From: Paractinoplanes aksuensis
GTDB lineage: Bacteria > Actinomycetota > Actinomycetes > Mycobacteriales > Micromonosporaceae
Assembly (NCBI RefSeq): GCF_024137025.1
Contig: NZ_JAMYJR010000001.1
Coordinates: forward strand, 341,541 to 405,540
Length of the DNA: 64,000 bases
Reading direction: 5' to 3'
The notes beneath the pieces are model-generated. The model had not been told where the DNA came from and did no database searches. It saw only the letters and a list, made by a program, of their open reading frames with translations. The position numbers and the translations under genes are program-made. Of this stretch, positions 1 through 64,000 are shown in pieces; position 1 is the stretch's first letter, and every line of letters starts with the position of its first letter.

Positions 1-559
1 AGCAGGTGCCGAGTCCGCGGACCAGGCCCAGCACCTCGTGCTGGTACCGGATGTCGAGGTGGTTGGTCGGTTCGTCGAGCAGCAGGTGGGTCGCCTGCTG
101 GGCGAGGGCGCGGGCGATGAGCACCCGCTGCCGTTCGCCGCCGGACAGCCCGCTGAACGGGCGCGGGCCCAGGTGAGTGGCGCCGACCCGGGCCAGGCTG
201 CGGGCGGCTATCTCGTGGTCGGCCGGGCCGGTGCGCTGGAAGGTCGACAGGTGCGGGCCGCGGCCGAGCAGCACCATCTCGGCCACGGTCAGTGCGGTCT
301 CGCCGCCCGTCTCCTGCACCACGACGGCCATCCGCAGGGCGCTCTCGCGCGGGGAGAGCGACTGCAGGCCGTCACTGTCCACAGTGACCCGGCCGGTGGG
401 GCTGCGCAGGGCACCGTACAGAAGTCGCAGTAATGTGGTTTTGCCTGAGCCGTTGGGCCCGATGAGGCCCAGCACTCGGCCCGGCAGCGCGGCCACGCTG
501 ACGCTGTCGATGACCGGCGTGGCGCCGTAGCGCCACGACACGTCGGCCGCCTGGATCAC
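1..559 (-). CDS. ABC transporter ATP-binding protein (metal-chelate importer), 3' end beyond window
   Basis: The ATPase subunit of an FecCD/BtuCD-type importer, which would power uptake of a metal chelate from the cytoplasmic face. Only about 186 codons are present; the C-terminus lies off the left edge. Visible motifs are Walker A (GPNGSGKTT), the signature (LSGGERQR) and Walker B with its D-loop (LLLDEPTNHLD). The start is GTG at 559, in a 4-bp GTGA overlap with the stop of the upstream solute-binding gene, so permease, binding protein and ATPase form one operon. Family assignment is firm; the substrate is not readable from this subunit. Confidence 0.9.
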   Translation of the reverse strand, partial: MIQAADVSWRYGATPVIDSVSVAALPGRVLGLIGPNGSGKTTLLRLLYGALRSPTGRVTVDSDGLQSLSPRESALRMAVVVQETGGETALTVAEMVLLGRGPHLSTFQRTGPADHEIAARSLARVGATHLGPRPFSGLSGGERQRVLIARALAQQATHLLLDEPTNHLDIRYQHEVLGLVRGLGTC

Positions 560-1515
560 TGCTTGAACCGCTCGACGATCCGCTCGAGGCCGTCGATCGA
601 AAGCGGGGACGGCGGCTCGGTGAAGTTGAACAGCTGGGTCATGACCTGCTTGTTCTGCACGGCCTTGAGCTTCTCGGCGCCGGGCAAGCTGGTGACGGCC
701 TGCTCGACCTTTGCCGGGTCGCCGTCGCCGTACAGCAGGATCAGCACGTCGGGATTGCGGCCGAGCAGCTCCTCCAGCGTCACCTCGAAGACCCGCTCCT
801 TGCTCTCACCGAACACGTTCTCGAACCCGGCCGCCTTGAGCTGGGGGTCGGCCATGCTGGCTGACCCGTAGGCGTACGTCACGCCGCCCCCGACGGTCGG
901 GTAGAGCACGGCCGCCGTACGCCCGCTCTTGGGCGCATTGATCTTGGCCATGCGCTCCTGCAGTGCCTTGACCGCAGTGGCGGCCTCGTTCGGGCGATCG
1001 AAGACCTTCCCGTACGAGGTGAGCTGCGCGTAGATGTCGTCGAAGGTCGGTGCCGTGGTGTTGTCCGGGCACATGGCCGGTTCTTCCAGCAGCGGGATGT
1101 CCACCGCCGCGAGGGTGTCGCGCGACAGGTTGTCGACCTCGCCGAACACGAGGTCGGGCTGCTGGCTGATCACGACCTCTTTCGAGATCTGCAGGTGCCC
1201 GCTGGTGTCGGTCTTGTCGGTCAGCAGCGGGATCTTGTCGAGCGCGGCCAGCGTCGCCTCGTCGTAGTACTCCTTGGGGTACTGCCCGGCCCGGGCCGTG
1301 ACCCGGTCGAGCACGCCCAGATCCTGCAGGTACGGCACGGCGGCGCTCTTCAGCAGCACGGTGCGCTCGGGGGCCTTGTCGAAAGTGACGTCGACGCCGC
1401 AGTTCTTCACGGTCAACGGGTAGCCCGACCCGGCGTCGGCCGCGGCGCCGTCATCGGCGGCACCGCATCCGGCGGCGACCAGCAGTACGGCGGACAGGAC
1501 GGCGATCTTCTTCAT
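556..1515 (-). CDS. Metal-chelate ABC transporter substrate-binding lipoprotein
   Basis: A 319-aa periplasmic-binding-protein type lipoprotein that captures the ligand outside the membrane. The start at 1515 is fixed by an ATGA overlap with the permease stop and gives MKKIAVLSAVLLVAAGC, a signal peptide ending in a lipobox (Cys17). The body has the class III (FecB/BtuF-like) layout: an N-terminal lobe that begins soon after the Cys, a central helix, and a C-terminal lobe with repeated PDV-type strands (QPDLVF, NPDVLIL). Longer readings of this frame extend through the permease gene and are shadows. The operator upstream of the operon suggests nickel or a nickel chelate as ligand; this is inference. 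Confidence 0.88.
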   Translation of the reverse strand: MKKIAVLSAVLLVAAGCGAADDGAAADAGSGYPLTVKNCGVDVTFDKAPERTVLLKSAAVPYLQDLGVLDRVTARAGQYPKEYYDEATLAALDKIPLLTDKTDTSGHLQISKEVVISQQPDLVFGEVDNLSRDTLAAVDIPLLEEPAMCPDNTTAPTFDDIYAQLTSYGKVFDRPNEAATAVKALQERMAKINAPKSGRTAAVLYPTVGGGVTYAYGSASMADPQLKAAGFENVFGESKERVFEVTLEELLGRNPDVLILLYGDGDPAKVEQAVTSLPGAEKLKAVQNKQVMTQLFNFTEPPSPLSIDGLERIVERFKQ

Positions 1516-2585
1516 GCGGAGCCTCCGGCATGCAGTCGGCGGATGAGGATGAGCAGGAACGGGGCGCCGAGCAGCGCGGTGATGATGCCGATGGGGATCT
1601 CTTGCGGGGCCAGCAGCACACGAGCGATCACGTCGGCCCAGACCAGCAGGATCGCGCCGAGCAGGGCCGCCACCGGCACCACCCGGACGTGCGGCGCGCC
1701 GACCAGGCGGCGGGCCAGGTGAGGCACGACCAGGCCGACGAACCCGATGCTGCCGGATGCGGAGACCAGCACGCCGACACAGAGCGAGACGATGACCAGC
1801 AGCCGCATGCGGAACCGGTCGGGGTTGACGCCGAGGGTGTGCGCAGTCTCGTCTCCGACGGCCAACGCGTCGAGACGGCGGCCGACGATGGTCAGGTAAA
1901 CGGCCGTACCCCCGATGACCACGGCCGCGATGGCCAGCAGCCCGTCCCAGCGGGCCAGGCCGAGCGAGCCGAGCAGCCAGAAGATCACCGACCGGGCGCC
2001 CTCGGCCGAGCCCGAGGCGAAGATGAGGAAGCTGGTCGTCGCGTACAGGGCGTAGCCGACCGCGACGCCGGCCAGCAGCAGCCGGATCGAGGTGACCCGG
2101 CCGCCGCTGCGGGCGATCAGGAAGACCAGCAGCGAGGCGGCCAGCGCGCCCAGGAACGCGCTGGTCGACAGCGCGTACTGGCCGAATCCGGCCCCCGCGC
2201 CGAACAGGATGGCCGCGGCGGCGCCGCTGGACGCGCCCGAGTTGATGCCGAGCAGGTAGGGGTCGGCCAGCACGTTGCGGACCATGGCCTGCAGCGCGAC
2301 ACCGCAGACGGCGAGCCCGGCCCCGACCAGAACGCCGAGCAGCACGCGGGGGAACCGCACCTGCCAGACGATGGCTTCCTGCGGCGGCGTCCAGGTCACG
2401 TCGCCCAGGCCGAACAACTGATGGACGAGAATGCGGGCCACGGTGGCCGGGCCGATCGCGATCGCCCCCGTGCCGACCGCGATAACCCCGGTGACCACCA
2501 GACCGACGATGAGACCGGCCAGCCATAGGGTGGTCCGGCGTCGCTGCGCACTGACCCCGAGCACGTCTTGCACTACGGCTGTCAA
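1512..2585 (-). CDS. FecCD-family ABC transporter permease
   Basis: The membrane subunit of the importer, about 357 aa, with about ten hydrophobic segments and typical FecCD sequence (LLGINSGASSGAAAAI; GFVGLVVPHLAR; DVIARVLLAPQEIPIGIITALLG). The frame is open to a TTG at 2618, but that codon lies inside an inverted repeat that looks like an operator. I prefer TTG at 2585, which has GAAGGGG about 5 bases upstream; GTG at 2573 is the alternative. It is the first gene of the permease, binding-protein, ATPase operon. The start choice is uncertain, the family is not. Confidence 0.88.
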   Translation of the reverse strand: MTAVVQDVLGVSAQRRRTTLWLAGLIVGLVVTGVIAVGTGAIAIGPATVARILVHQLFGLGDVTWTPPQEAIVWQVRFPRVLLGVLVGAGLAVCGVALQAMVRNVLADPYLLGINSGASSGAAAAILFGAGAGFGQYALSTSAFLGALAASLLVFLIARSGGRVTSIRLLLAGVAVGYALYATTSFLIFASGSAEGARSVIFWLLGSLGLARWDGLLAIAAVVIGGTAVYLTIVGRRLDALAVGDETAHTLGVNPDRFRMRLLVIVSLCVGVLVSASGSIGFVGLVVPHLARRLVGAPHVRVVPVAALLGAILLVWADVIARVLLAPQEIPIGIITALLGAPFLLILIRRLHAGGSA

Positions 2586-2649
2586 CGCAGCCCCTTCGCT
2601 CTTGCCAACTATTGGCAAGAACCTATCAAGGTGATCACTGCGTTGACAG
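2579..2649. repeat. 12-bp inverted repeat flanking the importer promoter region
   Basis: CTGTCAACGCAG (2579-2590) and its exact reverse complement CTGCGTTGACAG (2638-2649) enclose 47 bp that contain the Nur-like operator. It could be a second regulator site or an RNA structure. Function unknown. Confidence 0.5.
2602..2618. promoter_or_regulatory. Nur-like operator of the metal-chelate importer
   Basis: TTGCCA-N5-TGGCAA, a perfect inverted repeat in the 6-5-6 geometry of the Streptomyces Nur box (tTGCaa-N5-ttGCAA). It lies just upstream of the permease start I chose and has the same spacing as the stronger site upstream of sodF at 3577. If Nur binds here the importer is repressed by nickel. 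Binding is inferred from sequence only. Confidence 0.55.
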
Positions 2650-2667
2650 TGGTGAAGATAACGGCGG

Positions 2668-2913
2668 TCAGTCTGAACTTGCGGCGGCGATGTGCAGGCT
2701 CAGCTCCTTGACGAGCTCGTCCATCGTCTGGCCGGTCTGGGCGCGCAGGATGCTCAGGGCGAGTTGGGCCAGCAGCTCGAATGCGCGGGTACGGGCCTGC
2801 TCGTCCGGGAAGTCGGCCAGCAGTTCCTGGGCGCCGGCGAGGTCACCGCGGTGTTTGGCCGCGATGACCCCGGCGGCGCGCTGGGCGCCGGCGAAAGCGT
2901 CGGCTGCCGTCAT
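2668..2913 (-). CDS. Small hypothetical protein downstream of sodF
   Basis: An 81-aa acidic, mostly helical protein (MTAADAFAGAQRAAGVIAAK at the N-terminus; no Cys, signal peptide or membrane segment). The ATG at 2913 is only 3 bp after the sodF stop, so it is almost certainly co-transcribed with sodF and would share its Nur-type control. I do not recognise the family. The close spacing and normal actinobacterial composition argue that it is real. Confidence 0.6.
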   Translation of the reverse strand: MTAADAFAGAQRAAGVIAAKHRGDLAGAQELLADFPDEQARTRAFELLAQLALSILRAQTGQTMDELVKELSLHIAAASSD

Positions 2914-2916
2914 CTT

Positions 2917-3546
2917 TCAGGGCGCGACGATGATCGGGTTGCCGGCGGCCCGGGCGGCGTCGAAGCGCTTGGTCACGTCGGCCCAGTTGACCAGGCTCCA
3001 CAGGCGGTCGACGTAGTCGGGGCGCACGTTCTTGTACTGCAGGTAGTAGGCGTGCTCCCAGGCGTCGAAGACCAGGATCGGCGTGGAGCCCTGGCCGACG
3101 TTGCCGTGGTGGTCGTAGATCTGCTCGACGATCAGGCGCTGCGACAGCGGCTCCCAGGCGAGCACACCCCACCCCGAGCCCTGTACGCCCTTGGTCGCGG
3201 TCGACAGCTGGGCCGAGAACGCGTCGAACGAGCCGAGGTGCTCGTCGATGGCGGCGGCGAGGTCACCCTCGGGCCGGTCGGCGTTGCTGCCCGGCCGCAG
3301 GTTGTTCCAGAAGATCGAGTGCAGCACGTGCCCCGAGAGGTTGAACGCGAGCGTCTTCTCCAGGCCGACCAGGGCGTGGTAGTCACCCTTGTCCCGGGCC
3401 TCGGCCAGCTGGTCGAGGGTGTCGTTGCTGCCCTTGACGTACGCCGCGTGGTGCTTGCTGTGGTGCAGCTCGAGAATCTGCCCCGACATCGCCGGCTCGA
3501 GCGCGCCGTAGTCGTAGGGCATGTCGGGCAGGGTGTAGACGGCCAT
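2917..3546 (-). CDS. sodF: Superoxide dismutase, Fe/Mn family
   Basis: Converts superoxide to hydrogen peroxide and oxygen in the cytoplasm. 209 aa. N-terminal helical-hairpin motif [10 protein letters not shown] with the first metal His near residue 28, second metal His in the [12 protein letters not shown] helix, and C-terminal metal ligands Asp and His in [12 protein letters not shown]. The start at 3546 has GGAGG six bases upstream; an open extension to 3570 would overlap the upstream sequence without a better ribosome site. A consensus Nur box at 3577-3593 suggests repression by nickel, as known for Streptomyces sodF, where the Ni enzyme SodN takes over. No sodN is in this window. Fe versus Mn cannot be decided by eye. 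Confidence 0.93.
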
Positions 3547-3576
3547 GGTCAACCTCCACTTGCCGGTCAATTGCTA

Positions 3577-3593
3577 TTGCAATCAGTTTGCAA
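3577..3593. promoter_or_regulatory. Nur box upstream of sodF
   Basis: TTGCAA-TCAGT-TTGCAA, an exact match to tTGCaa-N5-ttGCAA, the site of the nickel-responsive Fur-family regulator Nur of Streptomyces. It ends about 30 bp before the sodF start, where a repressor would block the promoter. No nur gene is visible in the window. Confidence 0.75.
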
Positions 3594-3625
3594 TACGACC
3601 CGAGTGGAGTGCGAGTAAGGCTGCC

Positions 3626-4273
3626 CTACGTGCCCTGGGGGCGGACGATGCCGGCGTCGTAGGCGTAGACGATGGCGGCGGCCCGGTCGCGGGCGCCGAG
3701 CTTGGTGAACAGGGTGCCGACGTGGGTCTTGACCGTGGTCTCGGCCAGCACCAGGCGGTTCGCGATCTCGCGGTTGGAGGCGCCGCGGGCCATCAGGCGC
3801 AGCACGTCGAGCTCGCGCTCGGTCAGGGCGCCGACCTGGTTGGCCGAGGGCCGGGTCTGGCGGCGGACCGAGTCGAGGATCGGGCCCAGCAGGGTGCCGT
3901 CGATCCAGGTGCCGCCCGCGGCCACCGTACGGATGGCTTCGATCAGGTTTTCCGGGGTGGCCGACTTGAGCTCGAAGCCGGCCGCGCCCGCGTCGACGGC
4001 CGACCACAGCACGTCGGTGTCGCCGAACGTGGTCAGCACACAGACCGGCGGGCCGCCGGCCGCGCGGACCCGGCGGGTCGCCTCGACGCCGTCGACCCCG
4101 GGCATCTTGACGTCCATGCAGACGACGTCGGCCGACCGCTCGGCCAGGGCCGGCACCACAGCCGCGCCGTCGCCGCACTCGGCCACCACCTCGAGGTCGG
4201 GCTGGCTGCGCAGGATCAGGGCGAGCCCGGCCCGGACCATCGGCTGATCGTCGACCAGGACGACCCGGATCAC
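3626..4273 (-). CDS. NarL/FixJ-family response regulator
   Basis: A 215-aa DNA-binding response regulator. Receiver domain 1-120 with acidic pair VDDQ near the N-terminus and phospho-acceptor Asp54 (VVCMDVKMPG). C-terminal LuxR HTH (LTERELDVLRLMARGASNRE, then VKTHVGTLFTKLGARDRAAA). GTG at 4273 overlaps the kinase stop by 4 bp (GTGA), so kinase and regulator are translationally coupled. Longer open readings upstream in this frame are antisense to nothing real and pass through the kinase gene. The divergent MMPL exporter at 5516 is the obvious candidate target. Confidence 0.92.
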   Translation of the reverse strand: MIRVVLVDDQPMVRAGLALILRSQPDLEVVAECGDGAAVVPALAERSADVVCMDVKMPGVDGVEATRRVRAAGGPPVCVLTTFGDTDVLWSAVDAGAAGFELKSATPENLIEAIRTVAAGGTWIDGTLLGPILDSVRRQTRPSANQVGALTERELDVLRLMARGASNREIANRLVLAETTVKTHVGTLFTKLGARDRAAAIVYAYDAGIVRPQGT

Positions 4274-5367
4274 GCGGGCAACCCGGCCAGGCGGCGTGGC
4301 AGCACCGCCTCGACCACCCACCGCCCGTCGTCGGGATGGGCCTGGAAGCTGCCGCCGATCGCCGCCACCCGGTGGTCGAGCCCGGCCAGCCCGACCCCGG
4401 TGCCCGGCGCGGGACCCGGCTGCCGCGCGCTCGACACGCGCAGCAGCAGGCCCTCGCGGTCGACCACGATCGTGATGGCCGCGTCGGGCGTGACGGCGTG
4501 CTTGGCCACGTTGGTCAGCGATTCGCGCAGGACGTCGTGCAGCACGATGCGCGGCGCCGCGCCGACCGCGGTCATGTCGCCCCGCACGTCGACGTCGAGG
4601 CTCATGCCGGCCTCGCGATAGGTGGCCAGCAACTGGTCGAGCTCGACCGGGGCCGGCGCGGGCGACCCCTGGTGCATCAGCGACAGCGCCTGGCGCAACT
4701 CGTCCATGCCGGCGCGGCCCACCGCCTCGGCCTGGCGCAGCGCCTGCTCGGCCTCGGCCGGTGACGACGGGATCAGCAGCCGGGCCCCGGACAGGTGCAG
4801 CAGCACCACGCTGAAGCTGTGCCCGACCAGGTCGTGCAGGTCGCGGGCGATGCGCTGCCGGTCCTCGGTGACGGCGATGTCGGCCAGCCGGTTGCGGGTG
4901 CGTTCGAGCTCGTCGATCAGCGCGAACTGGCGGGCCACCACGTGCCCGAAGCCCCAGCCGATCAGCAGGCCGCTGAACCACATCCAGGCCCCGATGCCCC
5001 GGTGCCAGTTGTTGGTCTCGAGCGCCCAGATCAGGAACGGCGAGAAGAGACAGGCCGGCATGACCACCAGATCGACCCGCGTACGCCGGCCGGCCGCGAC
5101 CACGGCCATGCCGACCACCACCACCATGTACGCGCTGTGGGTGACCACGAACGCGTCGCCGATCAGCGTCGGGACCGTCAGCCAGGTCAGGAGCAGCCAG
5201 CCCGGCATGGACGCCCAGTACACCCGCACGACGAGGGCCGGCAGCATCACGACGGCGACGATCCAGCCCCAGTGCTCGGTGTAGACGAGGCTGAGCACGC
5301 CCAGCCCGGAGCCGAGCACGGCGGCCCCGCCCACGAACTCGCCACGATCGCTCAGCAGTGAAGGCAT
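4270..5367 (-). CDS. DesK/NarX-type sensor histidine kinase
   Basis: About 365 aa, membrane-bound partner of the response regulator at 3626. Four to five hydrophobic segments in the first 150 residues (for example MVVVVGMAVVAAG), then a HisKA_3 dimerisation helix with phospho-His in RIARDLHDLVGHSFSVV and a C-terminal ATPase domain ending GVGLAGLDHRVAAIGG. Start taken at ATG 5367; the frame is open to a GTG at 5412 inside an inverted repeat. No periplasmic sensing domain is visible, so it probably senses the membrane. Divergent from the MMPL gene. Confidence 0.88.
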   Translation of the reverse strand: MPSLLSDRGEFVGGAAVLGSGLGVLSLVYTEHWGWIVAVVMLPALVVRVYWASMPGWLLLTWLTVPTLIGDAFVVTHSAYMVVVVGMAVVAAGRRTRVDLVVMPACLFSPFLIWALETNNWHRGIGAWMWFSGLLIGWGFGHVVARQFALIDELERTRNRLADIAVTEDRQRIARDLHDLVGHSFSVVLLHLSGARLLIPSSPAEAEQALRQAEAVGRAGMDELRQALSLMHQGSPAPAPVELDQLLATYREAGMSLDVDVRGDMTAVGAAPRIVLHDVLRESLTNVAKHAVTPDAAITIVVDREGLLLRVSSARQPGPAPGTGVGLAGLDHRVAAIGGSFQAHPDDGRWVVEAVLPRRLAGLPA

Positions 5368-5404
5368 GCCCGAAAATATAGGTACCGCGGTGCCGCGACC
5401 GCCT

Positions 5405-5418
5405 CCTACCACGGTAGG
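5405..5418. promoter_or_regulatory. Inverted repeat between kinase and MMPL exporter
   Basis: CCTACC-AC-GGTAGG, 6-bp perfect arms, in the divergent promoter region of the two-component genes and the exporter. A weaker GGAAC...GTTCC pair follows at 5417-5436. Plausible binding site of the NarL-type regulator; not demonstrated. Confidence 0.4.
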
Positions 5419-5515
5419 AACCCGGCGCCGAGTTCCGACCGTGGTCCGACGACAGCGAGGGCCGAAATCCCGAGACTTCCTGTGACAGAAGCGACGTCAG
5501 AGGGAGAAGATCGTC

Positions 5516-7711
5516 ATGTTCACTGCGCTCGGGAGGTTCGTCGTCCGGCGGGCCCGGTTGACACTGCTCGGCTCGTTGGTGGTGTTCGCCGTGACCGCGG
5601 TGCTCGGCTTCGGGGTCTTCGCCGGGCTGGCCAACGGCGGCTTCGACGATCCCGCCTCCGACTCGTCCCGCGCCGCCCAGATCCTCGAGGACGACTTCGG
5701 GGCCGGGCCGCCCAACATCGTGCTGGTCGTCACGGCCGACGGCGGGAACGTGGACGCTCCCGACGCCGCGGCCGCCGGCCAGGCCCTGTCGACCGGGGTG
5801 GCCGGCCTGGCCGGGATCGACGAGGTCACCTCGTACTGGAATGCCGGTCAGGCCCCGGCCCTGCGCTCCGACGACGGCCGGGAAGCGCTGGTGCTGATCC
5901 GGGCGGGCGGCGACGACACCGCTCAGGAAGAGGCGGTCGTCCTAATCCGTGACCAGTTCGGCGGCGACCGCGGGCCGATCACGACCGAGATCGGCGGTCA
6001 GGCCGCGTTCGGCGAGGCGCTCGGCCACGGCCTCGAGCAAGACCTGGTGCTGGCCGAGTCGATCGCCATCCCGCTGACGCTGCTGCTGCTCCTGTTCGTC
6101 TTCCGCGGGGTCGTGGCGGCGCTGCTGCCGCTGGTCGTGGGCGCCTCGGCCACCGTCGGCGCGTTCTTCGTGCTGTGGGCGATCTCGCAGGTCACCGACG
6201 TCTCGGTCTTCTCGATCAACCTGGTCACGGCGCTCGGCCTGGGCCTGGCCATCGACTACTCGCTGCTGATCGTCTCGCGGTTCCGCGAGGAGCTGACGGC
6301 CGGTCACGACGTCGGCCTGGCGGTGATCCGCACGGTCGAGTCGGCCGGCCGCACGGTGCTGTTCTCGGGCGTGACCGTGGCCGTGGCGCTGCTGGCCCTG
6401 ATCGCGTTCCCGCTGTTCTTCCTCCGATCCTTCGCGTACGCCGGGGTCGGGGTCGTGCTGGTGGCCGTGCTCGCGGCCGTGATCACCCTGCCCGCGCTGC
6501 TGGCCGTGCTGGGCCACCGGGTCAACGCGTGGAAGCTGCCCGGCGTCGTCCGCACCGACTCGCCGCGCTGGGCCGGGATCGCCGAAAAGGTGCTGCGCCG
6601 TCCCGGCCTGGTCACCGGGGGCGTGGTCGCGCTGCTGGTGCTGCTCAGCCTCCCCGTGCTCGGCACCAGCTTCGGCAACCCCGACGCCCGCGTGCTGCCC
6701 TCGGACGACCCGGCCCGGGTGGCCACCGAGAAGGCGCAGCGCGAGTTCGGCTTCACGGCCGAGGCCTTCCCGGTCGTGCTCCGGGGCGCTCCCGACCCGG
6801 CCCGCATCGACACCTATGCCGGCTCCGCGTCCCGCCTGCCGAACGTGGCCGAGGTGGTCACCGCCCGCGGCACCTGGACCGACGGTCAGCAGACGGGTGA
6901 GCCCGGCCCCGACGCCCGCAAGTTCCAGGCCACGGCGGGGGAGTGGCTCGAGGTCGTTCCGTCGGTGGTCCCGATCTCGTCGGAGGCGACCGACCTCGTC
7001 CACGACCTGCGCGAGCTCGACCCCGACGTGCTCGTCGGGGGCAGCGCGGCCCAGCTCGAGGACACCAAGGCGTCGATCCTGGCCGTCGCGCCGTGGGCCG
7101 CGCTGTGGATCGCGGTCGCCACATTCGTCCTGTTGTTCCTGATGTTCGGCAGTTTCCTGGTGCCGCTCAAGGCGATCGTGCTCAACACCCTCAACCTGAC
7201 CGCGATGCTCGGCCTGATGGTCTGGATCTTCCAGGACGGCAACCTGTCCGGCCTGCTCGGCTTCACCCCGACCGGCTTCACCGACATCGCGATGCCGCTG
7301 CTCATGTTCGCCGTGGCGTTCGGCTTGTCGATGGACTACGAGGTCTTCCTGCTGGCCCGCATGAAAGAGGAGTACGACCGTACGGGCGACAACCACGCCG
7401 CGATCGTCACCGGCATCGCCAAGACCGGCCGCATCGTCACGGCGGCCGCCCTGGTCCTCTCGATCACGTTCTTCGCCTTCGCCACCAGCGGCATCACGTT
7501 CATGAAGATGTTCGGCCTGGGCCTGGGCCTGGCCGTCCTGATCGACGCCTTCATCGTCCGCGCCACGCTGGTCCCGGCCCTGATGAAGCTGGCCGGCAAG
7601 GCCAACTGGTGGGCCCCCGCGTGGGCACGCCGCGTCCACGCCCGCGCCGGCCTCGACGAGTCCGGCGGCACCCTCTCCACGTCGACCGAGCGGGAGCGCA
7701 CGCTCGTCTGA
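5516..7711 (+). CDS. MMPL/RND-family membrane exporter
   Basis: 731 aa with two homologous halves. Each half has one membrane helix, a large extracytoplasmic loop and a five-helix bundle. The conserved MMPL segments are ALGLGLAIDYSLLIVSRFRE in the first half and FAVAFGLSMDYEVFLLARMK in the second, carrying the Asp-Tyr pairs used for proton relay. Start ATG 5516 follows GGGAGAAG. Members export lipids, siderophores or drugs with the proton gradient. The divergent kinase/regulator pair suggests envelope-stress or drug-responsive expression. Substrate unknown. Confidence 0.93.
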   Translation: MFTALGRFVVRRARLTLLGSLVVFAVTAVLGFGVFAGLANGGFDDPASDSSRAAQILEDDFGAGPPNIVLVVTADGGNVDAPDAAAAGQALSTGVAGLAGIDEVTSYWNAGQAPALRSDDGREALVLIRAGGDDTAQEEAVVLIRDQFGGDRGPITTEIGGQAAFGEALGHGLEQDLVLAESIAIPLTLLLLLFVFRGVVAALLPLVVGASATVGAFFVLWAISQVTDVSVFSINLVTALGLGLAIDYSLLIVSRFREELTAGHDVGLAVIRTVESAGRTVLFSGVTVAVALLALIAFPLFFLRSFAYAGVGVVLVAVLAAVITLPALLAVLGHRVNAWKLPGVVRTDSPRWAGIAEKVLRRPGLVTGGVVALLVLLSLPVLGTSFGNPDARVLPSDDPARVATEKAQREFGFTAEAFPVVLRGAPDPARIDTYAGSASRLPNVAEVVTARGTWTDGQQTGEPGPDARKFQATAGEWLEVVPSVVPISSEATDLVHDLRELDPDVLVGGSAAQLEDTKASILAVAPWAALWIAVATFVLLFLMFGSFLVPLKAIVLNTLNLTAMLGLMVWIFQDGNLSGLLGFTPTGFTDIAMPLLMFAVAFGLSMDYEVFLLARMKEEYDRTGDNHAAIVTGIAKTGRIVTAAALVLSITFFAFATSGITFMKMFGLGLGLAVLIDAFIVRATLVPALMKLAGKANWWAPAWARRVHARAGLDESGGTLSTSTERERTLV

Positions 7712-7722
7712 GAGCCCGCCCA

Positions 7723-7752
7723 GCGGCGCCCCTCACCAAGCGGGGGCGCCGC
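7723..7752 (+). terminator. Candidate terminator after the MMPL gene
   Basis: Perfect 10-bp stem GCGGCGCCCC / GGGGCGCCGC around a 10-base loop, 12 bp after the MMPL stop. No T-tract, as is common in high-GC actinobacteria. Just beyond it a 13-bp direct repeat (CTCGTGGCGTGCT) occurs twice before the next gene. Confidence 0.6.
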
Positions 7753-7882
7753 CTCGTGGCGTGCTTCGCATCGAGCCGGCCGCCATCTCGTGGCGTGCTT
7801 TCCACCGACACGGAGCGGCAGGGGGCGCGGTCGGTAGGCTGATCGCGACGGTATTGGGCTTGCGGAAGGATCAGGGCGAGCG

Positions 7883-8503
7883 ATGCAGCAGGCGAAGGTC
7901 GACCACGGAGTTGTCAGCGGCACGTTCAGCCTCGACGGCCAGACGTTCGACGTCGACAACAACATCTGGGTCGTCGGCGACGACACCGAGTGCGTGGTCA
8001 TCGACGCCCCCCACGACGTCGACGCGATCCTGGCCGTGGTGGCCGGCCGCACGGTCCGCGCCATCATCTGCACCCACGCCCACGACGACCACGTCCGGGT
8101 CGCCCCCGCCCTGCGCGACCGCACCGGAGCCCCCGTCCTGCTCCACCCCGAGGACCGCCCCCTGTGGGAGCTGACCCACGGCAAGTCGACCACCTGGGAC
8201 ACCGACCTCACCGACGGCCAGAAGATCGAGATCGGCGGCACCACCCTGACGGTGCTGCACACCCCCGGCCACGCCCCCGGCGCCGTCTGCCTGCACGCCC
8301 CCGACCTGAACTGCGTCTTCACCGGCGACACCCTGTTCCAGGGCGGCCCCGGCGCCACCGGCCGCTCCTACTCCGACGCCGACGTCATCGTCACCTCGAT
8401 CCGAGCCAAACTCTTCACCCTCCCCACCGACACGGTGGTACACACCGGCCACGGCGACGACACCACCATCGCCCAGGAGCAAGCCACCCTCGGCAACGCC
8501 TGA
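7883..8503 (+). CDS. MBL-fold metallo-hydrolase
   Basis: 206-aa soluble metallo-beta-lactamase-fold enzyme, glyoxalase II-like. Zinc ligands: THAHDDH at 64-70, a second His in HTPGHAPGAVCLH, an Asp in FTGDTLFQGG and the C-terminal His in HTGHGDDT. Start ATG 7883 follows AAGGATCAGGG. Close homologues in actinobacteria often sit next to a mycothiol-dependent formaldehyde/S-nitrosomycothiol dehydrogenase and are thought to hydrolyse the thioester product. That partner is absent here, so thiol-ester hydrolysis is only a guess. Confidence 0.9.
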   Translation: MQQAKVDHGVVSGTFSLDGQTFDVDNNIWVVGDDTECVVIDAPHDVDAILAVVAGRTVRAIICTHAHDDHVRVAPALRDRTGAPVLLHPEDRPLWELTHGKSTTWDTDLTDGQKIEIGGTTLTVLHTPGHAPGAVCLHAPDLNCVFTGDTLFQGGPGATGRSYSDADVIVTSIRAKLFTLPTDTVVHTGHGDDTTIAQEQATLGNA

Positions 8504-8551
8504 CCGCCGCCGCGCTCCTGAACAAGAGGACGGCTCTGTCATGATCGTCGT

Positions 8552-8884
8552 GTGGACGAGCGATACCGACCATCCTCTTTGCGAGTCATGGCCGAGTACG
8601 ACGGCGACGGTGTATGGGACTACGACTCGGATCACTACGGCCCAGTGGCGCTGGACGCCCTGGGCGTGAGCGCAGAACTCGTCCAGCGGCTCAAAGAGTG
8701 GAGCCACCGGTACCAGGCGACAGCGCTGACCGACTTCGAGTTCCCCAGCCCGGACGACGAACGGCACTGGATCAACCAGGGCCTGGGGCTGGCCTACGAC
8801 CTGCAGAACGCGCTGCCCGACATCGACATCAGCTACGCCCACGACGCCGACAACAGACCAGTCCGCGAACGACGAGGTCCGTAA
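8552..8884 (+). CDS. Hypothetical acidic protein
   Basis: 110 aa from GTG 8552, or 98 aa from ATG 8588. Rich in Asp, Tyr and Trp (EYDGDGVWDYDSDHYGP), no membrane segment, no Cys. I recall similar small proteins in actinobacteria near polymorphic-toxin immunity genes, but I cannot assign a family. 48 bp downstream of the MBL gene on the same strand, so possibly co-transcribed. Confidence 0.55.
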   Translation: MDERYRPSSLRVMAEYDGDGVWDYDSDHYGPVALDALGVSAELVQRLKEWSHRYQATALTDFEFPSPDDERHWINQGLGLAYDLQNALPDIDISYAHDADNRPVRERRGP

Positions 8885-9461
8885 CAGCCACCCTCGCCTG
8901 CCGTTGGGCCTGGAGGACGCCGTACCGGTCCTCGATCCCTGACCGTACGACGAATACGTCTTCCCCGGTCTGCGCCCATGGCAGAGCCCGCCCCTGGCCC
9001 GGCCCGAACGGGCTCGACCAGACACCACCGAGCCGACTGCCGTGCCGCCGTTCGCTCATCGGCGGCTCGCCCAGGCCGATCGGGGCGCGACTCGCGGCCG
9101 TCAGGCGCACTTGACCACGGCCGCACTACGAGGGCGCCGGGAACGTGCGTTCGTCAGGTGCGTATCCAGCGGGCGACCAGCGCGCTGACGTGCTCCTGCT
9201 GCCTGGTGACGGTGGCCAGATCGGGGAAGTCCATGACCGCGCGATCGAGGGCCGGCCATGTCAGCAGCCCGGAAGGGGCCTCGAACGCGAACGTGGCGGC
9301 GTCCGATGGGATGACGACAGGTGGCGCTGGATCAGTCCCGGAGGACGCAGCGGGCCCGAGCCTGAGCACCTGCGGTAGCGCTACCGAGCCTTGACCGCCG
9401 AATTGCGCGCAGGCGGCTTCGCCGAGCCGAGCGACGGCCGGCCGAGCGGATCGCCGCCCCC
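8885..9461. other. Weakly coding interval
   Basis: About 580 bp between two hypothetical genes. Open frames on both strands are short, rich in Arg and Pro, and lack ribosome sites. One minus-strand frame (9154-9369, listed separately) looks better than the others. The interval may hold remnants of decayed genes; I see no mobile element, RNA or inverted-repeat structure. Confidence 0.4.
9154..9369 (-). CDS. Possible small hypothetical protein or gene remnant
   Basis: 71-aa frame with GC-rich third positions. The C-terminal half (DFPDLATVTRQQEHVSALVA and following WIRT) reads like a genuine protein end, but the N-terminus is disordered and no ribosome site is evident. It could be the 3' end of a decayed gene. 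No family recognised. Confidence 0.25.
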   Translation of the reverse strand: MLRLGPAASSGTDPAPPVVIPSDAATFAFEAPSGLLTWPALDRAVMDFPDLATVTRQQEHVSALVARWIRT

Positions 9462-9896
9462 GTGAAGCGCAATACCGAGGTGCTGGTAGCGGCTGCGGAA
9501 GCCATCGCTGCTACCGAGCCGGGCTGGGACGATGAAATGCGGGTGGCCTATGACCGGCAGGCCGAAGCGCGCTACTACGGCCGATCACTGGCCGCCACCG
9601 GTGTCGGGCGCGGCATCCGGTACGACAACACCGAAGGTTCGGATCCGATCGTCCTGAGCCGCTATGCCCGCCCCGGCTTGCCGGTGCTGGCGGACGACAT
9701 CGACGTGCTCGGCGTTCGGCTGCTCGAGTCCTCGGCCGGTTTGCTCGGCCGGCGACCGATGGTGTACGCCCGTATCGTCGATGACGATGCTGTTCTCGTA
9801 GACGAAATTGTCAGCTGGTGGGGAGTCTTGCTGGGCCTGTCTCGGCGTCAGCTGCCGATCCGAATTCGGCAGCTCCAGGCGCTACGCCACATGTGA
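9462..9896 (+). CDS. Hypothetical protein
   Basis: 144 aa from GTG 9462. Soluble, with an N-terminal helix (VLVAAAEAIAATEPGWDDEM) and a central YDRQAEARYYGRS stretch. C-terminal Trp-Trp-Gly segment followed by a basic tail. No recognised domain. It lies alone between a weakly coding interval and a small membrane protein. Base composition is somewhat less GC-rich than that of the flanking core genes. Confidence 0.45.
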   Translation: MKRNTEVLVAAAEAIAATEPGWDDEMRVAYDRQAEARYYGRSLAATGVGRGIRYDNTEGSDPIVLSRYARPGLPVLADDIDVLGVRLLESSAGLLGRRPMVYARIVDDDAVLVDEIVSWWGVLLGLSRRQLPIRIRQLQALRHM

Positions 9897-10122
9897 GCCC
9901 GCCGGTCGGTGTCCGGTCCTTCCGTCCCGGCTTGCCGGCATCCTCCTGGAACGGGACCGCACCGATCGACGCGTCGTCCGGTGACCAGAACCGGCACCGG
10001 CTGTCACGTCCGGATGCACAGGTGCAGCGAGCACTTCGGCGTTCTGCGCCTGGGCAGTTCGTCAGACGGGGTATGTCGAACGAGTCGGCGTTCGTGACGA
10101 CCGGACGATCTAGTCTTGTGCC

Positions 10123-10260
10123 GTGGACGGAAGAGACATCGGGTGGGTGCTTGTCTTCCTGCTGGGCGTTGCCGTGCTGTATCGGGTGATCCGGACGGCC
10201 GTTGCGCACGGCATCGCCGATGCCGAGGAGAAGCGGCGTAAGGCCGACCGGGCCTCTTGA
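10123..10260 (+). CDS. Small single-pass membrane protein
   Basis: 45 aa from GTG 10123 to TGA 10260. Layout: short acidic N-terminus, one hydrophobic helix (GWVLVFLLGVAVLYRVIR, about residues 7-24), then a charged tail (ADAEEKRRKADRAS). This positive-inside single-span layout is typical of small bacterial membrane proteins. Function unknown. No partner gene is adjacent on this strand. Confidence 0.45.
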   Translation: MDGRDIGWVLVFLLGVAVLYRVIRTAVAHGIADAEEKRRKADRAS

Positions 10261-10321
10261 CGGCCGGTTGAAAAGCAACTCCGGCCGGCGCTCGTCGCGG
10301 CCGGTCCGGACGTCGCGTTTG

Positions 10322-10759
10322 TCAGTCAGGATCGATGACGGGGATCGGGTTTCCGAGTTCCCAGAACCTGTCGATCGCTTCCCAGTACTTCGCGGACAGG
10401 GGGCGGAGCCAAGGCCGGAACGCCTCCGGGTCGACGCCGCGCGAGGTGACGGTCTGCATCTGCATGCCTTCGAGATAGCCAATCACGCCCAGCTCCGAGA
10501 CGTACTGGTCGCCACGAAGGATCAGATGCTCGATGTAGTCGAAGGCGGCATCGAACTCGCTTATCTCTCTCGCGGCCAGGCGGTCGGCAAGGTGGCCGAC
10601 CACCCAGGCTGCGTCCTGATAGCCAAGACGGCCACCGGGAGAGCCCGGGTCGGCGTTGTCGTCAGCAATCTCGGCCCACTCGTCTGCCAGTGACGGAAGC
10701 GCAGTCAGTAGGAGCGCAGGGACCTGCTCAGCGGTGACACGTGGTTCGGTGGACCCCAT
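10322..10759 (-). CDS. Hypothetical protein, possibly DUF7674-like
   Basis: 145 aa, soluble, acidic. The central region YIEHLILRGDQYVSELGVIG and the following GYLEGMQ resemble a small family of conserved proteins often found as orphan or immunity-type genes (DUF7674-like by recollection, not checked). The ATG at 10759 is upstream of and divergent from the NAD(P)-binding gene at 10958. No signal peptide or membrane segment. Confidence 0.6.
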   Translation of the reverse strand: MGSTEPRVTAEQVPALLLTALPSLADEWAEIADDNADPGSPGGRLGYQDAAWVVGHLADRLAAREISEFDAAFDYIEHLILRGDQYVSELGVIGYLEGMQMQTVTSRGVDPEAFRPWLRPLSAKYWEAIDRFWELGNPIPVIDPD

Positions 10760-10888
10760 GCAGCCCAGCCTAGTCAGGAAGGTTGCTGAGCGAACGCGTC
10801 CAGACCTGCGGCAGCGGTGCCGAGGCAGCGGTCACGACGCGAACTCCGCTCGCCGCATGCGCGCTCACCGGGTGTGGTGCAGGTCGCA

Positions 10889-10915
10889 TGTCACAGGGGG
10901 TGGGGCTGTTCGGTC
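10889..10915 (+). promoter_or_regulatory. ECF41-type promoter of the NAD(P)-binding protein gene
   Basis: TGTCACA (10889-10895), 16-bp spacer, GGTC (10912-10915). ECF41 sigma factors are known to use TGTCACA with a 16-bp spacer to CGTC. The -10 element ends 43 bp before ATG 10958, the same distance as at the two other copies near this sigma gene (15343-15369, 16327-16353). Confidence 0.7.
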
Positions 10916-10957
10916 GAAGTTGGCAACTGAGGCCATTGGATGAGGGATGTGACGGGC

Positions 10958-11698
10958 ATGAAGATTGCCGTGCTGGGTGGGACCGGGCTGATCGGGTCGC
11001 AGGTTGTCAAGCTGATGCGGGAGCACGGTCACGAGGCGGAGCCGCTGTCGCCGGCCAACGGGGTCGACCTGCTGACGGGGGAGGGGCTCGACCAGGGGCT
11101 CAAGGGGGCCGACGTCGTGGTCAACCTGACCAACTCGCCTACGTTCGATGACAAGTCGATTCCGTTCTTCCGGACGACCATGGAGAACATGCTGGCCGCG
11201 GCCGAGCGGCAAGGGGTCGGGCACGCGGTGATCCTGTCGATCGTCGGTGTCGACCAGGTGCCGGGGCTCGACTACTACAAGGCCAAGGTGCTGCAGGAGG
11301 AGATCCTCAAGGGCGGGCCGGTGCCGTGGTCGATCGTGCGGGCGGGGCAGTTCTTCGAGTTCATGAAGTCGGTGCTGTCGTGGGTGGTCGACGGGGACAA
11401 TGTGCACCTGCCGTCGACGCCGATCCAGCCGCTCGCTTCGGCCGAGATCGCCCGCAAGGTGGCGCAGGTGTCGGCGGGCAAGCCGCTGAACGACGTCGTG
11501 AACATCGTCGGGCCCGAGGTGTTCCCGCTCGACGAGTTGGGGCGCATCGCCCTGGCCGCCAAGAACGACCCGCGGAAGATCGTCACCGACAACACGGCCG
11601 GCATGTTCGCCGCGGTCGAGGGTGACGTGCTGACCGGCCCGGCCGGCTCGGTCATCGCCACCCAGACTTTCCGCGAGTTCCTCGCCGCCCAGAACTGA
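10958..11698 (+). CDS. NAD(P)-binding atypical SDR (NmrA/epimerase-like)
   Basis: About 246 aa. Rossmann fold starts at once (MKIAVLGGTGLIGSQVVKL, GxxGxxG). It lacks the YxxxK catalytic pair of classical SDRs and resembles NAD(P)H-binding NmrA/epimerase-like proteins. ATG 10958 is preferred over ATG 10940 because it puts the Rossmann motif at the N-terminus and matches the promoter-to-start distance of the two other ECF41-type promoters. ECF41 sigma factors typically control an oxidoreductase, epimerase or carboxymuconolactone decarboxylase; this would be the epimerase-like member. Substrate unknown. Confidence 0.88.
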   Translation: MKIAVLGGTGLIGSQVVKLMREHGHEAEPLSPANGVDLLTGEGLDQGLKGADVVVNLTNSPTFDDKSIPFFRTTMENMLAAAERQGVGHAVILSIVGVDQVPGLDYYKAKVLQEEILKGGPVPWSIVRAGQFFEFMKSVLSWVVDGDNVHLPSTPIQPLASAEIARKVAQVSAGKPLNDVVNIVGPEVFPLDELGRIALAAKNDPRKIVTDNTAGMFAAVEGDVLTGPAGSVIATQTFREFLAAQN

Positions 11699-11715
11699 AG
11701 CGGATTGCGGGCCGG

Positions 11716-12552
11716 TCAGGGCTGATAGGAGGCGCCCAGCACCGAGAGCAGCTCGAGTTTCTCAGCGCTCTCGGTGCCGGGCGTCGCTGTGTAGACCACG
11801 ACTTGCTGCGATTGGTCGGGGTCGATCAGGCGCTGGCAGAACAGTTCGATCGCGCCCACCTGGGGATGCACCAGCCGAACCTGGCCACAGTAGGGCCCGG
11901 CCACCGGATGCTCCTTCCACAACGCCGCGAACGCCGGACTCTCGCGCAGCAGGGCCGCCACCAGCGCCCCGGCGCGGGAGTCAGCGCCGTCCCGGGTGTA
12001 CGACGAATGCAGGTCGGCCACGATCAGCCGGCTCTGCTCGTCGTGGTCCTCCGGGGGATAGGCCGCCCGGGCCGCCGGATCCGTGAACCACCGGTAGTGT
12101 TTGCTGCGCGCGAGCCCACTGTGGACACTCTCGTCCCCGATCAGAGCGACCGACAACGGCGTCTGCAGCAGCGTCTCGCCCAGCGAGCTCACCACCTGCG
12201 CCGCCACCCCCTGCAGGCCGTCGAAGATGCGCCGCATGCCCGGGTTGATGTGGTCGGTGTCCGTGGCCCGCCGGCCCACCGCGTAGCCCGCGAGCCGGAA
12301 CAGATGCTCGCGCTCCTCGAGCGAGAGCCGCAGCGCGCGAGCCAACGCCTCCAGGATCTGCTCCGACGGGTGCGGCCCGCGCGGCTGCTCCAACCGCGTG
12401 TAGTAGTCGATCGACATGCCGGCCAGCACCGCGACCTCTTCCCGCCGCAGCCCCCGCGTACGCCGCCGGCGCCCGCGCGGCAGGCCCACGTCCTCGGGTT
12501 GCAGCGCTTCCCGGCGCGTGCGCAGGTAGTCGGCGAGAAGAGCGCGGTCCAT
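11716..12552 (-). CDS. XRE-family regulator with MmyB-like ligand-binding domain
   Basis: 278 aa. N-terminal helix-turn-helix around residues 10-70 (RTRGLRREEVAVLAGMSIDYYTRLEQ), then a PAS-like MmyB domain (about 100-270) that in this family binds fatty acyl or other small ligands. Start ATG 12552 lies 2 bp after the stop of the SDR at 12555, so the two are co-transcribed. In actinobacteria this regulator type is usually paired with one SDR gene and controls it; that arrangement is kept here. Confidence 0.88.
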   Translation of the reverse strand: MDRALLADYLRTRREALQPEDVGLPRGRRRRTRGLRREEVAVLAGMSIDYYTRLEQPRGPHPSEQILEALARALRLSLEEREHLFRLAGYAVGRRATDTDHINPGMRRIFDGLQGVAAQVVSSLGETLLQTPLSVALIGDESVHSGLARSKHYRWFTDPAARAAYPPEDHDEQSRLIVADLHSSYTRDGADSRAGALVAALLRESPAFAALWKEHPVAGPYCGQVRLVHPQVGAIELFCQRLIDPDQSQQVVVYTATPGTESAEKLELLSVLGASYQP

Positions 12553-12554
12553 CC

Positions 12555-13454
12555 TCAGGCCGCCGGAACGGAGCCGAAAGAGACGCCGGTCAGAGAGGCC
12601 GACACGTCCCACAGCCGGTCGGCCGCGGCGAGGTCCCGGGCGGGCTTGTAGACGGCCAGCTCGGTCGCCTTCCCGGTGAACTGCCCGATCCCGTCCGGCC
12701 CGTACAGCCGCCCACCCGCAGCCCTGGTCGCCAACAGCGCGGGCAACAGCCCCTGATCAACCCCCTGCACGAAGACCCCCCAACGGGCCAGCCGCGACAT
12801 GATGGCCTCGAGCCGGGCCGGTTTGTCCCGCCCCAGGTTCGGCCCGGCCGCGTAGAGCCCGGTCAACGTCGTGCCCGGATGCGCCGCATTGCTGACGATG
12901 CCCCACTCCGCGTCTCGCGACCGCCGGTCGAGTTCGAGTGCGAACATCAGATTCGCCAACTTCGACTGCCCGTACGCCTTGATGGCCGCGTACTTGCCGG
13001 TGCTCTGCAGGTCTTCGAAGTTGATCTTCGCGCTGCGGGCGGCGCTGCTGGTCATCGTCGTAACGTGGGCCTTCCCCTCGCGCAGCTGCGGCAGCAACCG
13101 GGCCGTCAACGCGAAGTGCCCCAGATGGTTGGTGCCGAACTGCAGCTCGAACCCGTCGGCCGTGGTCTGCCGGACCGGCGGCGCCATCAGGCCGGCGTTG
13201 TTGACGAGCAGGTCGATCGGCCGGTCCACCGTCCCGGCGAACGCCGCCACCGAATCGAGCGACGCCAGATCCAGCGCCCCCATCGTGACGCGGGCGTCCG
13301 GCACCTCGGCCCGGATGCGCGCCACCGCGGCCTCGCCCTTGGCCGGGTCACGGACGGGCAGCAGCAGCTCGGCGCCACCGGCGGCCAGTCGGGTGGCCAG
13401 GCCCAGGCCCACGCCACTGCTCGCCCCGGTCACCACAGCCAGCTTCGTACTCAC
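12555..13454 (-). CDS. Short-chain dehydrogenase/reductase
   Basis: 299-aa classical SDR with TGASSGVG cofactor motif near the N-terminus, NNAGLMAPP in the middle and the catalytic YGQSK (Tyr, Lys) in [10 protein letters not shown]. Start GTG 13454 follows GGGAG by about 7 bases; an upstream extension to 13490 lacks one. First gene of a two-gene operon with the XRE regulator. Similar enzymes are annotated as retinol- or protochlorophyllide-type reductases; the substrate here is unknown. Confidence 0.9.
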
Positions 13455-13521
13455 GAGAAACTCCCAGGTCAGATGCGGATTTGACTCCACCTTGACGCGG
13501 CCCGGCGGCCGTAACCATGGT

Positions 13522-13869
13522 CTATGAGTACAAGCTCCAGCGCCGCAGCTTGTCGGGGTTGAGCACTATCCAGAGGGTGGCGATCTCCCACGGACTGCCG
13601 GTGGCCACCAGCACCGCCAACGGGGTGCCGTCGGCGCGGCGGGCGATCAGGCCCGGCAACCCGTTGACGGTTTCCCGGGCCAGCGCGGCCCCGGCCAACA
13701 GGCTCAACAGCAGCAGCGCGACCTCGACCGCGCCCCGCACGGGCTCGTGCGGGGCGGGCACCAGGCCGCCGCCGTCGCAGACCGCCACGACGTCGGGGGA
13801 CAGCAGGGACTCGATGGCGGCGAGATCGGCGGATTCGCAGGCGGCAGCGAGCAGATGGACCAGTTGCAT
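13522..13869 (-). CDS. Free-standing SnoaL-like domain related to the ECF41 C-terminal domain
   Basis: 115-aa NTF2/SnoaL-like protein, 17 bp downstream of the NADH dehydrogenase gene and in its operon. It aligns by eye with the C-terminal domain of the sigma factor at 15379 ([14 protein letters not shown] against [24 protein letters not shown] against LWLMNPQKI). ECF41 sigma factors carry conserved DGGG and NPDKL motifs in this domain. The free copy keeps both, while the sigma factor has diverged at both. It may therefore act on the sigma factor in trans, or bind a ligand for it. No sigma2 or sigma4 sequence is present. Confidence 0.8.
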
Positions 13870-13886
13870 CGGCCGGACGGCTCGGC

Positions 13887-15299
13887 TCAGGCCTGCGTGT
13901 CGGCGGTGGCCTGCGTGTCGGCGATGGCCTGCGTGTCCGCGATAGCCCGCGTGTCCGGGGTGGCCCGCGTGTCCGCGGTGGCCCGGGCCGGCTCGCCACC
14001 GGTCTCGAACGCCTGGCGCGGGTGCTGCACGGAGGCCAGCGACACGATGTCGCGCCCGTAGAACACGGCCGTGATCCACACCGCGAGGACCCGTACCTTG
14101 CGCTCCCAGGTCGGCACGGCCAGCACGTGGTAGCCCCGGTGCATCACCCAGGCCGGGAATCCCTTGATCACGATGCCGTGCCACTGGAAGATGCCCCGCC
14201 CGAGACCCAGCGTCGCCACCACACCCAGGCTGGCGTGCTTGTAGGGCCTGGCCTTCCGTCCGCGCAGGGTGGCGATCAGGTTCTTGGCCAAGAGCTTTCC
14301 CTGGCGTACGGCGTGCTGGGCGTTCGGCACGGTGGCCGCGCCCGGCCGTTCGATCGCCAGGTCGGGCACCGCCGCGTCGTCGCCGGCCGCCCACGCGTCC
14401 TCGATCGGCTCCTCCGGCGTGCCCACCCGCAGGTCGGCCCGCACCACGACCTGGCCGCGGGCGTCGATCGGCAGGTCGGTGTGGTTGTGCACCATCGGGT
14501 TGGCGCCGTTGCCGGCCGTCCACACGATCAGCTCGGAGTCGAACTCCTCGCCGGTCGAGAGCACGATGTGCCCGTCGGTGGCCGAGCGCAGTTGGGCGTT
14601 GAGGTGCACGTGCCCGCCGCGCTTCTCGAGGTGTTCGACGACCCAGCGCCCGGGCCCGTCGGTCACCTCGGGCAGGATGCGGTCGCGCGCCTCGACCAGG
14701 TGGAAGCTCAGCTCGGCCGGGTCGAGCTCGGGATACTTCTTGACCAGGGCCTGGCCCAGCGACATCAGCTCGCCGAAGCCCTCGACCCCCGAGAAGCCGC
14801 CGCCGACGAAGGTGACGGTCAGCAGCCGCCGCCGGTGCGGGCCGCGCGGCAACGTCGCCGCATGATCGAAGGCGGTCAGCATCCGGTCGCGGATGGCCAC
14901 GGCCTCCTCGACGTGTTTCATGCCGATGGCGTGTTCGGCGACACCCGGAATGGCCAGTTTGCGGGTCACCGCCCCCGCGGTGACGACCAGAATGTCGTAC
15001 GCCAATGGGAAGCTCTCTCCGACGGCCGGTTGCACCTGGACCGTGCGGTGGGCGTGGTCGATCGTCGTGACCGAGCCGTTGATCAGCTGTGTCTTCCTCA
15101 GGTGGCGGCGATGCGCGACCGCCGCGTGCCGCGCCTCGACCGAGCCGGCCACGACCTCGGGCAGAAAGGGCTGATACGTCATGTAGGGGCGCGGATCGAC
15201 GATGATGACCTTCGCCTCGCCCCGGCGGAGCTTCTTCTCCAGCTTCCAGGCCGTGTAGAAGCCGGCATAGCCACCGCCGACCACCAGTATCGTCCGCAT
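13887..15299 (-). CDS. ndh: Type II NADH dehydrogenase-like FAD oxidoreductase
   Basis: 470-aa single-subunit NADH:quinone oxidoreductase type. FAD motif MRTILVVGGGYAGFYTAWKL, NADH-binding motif VTFVGGGFSGVEGFGE, later WAAGDDAAVPD, and a C-terminal hydrophobic segment (VRVLAVWITAVFYGRDIVSL) that would bind the membrane. The last ~30 residues are five 6-residue repeats of A-(T/I)-A-D-T-(Q/R) type encoded by 18-bp tandem repeats. Start ATG 15299. An ECF41-type promoter lies upstream (15343-15369), so it belongs to the sigma factor's own regulon. Confidence 0.92.
   Translation of the reverse strand: MRTILVVGGGYAGFYTAWKLEKKLRRGEAKVIIVDPRPYMTYQPFLPEVVAGSVEARHAAVAHRRHLRKTQLINGSVTTIDHAHRTVQVQPAVGESFPLAYDILVVTAGAVTRKLAIPGVAEHAIGMKHVEEAVAIRDRMLTAFDHAATLPRGPHRRRLLTVTFVGGGFSGVEGFGELMSLGQALVKKYPELDPAELSFHLVEARDRILPEVTDGPGRWVVEHLEKRGGHVHLNAQLRSATDGHIVLSTGEEFDSELIVWTAGNGANPMVHNHTDLPIDARGQVVVRADLRVGTPEEPIEDAWAAGDDAAVPDLAIERPGAATVPNAQHAVRQGKLLAKNLIATLRGRKARPYKHASLGVVATLGLGRGIFQWHGIVIKGFPAWVMHRGYHVLAVPTWERKVRVLAVWITAVFYGRDIVSLASVQHPRQAFETGGEPARATADTRATPDTRAIADTQAIADTQATADTQA
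13891..13980. repeat. Five 18-bp tandem repeats at the 3' end of ndh
   Basis: Units begin at 13891, 13909, 13927, 13945 and 13963 (plus-strand consensus GCC(T/C)GCGTGTC(G/C)GCG(G/A)TG). They encode hexapeptide repeats at the very C-terminus of the dehydrogenase and keep frame. Probably slipped-strand expansion of a dispensable tail. Confidence 0.85.
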
Positions 15300-15342
15300 C
15301 GTGCCCTCTGTTCTCCCGCTGACGAGCTTTCTCGCTCACTAG

Positions 15343-15369
15343 GACCGGGAACGGCGCGGGAATGTGACA
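15343..15369 (-). promoter_or_regulatory. ECF41-type promoter of the ndh-SnoaL operon
   Basis: On the minus strand, TGTCACA (complement of 15363-15369), 16-bp spacer, GGTC (complement of 15343-15346). The -10 element ends 44 bp before the ndh start. Same motif and spacing as at 10889 and 16327. It lies between the sigma gene stop and ndh, so ndh can be transcribed without read-through from the sigma gene. Confidence 0.75.
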
Positions 15370-15378
15370 GGGTGTCCG

Positions 15379-16248
15379 TCAGCTCACAGCGGCGATCTTC
15401 TGCGGATTCATCAGCCACAGCACCTGCTCGATGCCGTCCGCGGACACGTCCAGGGCCAGCACGGCGAGCGTGTCCGGCCCGCGGTGCAGCACGGCGCTGG
15501 TCTGGCCGTTCATAGTGATGTAGCGGACCTCGACGCCGTCCCACCACCAGGCCGAGAACGCGGCGATGTACTTGGCCACGCGGGCCGCGCCGACCACCGC
15601 GCGCCGCGAGACCTGGCGGGCCCCGTTGCCGTCGCTGATGCTGGCCACCTCGGCCGCGAACAGCTTCTCGAGCCCCTGCATGTCGCCGTTGCGGGCGGCG
15701 GTGATGAACGTGGCCAGCAGCTCGCGCTGGGCCGTGGTCGACACCGGGGCCTTGCGTTCGCCGGTGACGTGCTTGCGGGCCCGGCTCACCAACTGGCGGA
15801 CGGCGGGCTCGTTGCTGCCGAGGATGTCGGCGATGTTCCCGTACGGGTAATCGAACGCCTCGCGAAGCACATAGGCCGCCCGCTCGTTGGGTGTCAGCTT
15901 CTCGAGCAGCATCAGCACCGCGAACTCGAGCGCGTTGCCGGTCTCGGCCCCCAGATAGGGGTCGGCGCTCGTGTCGACCGGCTCGGGCAGCCACGGCCCG
16001 ACGTACGTCTCGCGCCGCACCCGGGCCGACTGCAGGTTGTTGATCGCGAGCCGGGTCGCCGTGGTGGCCAGGAAGGCGCCCGGGTTCTCCACGGTGTCGC
16101 GGTCGTACGTCTGCCAGCGCACCCAGACGTCCTGCACGAGGTCCTCGGCCTCGGTCGCGCTGCCCAGCATGCGATAGGCGATCCCGAACAACCGAGGCCG
16201 CACCTCCGTGAACACCCGTGCTGCCTCGTTCAGATCACCCAGACCCAT
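15379..16248 (-). CDS. sigJ: ECF41-family RNA polymerase sigma factor (SigJ-like)
   Basis: 289-aa extracytoplasmic-function sigma factor with a fused SnoaL domain. Sigma2 (about 10-75: RLFGIAYRMLGSATEAEDLV, DVWVRWQTYD), linker with the ECF41 signature GPWLPEP, sigma4 HTH (about 110-170: NERAAYVLREAFDYPYGNIA), then SnoaL (about 180-285). The usual DGGG and NPDKL motifs of the SnoaL part are here DGNG and NPQK. ECF41 factors use this domain instead of a separate anti-sigma factor. Start ATG 16248; divergent from the hydrolase at 16395. Predicted targets are the three TGTCACA-N16-GGTC promoters. No such motif lies upstream of sigJ itself. Confidence 0.92.
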   Translation of the reverse strand: MGLGDLNEAARVFTEVRPRLFGIAYRMLGSATEAEDLVQDVWVRWQTYDRDTVENPGAFLATTATRLAINNLQSARVRRETYVGPWLPEPVDTSADPYLGAETGNALEFAVLMLLEKLTPNERAAYVLREAFDYPYGNIADILGSNEPAVRQLVSRARKHVTGERKAPVSTTAQRELLATFITAARNGDMQGLEKLFAAEVASISDGNGARQVSRRAVVGAARVAKYIAAFSAWWWDGVEVRYITMNGQTSAVLHRGPDTLAVLALDVSADGIEQVLWLMNPQKIAAVS

Positions 16249-16326
16249 GCGTGCCCCCTCCCGGCCCGTTCATCCTGGCGCGCTGACCTGCTCTTTCACC
16301 AGTTTCTGGCCAGTGACCATCAATAC

Positions 16327-16353
16327 CGTCACAGAACCGCGGGCTGTCCGGTC
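16327..16353 (+). promoter_or_regulatory. ECF41-type promoter of the alpha/beta hydrolase
   Basis: CGTCACA (16327-16333), 16-bp spacer, GGTC (16350-16353), 42 bp before ATG 16395. One base off in the -35 relative to the copies at 10889 and 15363. Lies in the divergent region between sigJ and the hydrolase. Confidence 0.7.
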
Positions 16354-16394
16354 ACCGCTCCAGAACCGCATTTCCGCTTCCGAGGGGGAAGATC

Positions 16395-17114
16395 ATGCCC
16401 GATAGCACCAAGCCCACCGTCCTGCTCGTGCACGGCGCGTTCGCGGAAGCCGCCAGCTGGAACGGCGTCCTCGAGCGGCTGGCCGCCGAACCGCTCGACG
16501 TGATCGCCGTGGCCAACCCGCTGCGCAGCCTGGCCGGCGACGCCCAGTACCTCAGCGACGTCATCGACGGGATCGGCGGCCCGGTGCTGCTGGTCGCCCA
16601 CTCGTACGGCGGGATGGTCATCACCGAGGCCGCCGCCGGCAACGAGGAGGTCAAGGGCCTCGTCTACGTCGACGCGTTCGCCCCGGCCCCGGGGGAGTCG
16701 GCGTTCGGGCTCTCCGTGAAGTTCCCCGGCAGCACGCTGGGCGACGCGCTGGCCGCCTACCCGGTCTCGACCGGCGGCAACGAGTTCACGATCCGCCGCG
16801 ACGTCTTCCACCAGCAGTTCTGCGCCGACGTCCCCGACGACGTGGCCGCGCTGATGGCCGCGACCCAACGCCCGGTGACCGAGGCCGCGTTGTCGACGGC
16901 CCTGGCCGCCGACGAGCCGGCCTGGCAGTCCGTCCCGTCGTGGTTCGTCTACAGCGACGCCGACCTCAACATCCCGGTCGAGCTGCACCGCTGGATGGCG
17001 AACCGGGCCGGCGCCAAGACCGCCCGCGAGATCCCCGGCGCCTCCCACGCCCTCACCGTCTCCCAGCCCCGGGCCGTGGCCGACGTGATCCTCGAAGTGA
17101 TCGCCGCGGCCTGA
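16395..17114 (+). CDS. Alpha/beta hydrolase
   Basis: 239-aa soluble hydrolase. Oxyanion-hole motif LLVHGAFAEAASWNG, nucleophile elbow VAHSYGGMV (Ser), late His in IPGASHALTVSQP. This salicylate-esterase/haloperoxidase-like subgroup has no secretion signal. Start ATG 16395 follows GAGGGGGAAG. Divergent from the sigma gene and preceded by an ECF41-type promoter, so probably part of the same stress response. Substrate unknown. Confidence 0.92.
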   Translation: MPDSTKPTVLLVHGAFAEAASWNGVLERLAAEPLDVIAVANPLRSLAGDAQYLSDVIDGIGGPVLLVAHSYGGMVITEAAAGNEEVKGLVYVDAFAPAPGESAFGLSVKFPGSTLGDALAAYPVSTGGNEFTIRRDVFHQQFCADVPDDVAALMAATQRPVTEAALSTALAADEPAWQSVPSWFVYSDADLNIPVELHRWMANRAGAKTAREIPGASHALTVSQPRAVADVILEVIAAA

Positions 17115-17244
17115 CGCTCAGGCGGGCCCCCAGTCCGCGCCGTAGTCGAACAACGGTGAGGTGGATACGCGGCGCCGGTCGGAGCCGTCCGGCCGCAATC
17201 GGCAGGACCGGCTCGGCCGATCATCCGGCCGGCGGGCCCGGCGG

Positions 17245-17276
17245 GGCGCCCGCATCCGGTGGGATGCGGGCGCCCT
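17245..17276. terminator. Bidirectional terminator hairpin
   Basis: Perfect 14-bp stem GGGCGCCCGCATCC / GGATGCGGGCGCCC with a GGTG loop, between two convergent genes (hydrolase ending 17114 and secreted protein ending 17280). Confidence 0.8.
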
Positions 17277-17279
17277 TAC

Positions 17280-19802
17280 CTACTTCTTGATCTTCGTGCC
17301 GGCCGAGACCGCCCGGCCGTCGGAATGGCCGGTTCGCTTGGCGACGACGGTCAAGGTGAGCGTCTTGGCGGCCCAGGCCTTGGCCAGCTTCAGCGATGCG
17401 GCGGTGGACACGAGTTTGCCGTTGACGCGCCACTCGTACCGGTAGGAAGCGGCCTTGGGGGTCCAGGCGCCGACCGATGCCTTCACCGTCTTGGCGACTT
17501 TGACCGTGCCGACGATCTTCGGTTTGGCCGTCGCCTTCGGGGCGGCCCCGTAGGCGACGGTGACCGCAGCCGTCGTCGCGGCCGTCGTCTTGTAGCCGGT
17601 GCGGTTGCCGGTCACCCGCACCGTGAGGCGCTTGCCGCGCATCGCGGCCGGGATCGGGTAGGACGAACCGGTCGTCCGCGCGATCGCCACCCCGTTGGCG
17701 AACCACTGGTACTGGTACGAGGTCACCGCCGGGCTCCACACGCCGGTCTTGACGCTCACCTTCAGCCCGACCGCCGCCTTGCCGGTGATCGACGGCTTCG
17801 TGCTCACCGCGATCGACGTCGGCTGTACCCGTACCAGCGAACGGTAGGTGAGAGGCCGGTTCGGTTCCGCGTACGAAGTCACTGCGATGTCGTACGTGCC
17901 GGGCTCGACGCCGGTCAGGTCGATGTCGGCCGTGTACGAGCCGCGATCCGGCGCGACCGTGCGCACCACGATCGGTTTTACGTTCTTGTCGTAGCGGGTC
18001 AGCGCCACCGTGTCCCGCTGGTGCAGGGCGACGCCGTGGATGGTCAGCGTCGCCGTGGTTCCGGCCGTCAGCGTGTAGAGGGGACTGCCGTCCCCGCTCG
18101 TGCCGAGCCCGAAGTGGACCTCGTCGCAGAGCAGGGTGACGCATTCGGCCTCGGCCCGCAGCGGACCCTCCCGGCCGGCGACGAACGCGACCAGAGCCCG
18201 GTTGCTCACGCGCTGCGGCTTCGGCGAGCAGAGCCAGGTGGCGTCGCTCGGCGCGCACCGGGTGATCGAGAAGTCGGGGTTGATGACATACGGCTCGGCG
18301 TTCTGCACCGTCAGGCGGAACGTGTCCTCGGAGCCGACCGGCACGGAGACGCAGTGGGCCCGGTCGGCTGCGTTCAGCGTCGCCGTGACCGGTCCGAATC
18401 CGTACGCGGTGGTGTCGGTGATGATGCCGCAGTCGGCGGGCGTGGCGAACAGGGGGCCGACCGCCCAGGTGTCCAGCCGGTACTCGGCCGGCTCGGCGCT
18501 GGTGGCGAGCACCTCGGCCGCCGGCACCCGGCAGGGCAGGGCCGAGCAGGTCCGCAGCGCGCCGTCGTCGTCGAAATACCGGACGGTGGGCTGATCGCCG
18601 GTGGCCCCGATCCAGGAGCTTTCCGGAGTCCGGTAGCACCGCACGTCGCCGGAAACGCTGATCGAGCCCGCCGTGGCCGGGCCGCCGAAGGCCGTGGAGG
18701 CCGGTGTCGCACAGGCGGCGCTGATGCCGGTGACCTGGCTGACCCGGTACTGCCCGGAACCCGTGGCCGACCGCACGACGACCATGTGCCGGTCGTCGCC
18801 CAACCGGCAACCGATCTGCTGGTACGCCGCGGCGTTGTCGTCCCGGCAGACCAGGGCGCCGTCGTAGTTGTAGACGGAGAGCGAAGCCGTTCCGTCGCCC
18901 ACGACGCGGTCCAGGGTGAGAACTTCCTGGCTGCCGGAGCCGCCCGGGGCCAGGCTGAAGCACGTGACGAACTCGCCGCCGGACAGCGGCACCGTCGCGT
19001 GGCCGGGCGCGCCGGGCCGACCCGGCGGGAGTTCGGCGCACCCGGTCTCGCCGGTCGTCCGCTGCACCGCGACCTGGTAGTCACCGGTCGACCGCGGGTC
19101 CTGCACGACCACGATGAGCCTGGTCGGCTGGGGGATGCGAACCTCGCAGCCGGTCAGGTCGGTGATGGCGGTGGTGGCTGTGGTGCACATCCGCGCGTTC
19201 TGGTTCTGGATGAGCTGCACCATCGGCCGGTTCGGATCGCCCGGCGGAAGTGTCACCTGGTAGCGGCCCGAGGGCTCCGGCATGTCGAGGCATTGCACTT
19301 CGCCCTGGTGGCTGAAGGTGCCCCGGTACGCGGTGCTGAACCCCTGCGCGCTGGTCGCGTCGCAGCCCGGTCCGAGCAGGTTGACCACGGTCGCGCGGAA
19401 CGGCTCGGTGCGCGGCTCGGGCTCACCGGGATCGGCCACCAGGTAGTAGATGCCCGCCCCGAGATCGCACCAGACGACGGCGCAGGCGAGACTGCCGCCG
19501 AAGCTGTACACGGCGCTGGGGAGAGTCCTGTTGTCCGCATCGGACGCCCGCGCCAGGTACGCGGTATAGGTCGTGACGGTGAAGCGCCGGCAGCTACCCT
19601 CCCGCAGGTCGTCCGCCGGGGCCTCGCCGAAGCCGGTCAGCGCCGTCTCCGTGCAGTCCGCCGCATCCACCGGCATCGTGTGCGGCGCGGCCGTGGCCGC
19701 GTCCGCCGTCCGGGTCAGCAGAAAGCTCGGTACGGCGACCGCGAGGGCCATCCCCGCCGCGATCAGAATTTTGGCCGTCCGGCCGGCCCGCCAACGTCTC
19801 AT
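17280..19802 (-). CDS. Large secreted protein with C-terminal Ig-like repeats
   Basis: About 840 aa from ATG 19802, which gives a signal peptide (MRRWRAGRTAKILIAAGMAL, then a cleavage region ending ADAATAAP). The body is a series of Cys-containing beta-rich segments of about 100-120 residues, each with a C...C pair, resembling actinobacterial extracellular beta-sandwich modules. The last ~180 residues are two tandem Ig-like repeats of about 85-90 residues (YQYQWFANGVAIARTTGSSY and YRYEWRVNGKLVSTAASLKL). No catalytic motif is evident; adhesion or cell-wall binding is the likely role. A longer reading upstream to 19871 lacks the signal at its start. Confidence 0.8.
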   Translation of the reverse strand: MRRWRAGRTAKILIAAGMALAVAVPSFLLTRTADAATAAPHTMPVDAADCTETALTGFGEAPADDLREGSCRRFTVTTYTAYLARASDADNRTLPSAVYSFGGSLACAVVWCDLGAGIYYLVADPGEPEPRTEPFRATVVNLLGPGCDATSAQGFSTAYRGTFSHQGEVQCLDMPEPSGRYQVTLPPGDPNRPMVQLIQNQNARMCTTATTAITDLTGCEVRIPQPTRLIVVVQDPRSTGDYQVAVQRTTGETGCAELPPGRPGAPGHATVPLSGGEFVTCFSLAPGGSGSQEVLTLDRVVGDGTASLSVYNYDGALVCRDDNAAAYQQIGCRLGDDRHMVVVRSATGSGQYRVSQVTGISAACATPASTAFGGPATAGSISVSGDVRCYRTPESSWIGATGDQPTVRYFDDDGALRTCSALPCRVPAAEVLATSAEPAEYRLDTWAVGPLFATPADCGIITDTTAYGFGPVTATLNAADRAHCVSVPVGSEDTFRLTVQNAEPYVINPDFSITRCAPSDATWLCSPKPQRVSNRALVAFVAGREGPLRAEAECVTLLCDEVHFGLGTSGDGSPLYTLTAGTTATLTIHGVALHQRDTVALTRYDKNVKPIVVRTVAPDRGSYTADIDLTGVEPGTYDIAVTSYAEPNRPLTYRSLVRVQPTSIAVSTKPSITGKAAVGLKVSVKTGVWSPAVTSYQYQWFANGVAIARTTGSSYPIPAAMRGKRLTVRVTGNRTGYKTTAATTAAVTVAYGAAPKATAKPKIVGTVKVAKTVKASVGAWTPKAASYRYEWRVNGKLVSTAASLKLAKAWAAKTLTLTVVAKRTGHSDGRAVSAGTKIKK

Positions 19803-19887
19803 GGACGCGCTCTCCCCGCTTACATGATCAATGTCGGGGGCATCATGCCAGGCCGGTCGATCGACGGCCATAGGCGGTCCGCGTCGT

Positions 19888-20238
19888 TCAGGCGAGCAGC
19901 ACGAACACGAGGGCCAGCGCGGACGGCACGGTCTGCACGAACAGAATGCGGCGGCTGGACGTCACAGCGCCGACGATCCCGGCGACGGCCACGCACACCA
20001 GGAAGAACACCTTGGCGCCGAAGTTGTCGGCGACCAGGCCCCAGATCAGGCCGGCGGCCAGGAAGCCGTTGTAGAGCCCCTGGTTGAGCCCCAGCACCTT
20101 CGTCTCTTGCGCGAACCGCGGGGTGAGCCCGAACGCCTTCTGCCCACGCGGCGTGGTCCACAGGAACATCTCGAGGACCAGGATGTACGCGTGGATGAGC
20201 GCGACCAGCGCCACCAGCACGTTCGCAATGATGATCAC
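19888..20238 (-). CDS. DUF1304 membrane protein
   Basis: 116 aa with four hydrophobic helices and the family pattern HAYILVLEMFLW near the N-terminus followed by FGL and NQGLYNGFLAAGL. Widespread small inner-membrane protein of unknown function. Divergent from aroE. Confidence 0.85.
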   Translation of the reverse strand: MIIIANVLVALVALIHAYILVLEMFLWTTPRGQKAFGLTPRFAQETKVLGLNQGLYNGFLAAGLIWGLVADNFGAKVFFLVCVAVAGIVGAVTSSRRILFVQTVPSALALVFVLLA

Positions 20239-20257
20239 CGCGACAGGCTACCGCCTC

Positions 20258-20287
20258 TTGACAGTGGCCCCGGTCACAGCGGATAAC
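20258..20287 (+). promoter_or_regulatory. Sigma-A-type promoter of aroE
   Basis: TTGACA (20258-20263), 18-bp spacer, GATAAC (20282-20287), about 35 bp before the aroE start. A good match for an actinobacterial housekeeping promoter. Confidence 0.6.
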
Positions 20288-20289
20288 TA

Positions 20290-20307
20290 ACGTACCAGTT
20301 CGTACAT
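20290..20307. promoter_or_regulatory. Candidate TetR-type operator upstream of aroE
   Basis: ACGTAC-CAGTTC-GTACAT: inverted GTAC arms six bases apart, one mismatch in the outer bases, right after the -10 element of the aroE promoter. A bound repressor would block initiation. The TetR gene at 23263 is the nearest candidate; pairing is inference. Confidence 0.45.
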
Positions 20308-20321
20308 AGAGGGGTGTGAGC

Positions 20322-21182
20322 ATGCGCTGTGGCTTGATCGGGGCCGGCATCGGCACCTCGCTGTCCCCGGCGCTGCACGAGGCCGAGGGCCGCGGCCACG
20401 GGCTCGACCTCACGTACGACCTGTTCGACACCGGCGACCCGGCCGCGCTCGGCAATCTGCTCGCTCGCGCCGAAAGCGAGGGCTACTCCGGGGTCAACAT
20501 CACCCATCCCTTCAAACAACAGGTCACCGGTCTCGTCGACGAACTGTCGCCGCAGGCCCTCGCGATCGGGGCGGTCAACACGGTCGTCTTCCGCGAGGGC
20601 CGGCGCGAAGGGCACAACACCGACGCGTACGGCTTCACCGAGGCCTACCGCGAACTGGTCAAAGGCCGCGTCGTGCAGACCGGGGCCGGCGGCGCCGGCG
20701 CCGCTTGCGCCTATGCCCAGCTCACCCTGGGCGTCGAGCACCTGACCGTGATCGATCCGGACGCGGGCCGGCGCGAGCAGCTCGCCGCCCGGTTCCCCGA
20801 CCCCCGCCTGTCCGTGGCCGCGCCGGCCGACCTGCCGGCCGCCCTCACCGACGCCGACGGGCTGGTCAACGCCAGTCCCGTCGGCATGCGCGCCCACCCG
20901 GGACTGCCCCTGCCCGCCGAGCTGCTCCACCGCGGCCTGTGGGTGGCCGACATCGTCTACATGCCCGTCGTCACGCCGCTGCTGCAGGCGGCCCGCGACG
21001 CCGGGCTGCGGGCGGTCGGCGGGACGGCGATGTGCGCCCACCAGGCCGCCGCCGCCTTCGAGCTGTTCACCGGGCGCACCCCCGACACCGCGCGGATGCT
21101 GCGCCACCTCGATGCCGCGATCCACGACAACGGAGCCCGCCATGAATCCCTCCCGAACCAAGACCCCCGTCGAGACCCGTAA
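20322..21182 (+). CDS. aroE: Shikimate/quinate dehydrogenase-type protein
   Basis: 286 aa. Substrate-domain signature LSPALHEAE, catalytic Lys in GVNITHPFKQ, catalytic Asp in HNTDAYGF, then a Rossmann domain (GAGGAGAACAYAQLTLG) and C-terminal CAHQAAAAFELFTG. Start ATG 20322 has AGAGGGG seven bases upstream; the GTG at 20316 is too close to it. The gene overlaps the next one (Nramp-like) by 41 bp. A dedicated promoter, coupling to a transporter and a nearby TetR suggest an inducible catabolic quinate/shikimate enzyme rather than the biosynthetic AroE. That is inference. Confidence 0.88.
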   Translation: MRCGLIGAGIGTSLSPALHEAEGRGHGLDLTYDLFDTGDPAALGNLLARAESEGYSGVNITHPFKQQVTGLVDELSPQALAIGAVNTVVFREGRREGHNTDAYGFTEAYRELVKGRVVQTGAGGAGAACAYAQLTLGVEHLTVIDPDAGRREQLAARFPDPRLSVAAPADLPAALTDADGLVNASPVGMRAHPGLPLPAELLHRGLWVADIVYMPVVTPLLQAARDAGLRAVGGTAMCAHQAAAAFELFTGRTPDTARMLRHLDAAIHDNGARHESLPNQDPRRDP

Positions 21183-22542
21183 CCTGCCCGAACCCCTGTC
21201 CCTGCGCCGCATGGTCGGCCCCGGCGTGGTCGCCGTGGGCATCGGCATGGCCGCGGGCGAGATCATCCTGTGGCCCTACCTGACCGCGATCGGTGGTCTC
21301 GGCCTGCTCTGGCTGGCCTTCTGCACGCTGGCCGTCCAGTTCGTCATCAACATGGAGATCGAGCGCTACACCCTGGCCACCGGCCAGACCGTGGTGGCCG
21401 GCTTCTCCCGCTGGTGGAAGGGCTGGGGGATCATCATCTGCCTGGCCGGGGCCTTCCAGTACGTCTGGCCGGGCTGGGCCACCAGCGGCAGCACCGTGCT
21501 GACCTATCTGGTCGGCGGGGGCGACCCGGTCTGGATCACCGTTGCCACCCTGGTCGTCATCGGGGTGCTGCTCTCGGTGTCCAAGGTGGTCTACAACACG
21601 GTCGAGCGGGTCGAGGTGGTCAAGGTCGGCCTCACGATCTTCTTCCTGATCGTCGTGGTCATCTTCGTCATCTCGCTCGGCACCTGGGGCGACGGGGCCA
21701 AGGCCACGGTCACCGAGTTCGGGCAGATCCCCGACGGCATCACGTTCACCCTGCTGCTGAGCGCGATCGGCGCGGCCGGCGCGGGCGGCGTACACAATCT
21801 GGTTCTGAGCAACTGGATCCGCGACAAGCGGTACGGGATGGGCGCGCACGTGCCCCGGCTCGTGTCCCCGATCACCGGCCGCGAGGAGGCAGCCGGCACC
21901 GATCTTTACGCCTTCCCGGTCGACGAGGCCAACATGGCCCGCTGGCAGGTCTGGTGGAAGCGGGCCAACATCGAGCACCTGACCACCTTCGTGGCGGTCT
22001 GCTTCGTGACCATCACCGTGATGTGCCTGCTGGCCTACCAGCTGCTGTTCGGCCGCGACGACGTCAAGAACGACACCTCGTTCCTGCGCATCGAGGCCGA
22101 CCTGCTCTCGGACCAGGTCGGCGGCTGGCTCAAGCTGCTGTTCCTGGCCGTGGCCACGGTCTCGCTGTGGGCGGCCGCGATGGGCCTGCTCGACATCATC
22201 GGCCGCGTCGCCAGCGACTTCCTGCGCCGCAACTACCTGCAGACCTCGGCCCGCTGGACCGAGCCGCGGCTCTACCTGACCGTGGTCTGGGCCGAGATCG
22301 TGCTGGGCTCGGCGATCCTGCTGGCCGGGTTCAGCCAGCCGCTGGGCCTGCTGATCGTGTCGACCTGCGCGGCCTCGGTGGTCACGCTGCTCTACTCGAT
22401 CCTGCTGGTGCGCCTCAACCGCAAAGACCTTCCCCTGCCCGTACGGCTGGGAGGCTGGCGCCTGGGCGGCATGCTAGTGGCCATCGGTTTCTACGGCTTC
22501 TTCGCCGTCGCGATGGTGATCACGCAGTTGCAGCGGCTCTAG
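21142..22542 (+). CDS. Nramp-like transporter lacking the DPGN metal-binding motif
   Basis: About 466 aa, 11-12 membrane helices. The N-terminal GPGVVAVGIGMAAGE aligns with TM1 of Nramp (GPG...DPGN), but DPGN is replaced by AAGE at 37-40. The TM6 region reads GAGGVHNLVLSNW where Nramp has MPHN. So the Asp, Asn and Met metal ligands are gone and the protein is unlikely to be a classical Mn/Fe transporter. Start ATG 21142 (GGAG upstream) lies inside the aroE coding region, so the two are translationally coupled. The substrate may be organic, perhaps the shikimate-like compound used by AroE; this is a hypothesis. Confidence 0.82.
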   Translation: MNPSRTKTPVETRNLPEPLSLRRMVGPGVVAVGIGMAAGEIILWPYLTAIGGLGLLWLAFCTLAVQFVINMEIERYTLATGQTVVAGFSRWWKGWGIIICLAGAFQYVWPGWATSGSTVLTYLVGGGDPVWITVATLVVIGVLLSVSKVVYNTVERVEVVKVGLTIFFLIVVVIFVISLGTWGDGAKATVTEFGQIPDGITFTLLLSAIGAAGAGGVHNLVLSNWIRDKRYGMGAHVPRLVSPITGREEAAGTDLYAFPVDEANMARWQVWWKRANIEHLTTFVAVCFVTITVMCLLAYQLLFGRDDVKNDTSFLRIEADLLSDQVGGWLKLLFLAVATVSLWAAAMGLLDIIGRVASDFLRRNYLQTSARWTEPRLYLTVVWAEIVLGSAILLAGFSQPLGLLIVSTCAASVVTLLYSILLVRLNRKDLPLPVRLGGWRLGGMLVAIGFYGFFAVAMVITQLQRL

Positions 22543-23198
22543 GAGCCGAGCCGGTAGCCGACCTTCGGCACGGTGTGGATGACCGGCGGGTCGCCGAGCT
22601 TGCGGCGCAGCGTCATCACGGTGACCCGCACGGTCTGGGTGAACGGGTCGACGTGCTCGTCCCAGGCCTGTTCCAACAGGTCCTCGGCGCTGACCACGGC
22701 GCCGTCGGCCCGCAGCAGCACCCGCAGCACGGCGAACTCCTTGGGCGAGAGCCGCAGCGGCAGCCCGTCGCGCGACGCGCTGTGCCGGGGGATGTCGAGC
22801 GTGATGCCCTCGCGGTCGAGCACCGGCCCGTGCGCGGCGTTGGCCCGGCGACCGAGCGCCTGCACCCGGGCCACCAGCTCGGCGAAGGCGAACGGCTTGG
22901 TCAGGTAGTCGTCGGCGCCCAGGCCCAGCCCCTCGACCCGGTCGCGGATGCCGGCAGCCGCGGTCAGCAGCAGCACCCGGGTGTCGAGCCCGGCCGCGAG
23001 CATCTCGCGCAACACCTCGTCGCCGGTCGCGCCGGGCATGTCACGGTCGAGCACGGCCACGTCGTAGCGGTTGACGGTCACTCTCTCCTTGGCCGCCGCG
23101 CCGTCGTAGACGACGTCGACCGCCATGGCGAAGTCGCGCAGCCCGTCGGCCACCGTGTCGGCCAGGACCCGCTCGTCATCCGCGACCAGCACCCGCAT
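22539..23198 (-). CDS. OmpR/PhoB-family response regulator
   Basis: 219 aa from ATG 23198. Receiver with VADDE and phospho-acceptor Asp51 (DVAVLDRDMPG), and a winged-helix C-terminus (LRLSPKEFAVLRVLLRADGA; TVRVTVMTLRRKLGDPP). No kinase gene is adjacent, so it is an orphan or pairs with the PAS kinase at 24774. The stop overlaps the end of the convergent Nramp-like gene by a few bases. Confidence 0.92.
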   Translation of the reverse strand: MRVLVADDERVLADTVADGLRDFAMAVDVVYDGAAAKERVTVNRYDVAVLDRDMPGATGDEVLREMLAAGLDTRVLLLTAAAGIRDRVEGLGLGADDYLTKPFAFAELVARVQALGRRANAAHGPVLDREGITLDIPRHSASRDGLPLRLSPKEFAVLRVLLRADGAVVSAEDLLEQAWDEHVDPFTQTVRVTVMTLRRKLGDPPVIHTVPKVGYRLGS

Positions 23199-23262
23199 GC
23201 CCTGCACGATAGCCCGGATGACCAAGGCTACAGTCGAGGAACCTGGTGGGGGAGGGGTGCGG

Positions 23263-23916
23263 ATGGCAGCGGGAGCGGCGCCCGGCGAACGGGTGCGGGA
23301 TGCCGAGCGCACCCGGGCCGAGATCATCGACATCGCCACGCACGAGTTCGCCGATCAGGGCTATGCGGGGGCGCGGGTCGACGAGATCGCGGCCAAGACG
23401 CGGACCACCAAGCGCATGATCTATTACTACTTCGGGGGCAAGGAAGGCCTCTACCTGGCCGTCCTCGAACAGGCCTACCAGCACATCCGCGCGCTGGAAC
23501 AGAAGCTCGACGTCGACCACCTCGAGCCGGTCGAGGCGCTGCGCAAGCTGGCCGAGCTCACCTTCGACCACCACGAGGAGCATCAGGACTTCGTGCGCCT
23601 GGTCGCCATCGAGAACATCCACTATGCCCAGCACCTGCTGAAGTCCGAGGTCCGCGAGGGCCTGGCCGCCCCCGCGCTCGAGGTGCTGACCCGCATCATG
23701 CAGCGCGGCGTGACCGCCGGCCTGTTCCGCGACGACGTCGACGCCCTCGACGTCCACCAGATCATCAGCTCGTTCTGCATCTTCCGCGGGGCCAACCGCT
23801 ACACCTTCCGCGCCATCTTCGACCGCGACCTGCTCGACCCGGCCTCGCGCGCCCACCAGCGCCAGATGATCGGCGACCTGGTCGTGGCCCATGTGACGGC
23901 GGCCGCGACGCGGTAG
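23263..23916 (+). CDS. TetR-family regulator
   Basis: 217 aa from ATG 23263, seven bases after GGAGG. N-terminal HTH (FADQGYAGARVDEIAAKTRT, then TKRMIYYYFGGKEGLY) and a helical ligand domain with FVRLVAIENIHYAQHL. This type often controls aromatic-acid catabolism; the aroE/Nramp-like pair with its GTAC operator upstream is a reasonable target. Divergent from the OmpR regulator. Confidence 0.9.
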   Translation: MAAGAAPGERVRDAERTRAEIIDIATHEFADQGYAGARVDEIAAKTRTTKRMIYYYFGGKEGLYLAVLEQAYQHIRALEQKLDVDHLEPVEALRKLAELTFDHHEEHQDFVRLVAIENIHYAQHLLKSEVREGLAAPALEVLTRIMQRGVTAGLFRDDVDALDVHQIISSFCIFRGANRYTFRAIFDRDLLDPASRAHQRQMIGDLVVAHVTAAATR

Positions 23917-24012
23917 GACGCATTCGGTATGCCGGGAGAGCATCGATGAACGTCTCTGTGTGGCTAGGGTCGGGGCCAGAACCACCCCCCGATCCCCCGC
24001 AGGAGGGTACCG

Positions 24013-24552
24013 ATGCTTCTCCGAAGGATGGCGGCCGCGCTGATCTCGGCCGTCGCGTTCGTTAGCGTGCTGGTCGCCGGGTCCGCCCCGGCTTCCGCCG
24101 CGCCCCGCATCCTCTACTACGACACCAGTCAGGCCCAAGAGTTCGCGGCCGTGTGGACCCAGGGCGCCCAGATCTGGAACAGCCGCGCCGCCAATGTGCG
24201 CCTCCAACCGGTCACCGCCGGGCGCACACCCAACATCCGCATCTACGCCGACAACGGCTGGCCCCGCGCGCAGACCACCTCGCTCGGCAACGGGCGCGTC
24301 TGGATGGGCCGTGAGGCCATCAACGACGGCTACTACCCACCGCGGATCGCCGCCCACGAGCTGGGTCACATCCTCGGCCTGCCCGACCGCCGCACCGGCC
24401 TGTGCGCCGACCTGATGTCGGGCAGCAACGCCCCGACCTCGTGCACGAATTCGAACCCCAACGCCCGCGAGCTGGCCCAGGTCGACGCGAACTTCCGCAC
24501 CTCGGTCGTCACGGTCACCCCGCGGACGTACGTCTGGCAGCCCGCCGCCTGA
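24013..24552 (+). CDS. snpA: Snapalysin-type secreted zinc protease
   Basis: 179 aa of the M7 (snapalysin) family: a small extracellular metalloendopeptidase. Signal peptide about 1-30 (ALISAVAFVSVLVAGSAPAS). Zinc site HELGHILGLPD at 115-125 (His115, Glu116, His119, Asp125), which is the HExxHxxGxxD signature of M7. Two Cys near 131 and 144 likely form a disulfide. Start ATG 24013 follows AGGAGGG. In Streptomyces the gene is normally next to a LysR activator; none is here. Confidence 0.92.
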   Translation: MLLRRMAAALISAVAFVSVLVAGSAPASAAPRILYYDTSQAQEFAAVWTQGAQIWNSRAANVRLQPVTAGRTPNIRIYADNGWPRAQTTSLGNGRVWMGREAINDGYYPPRIAAHELGHILGLPDRRTGLCADLMSGSNAPTSCTNSNPNARELAQVDANFRTSVVTVTPRTYVWQPAA

Positions 24553-24570
24553 GGGCCGCCCGCACGGCCG

Positions 24571-24702
24571 TCAGGACGCTCGGACCAGACGCGGTTCGAA
24601 CAGGTGGGAACCTCCCGTCCGGTGTTCGAGCTGCTCGAAGAGCGTCTCGGCGGCCGTGCGGGCCATCGCGGTCACGGGAATCTCGACGTGATCCAGCGTC
24701 AT
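24571..24702 (-). pseudogene. C-terminal remnant of a LacI-family regulator
   Basis: The 43-codon frame MTLDHVEIPVTAMARTAAET ... EPRLVRAS is the typical last 40 residues of LacI/GalR repressors (LTTV-xxP-x-xxMGRxAAExL ... LVxRxS). The frame stays open upstream only to about 24765, where TAA occurs, and no HTH or sugar-binding core remains. It is a decayed gene between snpA and the histidine kinase. Confidence 0.7.
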
Positions 24703-24773
24703 GACAGTGAATGTAGTCGCCTGATGCCGCGGGGGCCGCTCAGTAAATCCGCCGGGATGCCGACTATTGGGTT

Positions 24774-26840
24774 ATGCGTGTGCCGCGCGGCTTCAGGCAC
24801 TGGGGGCGTCCGGCCGTGGTGCCCCTGGTGGTGTGGCTGTTGCTGGTGGTGCTGGGCGCCTCGGTGCTGCTGTGGCAGCAGGACAACAGCCGGGACGCGG
24901 TGGCCGAGCGCTTCGACAGCGGTGTCACCACCCTCGGCGACTTCATGACCGGGTTCGTCGCCGAAGCGATCGAGCGGCAACGCGTCCAGGCCCAGGCCAC
25001 CCTGGCCGACCCGGTCGTCACCGCCCGCGACTTCGAGCGCGCCGTGACCGGCATCGGCTACCCGGCCGCCGTCCTGCTCGACGACGAGGGCCGGGTGCTG
25101 CAGGTCGTCCCGGCCGACCCGACCTCGATCGGGCAGGACGTGGCCCGCCGGTACGACCACTTGAAGTCCGCGCTGGCGGGGCAGCCGGCCGTCTCCAACG
25201 TCGTCGACTCGGCCGCGCGGGCCATCCCGGTGGTGGCCTTCGCCGTGCCGTTCGAGACGCCCGAGGGGCGCCGCGTCTTCTCGGGGGCCCTGCCCATCCG
25301 GGCCAGCCCGCTGGCCGCGTACTTCACCAGCGCCCTGTCGCTGGACGGCGCCCGCGTGCAACTCGACGACGCGCACGGGGCCGTAGTGGCCGGCACACAG
25401 CCCTTCACCACGACCGAGCCCACGCTGGCCAACCAGAACGCGCCCCTCGACGAGGCCCTGACCCGGGCCGCGCAGGGCCGCTACCGGGCGGACGGCGTGT
25501 GGTGGCGGTACGCCTCGTTGGCAGTGCCCGGCACGCCGTGGCGACTGTCGGCCACCGTACGGGAAGAAGTGCTTTTTGCTTCTCTGGCCAACACGGAGCT
25601 GGCCGGTCGGGCCGCCGTGGCCGGGGCCGCGCTCGTCGGCCTGGGCGTGGTGGCCGCTCTGGGCCGGGCCCGGGCCAACCGGCGCCGCCTGCTGCTGAGC
25701 GAGAACCGTTTCCGCAAGGTGTTCGACGGTTCCCGGATCGGCATGGTGCTCACCGACCCCGACGGGTTCTGCCTGCGGGTGAACCCGGCCGCGAGCAAGA
25801 TCTTCGGCCAGGACGAGGAGCGGCTGCTGGGCCGGCACGTCGAGCAGTTCACGCACCCCGACGACGTCGGCCCCGCCGTGGACCTCGTGCGCGACGCCAA
25901 GGAGGGCCGGATCGACGGCTTCGACCTGGACAAACGTTTCGTACGGACCGACGGCGAGATCGTCGAGGCCTCGATCACGTGCGCCGTGCTGCGCGACGAG
26001 GACGACCGCCCGCAGTACTTCGCGACCCAGATCGTCGACGTGACCGAGCGCAACGCCCTGGAACGCGAACGCGAGCGCAGCCAGGCCGAGAGCGCCCGCC
26101 GGGCCGCCGAACTGCTGGACGCCAACACGCATCTGGCCGACGTGATGGCCATGCTCAGCCACGACGTCCGCCAGCCCCTGGCCAAGATCGTCGGACTCGG
26201 TGAGCTGCTGCTCGAGGAGTGGGGCAACATCCCCGAGCACGCCAAGACCAATGACGTACGCCGGATGACCGTGGCCGGCCACCGCGCGAACGAGCTGGTG
26301 ACCGACATCCTGATGCTGGCCCAGTTCGACGCGGGCGCGATGATGGCCCATCCGGTGCGCGTCGACCTGGCCACCGTCGTGAAAGAGGCGGTGGTGGCCC
26401 ACCACGTCAGCATGGGCACCCCGATCTCGATCATCGCCCCCAACAACGACACCACCGGTCTGGCCGACCCCGGGCAGCTCCAGCTCATCCTGGGCAACCT
26501 GCTCACGAACGCCTCGAAGTACGGGCGCCCGCCGATCGAAGTGACCGTGACCAACACTGAGGAACTGGTCGAGATCCGCGTCGCCGACAACGGCGAAGGG
26601 GTGCCGCCCGACTTCGTGCCGCACCTGTTCGACCGGTTCGCCCGGGCCGGTTCGGGGGTCGCGACCACCACCGCGGGCACCGGCCTCGGGCTCTACCTGG
26701 TGCGTCAGCTCGCGCAGGCCGGTGGGCTCGATGTTTCGTACGAACCCAATGAACCCCACGGGGCCGCCTTCACGGTCAGCGTGCCGAGGGCCCTGCCCAG
26801 CTCCCGCCTGCGCGAGCCCGAGCCGCAGCTCGTGCCGTGA
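24774..26840 (+). CDS. PAS-domain hybrid-type sensor histidine kinase
   Basis: 688 aa. TM1 at about 15-35 (VVPLVVWLLLVVLGASVLLW), an extracytoplasmic CHASE-like domain to about residue 275, TM2 (AAVAGAALVGLGVVAALG), a PAS domain (about 310-420: FRKVFDGSRIGMVLTDPDGF), HisKA with phospho-His in MLSHDVRQPLAKIVGL and a HATPase domain (NLLTNASKYG, DNGEGVPP, GTGLGLYLV). No receiver domain. The orphan OmpR regulator at 22539 could be its partner. It stops 1 bp before the convergent aldo/keto reductase. Confidence 0.92.
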   Translation: MRVPRGFRHWGRPAVVPLVVWLLLVVLGASVLLWQQDNSRDAVAERFDSGVTTLGDFMTGFVAEAIERQRVQAQATLADPVVTARDFERAVTGIGYPAAVLLDDEGRVLQVVPADPTSIGQDVARRYDHLKSALAGQPAVSNVVDSAARAIPVVAFAVPFETPEGRRVFSGALPIRASPLAAYFTSALSLDGARVQLDDAHGAVVAGTQPFTTTEPTLANQNAPLDEALTRAAQGRYRADGVWWRYASLAVPGTPWRLSATVREEVLFASLANTELAGRAAVAGAALVGLGVVAALGRARANRRRLLLSENRFRKVFDGSRIGMVLTDPDGFCLRVNPAASKIFGQDEERLLGRHVEQFTHPDDVGPAVDLVRDAKEGRIDGFDLDKRFVRTDGEIVEASITCAVLRDEDDRPQYFATQIVDVTERNALERERERSQAESARRAAELLDANTHLADVMAMLSHDVRQPLAKIVGLGELLLEEWGNIPEHAKTNDVRRMTVAGHRANELVTDILMLAQFDAGAMMAHPVRVDLATVVKEAVVAHHVSMGTPISIIAPNNDTTGLADPGQLQLILGNLLTNASKYGRPPIEVTVTNTEELVEIRVADNGEGVPPDFVPHLFDRFARAGSGVATTTAGTGLGLYLVRQLAQAGGLDVSYEPNEPHGAAFTVSVPRALPSSRLREPEPQLVP

Positions 26841-26841
26841 A

Positions 26842-28438
<1,597 letters not shown>

Positions 28439-28452
28439 CGGCGCATTCTGCC

Positions 28453-29811
28453 CTACGGCGCGGACAGCAGGTCGGCGATCGCGGTGATGCCGGCGTCGAT
28501 GGTGCGGCGGGGCGTGTTGCCGAAGCCGAGGATGATGCCCGCCGCGGGAAAGCCGTAGAGGCCGACCCCGCGCTCGGCGGCCCGGCTGATCAGGTGCTGC
28601 TCGTCGGCGCCGGCCGGCAGGTTGAGCACGGCGTGGAAGCCCGCGGCCAGGCCGGTCAGCGGCAGGTGTGGGGCGTGGCGGGCCAGGGCAGTGACCAGCG
28701 TGTCGCGGCGGGCGGCGTACTCGGTGCGCATGCGGCGCAGGTGGCGGTCGTAGCGGCCCGATTCGATCAGCGCGGCCAGGGCGTACTGGTCGACCACGGA
28801 GCTGCCCCGGTCGGCCTGCCACTTGCGCCGGGCGATGGGGGCGTGCAGGTGTTCGGGGGCGATGATCCAGCCCAGCCGCAGGGCGGGGGCCAGGGACTTG
28901 CTGACCGTGCCGAGCGAGACCACGCGGTCGGGGGCGAGGCCCTGCAGCGAGCCGACGGGGTCGCGGTCGTAGCGGAACTCGGCGTCGTAGTCGTCCTCGA
29001 TGATGATGCCGTCACACGCTCGGGCCCAGGCGATCAGTTCCTGACGGCGGGGACCGGTGAGCACGACTCCCGTCGGCCACTGGTGGGCCGGCGTGACCAG
29101 CACCGCGCGGGCTCCGGAGCGCTCCAGCGCGGCGACGTCGAGCCCGGATGCGTCGACGGGCACGTGGATCAGGTTGGTCATCGAGCCGAGGGTGGCCGCG
29201 CTGCCTGGATGTTCGACGGCCACTTCGTCCAGGCCCAGCGCGCCGACGACCAGGCCCAGCGCCTGCTGCGTGCCGGTGCACACGATCACGTCGGCCGCCG
29301 TGGCCGAGGCCGCCCTGACCCGTACGGCGTAGGAAGCCAGCACCTCACGCAGCCGCAGCGCCCCGACGGCGTCGCCGTAGTCGAACGCGGCGTCCGGCAT
29401 CACCCGGCAGGCCTCGCGGACCGCCCACGCCCAGTCCTGCCGGGGCACCAGGCCGAGGTCGGGAACGCCGTGCCGGAAGTCGGCCACCGGGAACTCAGGC
29501 TGGGCCACGGCAGCGGGGGCGGGACTCGGGCGCGCCGGCACGTGGGCCGCCACGCGGGTGGCCGAGCCGGGGCGGCTGGTCAGGTAACCCTCGGCCTGCA
29601 GCTGGGCGTAGCCGTCCTGGACGAGGCCGCGGGACAGGCCCAGCGCGCGGGCCAGTTCCCGGGAGGAGGGCAGCGGGTCGCCCGCGGTCAGGCGCCCGGC
29701 CCGGATCGCGGCCCGCAGCTGGTTCTCGAGCTGCGTCCGCAGGCCCTCGCCGCGGCCACGGTCGATCGTCACGAGTAGTTCGGGGCCCGAACCGGCCCAC
29801 TCGACGGGCAT
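28453..29811 (-). CDS. MocR/PdxR-type regulator (GntR HTH plus aminotransferase fold)
   Basis: 452 aa. Winged-helix GntR domain (about 20-85: LRTQLENQLRAAIRAGRLTA, PLPSSRELARALGLSRGLVQ), linker, then a fold-type I PLP domain with IIIEDDYDAEFRYDR and the PLP-Lys segment SLGTVSKSLAPALRLGW. PLP-dependent transcription regulator. Divergent from the MFS exporter at 29859, its likely target. Confidence 0.92.
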   Translation of the reverse strand: MPVEWAGSGPELLVTIDRGRGEGLRTQLENQLRAAIRAGRLTAGDPLPSSRELARALGLSRGLVQDGYAQLQAEGYLTSRPGSATRVAAHVPARPSPAPAAVAQPEFPVADFRHGVPDLGLVPRQDWAWAVREACRVMPDAAFDYGDAVGALRLREVLASYAVRVRAASATAADVIVCTGTQQALGLVVGALGLDEVAVEHPGSAATLGSMTNLIHVPVDASGLDVAALERSGARAVLVTPAHQWPTGVVLTGPRRQELIAWARACDGIIIEDDYDAEFRYDRDPVGSLQGLAPDRVVSLGTVSKSLAPALRLGWIIAPEHLHAPIARRKWQADRGSSVVDQYALAALIESGRYDRHLRRMRTEYAARRDTLVTALARHAPHLPLTGLAAGFHAVLNLPAGADEQHLISRAAERGVGLYGFPAAGIILGFGNTPRRTIDAGITAIADLLSAP

Positions 29812-29858
29812 GGAACTGGACCTTATCAGTGACCCGGTCGGCCCCTAGCGTCGTTGTC

Positions 29859-30950
29859 ATGACCACCGCCACGGTCCACAGCCGACTGATCACGCGCCCG
29901 CTGCTGCTGCGTTCCGGGTCCATCCTCGGCGCGTCCGTCGGCTTCTTCCTGCCGCTGTCGGTCGTGCCGATGCTGGCCGGTTCGGGGCGCGGCGCCGGCC
30001 TCGCCACGGTGGCCCTGTTGCTGGCCACGGTGGTCGGCGAAGTGGCCACCCCGCGTCTGGTGAGCCGGATCGGCTACCGCGCGGCGCTCGCCCTGGGGCT
30101 GATCCTGCTCGGCGCCCCGACGATCGTCCTCGCCGTCAGCGCGAAGCCGGCGGTCGTCCTCGCGGTCTGTGTGCTGCGCGGGCTCGGGTTCGCGATCTGC
30201 ACAGTGGCCGGGGGAGCGCTGACCGCGAAGCTGATCCCGCCCGACCGGCGCGGACAGGGGCTGGCCTTCGTGGGGCTGGTCAGCGGCGTTTCGAGCCTGC
30301 TCGCGCTGCCGGCCGGAGTGTGGGCCGCGCACCGCTGGGGCTTCGGACCGGTGTTCGTCACCACCGCCCTGATCACGCTGCTCGCCCTGCTCTCGGTGCC
30401 TGGCCTTCCCCGGCGGTCCACATCGGCCGAAAGCAGCCCCGCATGGCACAACGCGCTGGCCCGCCCGGCCGTCATCTTCGCCGCGTCGACCTCGGCCGTC
30501 GGGGTCTTCGTGACCTTCCTGCCGCTGGCCGGCCACCAGGGGGTCGTGGCGACGGCGCTGCTGGTGCAGCCCGCGGCCGCTACCGCCGCGCGCTGGGTCG
30601 CGGGTCGGCTGGGGGACCGCTACGGCCATCGCCGGCTGCTCGTGCCCGGGCTGGTCCTGGTCGCGGTGGGAACGGCCGGACTGGCCGTCGCCGCGGTGCC
30701 GTCCGCTGTGCTCTTCGGCGTGGGCTTCGGGCTGCTTCAGAACGCCACGCTGGCCCTGATGTACGACAGCCTGCCGCCCGGTGGCGAGGACACGGTCAGC
30801 GCGACCTGGAACATCGCCTACGACCTCGGAATGGCGGCCGGTGCCCTGGTCGGCGGTCTGCTGGTGGGCCCGTTCGGCGTCGAACTGGTCTTCGTCCTGG
30901 CCGCGGTGGCGACGCTGCCCGCCCTGGCTCTCATCCCAAGGAGAAACTGA
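29859..30950 (+). CDS. MFS transporter
   Basis: 363 aa, about 11-12 hydrophobic helices. Residual MFS motif in LVSRIGYRAAL and GRLGDRYGHRRLLVPG. Start ATG 29859. Its TGA overlaps the esterase ATG (TGATG). Shares an intergenic region of 47 bp with the MocR gene. Likely a drug or metabolite exporter; substrate unknown. Confidence 0.9.
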   Translation: MTTATVHSRLITRPLLLRSGSILGASVGFFLPLSVVPMLAGSGRGAGLATVALLLATVVGEVATPRLVSRIGYRAALALGLILLGAPTIVLAVSAKPAVVLAVCVLRGLGFAICTVAGGALTAKLIPPDRRGQGLAFVGLVSGVSSLLALPAGVWAAHRWGFGPVFVTTALITLLALLSVPGLPRRSTSAESSPAWHNALARPAVIFAASTSAVGVFVTFLPLAGHQGVVATALLVQPAAATAARWVAGRLGDRYGHRRLLVPGLVLVAVGTAGLAVAAVPSAVLFGVGFGLLQNATLALMYDSLPPGGEDTVSATWNIAYDLGMAAGALVGGLLVGPFGVELVFVLAAVATLPALALIPRRN

Positions 30951-32002
30951 TGCCGTACGGCTACTTCTTTTCCGTCGCGCTGCTGGCCTTCGCGACCACG
31001 GTGGCGCTGATCAATCCGCGTCCGGCCTGGGGGCACTGGGCGTCGTTCCTGATCAACGAGCAGCCGTTCCTCGCGTTCTTCATGCTGGCGGCGAGCACGA
31101 TCCTCGCGTACGGGCAGGGTGCCCTGACCTCGCCCGGGGCGCCGGCCGCCGTCGGCGTCGGCGTCGCGATCCTGACGACGGGCGGCCTGGCCGTGCTGGT
31201 CGCGCGGGCCCGGCGTACGCGCAAGGCCCTGAACCTGCCCCCGAGCCGCCGGCCGTGGCTGCGCATCCCGGTGGCGCCGTGGGCCGTGCGACGACGCGAT
31301 GTCGCCCGCGTGGCCGATCTCGCCTACGGAGACGCCGGTAGGCGCAACCGGCTCGACGTCTATCACCGCCGCGACCGTCCGGAGGGCGCGCCCGTGCTCG
31401 TGTACTTCCACGGCGGCGGCTTCCGGATGGGCAGCAAGAAGTGGGAGGCCCAGGCCATGCTCAACGAGCTCGCCGGGCGTGGCTTCGTGTGCGTCAGCGC
31501 CAACTACCGCCTGGCCCCGGCCGCCGCCTACCCCGACTTCGTGATCGACGCCAAGCGCGTGATCGCCTGGGTGCGGGCCCACATCGGCGACTACGGCGGC
31601 GATTCCCGTACGGTCGTGGCCTCCGGCAGTTCGGCCGGCGCCAACCTCGCCTCGATGCTGGGCCTGACCCCGGGTGACCCCGAGTTCCAGCCTGGCTTCG
31701 AGCGCGCCGACACCTCGGTGGCCGGTGTCATCGGGTTCGGCGGCTACTACGGGCGCAGCGCCGGACCCGGTTCGTCCCCGACCGAGCGGATCGGCGACGC
31801 GCCCCCGTTCCTGCTGCTGCACGGCACCAACGACAGCCTGACCCTGGTCGAGGACACCCGCGACTTCGCCGCCAAGCCGGGCGACGTCCGGCTGGTCGAG
31901 CTGCCGGGCGGCCGGCACAGTTTCGACCTGCTCTGGTCGCTGCGGTACAGCTACGTCATCGACGCCGTGGCCCTGTTCATGACGCAGCGTAAAGCGTCGT
32001 GA
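30950..32002 (+). CDS. Membrane-anchored alpha/beta hydrolase (esterase)
   Basis: 350 aa. Three N-terminal hydrophobic segments (residues 1-90), then an HSL-like esterase domain with VLVYFHGGGFRMG, nucleophile elbow VASGSSAGANLAS, Asp in LLHGTNDSLT and His in LPGGRHSF. Translationally coupled to the MFS gene (TGATG, with AAGGAG upstream). Its 3' end overlaps the convergent WYL gene by 26 bp. An acyl hydrolase acting at the membrane surface. Confidence 0.9.
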   Translation: MPYGYFFSVALLAFATTVALINPRPAWGHWASFLINEQPFLAFFMLAASTILAYGQGALTSPGAPAAVGVGVAILTTGGLAVLVARARRTRKALNLPPSRRPWLRIPVAPWAVRRRDVARVADLAYGDAGRRNRLDVYHRRDRPEGAPVLVYFHGGGFRMGSKKWEAQAMLNELAGRGFVCVSANYRLAPAAAYPDFVIDAKRVIAWVRAHIGDYGGDSRTVVASGSSAGANLASMLGLTPGDPEFQPGFERADTSVAGVIGFGGYYGRSAGPGSSPTERIGDAPPFLLLHGTNDSLTLVEDTRDFAAKPGDVRLVELPGGRHSFDLLWSLRYSYVIDAVALFMTQRKAS

Positions 32003-32909
32003 GCTCGGCCCCGATGCGAGCCAATTCTTCCCGTACGGCGGAAGGTTCGAGCACCTCGACGGCCGAGCCCCACCCGGAGAGCGTGCGAGCGATGTCGCGC
32101 GGGGTTGGCGCGCCGACCCGCACCCGGACCCGGCCGTCGTCGAGCCGGTCGCCAGGTTCGCAGTGGCGGCCGAAGTGGTCGCGCAGCACCCACAGGAACC
32201 GTTCCGGGATCAGCAGCGTGGCCCACGTGCTCGAGCGCCGCTGCTCGATCAGGCCGACCACCGTGTCCCAGGCCGCGTCGAGGGTGAAGTCATCCGGGCG
32301 CTCGAACGTCTCGGTGGTCACCTCAAGATCGGCCACCCGGTCGAGGCGGAACGTGCGCTGCCCCTTCGCGGTGCCGGCGATCAAGTACCAGAGGCCGTCC
32401 TTGTCGATCAGGCCCCACGGGTCCACTTCGCGGCGTACGTCCTTGTAGCGGAACCGGACGCGGCGGCGCCGGACCACCGCCGACTGGAGCGTGGTCACCG
32501 CGGCCGGGCGGTCCCGGGTGTGTTCGCCCCAGCGCGCCGGGTCGGTGATCGTGGCGTCGGCCGCGGCCCGGGCCTCGGTGCGATACGTCTCGGGCAGGGC
32601 CCGGGTCAGCTTGCGCAGGGCCGCCTTGAGCTCGTCGGAGCCGGCCGCGGCCGGGCCGGCCAGCAGGAACAGCGCCTGCGCCTCGCCCGCGGTGAGCCCG
32701 CTCAGGTCGGTGCGGGCGCCGCCGACGAGCTGCCAGCCGCCGTGCCGCCCGGGCTGCGGATAGACGGGGATGCCGGCCGCCGACAGGGCCTCGAGGTCGC
32801 GGCGGGCCGTGGCCACCGAGACCTCCAGCTCGGTGGCCAGTTCGGCGGCGGTGACCCGGCCCCGGTTCTGCATGAGCAGCAGGGCGGCGACAAGACGATC
32901 GGCGCGCAT
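31977..32909 (-). CDS. WYL-domain transcription regulator (YafY-like)
   Basis: 310 aa. N-terminal HTH (VTAAELATELEVSVATARRD), central WYL domain (about 140-215; RRVRFRYKDVRREVDPWGLI and GLWYLIAGTAKGQR) and the WCX end. Start ATG 32909. Divergent from the VOC gene at 32972 with a 23-bp perfect inverted repeat in between, the likely operator. Confidence 0.9.
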   Translation of the reverse strand: MRADRLVAALLLMQNRGRVTAAELATELEVSVATARRDLEALSAAGIPVYPQPGRHGGWQLVGGARTDLSGLTAGEAQALFLLAGPAAAGSDELKAALRKLTRALPETYRTEARAAADATITDPARWGEHTRDRPAAVTTLQSAVVRRRRVRFRYKDVRREVDPWGLIDKDGLWYLIAGTAKGQRTFRLDRVADLEVTTETFERPDDFTLDAAWDTVVGLIEQRRSSTWATLLIPERFLWVLRDHFGRHCEPGDRLDDGRVRVRVGAPTPRDIARTLSGWGSAVEVLEPSAVREELARIGAELTTLYAAS

Positions 32910-32929
32910 GCCCGGAATTCTGCCCGGAA

Positions 32930-32952
32930 AAGTGCTCAGAAGGTGAGCACTT
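32930..32952. promoter_or_regulatory. Operator between WYL regulator and VOC gene
   Basis: AAGTGCTCA-GAAGG-TGAGCACTT, perfect 9-bp arms with a 5-bp spacer, in the 62-bp divergent region. Good candidate site for the WYL regulator. Confidence 0.6.
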
Positions 32953-32971
32953 AACGGCGCACGATGAACTC

Positions 32972-33382
32972 ATGACTTCTGCAGCAGCCCTTCGCGGACT
33001 GACCACCGTGACCCTCTTCGCCGACGACATGGCCGCGGCCCGGGCCTGGTACACCCAGGTGTTCGAGCTCGAGCCGTACTTCGACCGCGGCCCCTACCTG
33101 GAATGGCGGGTCGGCGACTACCAGCACGAGTTCGGCCTGCTCGACAGCAAGTTCAGCCCGCACCCGCACGGCGCCGGACCGGCCGGAGCGGTCGTCTACT
33201 GGGCCGTCGACGACGTCGAGGCCGCCTACCAGCGCCTGCTCGATCTGGGCGCCACCAACCACGACGAGCCGACCGAGCGCGGCCCCGGCTACGTGACCGC
33301 CTCCGTCCTCGACCCGTTCGGCAACATCCTCGGCGTCATGCGCAACCAGCACTACGACGACATGCTGGCCGCAACGGGCTGA
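32972..33382 (+). CDS. VOC-family (glyoxalase/dioxygenase-fold) protein
   Basis: 136 aa, two beta-alpha-beta3 units (LTTVTLFADDMAAARAWYTQ and GAVVYWAVDDVEAAYQRLLD), ending DPFGNILGVMRNQHYDDM. Enzyme or binding protein of the glyoxalase fold. Pairing with a divergent WYL regulator is common for such genes. Confidence 0.88.
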   Translation: MTSAAALRGLTTVTLFADDMAAARAWYTQVFELEPYFDRGPYLEWRVGDYQHEFGLLDSKFSPHPHGAGPAGAVVYWAVDDVEAAYQRLLDLGATNHDEPTERGPGYVTASVLDPFGNILGVMRNQHYDDMLAATG

Positions 33383-33392
33383 GCCGTGTCGT

Positions 33393-33410
33393 GCCGATCC
33401 GCTGATCGGC
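33393..33410 (+). terminator. Candidate terminator after the VOC gene
   Basis: Stem GCCGATC / GATCGGC, 7 bp, with a CGCT loop, 11 bp after the VOC stop. Confidence 0.35.
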
Positions 33411-33485
33411 GTGGACCCAGCGCCGTGCATGCCCGGCCGCACACACGTCGCTGGAACCATTTGTCGGGCCCCAGAAGCCGGTACC

Positions 33486-36140
33486 TCAACGGTCTTCGGC
33501 CGTTCCGGGATCATGGGCGACGTTGCGAGCCGAAACAAGCGTGTCGGGGTGGCTGTCGCCGAAGAGGCGTCGCCGACGTTCGAGGGTGTCTACATCCAGT
33601 GCTCTAGCCTGCTCGTGGAGGCCGGCTCGTCGCAAATCCTCGGCGAGATTGGTGGCGGAGCGCAACGTGTCCGGATGATCGTCGCCGAGGACTCGTCGCT
33701 GGCGAGTCAAGGTGTCCTCATCGAGTGATCGGGCCTGCTCGTGTTCGCCCAGTCGACGCAAATCCTCGGCGAGATTGGTGCCGCAACGCATGGTGTCCGG
33801 GTGATCGTCGCCAAGGACCCGCCGTTGCTGGGTCAGCGTGTCCTCATCCAGCTTTCGCGCTGCCTCGATCGCGCCCAGTTCCCGCAAATCGCTGGCAAGG
33901 TTGTTGGCCGAGCGCATGGTGCTGGGGTGGTCACGACCAAGAATTCGCTGCCTCCGGGCAAAGGTGTCCTCGTTCAGATCCCGTGCCCGGTCGTACTCGC
34001 CCGCTTGCCACAGATCATTGGCGAGGCTGTTGGCCGAGTTCAGTGTTTCCGGATCGTCGTGGCCGAGGATCCGCTGTCGTCGAGTAAGTGTGTCCTCGTT
34101 CAGCGCTCGTGCCGTCAGAAGATCCCCGGTCTCGCGCAAGAGGTTGGCGAGGCTGGCCGCTGAACTCAGAGTATCGAGGTGATCGTCGCCAAGGATCCGC
34201 TTGCGCCGGCCGAATGTGTCCTCGCCCAGAGCACGCGCCCGCTGGTAGTCACCCACTTCCCGTAGATTGTGGGCGAGATCGTGAGCTGAGCGCAGGCTCT
34301 CGAGGTGGTCGCTACCAAGCTGATCCGACTTCATCGTGTAAGCGCGCTCGAACAGCGGTAAGGCAGAGCGGGGTTCCCCTCGCGCATGAACGTAGGTGGC
34401 GGCAACGTTGAGTAGTCTGTGCAGTACGTCGAGATCTGGTGGCATGTCGCCGTCGCAGACGTGGAGCACATGGGCTATCAGGCTTTGCCATATCGGCCAC
34501 GACGCCATGTTGTCGGCCGGGTTCTTCGGCACCGCCTCCCACAGCAGTCGAACCGCGACCGTTTTCCAACCGCCCAACTCCATCAGATCGGCGCTGGTTC
34601 GCTCGCGCAGCAGCGCGGCGGGAATGCGGTGAAGCGTCAAGCTGTCGCCGCCTGATCGGGCGACGCTCCGCCGTTGGATGAGGCGGGTCAGGTCGGAGAC
34701 CCGAAGCGGATCACTCATCGTCGTCGAAAGCGGTTCCGGTAGCACGGACGGATTGGCGGTGACCAAAGTTCGTGGCACCGCCTCGGGAGCCAGCCAAGCC
34801 AACAGAGTAAGAAGCTGCAACGCCGCCGGGTCATCGGCATGGAGCCGGGCGAACGACACCGTCCATGACGCTGCTACCGAGATCGGGTATCCAGCGCCGT
34901 GCCCGCGGTCCAATACCTCGCTGCCGCGCTGGGCAAGAAGTTTCAGGTAGTCGTCGACGCTCAGGGACGGATCGGCGAGCAGGGTAGCCGCTTGATCGAC
35001 GGCCAAAGGCAGATCACCCACTGCCTGCGCGACCCGACCGGCCTGGCCGGCGGACAGCCCCGTGACCCTGGCCCGGAGGAGGCCGATCGATTCGACGCGA
35101 TTGAAAACCTCGACCTCGGTCCGGGTCGCGAGATTGGACCAGCCCGGATTGCGAGAGGTGATCAGAACATGTCCCTCGCCGCCTGGAATGAACCGCGCCA
35201 ACCGGGCGGGGTCGTCGGCGTTGTCAAAGATCAGCAGCCATCGGCGACGTCGCCGCAACAATCCGAACAAACGGGCCAACGCAACCTCGACCAGGTCGGT
35301 CGGGCTGACCACGCCAATCGCACGGGCGAGACTGGCCAGCTGATCCGGTATCAGCGTCGGGTCCTCCGCGTTCACCCACCAGCCGATGTCGTAGGCATCG
35401 GCATTCCTGTGCGCGAACTCTATTGCGGTGGTGGTCTTGCCCACACCGCCCATGCCGTACAGCACGTACACCGCCGATCGGTTCGAGCCAAGAGCCTCGG
35501 TGGTTCGGTGCAACAGGTCGGTCCGCCCGCTGAACTGTGCGAATCGGGCAGGGACGGTCCAGATCTGGGCAACCGGCGGTTCCTCGCCCACCGTCAGCTG
35601 CGGCGCCGGTCGAGGAAGCGTGTTCAGCGCGTGCAAGAGCGCTGTTTCCAACTCGGCCGGCGTGGACACGGTCGCAGTGACGACTCCGCTGTGCGGCAGT
35701 CGAAGGCGGAAAGCCTCCTGCCTATCCCAGTACTTCGGATCAGCGAACAGCTCGCGCGGCCCCTGTGTCTGCTCACTCAGGAGGAACACGAGCTTCGGGC
35801 GCCCGGCCTTGTCTGCGGTGGCGTACTCCAATTCTGTGTAGGACACGTTCGGCTGGTCGCGGACCGGGCACCCGTATCGAAAACCGGCCACCAGCACGTA
35901 GACATCGGCGGCCGTGACCGCGTCGCGACAGACTTGAGCCGGTGGTAGGTCTTGGGCCGGAAAGTACGTCATGTCAACAACGGCGTCGCCGGCCTTCTTG
36001 ATCGCCGATTCGGCTGCGTCGACGAAGGAGCGGCCTGTCGGCAGCCGTCGCAGCTCACTGGTATGCGACACGAAAACCCGTCGAGGCGTGCCGCGACCAG
36101 TCAACGGGGCCTCCAGCTGAGCGGCGATGCGTGACCCCAT
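33486..36140 (-). CDS. DUF4062-NB-ARC-TPR STAND ATPase
   Basis: 884 aa. N-terminal DUF4062-like domain (about 18-170: RRVFVSHTSELRRLPTGRSF, AADVYVLVAGFRYG). STAND/NB-ARC ATPase with Walker A GMGGVGKTT at 229-237, Walker B WLLIFDNADD at 301-310, ITSRNPGW sensor at 327-334 and a GLPLA-like DLPLAVDQAA. Winged-helix/ARM region to about 590, then at least six 42-residue kinesin-light-chain-like TPRs (LGDDHPDTLRSATNLAEDLR). This is the layout of NLR-like signalling and antiphage proteins; the DUF4062 part would be the effector. The gene is visibly less GC-rich than its neighbours, which suggests transfer. Single gene, no partner nearby. Role inferred. Confidence 0.88.
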   Translation of the reverse strand: MGSRIAAQLEAPLTGRGTPRRVFVSHTSELRRLPTGRSFVDAAESAIKKAGDAVVDMTYFPAQDLPPAQVCRDAVTAADVYVLVAGFRYGCPVRDQPNVSYTELEYATADKAGRPKLVFLLSEQTQGPRELFADPKYWDRQEAFRLRLPHSGVVTATVSTPAELETALLHALNTLPRPAPQLTVGEEPPVAQIWTVPARFAQFSGRTDLLHRTTEALGSNRSAVYVLYGMGGVGKTTTAIEFAHRNADAYDIGWWVNAEDPTLIPDQLASLARAIGVVSPTDLVEVALARLFGLLRRRRRWLLIFDNADDPARLARFIPGGEGHVLITSRNPGWSNLATRTEVEVFNRVESIGLLRARVTGLSAGQAGRVAQAVGDLPLAVDQAATLLADPSLSVDDYLKLLAQRGSEVLDRGHGAGYPISVAASWTVSFARLHADDPAALQLLTLLAWLAPEAVPRTLVTANPSVLPEPLSTTMSDPLRVSDLTRLIQRRSVARSGGDSLTLHRIPAALLRERTSADLMELGGWKTVAVRLLWEAVPKNPADNMASWPIWQSLIAHVLHVCDGDMPPDLDVLHRLLNVAATYVHARGEPRSALPLFERAYTMKSDQLGSDHLESLRSAHDLAHNLREVGDYQRARALGEDTFGRRKRILGDDHLDTLSSAASLANLLRETGDLLTARALNEDTLTRRQRILGHDDPETLNSANSLANDLWQAGEYDRARDLNEDTFARRQRILGRDHPSTMRSANNLASDLRELGAIEAARKLDEDTLTQQRRVLGDDHPDTMRCGTNLAEDLRRLGEHEQARSLDEDTLTRQRRVLGDDHPDTLRSATNLAEDLRRAGLHEQARALDVDTLERRRRLFGDSHPDTLVSARNVAHDPGTAEDR

Positions 36141-36200
36141 CTTACGATCTGCAGGCGCTCCGAGCGGGAAGCGCTCTGACCCAGCGGGTCGCCGGTGCGA

Positions 36201-36938
36201 TCAGGTCAACGGCACCGGGATCCGGGCCTCCACCTCGAAGGAGGCCCGGTCGGCCCGGTAGACGTCGCGGGCGAACTCGATGCAGCGGCCCGCCTCGTCG
36301 TACGTGGACCGGGTGAGCAGGATGCCGGCCGACGCGCTGCGGACCCGCAGCCGGGCGCACGACGCGTCGTCGATGACGATCGACTGGATGGTGGCACTGG
36401 CGCTCACCGGCACGACCCCGTAGTGCTCGCGCAGCAGCTCCCACAGCGAGCCGGTCAGCGCCTGGCCGAGCAGACCCGGGGTCAGGGCGGCCGCGAAGTA
36501 CGTGGTCTCGAGCGCGATCGGCTCGTCGTCGGCGAACCGCAGCCGGTGCAGGGCGTGCACCTTCTCGCCGCCGGCCAGGTCGAGTGCGGCCTTGGCCGAG
36601 ACCGTGGGCTCGCGTTCCTCGGCCCACAGCAGCTGGGCGGCGGGACGGCGGCCGGCCCGCATGATCTCGTCGGAGAAGCTGCCGATGTGGAACGGCACCC
36701 GGGCCTCGGCCACGAACGTGCCGCGCGGGGGCTTGCGGTAGACGTAGCCCTCGCTCTCGAGCAGCGACAGCGCGTGCCGGGCCGTCATGCGGCTGACCGC
36801 GTAGGTCTCGCTGAGCTCGCGCTCGGACGGCATCAGCGTGTGCGGGGCGAGTTTCTCGCCGGTGATGCGGTCGCGCAGCTCGGCGGCGATCGCCACGTAT
36901 CTCGGGGATGTTGCGCCTCGGGAAATTTCGCTCGCCAC
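36201..36938 (-). CDS. GntR/HutC-family regulator
   Basis: 245 aa from GTG 36938. Winged helix (about 12-75: MPSERELSETYAVSRMTARH) and a UTRA ligand domain (about 95-240). Divergent from the permease-kinase operon, whose promoter is followed by an exact HutC-type site (GT-N-TA-N-AC at 36989-36996). Likely a repressor released by the operon's substrate or a phosphorylated form of it. Confidence 0.9.
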   Translation of the reverse strand: MASEISRGATSPRYVAIAAELRDRITGEKLAPHTLMPSERELSETYAVSRMTARHALSLLESEGYVYRKPPRGTFVAEARVPFHIGSFSDEIMRAGRRPAAQLLWAEEREPTVSAKAALDLAGGEKVHALHRLRFADDEPIALETTYFAAALTPGLLGQALTGSLWELLREHYGVVPVSASATIQSIVIDDASCARLRVRSASAGILLTRSTYDEAGRCIEFARDVYRADRASFEVEARIPVPLT

Positions 36939-36940
36939 CG

Positions 36941-36969
36941 TTGACAGGCTACCTCGTCTGGACGATACC
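36941..36969 (+). promoter_or_regulatory. Promoter of the permease-glp-like operon
   Basis: TTGACA (36941-36946), 17-bp spacer, GATACC (36964-36969). Good sigma-A-type match, 54 bp before ATG 37023, directly upstream of the GntR operator. Confidence 0.65.
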
Positions 36970-36983
36970 GTGTGGCCTCGACC

Positions 36984-37001
36984 ACATGGTCTATACCATG
37001 T
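36984..37001. promoter_or_regulatory. HutC-type GntR operator
   Basis: ACATGGT-CTAT-ACCATGT, perfect 7-bp arms. The core GTCTATAC (36989-36996) matches the HutC consensus GT-N-TA-N-AC. An additional TGTGG...CCACA pair spans 36971-36986. Position just after the promoter fits repression. Confidence 0.7.
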
Positions 37002-37022
37002 CCGGGAAGAGGGGAGGCGCGC

Positions 37023-38507
37023 ATGACCGAGAGTGCAGACCGCGACGAGCTCGCGAGATTCGGATACCAGCCGTCGTTCGAGCGGCGGACCAGCAAGTTC
37101 GCGTCGTTCGCCGTCGCGTTCGCGTTCGTGTCGATCGCGACCGGCATCTTCACCACGTACGGATCGGTCCTGAACTCCTCGGGCCCGATCGGCATCTGGA
37201 CCTGGCCGATCGCGGTCGTGGGTCAGCTCGCGGTCGCCTTCGTGATCGGGTCGCTGGCCTCGCGCATCCCGGTCACCGGGTACGCCTACCAGTGGACGTC
37301 GCGGCTGGCCAACCCGGTCCTGGGCTGGATCATCGGCTGGATCTCGTTCATGTTCCTGGCCGTCGTGGTCGTCGCCGTCGACTACACGGTCGCCTCCACC
37401 GTCCTGCCCGTGCTGCTCAGCTACGAGGCCACCAGCGGCATCACCTGGGCCATCACGGCCGTCATCCTGCTCGCCCAGGGCCTGCTGATCGCCGGCTCGA
37501 CCCGCTGGACCGAGAAGGTCAACAACGCGGCGGTCAGCGCCGAGCTGGTCGGCATGGTCCTGCTGACCCTGCTGCTGCTGATCGTGGCCGCCGTCCGCAG
37601 CCAGATGGACTTCGGCAACCTGTTCAGCAAGGGCGCGGTGCCGGCCGAGGGCTACTGGAGCTTCGGTGACTGGACCACGGCCGGGCCCTGGATGCTGGGG
37701 TTCCTGCTCGGCGCGTTCACGATCGTCGGCTTCGAGTCGGCGGCCAACCTGGCCGAGGAGACCAACGACCCGGAACGGGTGGTGCCGCGGGCGATGTGGC
37801 AGGCCGTGCTGGCCTCGGGGGTGCTCGGCTTCCTCTTCCTGGTCGCGGTGACCCTGGCCGCCGGCGATCCGATTGCGCTGGCCGAGTCGGGCACGCCCAT
37901 CGCCGACGTCATCGAACGCACGCTCGGCTCGGTCGTGAGCACGCTTTTGCTCGTACTCGTGGTGCTTGCGATCTTTGCCTGCGGTCTGGTCATCATGCTG
38001 ACCGGCACCCGCCTGACCTGGGCCATGTCGCGCGACAAGCGCTTCCCGGGCTGGTCGCAGCTCAACCAGGTCTCACCCCGGTTCCGTACGCCGCTGAAGG
38101 CCACGGTCATGTACGTGGTGCTGGCCGAGGTCATCCTGGGCGTGTTCACCGCGTTCTCCGAGGACGCGCTGTTCACCCTGTTCGGCGCGGCCACCCTGCT
38201 GCCCGCGGTCATCTACGCCGCGACCATCGCGCTCTACCTGGCCAAGCGGAAGTCGCTGCCGGCCAACGGCAAGTTCGACCTGGGCCGCTGGGAGAAGCCG
38301 GTGCTGGCCGTGGCCGTGGTCTGGCTCGTCTTCGAGCTGGCCCTGTTCCGCGACACCAGCTTCCGCGACGCCTGGCTCTACGTGCTGGTGCTGCTGGTCA
38401 TCGGCGGCGTCTACCTGGGCGCGCTGCTCGTCACCCGCGGCCGCCAGGCCCTCGACATGCCCGACATGCACTCCATCGACCACGAACTCGACCAGGCCCG
38501 GAGCTGA
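37023..38507 (+). CDS. APC-superfamily permease
   Basis: 494 aa, 12 membrane helices. TM1 region FAFVSIATGIFTTYGS; TM6 region WMLGFLLGAFTIVGFESAAN. Amino-acid/polyamine-type secondary transporter. Start ATG 37023 follows GGGGAGG. First gene of a four-gene operon with an FGGY kinase and two flavoproteins, so its substrate is probably what the kinase phosphorylates or a precursor. That is unusual for an amino-acid permease. Confidence 0.9.
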   Translation: MTESADRDELARFGYQPSFERRTSKFASFAVAFAFVSIATGIFTTYGSVLNSSGPIGIWTWPIAVVGQLAVAFVIGSLASRIPVTGYAYQWTSRLANPVLGWIIGWISFMFLAVVVVAVDYTVASTVLPVLLSYEATSGITWAITAVILLAQGLLIAGSTRWTEKVNNAAVSAELVGMVLLTLLLLIVAAVRSQMDFGNLFSKGAVPAEGYWSFGDWTTAGPWMLGFLLGAFTIVGFESAANLAEETNDPERVVPRAMWQAVLASGVLGFLFLVAVTLAAGDPIALAESGTPIADVIERTLGSVVSTLLLVLVVLAIFACGLVIMLTGTRLTWAMSRDKRFPGWSQLNQVSPRFRTPLKATVMYVVLAEVILGVFTAFSEDALFTLFGAATLLPAVIYAATIALYLAKRKSLPANGKFDLGRWEKPVLAVAVVWLVFELALFRDTSFRDAWLYVLVLLVIGGVYLGALLVTRGRQALDMPDMHSIDHELDQARS

Positions 38508-38509
38508 GC

Positions 38510-39931
38510 ATGCACATCCTCGCCATCGACCAGGGCACGTCCGGCACCAAGGCCGTCGTCACCGACGAGAAGGGACAGGTCCTGGCGACCGTCGAGGAAC
38601 CGCTGCACCCCGTTTACCTCGACGGCGGCGGGGTCGAGCAGGACCCCCGCGAGCTGCTCGGCTCGGTGCTCAGCGCCGGGCGGTGGGCCGCCGCCGAGGC
38701 CGGGGTGCCGCTGGACGCGGTCGCGCTGGCCAACCAGGGCGAGACGGTGCTGGCCTGGGACCGGAGTACGGGCGACCCGCTGGGCCCGGCGATCGTGTGG
38801 CAGGACCGCCGGGCCGAGGCCGTGTGCGCGGCCCGGTCCGGCTCGGCCCCGCGGGTGGCCGAGCTGACCGGGCTCGTGCTCGACCCGTACTTCTCGGCAC
38901 CCAAGATGCGCTGGCTGCGCGACCACCGCACCACCGACGGCGTCGTCACCACCACTGACACCTGGCTCGTGCACCAGCTGTGCGGCGTGTTCGTCACCGA
39001 CGCGTCCACGGCGAGCCGGTCGCTGGTGCTCGACCTCGACGCGGTCGACTGGTCGGGCGAGCTGCTCTCGCTGTTCGGACTCGACGGCGAGGAGCTGCCC
39101 GAGATCGTGGCCAGCGACGCGATCGTGGGCACGACCCGGGCGTTCGGGAGCGAGCTGCCGGTCACCGGGCTGATCGTCGACCAGCAGGCGGCGCTGCTGG
39201 CGGAGAACTGCCTCGAGGCCGGGACGGCCAAATGCACGTACGGGACCGGGGCTTTTCTGCTTGCCCAGCTGGGCCCGGCGGCGGCTCGGTCCGGGGCCGG
39301 GCTGGCCACCTCGGTCGCGTGGCAGCTGCGGGGCGGGACCGGGTACTGCGTGGACGGTCAGGTCTACACGGCGGCGTCGGCCGTGCGCTGGATGTGCGAC
39401 CTGGGCCTGATCAGCGGGGCCGACCAGCTCGACACGGTGGCCGCCCCGGATTCGGGCGGTGTGTTGTGCGTGCCGGCGCTGGCCGGGCTGGCCGCGCCCT
39501 GGTGGGACTCGTCGGCCACGGCCGCCCTGACCGGCATGACATTGAGTACGGGCCGCGGGCACCTCGTGCGGGCCGTGCTCGACGGCATCGCGGCCCAGGT
39601 GGCCGCGCTGGTCACGCTGACCGGGGACGACCTGGGCACCCCGCTGACCCGGCTGCGCGCGGACGGCGGCCTGACCCGGTCCCGTGTCCTGATGCAGGCC
39701 CAGGCCGACCTGGCCCAGCTGCCGGTCGACATCTATCCGTCGCCGCACGCCACCGCCCTCGGCGCGGCCGCCTGCGCCCGGCTGGCGCTGGACCCCTCGG
39801 TGACGCCCGGTGAGGTGGTCGGCGGGTGGGAGCCCTCGGCGACGTACGAACCGTCGTGGTCCGCCGACCGCGCCGCGGAACACCTCGAACGGTGGAACAA
39901 CGCCGTCGCCGGCACGAAGGGGCAGAAGTGA
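38510..39931 (+). CDS. FGGY-family carbohydrate kinase (glycerol-kinase-like)
   Basis: 473 aa. N-terminal phosphate-binding motif ILAIDQGTSGTKAVVTDEKG, IVWQDRRAE, VDQQAALLAEN, TYGTGAFLLAQLG, and the C-terminal adenosine motif RLRADGGLTRSRVLMQAQAD. The order of motifs is that of glycerol kinase. Start ATG 38510, 2 bp after the permease stop. Followed by GlpA- and GlpB-like oxidoreductases, so it likely makes glycerol 3-phosphate or a related polyol phosphate. Confidence 0.9.
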   Translation: MHILAIDQGTSGTKAVVTDEKGQVLATVEEPLHPVYLDGGGVEQDPRELLGSVLSAGRWAAAEAGVPLDAVALANQGETVLAWDRSTGDPLGPAIVWQDRRAEAVCAARSGSAPRVAELTGLVLDPYFSAPKMRWLRDHRTTDGVVTTTDTWLVHQLCGVFVTDASTASRSLVLDLDAVDWSGELLSLFGLDGEELPEIVASDAIVGTTRAFGSELPVTGLIVDQQAALLAENCLEAGTAKCTYGTGAFLLAQLGPAAARSGAGLATSVAWQLRGGTGYCVDGQVYTAASAVRWMCDLGLISGADQLDTVAAPDSGGVLCVPALAGLAAPWWDSSATAALTGMTLSTGRGHLVRAVLDGIAAQVAALVTLTGDDLGTPLTRLRADGGLTRSRVLMQAQADLAQLPVDIYPSPHATALGAAACARLALDPSVTPGEVVGGWEPSATYEPSWSADRAAEHLERWNNAVAGTKGQK

Positions 39932-41298
39932 ACCCGACCTACGACGTGGCCGTGATCGGCGGCGGCATCGTCGGCGCGGCCATCGCCCGGCTGCTCGGCG
40001 GCACCCCGCTGTCGACCGTGCTCGTCGAGGGCCGCGACGACGTGGGCGACGGCACCAGCAAGGCCAACACCGCGATCCTGCACACCGGCTTCGACGCCAA
40101 GCCGGGCACGCTCGAATCGGAGCTCGTGGCCCGCGGTTATCACCTGCTGGGGTCGTACGCCTCGGAAGTGGGCATCCCGGTCGAGCGCACCGGGGCTCTG
40201 CTGGTGGCCTGGACCGAGGAGCAACTCGCGTCGTTGCCCTCGCTGCTCGAGAAGGCGGAGAAGAACGGCTACCGCGCCTGCCGGCTGGTGGACGCGGACG
40301 AGGTCTACCGCCGCGTGTCGGCGCTGGCCGCCGGGGCGCTGGGCGCGCTGACCGTGCCCGGCGAGTCGATCATCTGCACCTGGACGACGAATCTGGCGCT
40401 GGCCACGGACGCGGTCAACCGCGGGGTCACGCTGCTGCGGGGGAAGCGGGTCACGGGTGTCACCGGCGGCGCTCTCCGGTTCGACGACGGATCGTCCGTG
40501 GCCGCGCGCTGGGTGATCAACGCGGCCGGGCTCGGGGCCGACAAGATCGACGAGCTTTTCGGGTACGACCGGTTCACCGTCACGCCTCGCCGCGGCGAGC
40601 TGTTCGTGTTCGACAAGCTGGCGCGGCCGCTGGTGCCGGTGATCGTGCTCCCGGTGCCGTCCAAGGTGGGCAAGGGCGTGCTGGTCAGCCCCACGATCTA
40701 CGGCAACGTGATGCTGGGGCCGACGGCTGAGGACCTCGACGACCGCACCGCCACCGGCACGTCGGAGGAGGGGTTCGCCTTCCTGCGCACCAAGGGGGCC
40801 GAGCTGATGCCCACGTTGCTGGACGAGGAGGTCACCGCCTCGTACGCGGGTCTGCGGGCCGCCATCGACCGCGACGACTATTTGATATCGCTCGACGAGG
40901 ACCAGCGCTACCTGCTGGTCGGCGGGATCCGGTCGACCGGGCTCACCGCGGGCATGGCGATCGCCGAGCACGTCGTCTCGCTGCTCTCCGACCACCTGGA
41001 CGTGTCGGCCCGGCCCGGCCTGCCCCCGCCGCCGCGCATGCCGAACATCGGCGAGGCCGGCGTGAGGCCGTACCAGGACGCCGCTCTGATCGCGGCCGAC
41101 CCGGCGTACGGGCAGATCGTCTGTTTCTGCGAGCGGGTGACCCGGGGCGAGATCCGGGACGCGTTCGCCTCGCCGATCCCGCCGGCCGGACTCGAAGGCC
41201 TGCGGCGGCGGACCCGGGCCATGAACGGCCGCTGCCAGGGCTTCTATTGCGGCGCCGAGGTGCAGGCGCTCATCGAGAACGAGGGGGAGACGCGATGA
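39928..41298 (+). CDS. GlpA-like FAD-dependent dehydrogenase with BFD-like Cys domain
   Basis: 456 aa from GTG 39928 (GTGA overlap with the kinase stop). FAD motif VAVIGGGIVGAAIARLLGG at the N-terminus, DAO-type substrate domain, then a C-terminal BFD-like [2Fe-2S] domain with Cys ligands in IVCFCERVTRGEI and GRCQGFYCG. This matches the A subunit of anaerobic glycerol-3-phosphate dehydrogenase. Pairs with the GlpB-like gene that follows; no glpC is present, so electron transfer to the membrane must use another partner. Substrate identity is inference. Confidence 0.87.
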   Translation: MNPTYDVAVIGGGIVGAAIARLLGGTPLSTVLVEGRDDVGDGTSKANTAILHTGFDAKPGTLESELVARGYHLLGSYASEVGIPVERTGALLVAWTEEQLASLPSLLEKAEKNGYRACRLVDADEVYRRVSALAAGALGALTVPGESIICTWTTNLALATDAVNRGVTLLRGKRVTGVTGGALRFDDGSSVAARWVINAAGLGADKIDELFGYDRFTVTPRRGELFVFDKLARPLVPVIVLPVPSKVGKGVLVSPTIYGNVMLGPTAEDLDDRTATGTSEEGFAFLRTKGAELMPTLLDEEVTASYAGLRAAIDRDDYLISLDEDQRYLLVGGIRSTGLTAGMAIAEHVVSLLSDHLDVSARPGLPPPPRMPNIGEAGVRPYQDAALIAADPAYGQIVCFCERVTRGEIRDAFASPIPPAGLEGLRRRTRAMNGRCQGFYCGAEVQALIENEGETR

Positions 41299-42533
41299 GC
41301 GAGCACGTGCGGGTGGCCGTGGTCGGGGGCGGACCGGCCGGGCTGACCGCCGCGGCCGCTCTCGCGCCCCAGGTCGACGGGACGGTGCTCGTGCTCGAAC
41401 GCGAGCGGGAGACCGGCGGGATCCCGCGCCACAGCGACCACCCGGGCTACGGGATGCGCGACCTGCGGCGGTTCATCTCAGGTCCCGCGTACGGCCGGCA
41501 CCTGACCGAAAGGGCCGAGCGGGCCGGGGCTCGGCTGGAGACGGAGGCGATGGTCACCGGATGGGCCGCGGACCGCGCCCTGGAGGTCACGTCGCCCCGC
41601 GGCCGCCGCACGATCACGGCCGACGCGGTGGTGCTGGCGACCGGCGCCCGCGAACGCCCCCGCCCCGCCCGTTTGATCCCCGGCGACCGTCCCGACGGTG
41701 TCTACACGACGGGCCAGCTGCAGCAGCTCGTCCACCTGCACCATCGCGATGTGGGCCGGCGCGCGGTGGTGATCGGGGCCGAGCAGGTGAGCTGGTCGGC
41801 CGTGCTGACTTTGCGCGAGGCCGGCTGCCGCACGGTCCTGATGACGAGCGAATACGACCGGCCCGAGGTGTACGCGGCCTTCGACCGGCCGGGCCGCCTG
41901 GCCTTCCGCGTGCCCGTGCGCACCCGCACCCGGGTCGTCGCCATCCACGGCCGGGGCCGGGTCGAAGCGGTCGAGATCGAGGATCTGCGCACCGGCCGCC
42001 GTCGCCGCGTCCCGTGCGACACCGTCATCACCACCGCCGACTGGATCCCCGATCACGAGCTGGCCCGGCTGGGCGGCCTGCGGCTCGACCCCGGCACCCG
42101 GGGCCCACGGGTCGACGCCACGCTCGCCACCAGCGGCGACGGCGTGTTCGCGGCGGGCAACCTGCTGCACCCGGTCGACACGGCCGACGTGGCCGCTCTC
42201 GACGGCCGCCACGTGGCCACGGCCGTTCTTGCGCACCTGCGCGGGGCCCCGGCCGCTCCCCGTGGCGTGGCGCTGGTGGCCGACGCCCCGCTGCGCTGGA
42301 TCGCCCCACAGCTGATCACGCCCGGTGGCCCGGCTCCCGCCCGCGGCCACCTGCTGGCCTGGGTCGACTCCTACCACCGCTTCCCGACCGTGACCGCCGT
42401 GCAGGACGGTCACGCTGTCGGCCACACCCGGCTCGCCTGGCCGGCCGCCCCCGGCCGCGTCTTCCGCATCCCGCACGCGTTGGTGCGCCGGGCCGACCCG
42501 GCCGGGGGTCCGGTCCATCTCGGACTGAAGTAG
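41295..42533 (+). CDS. GlpB-like FAD/NAD(P)-binding oxidoreductase
   Basis: 412 aa from ATG 41295 (ATGA overlap). FAD motif VAVVGGGPAGLTAAAAL; second Rossmann motif RAVVIGAEQVSWSAVLTLRE; late DGVFAAGNLLHPVDTADVAA. Small-flavoprotein type that, in fusions and operons with BFD-containing dehydrogenases, forms the second redox subunit. Last gene of the operon. Confidence 0.87.
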   Translation: MSEHVRVAVVGGGPAGLTAAAALAPQVDGTVLVLERERETGGIPRHSDHPGYGMRDLRRFISGPAYGRHLTERAERAGARLETEAMVTGWAADRALEVTSPRGRRTITADAVVLATGARERPRPARLIPGDRPDGVYTTGQLQQLVHLHHRDVGRRAVVIGAEQVSWSAVLTLREAGCRTVLMTSEYDRPEVYAAFDRPGRLAFRVPVRTRTRVVAIHGRGRVEAVEIEDLRTGRRRRVPCDTVITTADWIPDHELARLGGLRLDPGTRGPRVDATLATSGDGVFAAGNLLHPVDTADVAALDGRHVATAVLAHLRGAPAAPRGVALVADAPLRWIAPQLITPGGPAPARGHLLAWVDSYHRFPTVTAVQDGHAVGHTRLAWPAAPGRVFRIPHALVRRADPAGGPVHLGLK

Positions 42534-42546
42534 CCTGCTTCTCGGG

Positions 42547-43248
42547 GTGCCGACAGCGGACGAGATCTTCCTGAGCTACTGCCGGGACGACAGCGCTGGG
42601 TGGGCCCACTGGCTGAAGCTGCAGCTCGACCACCGCCTCGGCGTGAACGCCGCGTTTCTGGACACGACCTCGATCCAGCCGGGGACCGCCTGGCCCGGCC
42701 GGCTCCGCGAGGCCCTGCGCGCCGCCCGGATGGTCCTGGTGATCATCGGCCCGCGCTGGCTGAGCGCTCAGGGCGAGCATGCGCAGCGCCGGATCGACCA
42801 CCCTGAGGACTGGGTTCGGCAAGAAGTCCGGGTGGCGCTGGGACTGGACGTCCCCGTCGTTCCTGTGCTGGTGGACGGGGCGTCGATGCCGCATACGCTG
42901 GACGATGGCATTCGCGCGCGTTCAACCGTTCGCAAGCAGCGTCACGCTGTCCAAGGGCGGCTGTCCGAGCTGTTCGTGCAGCGCGACAAGGTCTACGACC
43001 TTGCCGATCAGTTCGCCCGTGGGCAGGACCTGGTGCATGTCCTCGCCGAACTCGACAAGATCGGTCAGTCGGTGTGCGGGCCGGCTTGGCCGCCACTGCC
43101 GCTTCCTCCTCAGTGGTGGGCCAGGCGGTGGGTCAGTAGGCCGGCCATGGCTCGTACGCCGTGGGCTATGGCTTTTTCGTCGGCGGCGAAGTCGGGGGAG
43201 TGGGGTGCGCCGTTGATGCCGGCCTCGGGGTCGGCCACGCCGAGGTAG
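42547..43248 (+). CDS. TIR-domain protein with run-on C-terminus
   Basis: The first ~115 residues are a TIR_2-type domain: ADEIFLSYCRDDSAGW, FLDTTSIQPGTAWPG, MVLVIIGPRWLSAQG, and the putative catalytic Glu93 in DWVRQEVRVAL (the NADase position in TIR enzymes). After MPHTLDDGIRAR the sequence no longer looks like a TIR protein. From about residue 180 it is antisense to the convergent M20 gene, with 139 bp of overlap. The 3' end is probably damaged, or the natural stop was lost. GTG 42547 has no clear ribosome site; 13 bp after the GlpB-like gene. Possible NAD-cleaving defence or signalling protein. Confidence 0.6.
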   Translation: MPTADEIFLSYCRDDSAGWAHWLKLQLDHRLGVNAAFLDTTSIQPGTAWPGRLREALRAARMVLVIIGPRWLSAQGEHAQRRIDHPEDWVRQEVRVALGLDVPVVPVLVDGASMPHTLDDGIRARSTVRKQRHAVQGRLSELFVQRDKVYDLADQFARGQDLVHVLAELDKIGQSVCGPAWPPLPLPPQWWARRWVSRPAMARTPWAMAFSSAAKSGEWGAPLMPASGSATPR

Positions 43249-44252
43249 AACATGGCGCCGGGCGCCTCGTCGAGGAACAGGGCGAAGTCCTCGCAGTTGA
43301 ACGGCCAGGACGCGTGGGCCCAGGCGACGGAGTCCGGGCCCAGCGCACTCGTGAGGTAGTGGCCGGCCGCCGTGCTCAGTTCGGGTGAGTTGACCATGGC
43401 CGGGAAGGGCTCGCCGGGGTACTCGACATAGCCGCCGGCTGACGCCGCGAGTTGCTCGATGTGGGCGCGCAGGGCCGGACCGCGCTCCTGGGGCCAGACC
43501 CGAAGCAGAACCTCGACGGCTTTGTCGTCGCTCCAGTGGGCCACGCTCACGGATTCCTGGGTCGCCGATGTCAGCACGGCCTGGAAGTGGGCGTGGTACT
43601 CGTCGATGCTGCGGGGGAACTCGACGGTGCCGAGCGCCGCCACCTGCGCCGCGACCGCCTCCGTGTCGCCCGGCAGCACGATGCGCACGTGGTCGAGCCC
43701 GGGCAGGCCGTTCCCGGGCGAGACGGCGAGAGTGCCGGTGGGGAACGGGCTGCAGTGGAGGGCGTAGAACTCGTGGGGTGCGAGGCGTTGCACCAGTCCC
43801 GTGTCGAGCATCGCGCGGGCGCCCCGCAGGTTCTCCTCGGCCGGCTGGAAGACGAACACCACCCGGCCCGGCGGCGGTTCGCTGCTCCGGGCCATTGTGC
43901 GGGCGACGCCGACGCCAATCGCGGTGTGCAGGTCGTGCCCGCACAGGTGCGCGACGCCCGGGTTGCGCGAGGCGAAGCCCTCGTCGAAGACCAGGCCCGA
44001 CGGCGGGATCGGCAGCACGTTGACCCGGGCGTCGACGGCGTCCATGTCGGCCCGGTAGGCGATCGTCGGACCGCCGGCCGATCCGTCGAGCACGGCCACG
44101 ACCCCATGGCCGCCCACGCCGGTCGTCACCTCGAGCCCGGCCGCGCGCAACTGGTCGGCGACCAGCCCGGCCGTCCGGCGCTCCTCGCCGGCCAGCTCGG
44201 GGTGGCGATGGATCTCGCGGCGGACCTCGATGATTTCGTCGTGCAGGTTCAT
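43110..44252 (-). CDS. M20-family amidohydrolase/peptidase
   Basis: 380 aa, zinc-dependent amidohydrolase of the M20D (hippurate hydrolase-like) group. Metal-site motifs: AYRADMDAV, HLCGHDLHTA, QPAEENLRGAR and the late His in GAPHSPDF. Dimerisation domain in between. Start ATG 44252 in an ATGA overlap with the upstream Tat-secreted protein gene. Probably deacylates an N-acyl amino acid or similar in the cytoplasm. Confidence 0.9.
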   Translation of the reverse strand: MNLHDEIIEVRREIHRHPELAGEERRTAGLVADQLRAAGLEVTTGVGGHGVVAVLDGSAGGPTIAYRADMDAVDARVNVLPIPPSGLVFDEGFASRNPGVAHLCGHDLHTAIGVGVARTMARSSEPPPGRVVFVFQPAEENLRGARAMLDTGLVQRLAPHEFYALHCSPFPTGTLAVSPGNGLPGLDHVRIVLPGDTEAVAAQVAALGTVEFPRSIDEYHAHFQAVLTSATQESVSVAHWSDDKAVEVLLRVWPQERGPALRAHIEQLAASAGGYVEYPGEPFPAMVNSPELSTAAGHYLTSALGPDSVAWAHASWPFNCEDFALFLDEAPGAMFYLGVADPEAGINGAPHSPDFAADEKAIAHGVRAMAGLLTHRLAHH

Positions 44253-45325
44253 GTGGCCTCGGCGTTGATCGCGAACTGGCGGTTGAGCTCGGTGGCCCGC
44301 TCGAGGTCGATGACGTCCTCGTCCTGCTCCCAGCCGCGCGGCAGCTCGACCGAGACGGCCTTGTTGCGGGCGGCCCAGGAGGCGGTGGCGAAGACCGAGC
44401 CCTCGGCGGCCTGGATCTTGGCCAGGGTCGCGGTCTGGAACTGCACCGGATGCCCGGCGCCGGCCGCCGTCACCATGTGCTGATAGATCCCCTCGTAGTC
44501 GGGCCGGTTCTGCACCGGCACGCCGTCGACCCAGCGCGCACTGAGGGAATTGTTGGCCCACACGCCGTACGCACCCATGGTGTTCTTCTGGTGGTCCATC
44601 AGCTCGATAGTGGTGGCCGGGCAGACCTTCAGCGCGCGGTCCTCGATCGTCTGCCACGGGTTGTAGGCCACCGACGAGGTGATGCCCAGCGGGCTCAGGT
44701 TGCGGTGGTGGGCGGCCATCGCCTGCTTCAGGGCGGCCTGGTCGGCGTCGTCGGTGTAGCCGACCGCGAGCGCCTTCTCGCGGTTGGCGGCCACGCCGAG
44801 CTGCTTGATGCACGGCTCGGCATAGACCGTGCAGGTGGCCGAGACCGTCACCTCGGCCCAGCGCGGCCTGTGCTTCAGCACGTCGGCCAGCGCGACCAGC
44901 AGACCCTCGTAGGCTTCGAGGAAGTCGTCGTTCCACCACTGCGGCACGGTGTGCTCGCTGTTGTCCTCCGGGTCCTTCCACCCGGCCAGCGGACCGTCAC
45001 CGAGCTCGAGCGCCCACGGCGGCGAGTCGGCCCCGGCCAGCAGGCGAAGCTTCAGGAACGGGTAGTCGGCCGGGGCGGCCGCTTCCGCCTGGTCGAGCAG
45101 GGCCTCGGCCGCGCCGTCGAACACAGTCTCCGCTGTGGGTTGCACGGTGTTCCAGGGCAGCCGCAGCACCAGCCCGCGCAGCCGTTTCTGGTTTCCCGGG
45201 CGTACGAGGTGATGTTCGCGCACAAGCAGGCCGGCAACCTGGCCGCGCGGCTCAGCGTCAGCGCCGAACCCCATGGCAGCGAGCGGAATTCCCGCGGCGA
45301 GCTTGAACATGTCTCGACGACGCAT
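44249..45325 (-). CDS. Tat-secreted protein, possibly glycosidase-like
   Basis: 358 aa from ATG 45325 (GTG 45334 possible). Twin-arginine signal (MRRRDMFKLAAGIPLAAMGF). The body begins LVLRLPWNTVQPTAETVFDG and continues with AVTVSATCTVYAEP-type strands, which suggests a TIM-barrel fold of glycoside-hydrolase style, but I cannot place it in a family. Overlaps the M20 gene by 4 bp, so a secreted enzyme may act before the cytoplasmic amidohydrolase. No transporter is in the operon. Confidence 0.7.
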   Translation of the reverse strand: MRRRDMFKLAAGIPLAAMGFGADAEPRGQVAGLLVREHHLVRPGNQKRLRGLVLRLPWNTVQPTAETVFDGAAEALLDQAEAAAPADYPFLKLRLLAGADSPPWALELGDGPLAGWKDPEDNSEHTVPQWWNDDFLEAYEGLLVALADVLKHRPRWAEVTVSATCTVYAEPCIKQLGVAANREKALAVGYTDDADQAALKQAMAAHHRNLSPLGITSSVAYNPWQTIEDRALKVCPATTIELMDHQKNTMGAYGVWANNSLSARWVDGVPVQNRPDYEGIYQHMVTAAGAGHPVQFQTATLAKIQAAEGSVFATASWAARNKAVSVELPRGWEQDEDVIDLERATELNRQFAINAEAT

Positions 45326-45346
45326 GCCGGGCACGGTACCAGTCCA

Positions 45347-45925
45347 TTACGGACGGTGGGGGTCGGGCAGCAGCGCGTCGACGACGGCGCGCAGGGGGGT
45401 GGCGAGGGCGTCCGGGCCGGCGTCGGTCAGCGGCTGGGCGCCGACGGCCGAGCGCAGGACGGCCACGCCGACACCCAGCGCCACCAGCAGCTCGGCCCGC
45501 AGCAGAGCGTCCGGGACCGAGTCGGCCGGCCCGGCGGCGGCCAGGATCCGGGCGGCCGCCGCCTCGATGGCCTCGCGGCGGCCGGCGGTCACGGTGGGGT
45601 CGCCGGAGGCGCGCAGCAGCATGAGGACGGGGTGTTCGCCGAACTCGGGCCAGCTGTCGGCGGCCAGCTGGCGGGTGAGCTCGCCGACCAGGGCGGCGCG
45701 GTCGGGCGGCAGATCGGCCAGGAAGCGGGGCGAGGCGGCCAGCGCGGCCTTGAACAGGCCCTCCTTGGAGCCGAAGTAGCGCTTGATCAGGGCCAGGTTG
45801 ACCCCGACGTCGGCCGCCACGTCGCGCAGCGTCGTGCTCTCGTAGCCGACCTGGGTGAACCGCGTCCGGGCGGCCTCGAGCAGCGCCTGCCGGGTGGCGG
45901 CGGCGTCGCGCCGTCGGGGTGTCAT
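45347..45925 (-). CDS. TetR-family regulator
   Basis: 192 aa from ATG 45925. HTH: ARTRFTQVGYESTTLRDVAA, then DVGVNLALIKRYFGSKEGLF. Divergent from the isochorismatase-like gene at 46013. The 87-bp region between them holds two CAAGTCA-N8-TGACTTG operators, so it very likely represses both itself and that gene. Confidence 0.9.
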   Translation of the reverse strand: MTPRRRDAAATRQALLEAARTRFTQVGYESTTLRDVAADVGVNLALIKRYFGSKEGLFKAALAASPRFLADLPPDRAALVGELTRQLAADSWPEFGEHPVLMLLRASGDPTVTAGRREAIEAAAARILAAAGPADSVPDALLRAELLVALGVGVAVLRSAVGAQPLTDAGPDALATPLRAVVDALLPDPHRP

Positions 45926-45942
45926 CAACGCAGCATAGCGGT

Positions 45943-45964
45943 CAAGTCATCAGCTGTTGACTCT
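45943..45964. promoter_or_regulatory. TetR operator, copy 1
   Basis: CAAGTCA-N8-TGACTCT, one mismatch from the perfect copy at 45975; centres are 32 bp apart (three helical turns). Confidence 0.65.
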
Positions 45965-45974
45965 CGTCGGCGGG

Positions 45975-45996
45975 CAAGTCATCATTTGTTGACTTG
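45975..45996. promoter_or_regulatory. TetR operator, copy 2
   Basis: CAAGTCA-TCATTTGT-TGACTTG, perfect 7-bp arms, 17 bp before the isochorismatase-like start. Confidence 0.7.
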
Positions 45997-46012
45997 AGTT
46001 CAGGGGGCCCGA

Positions 46013-46555
46013 ATGACCAGTGCGTTGCTCGTCATGGATGTGCAGGAGGCGGTCGTCGCCCGCTATCCCGATCCGGACTATCTGCCGCGGCTCGCGCAGG
46101 CGATCGCCCACGCCCGGGCGGCGGAGGTGCCGGTGGTCCACGTGACGGTGGGGTTCCGGCCGGGCGGGCCCGAGATCGATCCGCGCAACCGCATGTTCGG
46201 GCGGCTCGCCGGTTCGCCCTACGCCGGGCAGCCCAACCCGATCCACCCCGCCGTCGCCCCGGCCGAGGGCGAGATCGTCGTCGTCAAGCGCCGGGTCAGC
46301 GCGTTCGCCGGCAGCGACCTGGACGTGGTGCTGCGCGCGCTGGGCGTACAAAACCTGGTGTTGACCGGCATTGCCACCAGCGGCGTCGTGCTCTCGACGC
46401 TGCGCGAGGCCGCCGACCGCGACTTCGGCCTCACCGTCCTGGCCGACGCCTGCCTCGACAACGACCCCGAGGTACACCGCGTGCTCACCGAGAAAGTCTT
46501 CCCCGCACAGGCCGAAGTCACGACGGTGTCGGACGTCCGGCTGTCCCGTGCCTAG
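46013..46555 (+). CDS. Isochorismatase-like hydrolase lacking the catalytic Cys
   Basis: 180 aa. The family's Asp (VMDVQ, Asp9) and Lys (VVVKRR, Lys92) are present. Where cysteine hydrolases have T-x-x-C-V, this protein reads GIATSGVVLST, with Val125 at the Cys position. The GIA-T-cis-peptide region is kept. Isochorismatases proper also lack the Cys, so the fold can act by another mechanism. Controlled by the divergent TetR (two operators). 3' end overlaps the convergent lipoprotein gene by 38 bp. Confidence 0.85.
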   Translation: MTSALLVMDVQEAVVARYPDPDYLPRLAQAIAHARAAEVPVVHVTVGFRPGGPEIDPRNRMFGRLAGSPYAGQPNPIHPAVAPAEGEIVVVKRRVSAFAGSDLDVVLRALGVQNLVLTGIATSGVVLSTLREAADRDFGLTVLADACLDNDPEVHRVLTEKVFPAQAEVTTVSDVRLSRA

Positions 46556-47060
46556 AGTCGGGCCGTGCTGTCGGCAGTTGCCTTGTCATGTTCGACAGCA
46601 AATCGCGCTCGATGGCGCCGTCGGAACCAACGTCCGTTGTCATTCCATCGGCTACCTCGGCCCAGTGCGCGACCGTGCGTACTGCGAATCGCCAATCTGA
46701 AGCCGGCAATGCGACGCTGGTGAGCTGGTCGTGCGGAAGTTGCTTCTCGTCGGTTTCGTAGGCGCTCTCGGCGGCCGCTTCCCGTATGCGGCCGGCGATC
46801 GACACGATCTCCTCCTCGCCTTCCTCGACTTTGATCGATATTTCGTTGTCCATGACGTCCATGAGTGCGAGCCAGTCGAAGACCCGCAACGTGACTGTCA
46901 GCGGACCCGGTTCCGCAGAAGGCACAGGTGAACCCGGCCGAGCCTGCGGACTGGGTCCGGGGTGGCTGGGCGGCGACTCCGGTGCTGAGCCGGGCGGCGC
47001 GCATGCTCCGGCGGCCAGCGCCCCCGCGAGGAGTGCGGCGGCCGGTCGGAATCGCCTCAT
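46518..47060 (-). CDS. Hypothetical lipoprotein
   Basis: 180 aa from ATG 47060. Signal peptide with lipobox ALAAGAC (Cys20), then a Pro/Ser-rich linker and an acidic domain (DNEISIKVEEGEEEIVSIAG). No recognised domain. Convergent with the isochorismatase-like gene. Confidence 0.7.
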   Translation of the reverse strand: MRRFRPAAALLAGALAAGACAPPGSAPESPPSHPGPSPQARPGSPVPSAEPGPLTVTLRVFDWLALMDVMDNEISIKVEEGEEEIVSIAGRIREAAAESAYETDEKQLPHDQLTSVALPASDWRFAVRTVAHWAEVADGMTTDVGSDGAIERDLLSNMTRQLPTARPDSRHGTAGRPTPS

Positions 47061-47159
47061 CCGTCCAGTAGATCATCGCCATCGCCCGGGCAAGCCGCGT
47101 TCGTGGCGCACATTTGAGCCGGCCCGGGCCGACATCTCAACTGGGCGCGCTCGGAGCCG

Positions 47160-48311
47160 ATGCTGGGGGCCGTGATATTGCTGTGGGTCCTCGTCACCTT
47201 GGCTGTGGCAGTGGGGATGTATGTGTTCGGCTCGGCTCGTCGTGGGCGGCGCGCCCGGCGTGAGGTCGACGAGGTCCGCCGCGCGCTGGGCCTGCTGGCC
47301 GAGGAGCGGCAGGCCGAGATCGACCAGCTGCGCACCGAACGCGAGCAATCGCTCGTCGGCGCTCAGCAGGAGCAGAGCCGGAACACCCACCGGCTGCGCC
47401 GGCGGGCCCGCGAGGCGATCGACGAGTCCGGCGCGGTGATCACCGAACGGTTGCAAGCCGTGGTCGAGCAGGTCGGCGCGGCCCGGGAGGCGGCCACCGC
47501 CACGCACGGCCGGGTCACCGAGACCAGTGAGGCGGCCGCGGTGCTGGTGCGCCGGGCCCGCTCGGCCGACGAGGCCGCGACGAAGCTGAACGCCAGCCTG
47601 CGGCAGGTGGCCGGGGTGGCCGGGACGATCGGCGAGATCGCGTCCCAGACCCGGATGCTGGCCCTGAACGCCACCATCGAGGCGGCCCGGGCCGGCGCGG
47701 CCGGCAAGGGCTTCGCGGTGGTCGCCGACGAGGTCAAGAGCCTGGCCGGCACCACGGCCGAGTCGACCGAGCAGATCGCGGCGACGATCGCGGCCCTCGA
47801 GGCCGACGTCGCGCAGATGGGCGGCACGCTGTCCGCGATCGTCGGCGGGATCGACGAGATCGGGGGCGCGATGGGTCAGCTCGGCGGCATCGCCGACGAT
47901 CAGCACCAGATCGTCGAACGGCTCAACAGCACGGTCGACGCGACGATGGAGCGGATCCAGGACCTGTCCGAGGTCGCCGACCGGCTCGAGCGCCGCCGCA
48001 ACGAGCGGATGGCCGCGGCCGGACCGCTCGTCGTCCGGGTGGCCGGCCGGTCCCCGGTGAACGGGCAGCTGACCGACCTGAGCTCGGACGGACTGGGCTG
48101 CCTGCTGCCGCGCGACGCGACCGTGTCGGTCGGCGATCGGGCCACCGTCGAGGTGTTGCTGTCGGGTTCGACGTTCGAGGTGACCGGCGACGTCGTCCGC
48201 CGGGCCGACCGCCCGGACGGGCGCGAGCTGGGTCTGCGGCTGACGTCGGTCGCCGCGCCGGCCCAGCAGCAGATCGAGGCGTACGTGACCGCGGCCCTCG
48301 CGGGCAGCTGA
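47160..48311 (+). CDS. Methyl-accepting chemotaxis-like protein fused to a PilZ domain
   Basis: 383 aa. One N-terminal membrane helix ([19 protein letters not shown]), no periplasmic sensor, long coiled coil (about 40-260) containing the MCP hairpin tip [20 protein letters not shown] and [14 protein letters not shown]. The C-terminal ~100 residues resemble PilZ ([15 protein letters not shown] and late ELGLRLTSV), with upstream Arg residues that could bind c-di-GMP. Role inferred: couples cyclic-di-GMP to chemotaxis signalling. No CheA or CheW is adjacent. Confidence 0.85.
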
Positions 48312-48370
48312 GGTGATCTTGGCTGCGTTAACCTGCTCGGCAGGAGCTGAGAGGCGCGTGGGGTGGGGTC

Positions 48371-49111
48371 ATGAACGAACCGTGGAAGGCGCTCGAGCAG
48401 AAGGTCCGGCCGGACTTCCGTAAGTCGGTCGTGTTCGGGATCATCGCCCTGGCCGGGCTGGTCGTCGGGACCCGGCTGGGGAACATCGACGCGCCCGAGT
48501 TGCGGGAGCGCTTGATCGCCTGGGGCAGCGCGCTGGTCGTGGCGGTCAGCGGGATCATCGCCACCCGCACCGCCTCGCGTGAGGTGCACCGGGTCGCGCT
48601 GGCCCGGGGCGGGGACGCCGCGGCCACGCCGTTGCGGCTGCTCGTTCAGCTCGCGGGCTACCTGATCACCGTCTTCGTCGTGTGCGACCTGGTCGGCATC
48701 GGGCTGCGCAACCTGCTCGTCGGGGGCGCGGTCACCGGTGTCATCCTCGGTCTGGCCGCGCAGCCGGTGCTCAGCAACCTGTTCGCCGGGCTGGTGCTGC
48801 TCTTCGCCCGCCCGTACGTGCCGGGTCAGCAGGTCCGGGTGTTCTCGGGCGCGATCGGCGGCCCGCACTACGGCACGATCGTCTCGGCCGGCCTGCTCTA
48901 CACCGTGCTCGACACCGCTGACGGGCCGCTCAACATCCCCAACTCGGCCCTGCTGGCCTCGGCCGTCGGCCCGTTCGACGGTGACCCGCCCGAGGATTCG
49001 GCGACCACGCCGCCCGGCCCGGACGAGGACGACGCGGCCGCCGCCGTGGCCACCGCGGCCGCGCTCGCCGAGGTCACCGACGAGACGGGCCGCAAGCCCA
49101 ACGGCGACTGA
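48371..49111 (+). CDS. MscS-family mechanosensitive channel
   Basis: 246 aa, three to four membrane helices with the pore helix in LLVGGAVTGVILGLAAQPVL and the following LFARPYVPGQQVRV beta domain. Shorter than E. coli MscS at the C-terminus, which ends in an Ala/Asp-rich tail. Osmotic safety valve. Confidence 0.87.
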   Translation: MNEPWKALEQKVRPDFRKSVVFGIIALAGLVVGTRLGNIDAPELRERLIAWGSALVVAVSGIIATRTASREVHRVALARGGDAAATPLRLLVQLAGYLITVFVVCDLVGIGLRNLLVGGAVTGVILGLAAQPVLSNLFAGLVLLFARPYVPGQQVRVFSGAIGGPHYGTIVSAGLLYTVLDTADGPLNIPNSALLASAVGPFDGDPPEDSATTPPGPDEDDAAAAVATAAALAEVTDETGRKPNGD

Positions 49112-49141
49112 GCGGTGGCGCCGCTCGGGCACACTTGATCC

Positions 49142-49522
49142 GTGCGACTGATCCTGAACGTCCTCTGGTTCATCTTCGGCAGCGGCTTCGTGCTCGCCCT
49201 CGGGTACGGTCTCGCCGCCCTCATCTGCTTCGCCCTCATCGTGACGATCCCGTTCGGCATCGCGTCGTTGCGGCTCGCCGTCTATTCGTTGTGGCCCTTC
49301 GGCCGTACGGTGGTCAGCCGCCCGACGGCCGGGCTGGGCTCGGGCGTCGGCAACATCATCTGGGTCGTCGTGGCCGGTTGGTGGCTGGCCCTGACCCACA
49401 TCGTGGCCGGGGTCGCCCAGTGCGTGACCATCATCGGTATCCCGTTCGGCATCGCCAACTTCAAGCTGGTGCCGGTCGCGTTCTGGCCCCTCGGCCGCGA
49501 CATCGTCGAGCTCGCCGATTAG
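49142..49522 (+). CDS. YccF-domain membrane protein
   Basis: 126 aa from GTG 49142. Two YccF units, each with IPFGIASLRLAVYSLWPFGR or IPFGIANFKLVPVAFWPLGR. Inner-membrane protein of unknown function. Confidence 0.88.
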   Translation: MRLILNVLWFIFGSGFVLALGYGLAALICFALIVTIPFGIASLRLAVYSLWPFGRTVVSRPTAGLGSGVGNIIWVVVAGWWLALTHIVAGVAQCVTIIGIPFGIANFKLVPVAFWPLGRDIVELAD

Positions 49523-49550
49523 TTCTGGGCAAGCGGGTGGTCTGACCGGC

Positions 49551-50093
49551 ATGCGCAAAATCGTTCTGTACTCCCTGGTGTCGCTCGACGGTGTGGCCGA
49601 GAACCCCGACCAGTTCGTCTTCGAGTTCGACGAGACGATGGACGCGAACCTGGCCGACGTGATCGGGTCGCAGGACACGGTGCTGCTGGGCCGGCGCCAA
49701 TACGAGGAATGGGCGTCGTACTGGCCGACCGCCGAGCACGAGCCGTTCGCCAGTTTCATCAACAGCGTTCCCAAGTACGTGTTCACGTCCGCCCCGCTGC
49801 CGGCCGGGTGGACGAACACGACGGTCGTGCCGAGCGACACTGTCGAGTTCGTCCGCGACCTCAAGAACGGGGCCGGTGGCGAGATCGGCGTGCACGGCAG
49901 CCTCAGCCTGGCCCGGTCCTTGCTGGCCGCCGGGCTGATCGATCAGATCCGGCTGGTGGTGTACCCCACACTGGCCGGCAGCGGGCGGAAGCTCTTGGAC
50001 GACGCGAAGGCCGTACAGAAGCTGAAGTTGCAGCGTGCGGAGTCGACGCCGTCCGGTGGACTGTTGCTCGACTACGAGTTCGCGCGCCCGTGA
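49551..50093 (+). CDS. Dihydrofolate-reductase-fold (RibD_C-like) protein
   Basis: 180 aa. N-terminal MRKIVLYSLVSLDGVAENPD, nucleotide-binding GEIGVHGSLSLARSLLAAGL and C-terminal LKLQRAESTPSGGLLLDYEF. NADPH-dependent reductase fold; the substrate of this widespread family is unknown. Followed by a strong terminator. Confidence 0.88.
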   Translation: MRKIVLYSLVSLDGVAENPDQFVFEFDETMDANLADVIGSQDTVLLGRRQYEEWASYWPTAEHEPFASFINSVPKYVFTSAPLPAGWTNTTVVPSDTVEFVRDLKNGAGGEIGVHGSLSLARSLLAAGLIDQIRLVVYPTLAGSGRKLLDDAKAVQKLKLQRAESTPSGGLLLDYEFARP

Positions 50094-50098
50094 CCAGC

Positions 50099-50131
50099 GA
50101 CACCGGAGCGCAACCGCTGCGCTCCGGTGTC
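50099..50131 (+). terminator. Terminator after the DHFR-fold gene
   Basis: Perfect 14-bp stem GACACCGGAGCGCA / TGCGCTCCGGTGTC with a 5-base loop, 5 bp after the stop. Confidence 0.8.
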
Positions 50132-50221
50132 CGCCGGGTATTCGGCCGGTGACCCGGGACCGACCACGACCAGGGAGACTCCCTGGCTCGGCCCGCGGGG
50201 GCAGAGGGCCAGTGTGCAGTC

Positions 50222-50887
50222 ATGGACGACTCGATCGCGTACCCCTCGGGGGTCATCACCACCCGGGACCAGAGCCACACCCTGTTCGCCCAGACGATGG
50301 CATTCGTCGCGGGCACCGCCGGCCTGTTCGCGCTCGGCGCCTACCTGGGCCGCGACCTCACCGGCGGCGGCGCGATCATCGCGTACATCGCCTCGTTCGC
50401 TGCCCTGATCGGCATGCAGTTCTCGGCCCGCCGCAGCCGCGAGCTGACGATCGGGCTGCTGGCCGTGTTCGGACTGCTCATCGGTCTGGCCGTGGCCCCC
50501 ACGCTGTCGTTCTACGCCGGTCAGGACCCGCAGGCCCTGTGGCAGTCGGGCGGCGCGACGGCCCTGTTCATCGCCGGCTTCGGGGCCGCCGGCTACGCCA
50601 CCCGGCGCGACCTGTCGGTGCTGGCCCGCTACGCGTTCTGGGCGCTGGTGGCCCTGATCGGCTTCGGCATCGTGCTGATCTTCGTCAGCATCCCGAACGG
50701 CGCCCTCATCTATGCCGTCCTCGGCCTGGTCATCTTCGCCGTGCTGACGATGGTCGACTTCCAGCGCCTGCGCCGCAACACCGACCTCAACTCGGCCCCG
50801 CTCATCGCCGCGTCGATCTTCCTCGACATCCTGAACGTCTTCCTGTTCTTCCTGTCGATCCTCGGCGGCCGCTCCAACTCTCGCTAA
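50222..50887 (+). CDS. Bax inhibitor-1/YccA-family membrane protein
   Basis: 221 aa, seven membrane helices, YccA/BI-1 fold. C-terminal di-Asp-type region in MVDFQRLRRNTDLNSAPLIA. Probable calcium/proton leak or FtsH-modulating protein. Start ATG 50222. Confidence 0.88.
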   Translation: MDDSIAYPSGVITTRDQSHTLFAQTMAFVAGTAGLFALGAYLGRDLTGGGAIIAYIASFAALIGMQFSARRSRELTIGLLAVFGLLIGLAVAPTLSFYAGQDPQALWQSGGATALFIAGFGAAGYATRRDLSVLARYAFWALVALIGFGIVLIFVSIPNGALIYAVLGLVIFAVLTMVDFQRLRRNTDLNSAPLIAASIFLDILNVFLFFLSILGGRSNSR

Positions 50888-50896
50888 TCTCGGCCG

Positions 50897-51361
50897 ATGG
50901 GCTGGGAAGCGTTGGGGCAATGGGGCAGTCACGTCGCCCGGGTCGAGCGGCTCGTCGGCGGTGTCGCCAACGACGTCTGGAGCGTGAATCTGGGCGGGCG
51001 CCTGGCCGTCGCCCGCCTCGGCCGCCGGAGCGACGCCGACCTGGCTTGGGAGACGGAACTGCTGCGGCATCTCGATCGGGAAGGCATGGCCGTACCGGTG
51101 CCGATCCCGACCACCGACGGCCGGTTCTTCCCGGCGAATCCCGGCAACGTCCGCGTGACCGACGACCAGGTCGTCCTGATCGACTGGGACGAGGCCCACG
51201 TGGACGTCCCCGACCTCGACCTGGCCCTGCCGTACAACGGCGCCGGCCTGGACGCGGCCACCCTCGACGTCGCCGAGCAGGCCGCGGCGGCTTGGGAGGC
51301 GGCGGTCAGCTGGGACGACGACTACTCGAAGCGGCGGCTGGCCGAGGTCCGGCCGGTGTGA
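50897..51361 (+). pseudogene. Aminoglycoside-phosphotransferase-like protein with internal deletion
   Basis: 154 aa. The N-lobe of an APH/choline-kinase-fold enzyme (VGGVANDVWSVNLGGRLAVA, RRSDADLAWETELLRHL) jumps at about residue 90 from TTDGRFF straight to PANPGNVRVTDDQVVLIDWDEA. That second piece is normally part of the C-lobe, after the HxD catalytic loop (GDFHPGNV). The hinge and the catalytic Asp (about 100 residues) are missing, while the reading frame is kept. Probably an inactive remnant, perhaps still translated, since it follows the BI-1 gene by 9 bp. Confidence 0.7.
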
Positions 51362-51367
51362 CGCAGG

Positions 51368-51392
51368 CTTCTTTGGATTGAGTCAAAAGAAG
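51368..51392. promoter_or_regulatory. Fur-family box upstream of fur-dps
   Basis: CTTCTTT-N11-AAAGAAG arms around GGATTGAGTCA, which resembles the actinobacterial FurA/CatR box. It ends 15 bp before the fur start, which suggests autoregulation and co-control of dps. Confidence 0.5.
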
Positions 51393-51407
51393 AGCTAGTG
51401 TTCAGCC

Positions 51408-51821
51408 GTGACCACGGCCGACGAGATCATCAAGAGCGCGGGACTGCGCAGCACGGCCCAGCGCCGGGCTGTCCTCGATGTGCTGCTGGCGCGGCCGCAC
51501 CTGACCGCGCCCGAGCTGGCCGAGGCGGTGCCGTCCGGGCTGTCGCACCAGGGGCTCTACAACGTCCTGGACGACCTGCGGCGGGCCGGGCTCGTGCGCA
51601 GTTTCGAGCCGGCCGGATCGATCGCGCGCTACGAGGCCCGGGTCGGCGACAACCACCACCACCTGGTGTGTCGCGAGTGCGGCCAGGTCACCGACGTCGA
51701 CTGCGCGGTGGGTTCGCCGCCCTGCCTGGCGCCGGTCGACCGTACGGGCTTCGCCTCCGTCGACGAGGCCGAGGTCACCTGGTGGGGCGTGTGCTCCGCC
51801 TGCGCCACGAGGAAGGACTGA
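51408..51821 (+). CDS. Fur-family regulator (FurA/CatR-like)
   Basis: 137 aa from GTG 51408. Winged-helix N-domain (SAGLRSTAQRRAVLDVLLAR), Zn/metal-binding NHHHLVCRECGQ and a C-terminal CSAC. The two CxxC pairs are those of FurA/CatR-type peroxide sensors. In Streptomyces and mycobacteria the gene is usually followed by a catalase; here it is followed by dps. A box-like repeat lies upstream. Confidence 0.9.
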   Translation: MTTADEIIKSAGLRSTAQRRAVLDVLLARPHLTAPELAEAVPSGLSHQGLYNVLDDLRRAGLVRSFEPAGSIARYEARVGDNHHHLVCRECGQVTDVDCAVGSPPCLAPVDRTGFASVDEAEVTWWGVCSACATRKD

Positions 51822-51823
51822 CG

Positions 51824-52318
51824 ATGACCATCACCCAGGACATCCCGACCACCGAGACCTTCCGTGCCACCCCGGCCCAGGCCGACCGCCTGCAGCGGGT
51901 GCTGGTCGACCTGGCCGCGCTGCACCTGTACGGCAAGCAGGCCCACTGGAACATCGTGGGGACCAACTTCCGTGACCTGCACCTGCAGCTCGACGAGCTG
52001 GTCGACATCGCCCGCGAGGCCACCGACACGATCGCCGAGCGGATGCGGGCCCTGGACGCGATTCCGGACGCGCGCCCGTCCACCGTCGCCGCCCGCACGA
52101 CGCTGAGCGACCTCGGTCCGGACGAGATCCCCACCAACCGCGCCGCGGCTCAGGTCACCGGCCTGATCCGCGAGGCCGTGCGGACGATGCGCGACGTGCA
52201 CGACGACGTCGACGCCGAGGACCCGACCACCGCCGACATCCTGCACGGCATCATCCACGACCTGGAGAAGCAGGCCTGGATGCTCGCCTCGGAGAACGCG
52301 GCTCCGCGCCGCCGCTGA
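51824..52318 (+). CDS. dps: Dps-family DNA-protecting ferritin-like protein
   Basis: 164 aa. Ferroxidase-site segments LHLYGKQAHWNIVGTNFRDL and LQLDELVDIAREATDTIAER carry the conserved His, Asp and Glu of Dps. Stores iron and removes peroxide. ATG 51824 lies 3 bp after the fur stop, so it is co-transcribed with fur: a peroxide/iron stress operon. Confidence 0.92.
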   Translation: MTITQDIPTTETFRATPAQADRLQRVLVDLAALHLYGKQAHWNIVGTNFRDLHLQLDELVDIAREATDTIAERMRALDAIPDARPSTVAARTTLSDLGPDEIPTNRAAAQVTGLIREAVRTMRDVHDDVDAEDPTTADILHGIIHDLEKQAWMLASENAAPRRR

Positions 52319-52342
52319 CCCACTCGCCCGTGATCACGCTGC

Positions 52343-53488
52343 TCATCGCGGTGAGGGCGTGTGACCGGGCGCGATCGAGGCCTGTACGACCAGGGCCGCG
52401 GCGCCGATGGCGGCGGCGTCGCGGGGCTGGGCCGACAGGTCGACGGCGATCTCGTGGCGGTGGCGGGCGTGGGCCGTCGCGGCCAGGTGGGTGCGCAGGC
52501 GGCGGGCGTAGATCGAGCCCGCCACGGCCATGCCCGGGCCGGTCAGCACGAGGCGGCCCAGGTCGAGCAGGTTCACCATCGACGTCACGGCCACAGACAG
52601 GTAGGCGGCGGCCTGGTCGACCAGGGCGAAGGCTGCGGGATCACCGCTGACCGCGGCCCGCGCCACCGCGTCGTACGCGCTCGAGACGGAACCGCCCAGG
52701 CGCAAGCGGGACGACAGGCCGGGATCGGCCCGGGCGGCCTCGACCGTGGCCGCCATCGAGGCGTACCTCTCGACGCAGCCGGTGTTGCCGCAAGGGCAAG
52801 GCCTTCCGTCGTACGCGATGGAGAGGTGCCCCAGTTCGCCGGCGTCGAAGCTGGCCCCGCGGAACAGGGCGCCGCCGAAGACCAGGCCCGCCCCGACCCC
52901 GGTCGAGAGATAGACGCAGCCGAACGACTGGTCCCGCGACACCCGGCGGCTCCAGAACTCGCCGAGCGCGGCCGCGGCCGAGTCGTTCTCGATGACCACG
53001 GGTACGCCGAGCCGGCCCGACAGTGCGGCCGCCCACTCGGTCTCGACCCGACGCCCGACCACGGCCAGCCCCTCGACCCGGTCGCGGGGCAGATCGAGCC
53101 CGGCCGCGAAGTCGTCGAACCGGGCCGCCAGCAGCCCCGGACCGGGGGAGCCGTCGAGCGGCACCACCTCGCGCCCGACCACGCCCCCGGTGAGGTCGAC
53201 AGCGACGGAGGTGATCGTCTCCGGTCCGAGGTGGAAGCCGATCCCGAACCGGCTGCCCGGGGCGATGGCCAGCAGCTTGCGCGGCGCACCGCGTACCGAA
53301 TCGGCCGAACCCGACTCGAGAATGACCCCGTCGGCGATGAGATCGCGCACGATGAGCGAGATGGACGGCTGGGTGAGCCCGGTCAGTTCGGCCAGCTCGA
53401 CCCGGCTGACCGCCACCGCCGACCGGACGACATCCACGACGAGGGCGCGGCTGCCCGGCCCGGCCGCGGGCGCTTCTCGACGTGCCAT
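52343..53488 (-). CDS. ROK-family transcription regulator
   Basis: 381 aa from ATG 53488. N-terminal MarR-like HTH (SRVELAELTGLTQPSISLIV), then a ROK sugar-kinase-like domain with the zinc motif CPCGNTGCVERYAS and a DAGELGHLS segment. It probably binds a sugar ligand rather than phosphorylating it. Divergent from the LacI-type protein at 53537; about 1.4 kb upstream of the mannan cluster and a candidate regulator of it. Confidence 0.9.
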   Translation of the reverse strand: MARREAPAAGPGSRALVVDVVRSAVAVSRVELAELTGLTQPSISLIVRDLIADGVILESGSADSVRGAPRKLLAIAPGSRFGIGFHLGPETITSVAVDLTGGVVGREVVPLDGSPGPGLLAARFDDFAAGLDLPRDRVEGLAVVGRRVETEWAAALSGRLGVPVVIENDSAAAALGEFWSRRVSRDQSFGCVYLSTGVGAGLVFGGALFRGASFDAGELGHLSIAYDGRPCPCGNTGCVERYASMAATVEAARADPGLSSRLRLGGSVSSAYDAVARAAVSGDPAAFALVDQAAAYLSVAVTSMVNLLDLGRLVLTGPGMAVAGSIYARRLRTHLAATAHARHRHEIAVDLSAQPRDAAAIGAAALVVQASIAPGHTPSPR

Positions 53489-53531
53489 GGCGTACGTCCT
53501 TGTCTCGATCGGCGTTCCGGGCGCTACCGTA

Positions 53532-53546
53532 CCTGTGTGACACAGG
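53532..53546. promoter_or_regulatory. Palindrome over the LacI-type start codon
   Basis: CCTGTGT-G-ACACAGG, perfect 7-bp arms, in the 48-bp divergent region between the ROK and LacI-type genes. It includes the GTG start at 53537. Probable operator of one of them. Confidence 0.5.
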
Positions 53547-54364
53547 CGCAGCGGCGGGTCGGGCTGGTTCTGGCGCGGGCCTCGCGGGTGCTCGGCGAGG
53601 AACCGTACTACCACGAGTTCCTCGAAGGGCTGGAACGCGTGCTCACCCCCGCGGGCGTGTCGGTGCTGGTCACCGTGGTCACCGACCGCGAGGCGGAAAG
53701 CGCCGTCTACGAACGCTGGGCCGCCGAGGGCCGGGTCGACGGCGTGGTGCTGGTCGACCTGGCGCCGGACGACTCCCGAGTCGAGCTGATCGACCGCCTG
53801 GGCCTGCCCGCAGTAGTCCTGGGCGCACCGTCCACGGCCTCGGGCCTGCCCACGGTCTGGACCGACGACGCCGGCTGGGCCCAGGAGGCGGTGCGCTTCC
53901 TGGCCGACCGCGGCCACACGGTGATCGCCCACATCAGCGGCCCCCACACGTTCGCCCACACCCAGCTACGCCAGTCCGGCGCCGACGCCGAGGCTTCGGA
54001 GCGCGGGTTGACGCTGGTGCGGTCCGAAGGCGATTACTCGTACGAATCGGGCCGGCTCGCCACGGCCGAGCTGCTGCCGAGATCCCCGACGGCGATCGTG
54101 TGCGACAACGACCTGATGGCGCTGGCCGCCCTGGACGAACTACGAGACCGAGGCCTGTCCGTCCCCACCGACGTATCTGTGGTGGCCTGGGACGACTCGG
54201 CGCTGTGCCAGCTGGCGACACCCCCACTGTCCGCCATGAGCCACGACGTGGGCCGCATCGGCGAACTGGCCGGAGGCGCCCTGCTCGACGCCTTGGCCGG
54301 CAAACCCCCCACGGTGTACGAGGCCCCGGCCGCTCACATAGTCGCCCGAGCCAGCACAAGCTGA
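53537..54364 (+). CDS. LacI-type sugar-binding protein without a DNA-binding domain
   Basis: 275 aa from GTG 53537. Starts directly with the periplasmic-binding-protein core of LacI/GalR regulators (RRVGLVLARASRVLGEEPYY) and contains EGRVDGVVLVDLA, ICDNDLMALAALDELRDRGL-type (CDNDLMALAALDEL) and TPPLSAMSHDVGRIGELAGG. The normal ~60-residue N-terminal HTH is missing and there is no room for it before the ROK gene (48 bp). It may sense sugar for the ROK regulator or be a relic. Confidence 0.8.
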   Translation: MTQAQRRVGLVLARASRVLGEEPYYHEFLEGLERVLTPAGVSVLVTVVTDREAESAVYERWAAEGRVDGVVLVDLAPDDSRVELIDRLGLPAVVLGAPSTASGLPTVWTDDAGWAQEAVRFLADRGHTVIAHISGPHTFAHTQLRQSGADAEASERGLTLVRSEGDYSYESGRLATAELLPRSPTAIVCDNDLMALAALDELRDRGLSVPTDVSVVAWDDSALCQLATPPLSAMSHDVGRIGELAGGALLDALAGKPPTVYEAPAAHIVARASTS

Positions 54365-54429
54365 CCCCACCACCTCCTCCGCCTCATCACCCCTCGTTCG
54401 CGTCACTTCCGCTCATCTCCGCTCGCGCA

Positions 54430-54757
54430 GAGACGAGCCGTCTCGTCTCGCGGCTCCCGCGCTTCCGGCCCCTTGCTCGTCTCGCGCCTCCCGCGCTTCC
54501 GGTCCCTTGTTTGTCTCGCGCCTCCCGCGCTTCCGGCCCCTCGCTGCGGTGAGACGAAACGGTTCGTCTCGCGGCGCGGTGCGTGCCCCCGCTCGTGGTC
54601 GTTCCGGGCGATCGTGAGACGAGTCGTTCGTCTCGCGCCCACCGCGCCTCCGGTCCCTCACTCTGGCGAGACGAAACGACTCGTCTCGCCTCGCGGCTCG
54701 TCGCCAAGCCGCCCGGCCAGGGGGCGAGGGCTGTGACGAGACGAGGCGTAGCGTCTC
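54430..54757. repeat. Array of five GAGACGA hairpins
   Basis: Inverted repeats with a shared arm: GAGACGAG/CTCGTCTC (54430-54449), GAGACGAA/TTCGTCTC (54551-54570), GAGACGA/TCGTCTC (54616-54634), GGCGAGACGA/TCGTCTCGCC (54665-54690), GAGACG/CGTCTC (54738-54757). Loops are 4-8 bases and differ. All lie between the LacI-type gene and the mannan operon. Confidence 0.85.
54445..54546. repeat. Three 34-bp tandem repeats
   Basis: Units start at 54445, 54479 and 54513 (each begins GTCTCGCG, with CTCCCGCGCTTCCGG inside). They overlap the first hairpin of the GAGACGA array. Non-coding. Confidence 0.85.
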
Positions 54758-54850
54758 TCCGGCTCTCACCTCTGTTTCGATACCGAGTATGAACGGCCCG
54801 CTGAGCTGCGGATACGTCGACGCGCGACCACTTAAATTATTAATCTAAGC

Positions 54851-54880
54851 TTGACAGGTGCGCAACCCGCGTCACATGCT
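54851..54880 (+). promoter_or_regulatory. Candidate promoter of the mannan operon
   Basis: TTGACA at 54851-54856 behind an AT-rich, UP-element-like stretch (54832-54850). A -10 at about 54875 (CATGCT) is weak. It is the only promoter-like sequence before the solute-binding gene at 54924. Confidence 0.35.
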
Positions 54881-54923
54881 GGGCGCCCTACGGCGGTACC
54901 GCATTCGATGAATGGGCGGCAGC

Positions 54924-56237
54924 ATGATCAATAGAAGGCACTTCCTCGGGCTGGGTGCGGCGGCAACGTCCCTCGCCCTGCTGGCCGGGTGCACCGGTGG
55001 CGCGGGCGGCGATGACGACAGCAGCGGCGCGTCCGGTGGATCGATCACGGGCGAGATCACGGTTCTGACCAACCGCACGGACCTGGCGGAGACGACCCTC
55101 CCGGCGTACGCCAAGAAGTTCGAGGTCAAATATCCGGGCACCAAGGTCAGTTTCGAGGCGGTGACCAACTACGAGGGTGACGTCACCACGCAGCTCAGCT
55201 CGGGCGACTACGGCGACGTGCTGCTCATCCCGAACACCGTTGCGGTCGACCAGCTCGGTCAGTTCTTCGAGTCGCTCGGCACCACCGACGAGCTCAAGGC
55301 CAAGTACCGCTTCGTCGACGAGAAGGCGTTCGACAGTCAGGTCTATGGGCTGTCGCTCGGCGGCGTCGCCAACGGCCTGGTCGTGAACAAGCGCGTCTGG
55401 CAGCAGGCCGGCGTCACCGCCCCGCCCAAGACCACTGAGGAGTTCCTGGCCGGGCTGGCCAAGGTCAAGGCGACCGGCGCGGTGCCGTTCTACACGAACT
55501 ACAAGGACGGCTGGCCGCTCAGTTTCTTCAACAGCCAGCGCGCGATCGTGGCCGACCCGGCCATCAACGACAAGTTCCCGGCCGACCCGTCACCATGGCA
55601 ACCCGGAAAAATTGAGTACGTCACCGACGGGCTGCTGTTCGACATCGTGCGCGCCGGTCTCAGCGAGAAGGATCCGCTGACCACCAACTGGGAAGCGTCC
55701 AAGCCGATGATCGCCACCGGCAAGGTGGCCACGATGCTGCTCGGCTCGTGGGCCGTGCCGCAGATGAAGGACGCGGCCGAGGCGGCCGGCGCGAACCCGG
55801 ACGACATCGCGTTCTGGCCGTTCCCGTACCAGACCGGCGGCAAGTTCCACGCCCGCATCGAGGGCGACTACAAGGCGGCGGTCAGCAAATCGTCGGACAA
55901 CAAGACAACCGCGCGGGCGTGGCTCGACTGGTTCGTCAACGAGTCCGGCTTCGCCGCCGACCAGGAGGCGATCCCGCCCGCGATCGGCCAGCCGTTGCCC
56001 GCCTCGCTCAAGGCGTTCCAGGACACCGGTGTCGAGCTGCTCGAGCTGCCCGCGGCGACCACCAACGCCGGCAAGGAGGACGAGATCATCAAGGAGTCCG
56101 AGATCGACCTGGCCGGCAACATCTACCGCCAGAAGCTGGTCGACATCGCGCGCGGCGCGGCCAAGGGCGACAAGGACTCGTACTTCGCCGAGCTCAACAA
56201 GCGCTGGAGCGAAGCCCAGGCCCGGATCATGAAATGA
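54924..56237 (+). CDS. Sugar ABC transporter solute-binding lipoprotein
   Basis: 437 aa from ATG 54924 (ATG 54912 possible). Twin-arginine-like lipoprotein signal MINRRHFLGLGAAATSLALL with lipobox Cys23. Class I (MalE/UgpB-like) body with ITVLTNRTDLAETTLPAYAK and the ligand-closing GSWAVPQMKDAAEAAG region. Binds an oligosaccharide outside the membrane. First gene of the mannan cluster, coupled by an ATGA overlap to the first permease. Confidence 0.9.
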   Translation: MINRRHFLGLGAAATSLALLAGCTGGAGGDDDSSGASGGSITGEITVLTNRTDLAETTLPAYAKKFEVKYPGTKVSFEAVTNYEGDVTTQLSSGDYGDVLLIPNTVAVDQLGQFFESLGTTDELKAKYRFVDEKAFDSQVYGLSLGGVANGLVVNKRVWQQAGVTAPPKTTEEFLAGLAKVKATGAVPFYTNYKDGWPLSFFNSQRAIVADPAINDKFPADPSPWQPGKIEYVTDGLLFDIVRAGLSEKDPLTTNWEASKPMIATGKVATMLLGSWAVPQMKDAAEAAGANPDDIAFWPFPYQTGGKFHARIEGDYKAAVSKSSDNKTTARAWLDWFVNESGFAADQEAIPPAIGQPLPASLKAFQDTGVELLELPAATTNAGKEDEIIKESEIDLAGNIYRQKLVDIARGAAKGDKDSYFAELNKRWSEAQARIMK

Positions 56238-57139
56238 CCGCGCCGCCCTTGTCCGCGCGCGTTCCACCCCGGCGCAAACGCAGAATCGCCACGCACTGGC
56301 TGTATCTGGGACCGGCCGTGGCTCTGCTCATCACGTTCACGTACGTGCCGGTCGGCAACATGGTCTGGTACAGCTTCCACCGCTGGGACGGCCTGGACGT
56401 CACGATGGACCCGGCCGGCTGGGACAACTACATCCGGGTGTTCACCGACGAGCGTTACTGGCGCGTTTTCCTCATCAGCCTGTACTACTTCGTCGCGTCG
56501 TTCGCGCAGATCGCCATCGCCCTGTACTTCGCGGTCGTTCTGTCGTTCAGCACCCGGTTCCGCAACCTGTTCAAGGGAATCCTGTTCTTTCCGTACCTGC
56601 TCAACGGCGTCGCGGTCGGGTTCGTGTTCCTCTATTTGTTCCAGCCGGGCGGCACGCTCGACAGCGTGTTGAAGCTGGTCGGCCTGGGTGACCAGTCGCG
56701 ACAGTGGCTGGGCGATCCGGATGTCGCGAACATCTCGCTGGCCGGCACGTCGGTCTGGCGGTTCACGGGATTGAGTTTCGTGCTGTTCCTGGGCGCGATC
56801 CAGTCGATCCCGAACGAGATCTACGAGGCGGCCGACCTCGACGGCGCCAACCGGTGGCACCAGTTCCGGTACATCATCGCCCCCGGTATCCGCCGCATCA
56901 TCAGCCTGAGCTTCATCCTGGCCATCTCGGGCAGCCTGGCCGTCTTCGAGATCCCGTTCATCATGACCGGCGGGGCCAACGGCACTCGTACGTTCGTCAT
57001 ACAAGCCTACGAAACGGCGTTCCAGTTCCGGCAGATCGGCCTGGCCTCGGCCATGGCCGTGGTCCTGCTGCTCGTCGTCCTGCTGATCACCTGGATCCAA
57101 CGCCGCCTGATCCCCGACGACGAGGTGAGCCTGTCGTGA
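56234..57139 (+). CDS. Sugar ABC permease, MalF-type
   Basis: 301 aa, six membrane helices. EAA loop EAADLDGANRWHQFRYIIAP near residue 200. Coupled at both ends by 4-bp overlaps (ATGA, GTGA). The cluster has no ATPase gene; in actinobacteria a shared MsiK-type ATPase usually serves such systems. Confidence 0.92.
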   Translation: MTAPPLSARVPPRRKRRIATHWLYLGPAVALLITFTYVPVGNMVWYSFHRWDGLDVTMDPAGWDNYIRVFTDERYWRVFLISLYYFVASFAQIAIALYFAVVLSFSTRFRNLFKGILFFPYLLNGVAVGFVFLYLFQPGGTLDSVLKLVGLGDQSRQWLGDPDVANISLAGTSVWRFTGLSFVLFLGAIQSIPNEIYEAADLDGANRWHQFRYIIAPGIRRIISLSFILAISGSLAVFEIPFIMTGGANGTRTFVIQAYETAFQFRQIGLASAMAVVLLLVVLLITWIQRRLIPDDEVSLS

Positions 57140-58323
57140 CCAACTCCGATACCGAGGGACCCAACTCTTCCATCGGCCCGACAGGCGGTTCGCGAACGCA
57201 TGGCGACCATCCGGTCGGCGGCCCGGTAGGTGGTTCGCGAGCACGTGGCGACCATCCGGTCGGCGGCCCGGTAGGTGGTTCGCGGGCACGTGGCGACCAT
57301 GCGGGCGGCGGCCCGTTCGGCGGCCCGCGAACGCTTGGTGACCATTCGGCCGGCCGGCCGGTGGCTGTTCCGCGAGCGTCCGGCGAGCATTCGGTCGGTG
57401 GGCCGCCCGCCCGTGGGGCGACTCAAAACTCGACCCGCCTTAGGGGCACTGGCGGTCGTGGTGGTCGTTCATCGGCGGGGGTTCGGCGAGGGCGTCCCGG
57501 GCTTGCGAGCGTTGCTGCGGCCGGCAACTACACATCGCTGGTGGTGGCGTCGGTCATCGTCCTCGTGCCGTTGGTGGTCGTGTTGTTCGCGGCGTTCAAG
57601 ACGCACGCCGAATACAGCACCTCCGGTCCACTGACACCGCCGCGGGACTGGCTCAACTTCGACAACTTCGCGACGGCCTGGTCCAAGGGGCACATGCTGC
57701 GCGGATTCTGGAACACGACGGTCATCTTGGTGATTTCGCTGACCGGCACGGTATTTGTGGGGACCCTGGCCGCGTACGCCATAAGCCGTTTCTCTTTTAC
57801 TCTGAAGCGCGTCGTGCTGGGGCTGTTCCTGGTGGCGGCGCTCGTGCCCGGCGTGACGACGCAGGTGGCGACCTATCAGATCGTCAAGTCGATGGGCCTG
57901 GTCAACACTCCGTGGGCCGCGATCGTGCTGTTCCTCGGCACGGACATCGTCTCGATCTACATCTTCATCCAGTTCATGCAGTCGATTCCGCGCAGCCTCG
58001 ACGAAGCGGCGGTGATCGACGGCGCCAACCGTTTCACCGTCTACCGCAAGATCGTGCTGCCGTTGATGCGCCCGGCGATCGCCACCGTCGTGATCATCAA
58101 GGGAATCGCCATTTACAACGAGTTCTACATTCCATTCCTCTATATGCGCTCGCCCGAGCTGAATGTCATCTCGACAGCGCTGTTCCGCTTCAAAGGACCG
58201 TACGGCGCGCAGTGGGAGACGATCGCCGCCTGCACGATGATCGTCATCCTGCCCACGGTCGTCATTTTCCTGCTGCTGCAACGGTTCATCTACAACGGCG
58301 TCACCGCGGGAGCCACCAAGTGA
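57136..58323 (+). CDS. Sugar ABC permease, MalG-type, with a repeat-containing N-terminal extension
   Basis: 395 aa, against about 280 for the family. Residues 17-91 are five 15-residue repeats (GGSRARGDHPVGGPV type) encoded by 45-bp tandem repeats, followed by a Gly/Arg-rich stretch to about 130. Normal permease sequence begins there (TM1 YTSLVVASVIVLVPLVVVLF) and has the EAA loop DEAAVIDGANRFTVYRKIVL. The extension is predicted cytoplasmic and disordered. GTG 57136 in a GTGA overlap. Confidence 0.88.
   Translation: MTNSDTEGPNSSIGPTGGSRTHGDHPVGGPVGGSRARGDHPVGGPVGGSRARGDHAGGGPFGGPRTLGDHSAGRPVAVPRASGEHSVGGPPARGATQNSTRLRGTGGRGGRSSAGVRRGRPGLASVAAAGNYTSLVVASVIVLVPLVVVLFAAFKTHAEYSTSGPLTPPRDWLNFDNFATAWSKGHMLRGFWNTTVILVISLTGTVFVGTLAAYAISRFSFTLKRVVLGLFLVAALVPGVTTQVATYQIVKSMGLVNTPWAAIVLFLGTDIVSIYIFIQFMQSIPRSLDEAAVIDGANRFTVYRKIVLPLMRPAIATVVIIKGIAIYNEFYIPFLYMRSPELNVISTALFRFKGPYGAQWETIAACTMIVILPTVVIFLLLQRFIYNGVTAGATK
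57184..57408. repeat. Five 45-bp tandem repeats in the permease gene
   Basis: Units start at 57184, 57229, 57274, 57319 and 57364. The first three are close copies, the last two diverged. Length is a multiple of three, so frame is kept. Confidence 0.9.
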
Positions 58324-61262
58324 GCAAAATCGAGCACCATTTGGACGGTCGATGGACCTTGACCGGTCCGCCCGGCCACATCCCGGCGACCGTTCCCGGT
58401 TGTGTGCACACGGATCTGCTGGCCGCCGGCAAAATCGTCGACCCGTTCCTGGGCGAGAACGAGAAAGCCGTCGACTGGGTCGGCCGCGCCAACTGGATGT
58501 ACGAGCGTGACATCGCCTGGTCCGGCCCCCGCCCCGACCGCATCGACCTGGTCTTCGACGGCCTCGACACGGTCGCCGACATCGAACTCGACGGCGTCGT
58601 GCTCGGGTCGACCCGCAACATGCACCGCAGCTACCGCTTCGACGTCACCGACCTGCTGGGCGACGGCCTGCGCCCACTACGCGTCCGCTTCACGTCGGCC
58701 TACACCGAGGCCGAGCGAATGCAGTCCCAGTTGGGACCCAGACCCAACGCGTACCCCGAACCATTCAACTTCGTCCGCAAAATGGCCTGCAGCTTCGGCT
58801 GGGACTGGGGCCCGACCCTCGTGACGGCCGGCATCTGGCGCGGCGTGCGCTTGGAGGGCTGGAGCACCGCACGTCTCCGTTCAGTCAAACCTCTTATGAC
58901 GTACGCGGGGGAGCGTGGCCACCTCAACCTGAGCCTCGCGCTCGACCGCGCAGACCCCACCTCCGGAGCGCGGCGGCCTTCTGCGGCGGCGCGCGTCTCG
59001 GCGGACGCTACTTCTGGAGCGCGGGAGCCTTCTGCGGCGGCCCGCGTCTCGGCGGACGCCACTTCTGGAGCGCGGGAGCCTTCTGCGGCGGCCCGCGTCT
59101 CGGCGGACGCCACTTCTGGAGCGCGGGAGCCTTCTGCGGCGGCCCGCGTCTCGGCGGACGCCTCCTCCGGAGCGCGGCAGCCTTCCACGGCAGCCTGCGT
59201 CTCGGCTGACGCCACCTCCGGAGCGCGGGATCCCTCCACTACAGCCCGCGTCTCGGCAGACGCCATCCCCGGACCGCAGCGGCCCGCCACCACAGCCGAA
59301 TCAACGGCGAACGGGCCCGGGATCGATGCCGGCGTGCCGCTTCGGGTTCGGGTCTGGCTGGACGATCGGGAATTGTATGACGGTCCGTTCGTCGACGCGA
59401 TCACGCTCTCGGACATCGACGCTGAGCCGTGGAACCCCCGCGGCTATGGGAACGCGCAGCTATACGACCTGACCGTGGTGTTGCTCGACGGCGATGTCGA
59501 GCTCGACCGGTGGCAGCGGCGGGCCGGCTTCCGCACGGTCGACATCGACCACACCGGCGGGGCATTCGTCTTTCACGTCAACGAGACGCCGGTGTTCGTC
59601 AAGGGCGTGAACTGGATCCCCGACGACATCTTCCCGTCGCGGATGACCCGGGACCGGTACGCGCGGCGACTGGGCGAAGCGGCCGCCGCCGGGGTCAACC
59701 TCGTCCGGGTGTGGGGCGGCGGCATCTACGAGAGCCGCGACTTCTACGAGCTGTGCGACGAGCTCGGCCTGATGGTATGGCAGGACTTCCCGTTCGCTTG
59801 TGCCTGTTACCCCGAGGAGGAGCCCCTGCACTCCGAGGTCGTCGCCGAGGCGCGGGAGAACGTGGTGCGCCTGGCCTCGCACCCGAGCCTGGTCGCCTGG
59901 AACGGCAACAACGAGAACCTCTGGCTGTACGGCGCCGACAATTGGGCCTCGCGACCCGGCGGCGACCAGAGCTGGGGCGAGACCTACTACCTGAAGACGT
60001 TGCCCGACATCGTCTCCGAGCTCGACCCCACGCGCCCGTACATGGCCGGCAGCCCGTGGTCCGGTTCCTGGGAGCACGAACCCAACTCGCCCGACCACGG
60101 AACGTTCCACTCATGGGAGGTCTGGAACCGCGAGGACTACCTCAACTACCGAGACTCGGCACCCCGTTTCGTGGCCGAGTTCGGCTGGCAGGCCCCACCC
60201 GCGTGGCGGACCCTGCGCGAGGCGGTCACCGACGAGCCGATGCGCCCCGACTCGCCCGGCGTCCTGCACCACCAGAAGGCGATCGACGGCAACGGCAAAC
60301 TCGCGCGTGGCCTCGCCGATCACTTCCCGGAGCCGCGCAGCACCGAGGCCTGGCACTACCTGACCCAGCTCAATCAGGTGCGCGCTGTGCGAACCGGAAT
60401 CGCGCACTGGCGCTCATATTGGCCGCACACCGCGGGCACCATCCTGTGGCAGCTCAACGACCTGTGGCCGGTCATCTCGTGGGCCGCCATCGACGGGGCC
60501 GGCCGCCGCAAACCCCTCTACTTCGAGATGCGGTCCCTGTACGCCGACCGGACCCTGACCATCCAGCCTCGCCCCGACGGCCTGGCGGTCGCGGTGATGA
60601 ACGACCACTCCGACCTGTGGACAGACATCGTGCGGGTCGCGCGAATGGACAGCCAGGGTGTCGAATCCGCCGTGTTCGAAACGGCGATCGAAGTCCCACC
60701 CCGCTCCAACGTGCTCATCCCGGTCCCCAGTCACCTGACCACCACCGACCAGAACCCGTCCGACGTCCTGGTCGCTCAGGTCCTCACCCCTCGAAGCCAC
60801 CCCGACAGCTCGCGGCTCAGTGACTCTTCCACCGACGTCATCCCGCCGCGGGGGACCGCGATCACGCGGTCGGCGGGCAGGCCATCCGGGGACGTCGAGG
60901 CGGCCAGTTCATGGGCCGCCGGCTCACGGTCAACCGGCGGGCCGGCTGGAGGCGTACGGGACCTTTGGTTCTTCCAGGACTATCACCGGGAGGACCCGGG
61001 GTTGACGGTGACCGTGGAAGCCGTACTGGAAGGGCTTGATGTCACCGTGCGGTCCGCGGGACTGGCGCGGGACGTTCTGCTGCAACCCGACCGGATCCAT
61101 CCCGCAGCCACCGTGGATCAGGGCTTCGTGACCCTGCTCCCGGGCGAGGAGACCACCTTCCGCGTACGCAACGCAGCCGGACCCGGTGCCGCCCTGGCAC
61201 TGGATGCCGGGCTGATCAGAGCTCCGTGGGTCCTGACCGATCTCGCGACGGCCCTGCGGTGA
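58320..61262 (+). CDS. GH2 beta-mannosidase with tandem-repeat insertion
   Basis: 980 aa, against about 830-860 for the family. Sugar-binding domain (HLDGRWTLTGPPGHIPATVP, CSFGWDWGPTLVTAGIWRGV), Ig-like domain, TIM barrel with acid/base Glu in AWNGNNEN and nucleophile Glu in VAEFGWQ. No signal peptide: a cytoplasmic exo-mannosidase acting on imported manno-oligosaccharides. Residues about 211-329 are seven 17-residue repeats (ATSGAREPSAAARVSAD) inside the Ig-like domain; a second low-complexity insert lies near residues 825-880. GTG 58320 overlaps the permease stop by 4 bp. Confidence 0.92.
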   Translation: MSKIEHHLDGRWTLTGPPGHIPATVPGCVHTDLLAAGKIVDPFLGENEKAVDWVGRANWMYERDIAWSGPRPDRIDLVFDGLDTVADIELDGVVLGSTRNMHRSYRFDVTDLLGDGLRPLRVRFTSAYTEAERMQSQLGPRPNAYPEPFNFVRKMACSFGWDWGPTLVTAGIWRGVRLEGWSTARLRSVKPLMTYAGERGHLNLSLALDRADPTSGARRPSAAARVSADATSGAREPSAAARVSADATSGAREPSAAARVSADATSGAREPSAAARVSADASSGARQPSTAACVSADATSGARDPSTTARVSADAIPGPQRPATTAESTANGPGIDAGVPLRVRVWLDDRELYDGPFVDAITLSDIDAEPWNPRGYGNAQLYDLTVVLLDGDVELDRWQRRAGFRTVDIDHTGGAFVFHVNETPVFVKGVNWIPDDIFPSRMTRDRYARRLGEAAAAGVNLVRVWGGGIYESRDFYELCDELGLMVWQDFPFACACYPEEEPLHSEVVAEARENVVRLASHPSLVAWNGNNENLWLYGADNWASRPGGDQSWGETYYLKTLPDIVSELDPTRPYMAGSPWSGSWEHEPNSPDHGTFHSWEVWNREDYLNYRDSAPRFVAEFGWQAPPAWRTLREAVTDEPMRPDSPGVLHHQKAIDGNGKLARGLADHFPEPRSTEAWHYLTQLNQVRAVRTGIAHWRSYWPHTAGTILWQLNDLWPVISWAAIDGAGRRKPLYFEMRSLYADRTLTIQPRPDGLAVAVMNDHSDLWTDIVRVARMDSQGVESAVFETAIEVPPRSNVLIPVPSHLTTTDQNPSDVLVAQVLTPRSHPDSSRLSDSSTDVIPPRGTAITRSAGRPSGDVEAASSWAAGSRSTGGPAGGVRDLWFFQDYHREDPGLTVTVEAVLEGLDVTVRSAGLARDVLLQPDRIHPAATVDQGFVTLLPGEETTFRVRNAAGPGAALALDAGLIRAPWVLTDLATALR
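58950..59306. repeat. Seven 51-bp tandem repeats in the beta-mannosidase gene
   Basis: Units start at 58950, 59001, 59052, 59103, 59154, 59205 and 59256. Units 3 and 4 are identical, unit 2 differs by one base; the outer units are diverged. Each encodes 17 residues. Confidence 0.92.
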
Positions 61263-61297
61263 GTTTTCCGTCCCCCAACGGAGAGGAAACCCCCTCG

Positions 61298-62290
61298 ATG
61301 AAGATCCCCCGTCCGGCCTGGGTCGTCGGCACCGTCGCGGTGCTGCTCGGCGCGGGCATCGTCCACGCCACGAGCGCTTCGGCGTTCGCGGCCACCCCTC
61401 GATCATCGGTAATCGATTATCTGCGCTCGATCAGCGGCACCTCGATCGTGTCGGGGCAGCACAACAAGGAACCGGCTTCGGCCCCCGGCGCGTACACCCA
61501 GCAGGTGCACGACATCACGGGCCAGTGGCCCGGTCTGTGGGGCGGCGACATGATGTTCCGCTCCGACGACATCAACAACCGGCAGCGCGTGGTCGACCAG
61601 GCCAAGACCGAGTGGCGCAACGGTTCGCTGGTCGCGCTGACCTGGCACGCGTGCTCGCCGACGGTCGGGCGTACGTGCGAGTTCGAGGGCGGGGTCAAGA
61701 CCCGCATCTCGGACAGCCAGTTCCAGCAGATCGTCACCGGTGGCACCGCGCTGAACCAGACGTGGCGCAGTCGGATGGCCGAGGTCGTGCCCTATCTGCG
61801 GCAGCTGCGGGACGCCGGTGTCCCGGTGCTGTGGCGCCCGTTCCATGAGATGAACGAGACCTGGAACTGGTGGGGCGGCCGCCCCGGCGCCAACGGCGGA
61901 TCGAAGATCTTCCAGCAGATGAAGGACTACTTCGACAGCCAGGGCCTGACCAACCTGATCTGGGTCTGGAACGTGCAGGACAACCCGGCCGGCGGCTGGT
62001 CGTCGTACTACCCGGGCAGCAACTACGTCGACGTGGTCTCGCTGGACGCCTGGTACAAGGCGTACCCGTCGAGCGCTGACTACCAGCAAATGCAATCGAT
62101 CGCCGGGGCCAAGCCGATCGCGATCGCCGAGATGGGCAAGGTGCCCAACAACGCCCTGCTGACGAGCCAGACCCGCTGGGCGTACTTCATGATCTGGTCC
62201 GAACAGCTGCGCGGCAGCAACACCAACGCCGAGATCCAGACCGCGTACTTCCACCCCCGGGTCCTGAACCAGGGCGAGGTCCGCTTCTAG
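61298..62290 (+). CDS. GH26 endo-beta-1,4-mannanase
   Basis: 330 aa, secreted (signal peptide about 1-31, ending ATSASAFA). GH26 TIM barrel with acid/base Glu184 in WRPFHEMNETWNWWG and nucleophile Glu278 in IAIAEMGK. Cuts mannan outside the cell; the ABC importer and GH2 enzyme would take up and finish the products. No carbohydrate-binding module. 35 bp after the GH2 gene. Confidence 0.92.
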   Translation: MKIPRPAWVVGTVAVLLGAGIVHATSASAFAATPRSSVIDYLRSISGTSIVSGQHNKEPASAPGAYTQQVHDITGQWPGLWGGDMMFRSDDINNRQRVVDQAKTEWRNGSLVALTWHACSPTVGRTCEFEGGVKTRISDSQFQQIVTGGTALNQTWRSRMAEVVPYLRQLRDAGVPVLWRPFHEMNETWNWWGGRPGANGGSKIFQQMKDYFDSQGLTNLIWVWNVQDNPAGGWSSYYPGSNYVDVVSLDAWYKAYPSSADYQQMQSIAGAKPIAIAEMGKVPNNALLTSQTRWAYFMIWSEQLRGSNTNAEIQTAYFHPRVLNQGEVRF

Positions 62291-62295
62291 CAGCA

Positions 62296-62331
62296 GCGCC
62301 GGTGTCGCGGAGCCATCCGCGACACCGGCGC
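62296..62331 (+). terminator. Terminator of the mannan operon
   Basis: Perfect 15-bp stem GCGCCGGTGTCGCGG / CCGCGACACCGGCGC with a 6-base loop, 5 bp after the GH26 stop. Confidence 0.85.
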
Positions 62332-62371
62332 CGGCCCGGCCGTTGTCAGCGGAGCTGTCGATCAGCGTGGG

Positions 62372-63319
62372 TCAGTCCTTGGTCAGGCGGCGGGCGAGCC
62401 AGTCGGTGCGGGTTTCGCGGGCGGACTCCGACAGGGGCGCCGCTGGGAACAGGGCGTCGAAGCCGTGGAAGCCGCCGGCCCAGATGTGCAGGTCGGCGTG
62501 GCCGCCGACGGACCAGATGCGGAAGGCGTACGTGACCACCTCGTCGCGGAAGACCTCGGCCGAGCCGGCGTCGATGTAGGCGGGTGGCAGGCCGGCCAGG
62601 TCGGTGGCGGTCGCGGGGGAGACGTACGCGGGCACGGACTTGCCGGGCAGGCCGGCCAGCACGGACTGCCAGCCGAAGGCGTTCATCTCGCGGGTCCAGA
62701 CGCCGGGCTCCCCGGAGAACTGGCGGCTCGACGTGGTCGCGTTTCGATAATCGAGCATCGGGCCGATCAGCACCTGTGCGGCCAACGCCGGGCCGTGCTC
62801 GTCGCGGGCCCTCAGGGCGACACCGGCGGCCAGGCCACCGCCCGCGCTGGCCCCGGCCACAACGATGCGGGACGGGTCGACGCCGAGTTCGGCGGCGTGC
62901 GCGGCCACCCACAGCAGCCCCTGGTAGCAGTCGTCGACCAGGTCGGTCCCGGAGGCTTCGGGCGCCAATCGATAATCGACGGACACCACGACGGCACCCA
63001 ATTGATCGAGCCACTCCAGCGGGATGTCGATTTGCGAGTATCGATTACCCATCACCATGCCCCCGCCGTGGATCCAGTAGATGCAGGGCGCGGTGGTGGC
63101 GTCGGGTGGGCTGACGATCGTCAGGGGGAGGTCGGTGCCGTCGGGGCCGGGGATGGTGATCTCCCGGCGATCTACGGCGCGACCTTCGAGGATCGGTTCG
63201 ATCGGACCCGCGGCGTACGGGCGGATCTGCTCGAGCGTTTCGCGGTCGAGCCGCGGGAAGTCCGGCATGCCGGCGAGCAGGTCGCTCAGCTGCGGGTCGA
63301 GTTCGGGTCGCTTCGGCAT
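62372..63319 (-). CDS. HSL-family alpha/beta hydrolase (carboxylesterase)
   Basis: 315 aa. Oxyanion motif IYWIHGGGMVMGN, nucleophile elbow VVAGASAGGGLA, Asp and His in the C-terminal third (HIWAGGFHGFDALF). No signal peptide. ATG 63319 overlaps the ABM stop by 1 bp (TGATG), so the two form an operon. Could deacetylate small substrates; no evidence that it works on mannan. Confidence 0.92.
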   Translation of the reverse strand: MPKRPELDPQLSDLLAGMPDFPRLDRETLEQIRPYAAGPIEPILEGRAVDRREITIPGPDGTDLPLTIVSPPDATTAPCIYWIHGGGMVMGNRYSQIDIPLEWLDQLGAVVVSVDYRLAPEASGTDLVDDCYQGLLWVAAHAAELGVDPSRIVVAGASAGGGLAAGVALRARDEHGPALAAQVLIGPMLDYRNATTSSRQFSGEPGVWTREMNAFGWQSVLAGLPGKSVPAYVSPATATDLAGLPPAYIDAGSAEVFRDEVVTYAFRIWSVGGHADLHIWAGGFHGFDALFPAAPLSESARETRTDWLARRLTKD

Positions 63320-63624
63320 CAGAACGCCGCCTTACCGCCGACGGGCACCTCGTCTGAGTAGCCGGATTCGCCGGTCAGCAGCGCCTGCAACTCGGCGACG
63401 AAGGCCTGCGCGGGGTCGCTGCCGAAGAACGCGCCGTGCGCCTCCCGGCTGGTCCAGCCCTCAGTGACGTGCACGACGTCGGGGTTCCCGGCCGAGCGGC
63501 CGACGAGGAAGACGACACAGTCCGGATGGGGCAGGGACGGCGCTTCGAGCAGCAGCTTGACGACTTCGTCGCCGCGCCCGGGCTGCGCGGTCATCGTGGC
63601 GTGGAATCCGTGGTTGACGGTCAT
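63319..63624 (-). CDS. ABM-domain monooxygenase-like protein
   Basis: 101 aa, antibiotic-biosynthesis-monooxygenase (quinol monooxygenase YgiN-like) fold: FHATMTAQPGRGDEVVKLLL and VVHVTEGWTSREAHGAFF. Start ATG 63624 follows GGAGG. A small-molecule oxygenase or quinone-detoxifying protein; operon partner is the esterase. Confidence 0.88.
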   Translation of the reverse strand: MTVNHGFHATMTAQPGRGDEVVKLLLEAPSLPHPDCVVFLVGRSAGNPDVVHVTEGWTSREAHGAFFGSDPAQAFVAELQALLTGESGYSDEVPVGGKAAF

Positions 63625-63647
63625 TCGCGGTGGCCTCCTTCAAGACC

Positions 63648-63659
63648 ATTCGATCGAAT
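63648..63659. promoter_or_regulatory. Palindrome upstream of the ABM-esterase operon
   Basis: ATTCGATCGAAT, a perfect 12-bp palindrome, 24 bp before the ABM start. Candidate operator; no regulator gene is adjacent within the window. Confidence 0.4.
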
Positions 63660-63896
63660 CACCCTGACCAGCCCCGACGAGAGAACGATCCTGCCGGATG
63701 CTTGCCCGATCCTCTCAACCACCAGCCGCGACGACCCGACATCCCAACCACGGGGGTACGTACTGAGTCGTCGGGCGGCGCGGTGGGCCGTGTGCGCGGT
63801 AGGCCGAGGACGAGGTGTGCGGTGAGGCGGGCCCTGCGTGGTGGGCCAAGTCGGCAGGGTTCGTAGCAGTGCGAGCCGCGAGAGTGCTTGGAGATT

Positions 63897-63945
63897 CATG
63901 TTGACGTGTTGATGGGTTGAATCAATACGTCAACACATCAACATG
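63897..63945. promoter_or_regulatory. 49-bp imperfect palindrome with repeated TGTTGA/TCAACA
   Basis: Two 24-bp arms around base 63921, 20 of 24 positions complementary. Each arm holds two half sites; a further TCAACACGTCCACA follows to 63962. Looks like a multi-site operator for a dimeric regulator, probably of a gene to the right. Confidence 0.6.
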
Positions 63946-64000
63946 TGCGTCAACACGTCCACATGACGAGCCGACGGGCCTTGCTGAGCCGGGAGCCGTG

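Follow-up and report, generated by a model that had tools for sequence, protein, structure and literature searches.

A free-standing relative of the ECF41 regulatory domain in the predicted regulon of an ECF41-type sigma factor from Paractinoplanes aksuensis

Genes and features of the locus

The window, i.e. the whole 64,000-nucleotide stretch of Paractinoplanes aksuensis DNA analysed here, contains a gene for an ECF41-type sigma factor surrounded by putative oxidoreductase, hydrolase and regulator genes, three of which (nadb, ndh and abh) are preceded by predicted promoters of the same layout (Table 1).

Table 1. Coordinates of the genes, motifs and predicted promoters discussed in the text.
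Feature	Position in window	Strand	Basis
Predicted ECF41-type promoter of nadb (TGTCACA-N16-GGTC)	10889..10915	+	Pattern match
NmrA/NAD(P)-binding oxidoreductase-type gene (nadb)	10940..11698	+	Pfam NAD_binding_10, E 2.6e-10, above cut-off
HTH regulator with MmyB-like ligand domain	11716..12612	-	Pfam MLTR_LBD, E 5.2e-42; HTH_31, E 1.2e-12
SDR-family oxidoreductase	12555..13490	-	NF004513, 414.8 bits (cut-off 282)
Companion (115 aa), stand-alone protein related to the SnoaL-like C-terminal regulatory domain of ECF41	13522..13869	-	TIGR02957, predicted fold
NPDKL motif of companion	13546..13560	-	Read from sequence
CDGGG motif of companion	13765..13779	-	Sequence, alignments
NDH-2-like NAD(P)H dehydrogenase (ndh), 470 aa	13887..15299	-	Pfam Pyr_redox_2, E 7.7e-39
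Predicted ECF41-type promoter of ndh and its downstream genes (TGTCACA-N16-GGTC)	15343..15369	-	Pattern match
ECF41-type (SigJ-like) sigma factor, 289 aa	15379..16248	-	TIGR02957, NF007214
NPQKI of the sigma's fused domain, where ECF41 has NPDKL	15394..15408	-	Sequence, alignment
GPWLPEP linker codons, between sigma2 and sigma4	15979..15999	-	Read from sequence
Predicted ECF41-type promoter of abh (CGTCACA-N16-GGTC; extended GCTGTCCGGTC)	16327..16353	+	Pattern match
Alpha/beta hydrolase (abh), predicted target	16395..17114	+	Pfam Abhydrolase_6, E 2.2e-23

The sigma factor passes the curated models TIGR02957 (326.4 bits, cut-off 323.25) and SigJ NF007214 (281 bits, cut-off 271), which we read as standing for group ECF41 because SigJ is named a member of that group, and its sole solved relative at E 1e-10 is SigJ (5xe7, E 2.3e-44). 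Its linker reads YVGPWLPEP, with WLPEP kept in 64 of 64 orthologues. A preliminary description of this DNA had called the sigma factor near the promoter sites ECF41-type from its GPWLPEP signature, and the two models together with the linker bear this out. The C-terminal SnoaL-like extension of about 100 residues is present, with TIGR02957 covered over residues 12–287; the Pfam SnoaL_2 model gives 14.4 bits, under its cut-off of 27. NPxKL is found in the fused domain of 28 of the 64 orthologues, and NPQKI stands in its place in the window. The sigma2, WLPEP linker, sigma4 and fused SnoaL-like domain are common to this protein and to the group ECF41 members with which it was compared: Ecf41Bli, Ecf41Rsp, SigJ of Mycobacterium tuberculosis and RpoE9 of Sinorhizobium meliloti (those parts of PMC3426412 and PMC6180224 that were available). 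Its neighbours nadb (NAD_binding_10/NmrA), SDR and ndh are of oxidoreductase type, one of the kinds of gene that accompany ECF41 sigmas, along with carboxymuconolactone decarboxylase and epimerase genes. Other sigma genes of ECF41 kind are present in the same genome.

By sequence, ndh resembles type II NADH dehydrogenases. Its closest solved sequence is a non-electrogenic NADH:ubiquinone reductase (9mqy, E 2.4e-35); 9pxk also matches (E 7e-31), and ndh passes no curated NCBIfam model. The proposal that the regulon includes a respiratory dehydrogenase is supported in silico to the extent that an NDH-2-like gene, so classed from its sequence, lies behind a conserved site. The SDR gene is likely co-transcribed with ndh and the companion, and the HTH regulator is likely the last gene of this run. 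For nadb, the start is probably the ATG at 10958.

Promoter sites in the window and beyond

The preliminary description had placed YGTCACA-N16-GGTC sites before nadb, ndh and abh, and all three were recovered at the same positions and on the same strands, as the only matches in the window; 100 dinucleotide shuffles gave a mean of 0.17 and at most 2 matches. The spacer is exactly 16 bases at each site. Counted from the final base of GGTC, the start codon follows after 43 nt for ndh and 41 nt for abh; for nadb the start reading MKIAV follows after 42 nt, with an earlier in-frame ATG at 24 nt. The three conserved sites follow the ECF41 promoter layout (-35 TGTCACA, a spacer of ~16 bp and a GT(C/T) -10 core), the first -10 base being G where the consensus has C; in a published case, the ydfG site, the -10 reads TGTT (PMC3426412, in the part available). 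The suggestion that the local -10 is GGTC holds in part: GGTC is present, but as one of two forms, with either G or T before GTC (G 69%, T 29% and C 1% of 84 distinct sites in the clade, collected with a pattern that excluded A). Many such sites also have an extended GCTGYCC element, which the window ndh site lacks; this site is absent even among extended matches allowing up to three mismatches.

The sites are conserved before the same genes elsewhere. Exact sites lie upstream of nadb in 47 of 52 loci and of ndh in 26 of 31 (28 of 31 if spacers of 15–17 are allowed), and within 150 bp of abh in eight of 15 loci, the other seven having no site within that distance; reversed controls gave 0 throughout the survey. 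By the same survey the SDR and HTH genes have no site of their own (0/11 and 0/12 loci), while one precedes the companion gene in 5/27 loci (e.g. L073, L075, L108). Genes whose alignment started after residue 25 or covered at most 120 residues were not counted, and the duplicate loci L074, L078 and L079 were left out both here and in the locus survey. Shuffles, reversed-pattern controls and conservation together rule out a chance origin of the sites. As had been observed previously, the sigma gene itself has no such site upstream; among its orthologues one of 64 has one, as does the sigma gene of G223 (L220).

Across the organism's own 10.0-Mb genome, a whole-genome scan akin to the one advised, with the looser pattern YGTCACA-N16-SGTC, gave 22 matches against six for the pattern read backwards, so some of the matches must be chance. 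The extended pattern has 48 matches in 67 congeneric genomes and none for the control. Of these, 39 belong to four target families, the site being at most 150 nt ahead of the gene: nadb (23), ndh (6), abh (5) and a TMEM175-family gene (5). The other nine fall outside the four families. The TMEM175-family gene lies elsewhere in the P. aksuensis genome, where an extended site precedes its start by 40 nt, and orthologues in four other genomes (G217, G218, G222, G224) likewise carry one. The regulon is thus not confined to a compact 6-kb locus, as had been thought.

A free-standing relative of the ECF41 regulatory domain

The preliminary description recorded the sites correctly but overlooked the small gene that starts 17 nt past the ndh stop and encodes what we call here the companion. 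This protein matches TIGR02957 only over positions 168–279 of 281 (E 8.9e-17), the part that corresponds to the regulatory domain. Pfam SnoaL_2 does not match it at E 0.1, the only hit being DUF4440 (E 0.084, below cut-off), and neither Pfam (E 0.1) nor NCBIfam (E 0.01) gives a match to an anti-sigma family. Its predicted structure (pLDDT 90.6) has an NTF2-like fold in the model, for which the top natural structural matches are SigJ (5xe7, first) and SigG1, at TM-scores of 0.67–0.70; epoxide hydrolases and ketosteroid isomerases also match, at 0.60 at most among the matches listed. PxKL is found in 39 of 39 aligned companions, a mildly biased count, as they had been collected with a profile built from the companion alignment. 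A tandem repeat at 13890–13983 raised the possibility of an ndh–companion fusion by frameshift, which was rejected: its unit, at 18 bp, is divisible by three.

Companions occur in 23 of 38 congeneric genomes bearing the orthologous sigma and in none of the 29 others (p 3.5e-8, overstated, as are all Fisher p-values here, because the genomes share ancestry and some belong to both the named and the genus set). The list was assigned by hand from places above 112 bits, a cut-off that excludes the full-length sigmas of G226 (111.8 bits) and G149 (110.1 bits), plus G204 (104.8 bits), whose companion lies beside its sigma; it includes G223, whose companion is of the sigma2 form. The remaining 15 of the 38 sigma-bearing genomes show no companion match, so the sigma can do without one.

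In named genomes, a domain-only search gave 93 relatives, and 65 of the best 80 lack a complete sigma core: 33 consist of the domain alone, 30 of sigma2 plus domain without sigma4, and two have other forms. The figure of 65/80 is no rate, because the 179 stretches searched had been chosen beforehand with two peptide patterns derived from that alignment of companions, one of them containing NP[AD]K; the NPxKL count in named companions (64/65) is biased by the same preselection and was not used. An intact ECF41 sigma lies within ~6 kb in 52 of the 65 companion loci, i.e. the companions sit as an anti-sigma does next to its cognate sigma, versus two of 15 for full-length sigmas (p 2.3e-6, overstated as above). 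The 65 loci contain 134 promoter sites against two for the reversed pattern, with at least one site in 62. None of the sigma2-retaining companions has a WLPEP-type linker, neither the eight in one set nor the 30 in named genomes.

The companions of this family form a clade apart from the cognate fused domains in domain trees, and a recent origin by duplication of the domain fused to the cognate sigma was therefore rejected. In a first tree, where domains under 110 bits were not taken as companions, the companion clade held 31/32 rows, three of them sigma2-type; in a second, 30 domain-only companion rows came together with support of 100/99. Companions of another family (f21, genus g70) are a second group in the tree, and thus the full sigma core has been lost at least twice. 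Among its relatives the sigma core is complete to varying degrees. The companion seems to derive from a different ECF41 sigma whose linker and sigma4, and in some lineages also sigma2, were lost while the domain was kept. Its dN/dS of 0.28–0.69 (below 1 in five of five comparisons) indicates faster evolution than in sigma or ndh, with 0.11–0.22. We also considered whether the NPDKL motif of the sigma decays in exchange for a companion: NPxKL is found in 4/23 sigmas with an adjacent companion versus 24/41 others (p 0.0017 before ancestry is considered), but there are only three supported independent pairs, the difference is not significant once ancestry is considered, and we make no such claim.

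Proposed mechanism and alternatives

Here we propose that the sites are promoters of the neighbouring ECF41-type sigma and that the ndh promoter drives the companion, which binds the sigma in trans as a feedback brake – a scheme to which we give slightly better than even chances. The sigma would read the three conserved sites; ndh, the companion and the genes behind them would share one transcript; the PxKL face of the companion would dock on the WLPEP linker of the sigma; and this docking would lower sigma activity. Action of the companion on the sigma in trans is likely, and a feedback brake is most probably what it would amount to, by analogy with two ECF41 sigmas in which target promoters became ~20-fold and ~120-fold more active when the fused domain was truncated at its end, hence the predicted lowering of activity upon docking (PMC3426412, in the part available).

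In the same two sigmas removal of the whole fused domain abolished activity (PMC3426412, in the part available), so that a free domain could also help the sigma. The regulon would then be the same, with the companion as a positive partner that supplies a domain part needed for activity or brings a ligand, resulting in positive feedback, and the 30 companions that keep a conserved sigma2 without linker or sigma4 could touch RNA polymerase. We consider this unlikely, since the fused domain of the window sigma is complete and would need no supply, and since partial domain loss raises activity 20- to 120-fold. It is less probable still that the companion binds, hydrolyses or buffers a signal molecule in an NTF2-like pocket without touching the sigma: while enzymes are among its structural matches, and one relative (P0028) is named a limonene-1,2-epoxide hydrolase by its source, sigma domains score higher than epoxide hydrolases and ketosteroid isomerases, and the motif kept throughout the 39 aligned companions, PxKL, is the named sigma-contact face in ECF41.

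If the companion were a relic of a second ECF41 sigma, carried along in the operon without a function, this would account for the graded series of sigma cores, the absence of companions from 15/38 genomes and their faster evolution, but dN/dS below 1 in every comparison, open frames kept as domain alone (33/80) or sigma2 plus domain (30/80) among the best 80 of 93 relatives, retention of the domain in the at least two full losses of the core, and the companion's own promoter site in 5/27 loci make this a shade more doubtful again. The most improbable reading is that the sites are real but are read by one or more different ECF41 paralogues, of which the genome has candidates. The extended pattern does occur in four of the 29 congeneric genomes that lack the orthologous sigma, and three genomes (G172, G174, G215) have ndh orthologues with N16 or N17 sites and no orthologous sigma, so another ECF41 may read some sites; yet the pattern co-occurs with the orthologous sigma (25/38 genomes; p 2e-5, likewise overstated), sigma and nadb adjoin in many genera, and paralogue genes in L097 carry CGTC sites instead.

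Extending the feedback brake beyond this locus, we suggest, as a tentative generalization with chances just short of even, that many actinomycete ECF41 sigmas are two-protein systems, in which a second ECF41 sigma stripped of its DNA-reading parts lies in the regulon of the intact sigma and, acting in trans through its former regulatory domain, alone or joined to the core-binding sigma2 half, closes a feedback loop on the WLPEP linker.

Comparison with known systems

The window regulon has in common with ECF41 systems the -35 TGTCACA, the 16-bp spacer and an oxidoreductase-type neighbouring target, but Ecf41Bli, Ecf41Rsp and RpoE9 each have one target gene or operon and no second regulatory protein reported in the available parts of the sources (PMC3426412, PMC6180224). 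In contrast, the window system has at least three predicted promoters, with a -10 of mainly G/T-GTC that GCTGYCC often precedes, and encodes a separate relative of the regulatory domain within the predicted regulon. ECF41 sigmas are described as having their regulator fused and presumably no second protein in the role of anti-sigma (PMC3426412, in the part available), and we found no description of a free-standing ECF41 domain in the literature searched, including the available parts of PMC3426412, PMC8999054, PMC7730460, PMC9205884, PMC8103513, PMC6180224 and PMC11256431. As far as that literature goes, the proposed arrangement with a companion acting in trans is new for ECF41.

Like soluble and membrane ECF anti-sigmas, the companion adjoins the sigma gene and would be under its control, but unlike the known ones it is kin of sigma factors and matches no anti-sigma family of Pfam or NCBIfam. 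In SigG1–RsfG of Streptomyces tsukubaensis (ECF56), RsfG is by description the cognate anti-sigma; the companion is instead kin of the sigma's own fused domain. If it acts in trans, the fused-regulator picture of ECF41 does not tell the whole story in a good many actinomycetes, and this would be a plain example of one sigma factor having become the regulator of another, with the intermediates still present in living genomes. Because it is a separate small protein, control of an ECF41 sigma by a SnoaL-like domain becomes directly testable.

The ECF41 regulon reading with which we began stands in silico as to sigma type, conserved promoter, GGTC -10 and NDH-2-like target, with three corrections, which concern the two forms of the -10, the extent of the regulon and the overlooked companion. 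Through ndh, which resembles solved non-electrogenic NADH:quinone reductases in sequence, the regulon would link the ECF41 group to an NDH-2-like dehydrogenase and hence possibly to redox state. Other ndh homologues, at ~34–47% identity, are found in all 67 congeneric genomes.

A free-standing relative of the ECF41 regulatory domain

The part of interest at this locus is a domain that had been left out of the regulon as outlined in the preliminary description: a small companion gene behind ndh, the NDH-2-like gene, with an ECF41-type domain that aligns only to positions 168–279 of the 281 of TIGR02957 (E 8.9e-17). It carries the motifs CDGGG and NPDKL, as against SDGNG and NPQKI in the domain fused to the neighbouring ECF41-type sigma factor. 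Compared with the Protein Data Bank, the structure model of the companion, built on 24 sequences (mean pLDDT 90.6), matches SigJ first and SigG1 next among natural proteins. We found no description of a free-standing ECF41 regulatory domain in the literature searched. A search restricted to 0.55 to 1.75 times the query length returned 30 proteins including the query, with organism-labelled matches from Actinoplanes, Paractinoplanes and Amycolatopsis. Three layouts recur: directly behind the sigma gene (e.g. loci L070, L071, L080), behind ndh (the window, L094–L096, others), and directly behind a site of the companion's own (L073, L075, L108).

Features of the locus and of a further predicted target
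Feature	Position	Strand	Remarks
Companion gene	13522-13869	-	115 residues; 17 bases behind ndh
Predicted ECF41-type promoter site	10889-10915	+	YGTCACA-N16-GGTC, before nadb (NmrA-type NAD(P)-binding protein)
Predicted ECF41-type promoter site	15343-15369	-	YGTCACA-N16-GGTC, before ndh
Predicted ECF41-type promoter site	16327-16353	+	YGTCACA-N16-GGTC, before abh (alpha/beta hydrolase)
Divergent TMEM175-family and YidB-like genes	L083 5858-7244, own-genome contig C24		each with YGTCACA-N16-GGTC, 40 and about 30 nt before start

Distribution and origin of the companion

Comparison across genomes indicates that the companion belongs to the sigma factor. Among 67 congeneric genomes, it occurs in 23 of the 38 with the sigma gene (15 lack it) and in none of the 29 without. 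When named genomes were searched with only the domain as query, 93 relatives came up; the best 80 were retained and sorted by their matches to sigma2, sigma4 and linker profiles. They comprise 15 full-length ECF41 sigmas, 33 domains alone, 30 with sigma2 and the domain without sigma4, one full protein without the linker and one that retains no more than a sigma4-like remnant, proportions that are not rates since the loci were preselected with two peptide patterns. Within these 80, an intact ECF41 sigma stands in 52 of 65 companion loci vs beside two of the 15 full-length sigmas; the companion loci hold 134 sites against two for the pattern read backwards, with at least one site in 62, and the full-length-sigma loci hold five. 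Kribbella, Amycolatopsis, Nonomuraea, Herbidospora, Planotetraspora, Streptosporangium, Actinomadura, Catenulispora and Saccharothrix are represented, several of them by near relatives, and the named set partly coincides with the genus set. Paractinoplanes polyasparticus, P. pyxinae and P. maris, which are among the close kin of the window's genome, have the same gene at L231, L232 and L233.

A sigma2-like half precedes the domain at L220 (genome G223, same genus), L222, L224 and L225 and, in another family (f21), at L170 and L173, while L165 and L167 of f21 have a degenerate longer core without the WLPEP linker motif. The sigma2 part is well conserved in the 30 sigma2-type companions among the best 80 of 93, and the linker and sigma4 are absent; conservation reaches what we take to be about region 2.3, with region 2.4 missing. 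Most companions form one clade of the domain tree and those of f21 another, which implies at least two complete losses of the core; the domain of the cognate sigma is not the companions' closest kin.

PxKL is kept in 39/39 aligned companions, and WLPEP in 64/64 intact sigmas. According to PMC7730460, NPDKL is the element in ECF41 that connects the domain with the WLPEP linker. That the companions keep this contact face but have no linker to pair it with suggests that the partner lies in a different protein.

Conserved sites and the sigma factor that probably reads them

All three sites that had been proposed in the window are present with a spacer of exactly 16, vs a mean of 0.17 matches in the shuffled window. 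The last base of GGTC lies 41 to 43 nt from the gene start (nadb counted from its MKIAV start). The sigma gene scores above the cut-offs of the curated models TIGR02957 and NF007214 (SigJ), and at E 1e-10 SigJ is the sole relative with a solved structure. Elsewhere in the window, TGTCACA-N16-CGGC (5461-5487, minus strand), the ECF41 consensus with one mismatch, lies close to the start at 5516 of an MMPL transporter gene on the opposite strand.

We sampled 77 loci, the window and those fetched around ndh, sigma or companion orthologues in genus and family, for exact YGTCACA-N16-(C/G/T)GTC at most 150 bp before a gene. The site precedes ndh in 26/31, nadb in 47/52 and abh in 8/15, and the sigma gene in only 1/64, the SDR gene in 0/11 and the HTH regulator gene in 0/12; read backwards, the pattern gave none in any gene class. 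With spacers of 15–17 allowed, ndh rises to 28/31, and in two of the remaining three loci the site differs by one letter (TGTCACG in L094, AGTC in L105). Such conservation marks these sites as conserved predicted promoters. Among 84 distinct sites, the -10 starts with G in 69%, with T in 29% and with C in 1%; GCTGYCC tends to stand at the 3' end of the spacer. In nine of the 26 ndh promoters (L103, L106, L107, L109, L110, L111, L115, L116, L117) the -10 ends 8–9 nt ahead of the ATG, a spacing that leaderless transcripts would fit.

An extended pattern, YGTCACA-N9-GCTGYCCKGTC, was matched 48 times across the 67 congeneric genomes and never when read backwards; 39 of the matches fall at most 150 nt ahead of one of four genes, namely nadb (23), ndh (6), abh (5) and a TMEM175-family gene (5), and nine do not. 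Of the window sites, that of abh fits, that of nadb has one mismatch and that of ndh does not fit within three. The pattern occurs in 25/38 genomes with the orthologous sigma vs 4/29 without, which favours reading by this sigma, tempered by the relatedness of the genomes and by three (G172, G174, G215) that have no orthologous sigma and yet keep a site before ndh. The extended spacer may predate the clade, because the Sinorhizobium meliloti ECF41 promoter listed for SMb20029 has GCTGTCT directly before CGTC (PMC6180224, Table 1, in excerpt).

Proposed mechanism

According to excerpts of PMC3426412, cutting off the end of the fused domain raised the activity of the Bacillus licheniformis and Rhodobacter sphaeroides ECF41 sigmas about 20-fold and 120-fold, removal of the whole domain left both inactive, and the authors assume no role for a second protein. 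From these truncation effects we adopt a model of feedback restraint: the sigma, released by a signal, would transcribe ndh, nadb and abh; the companion would also be produced from the ndh transcript; and it would dock on the sigma linker and restrain the sigma. Of these steps, transcription has good in silico support; we infer docking and restraint. The main rival, a possible one, gives the companion the opposite sign, as a helper of the sigma, and it is the inactivity after whole-domain removal that favours it. Caution on the restraint model is advised by the companion's absence from 15 of 38 sigma-bearing congeners and by its faster evolution (dN/dS 0.28 to 0.69 in five comparisons; sigma and ndh have 0.11 to 0.22).

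ndh and targets beyond the locus

The ndh product resembles solved non-electrogenic NADH:quinone reductases and passes no curated NCBIfam model. Its orthologue (at least 73% identity) occurs in 26/67 congeneric genomes and other homologues at about 34–47% identity in 67/67; ndh is an accessory copy. A putative respiratory dehydrogenase is a reasonable member of the predicted regulon. The tail at the C-terminal end of ndh, just ahead of the companion gene, consists of some five 18-bp tandem repeats (13890-13983) with a TADTQA-like translation.

The ECF41 regulon as originally read was right in its core and too narrow, since the companion domain was overlooked and the predicted regulon extends past the locus. 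In the own genome (10.0 Mb, 99 contigs), the best further extended match, with one mismatch, lies 40 nt upstream of a TMEM175-family gene, and a second site precedes the divergent YidB-like gene. In G217, G218, G222 and G224, an extended site lies 42 to 77 nt ahead of the TMEM175 orthologue, and in G222 a site also precedes the YidB-like gene. Some of the nine other extended matches lie ahead of hydrolase-, carboxymuconolactone decarboxylase- or cupin-like genes, as named from their translations; those at L211 and L214 have no evident target behind them.

Several further sites were observed. In the own genome, CGTCACA-N16-CGTC occurs 8 nt before a possible start of another NDH-like gene (L012, C24:590376) and 31–46 nt before possible starts of a second NmrA-like gene (L013, C28:80263), where the reader is perhaps another ECF41 of this genome. 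A second ndh copy in G214 (L097) lies near ECF41 paralogues with CGTC-type sites, which suggests paralogues with a different -10 preference; two SnoaL-like frames with weaker scores (94 and 87 bits) are also nearby. At L215 and L217, similar genes some 400 residues long have TGTCACA- and GGTCACA-type sites ahead of them with a -10 resembling the extended form, one in G212 directly behind its sigma gene and one in the own genome (C28:94008).
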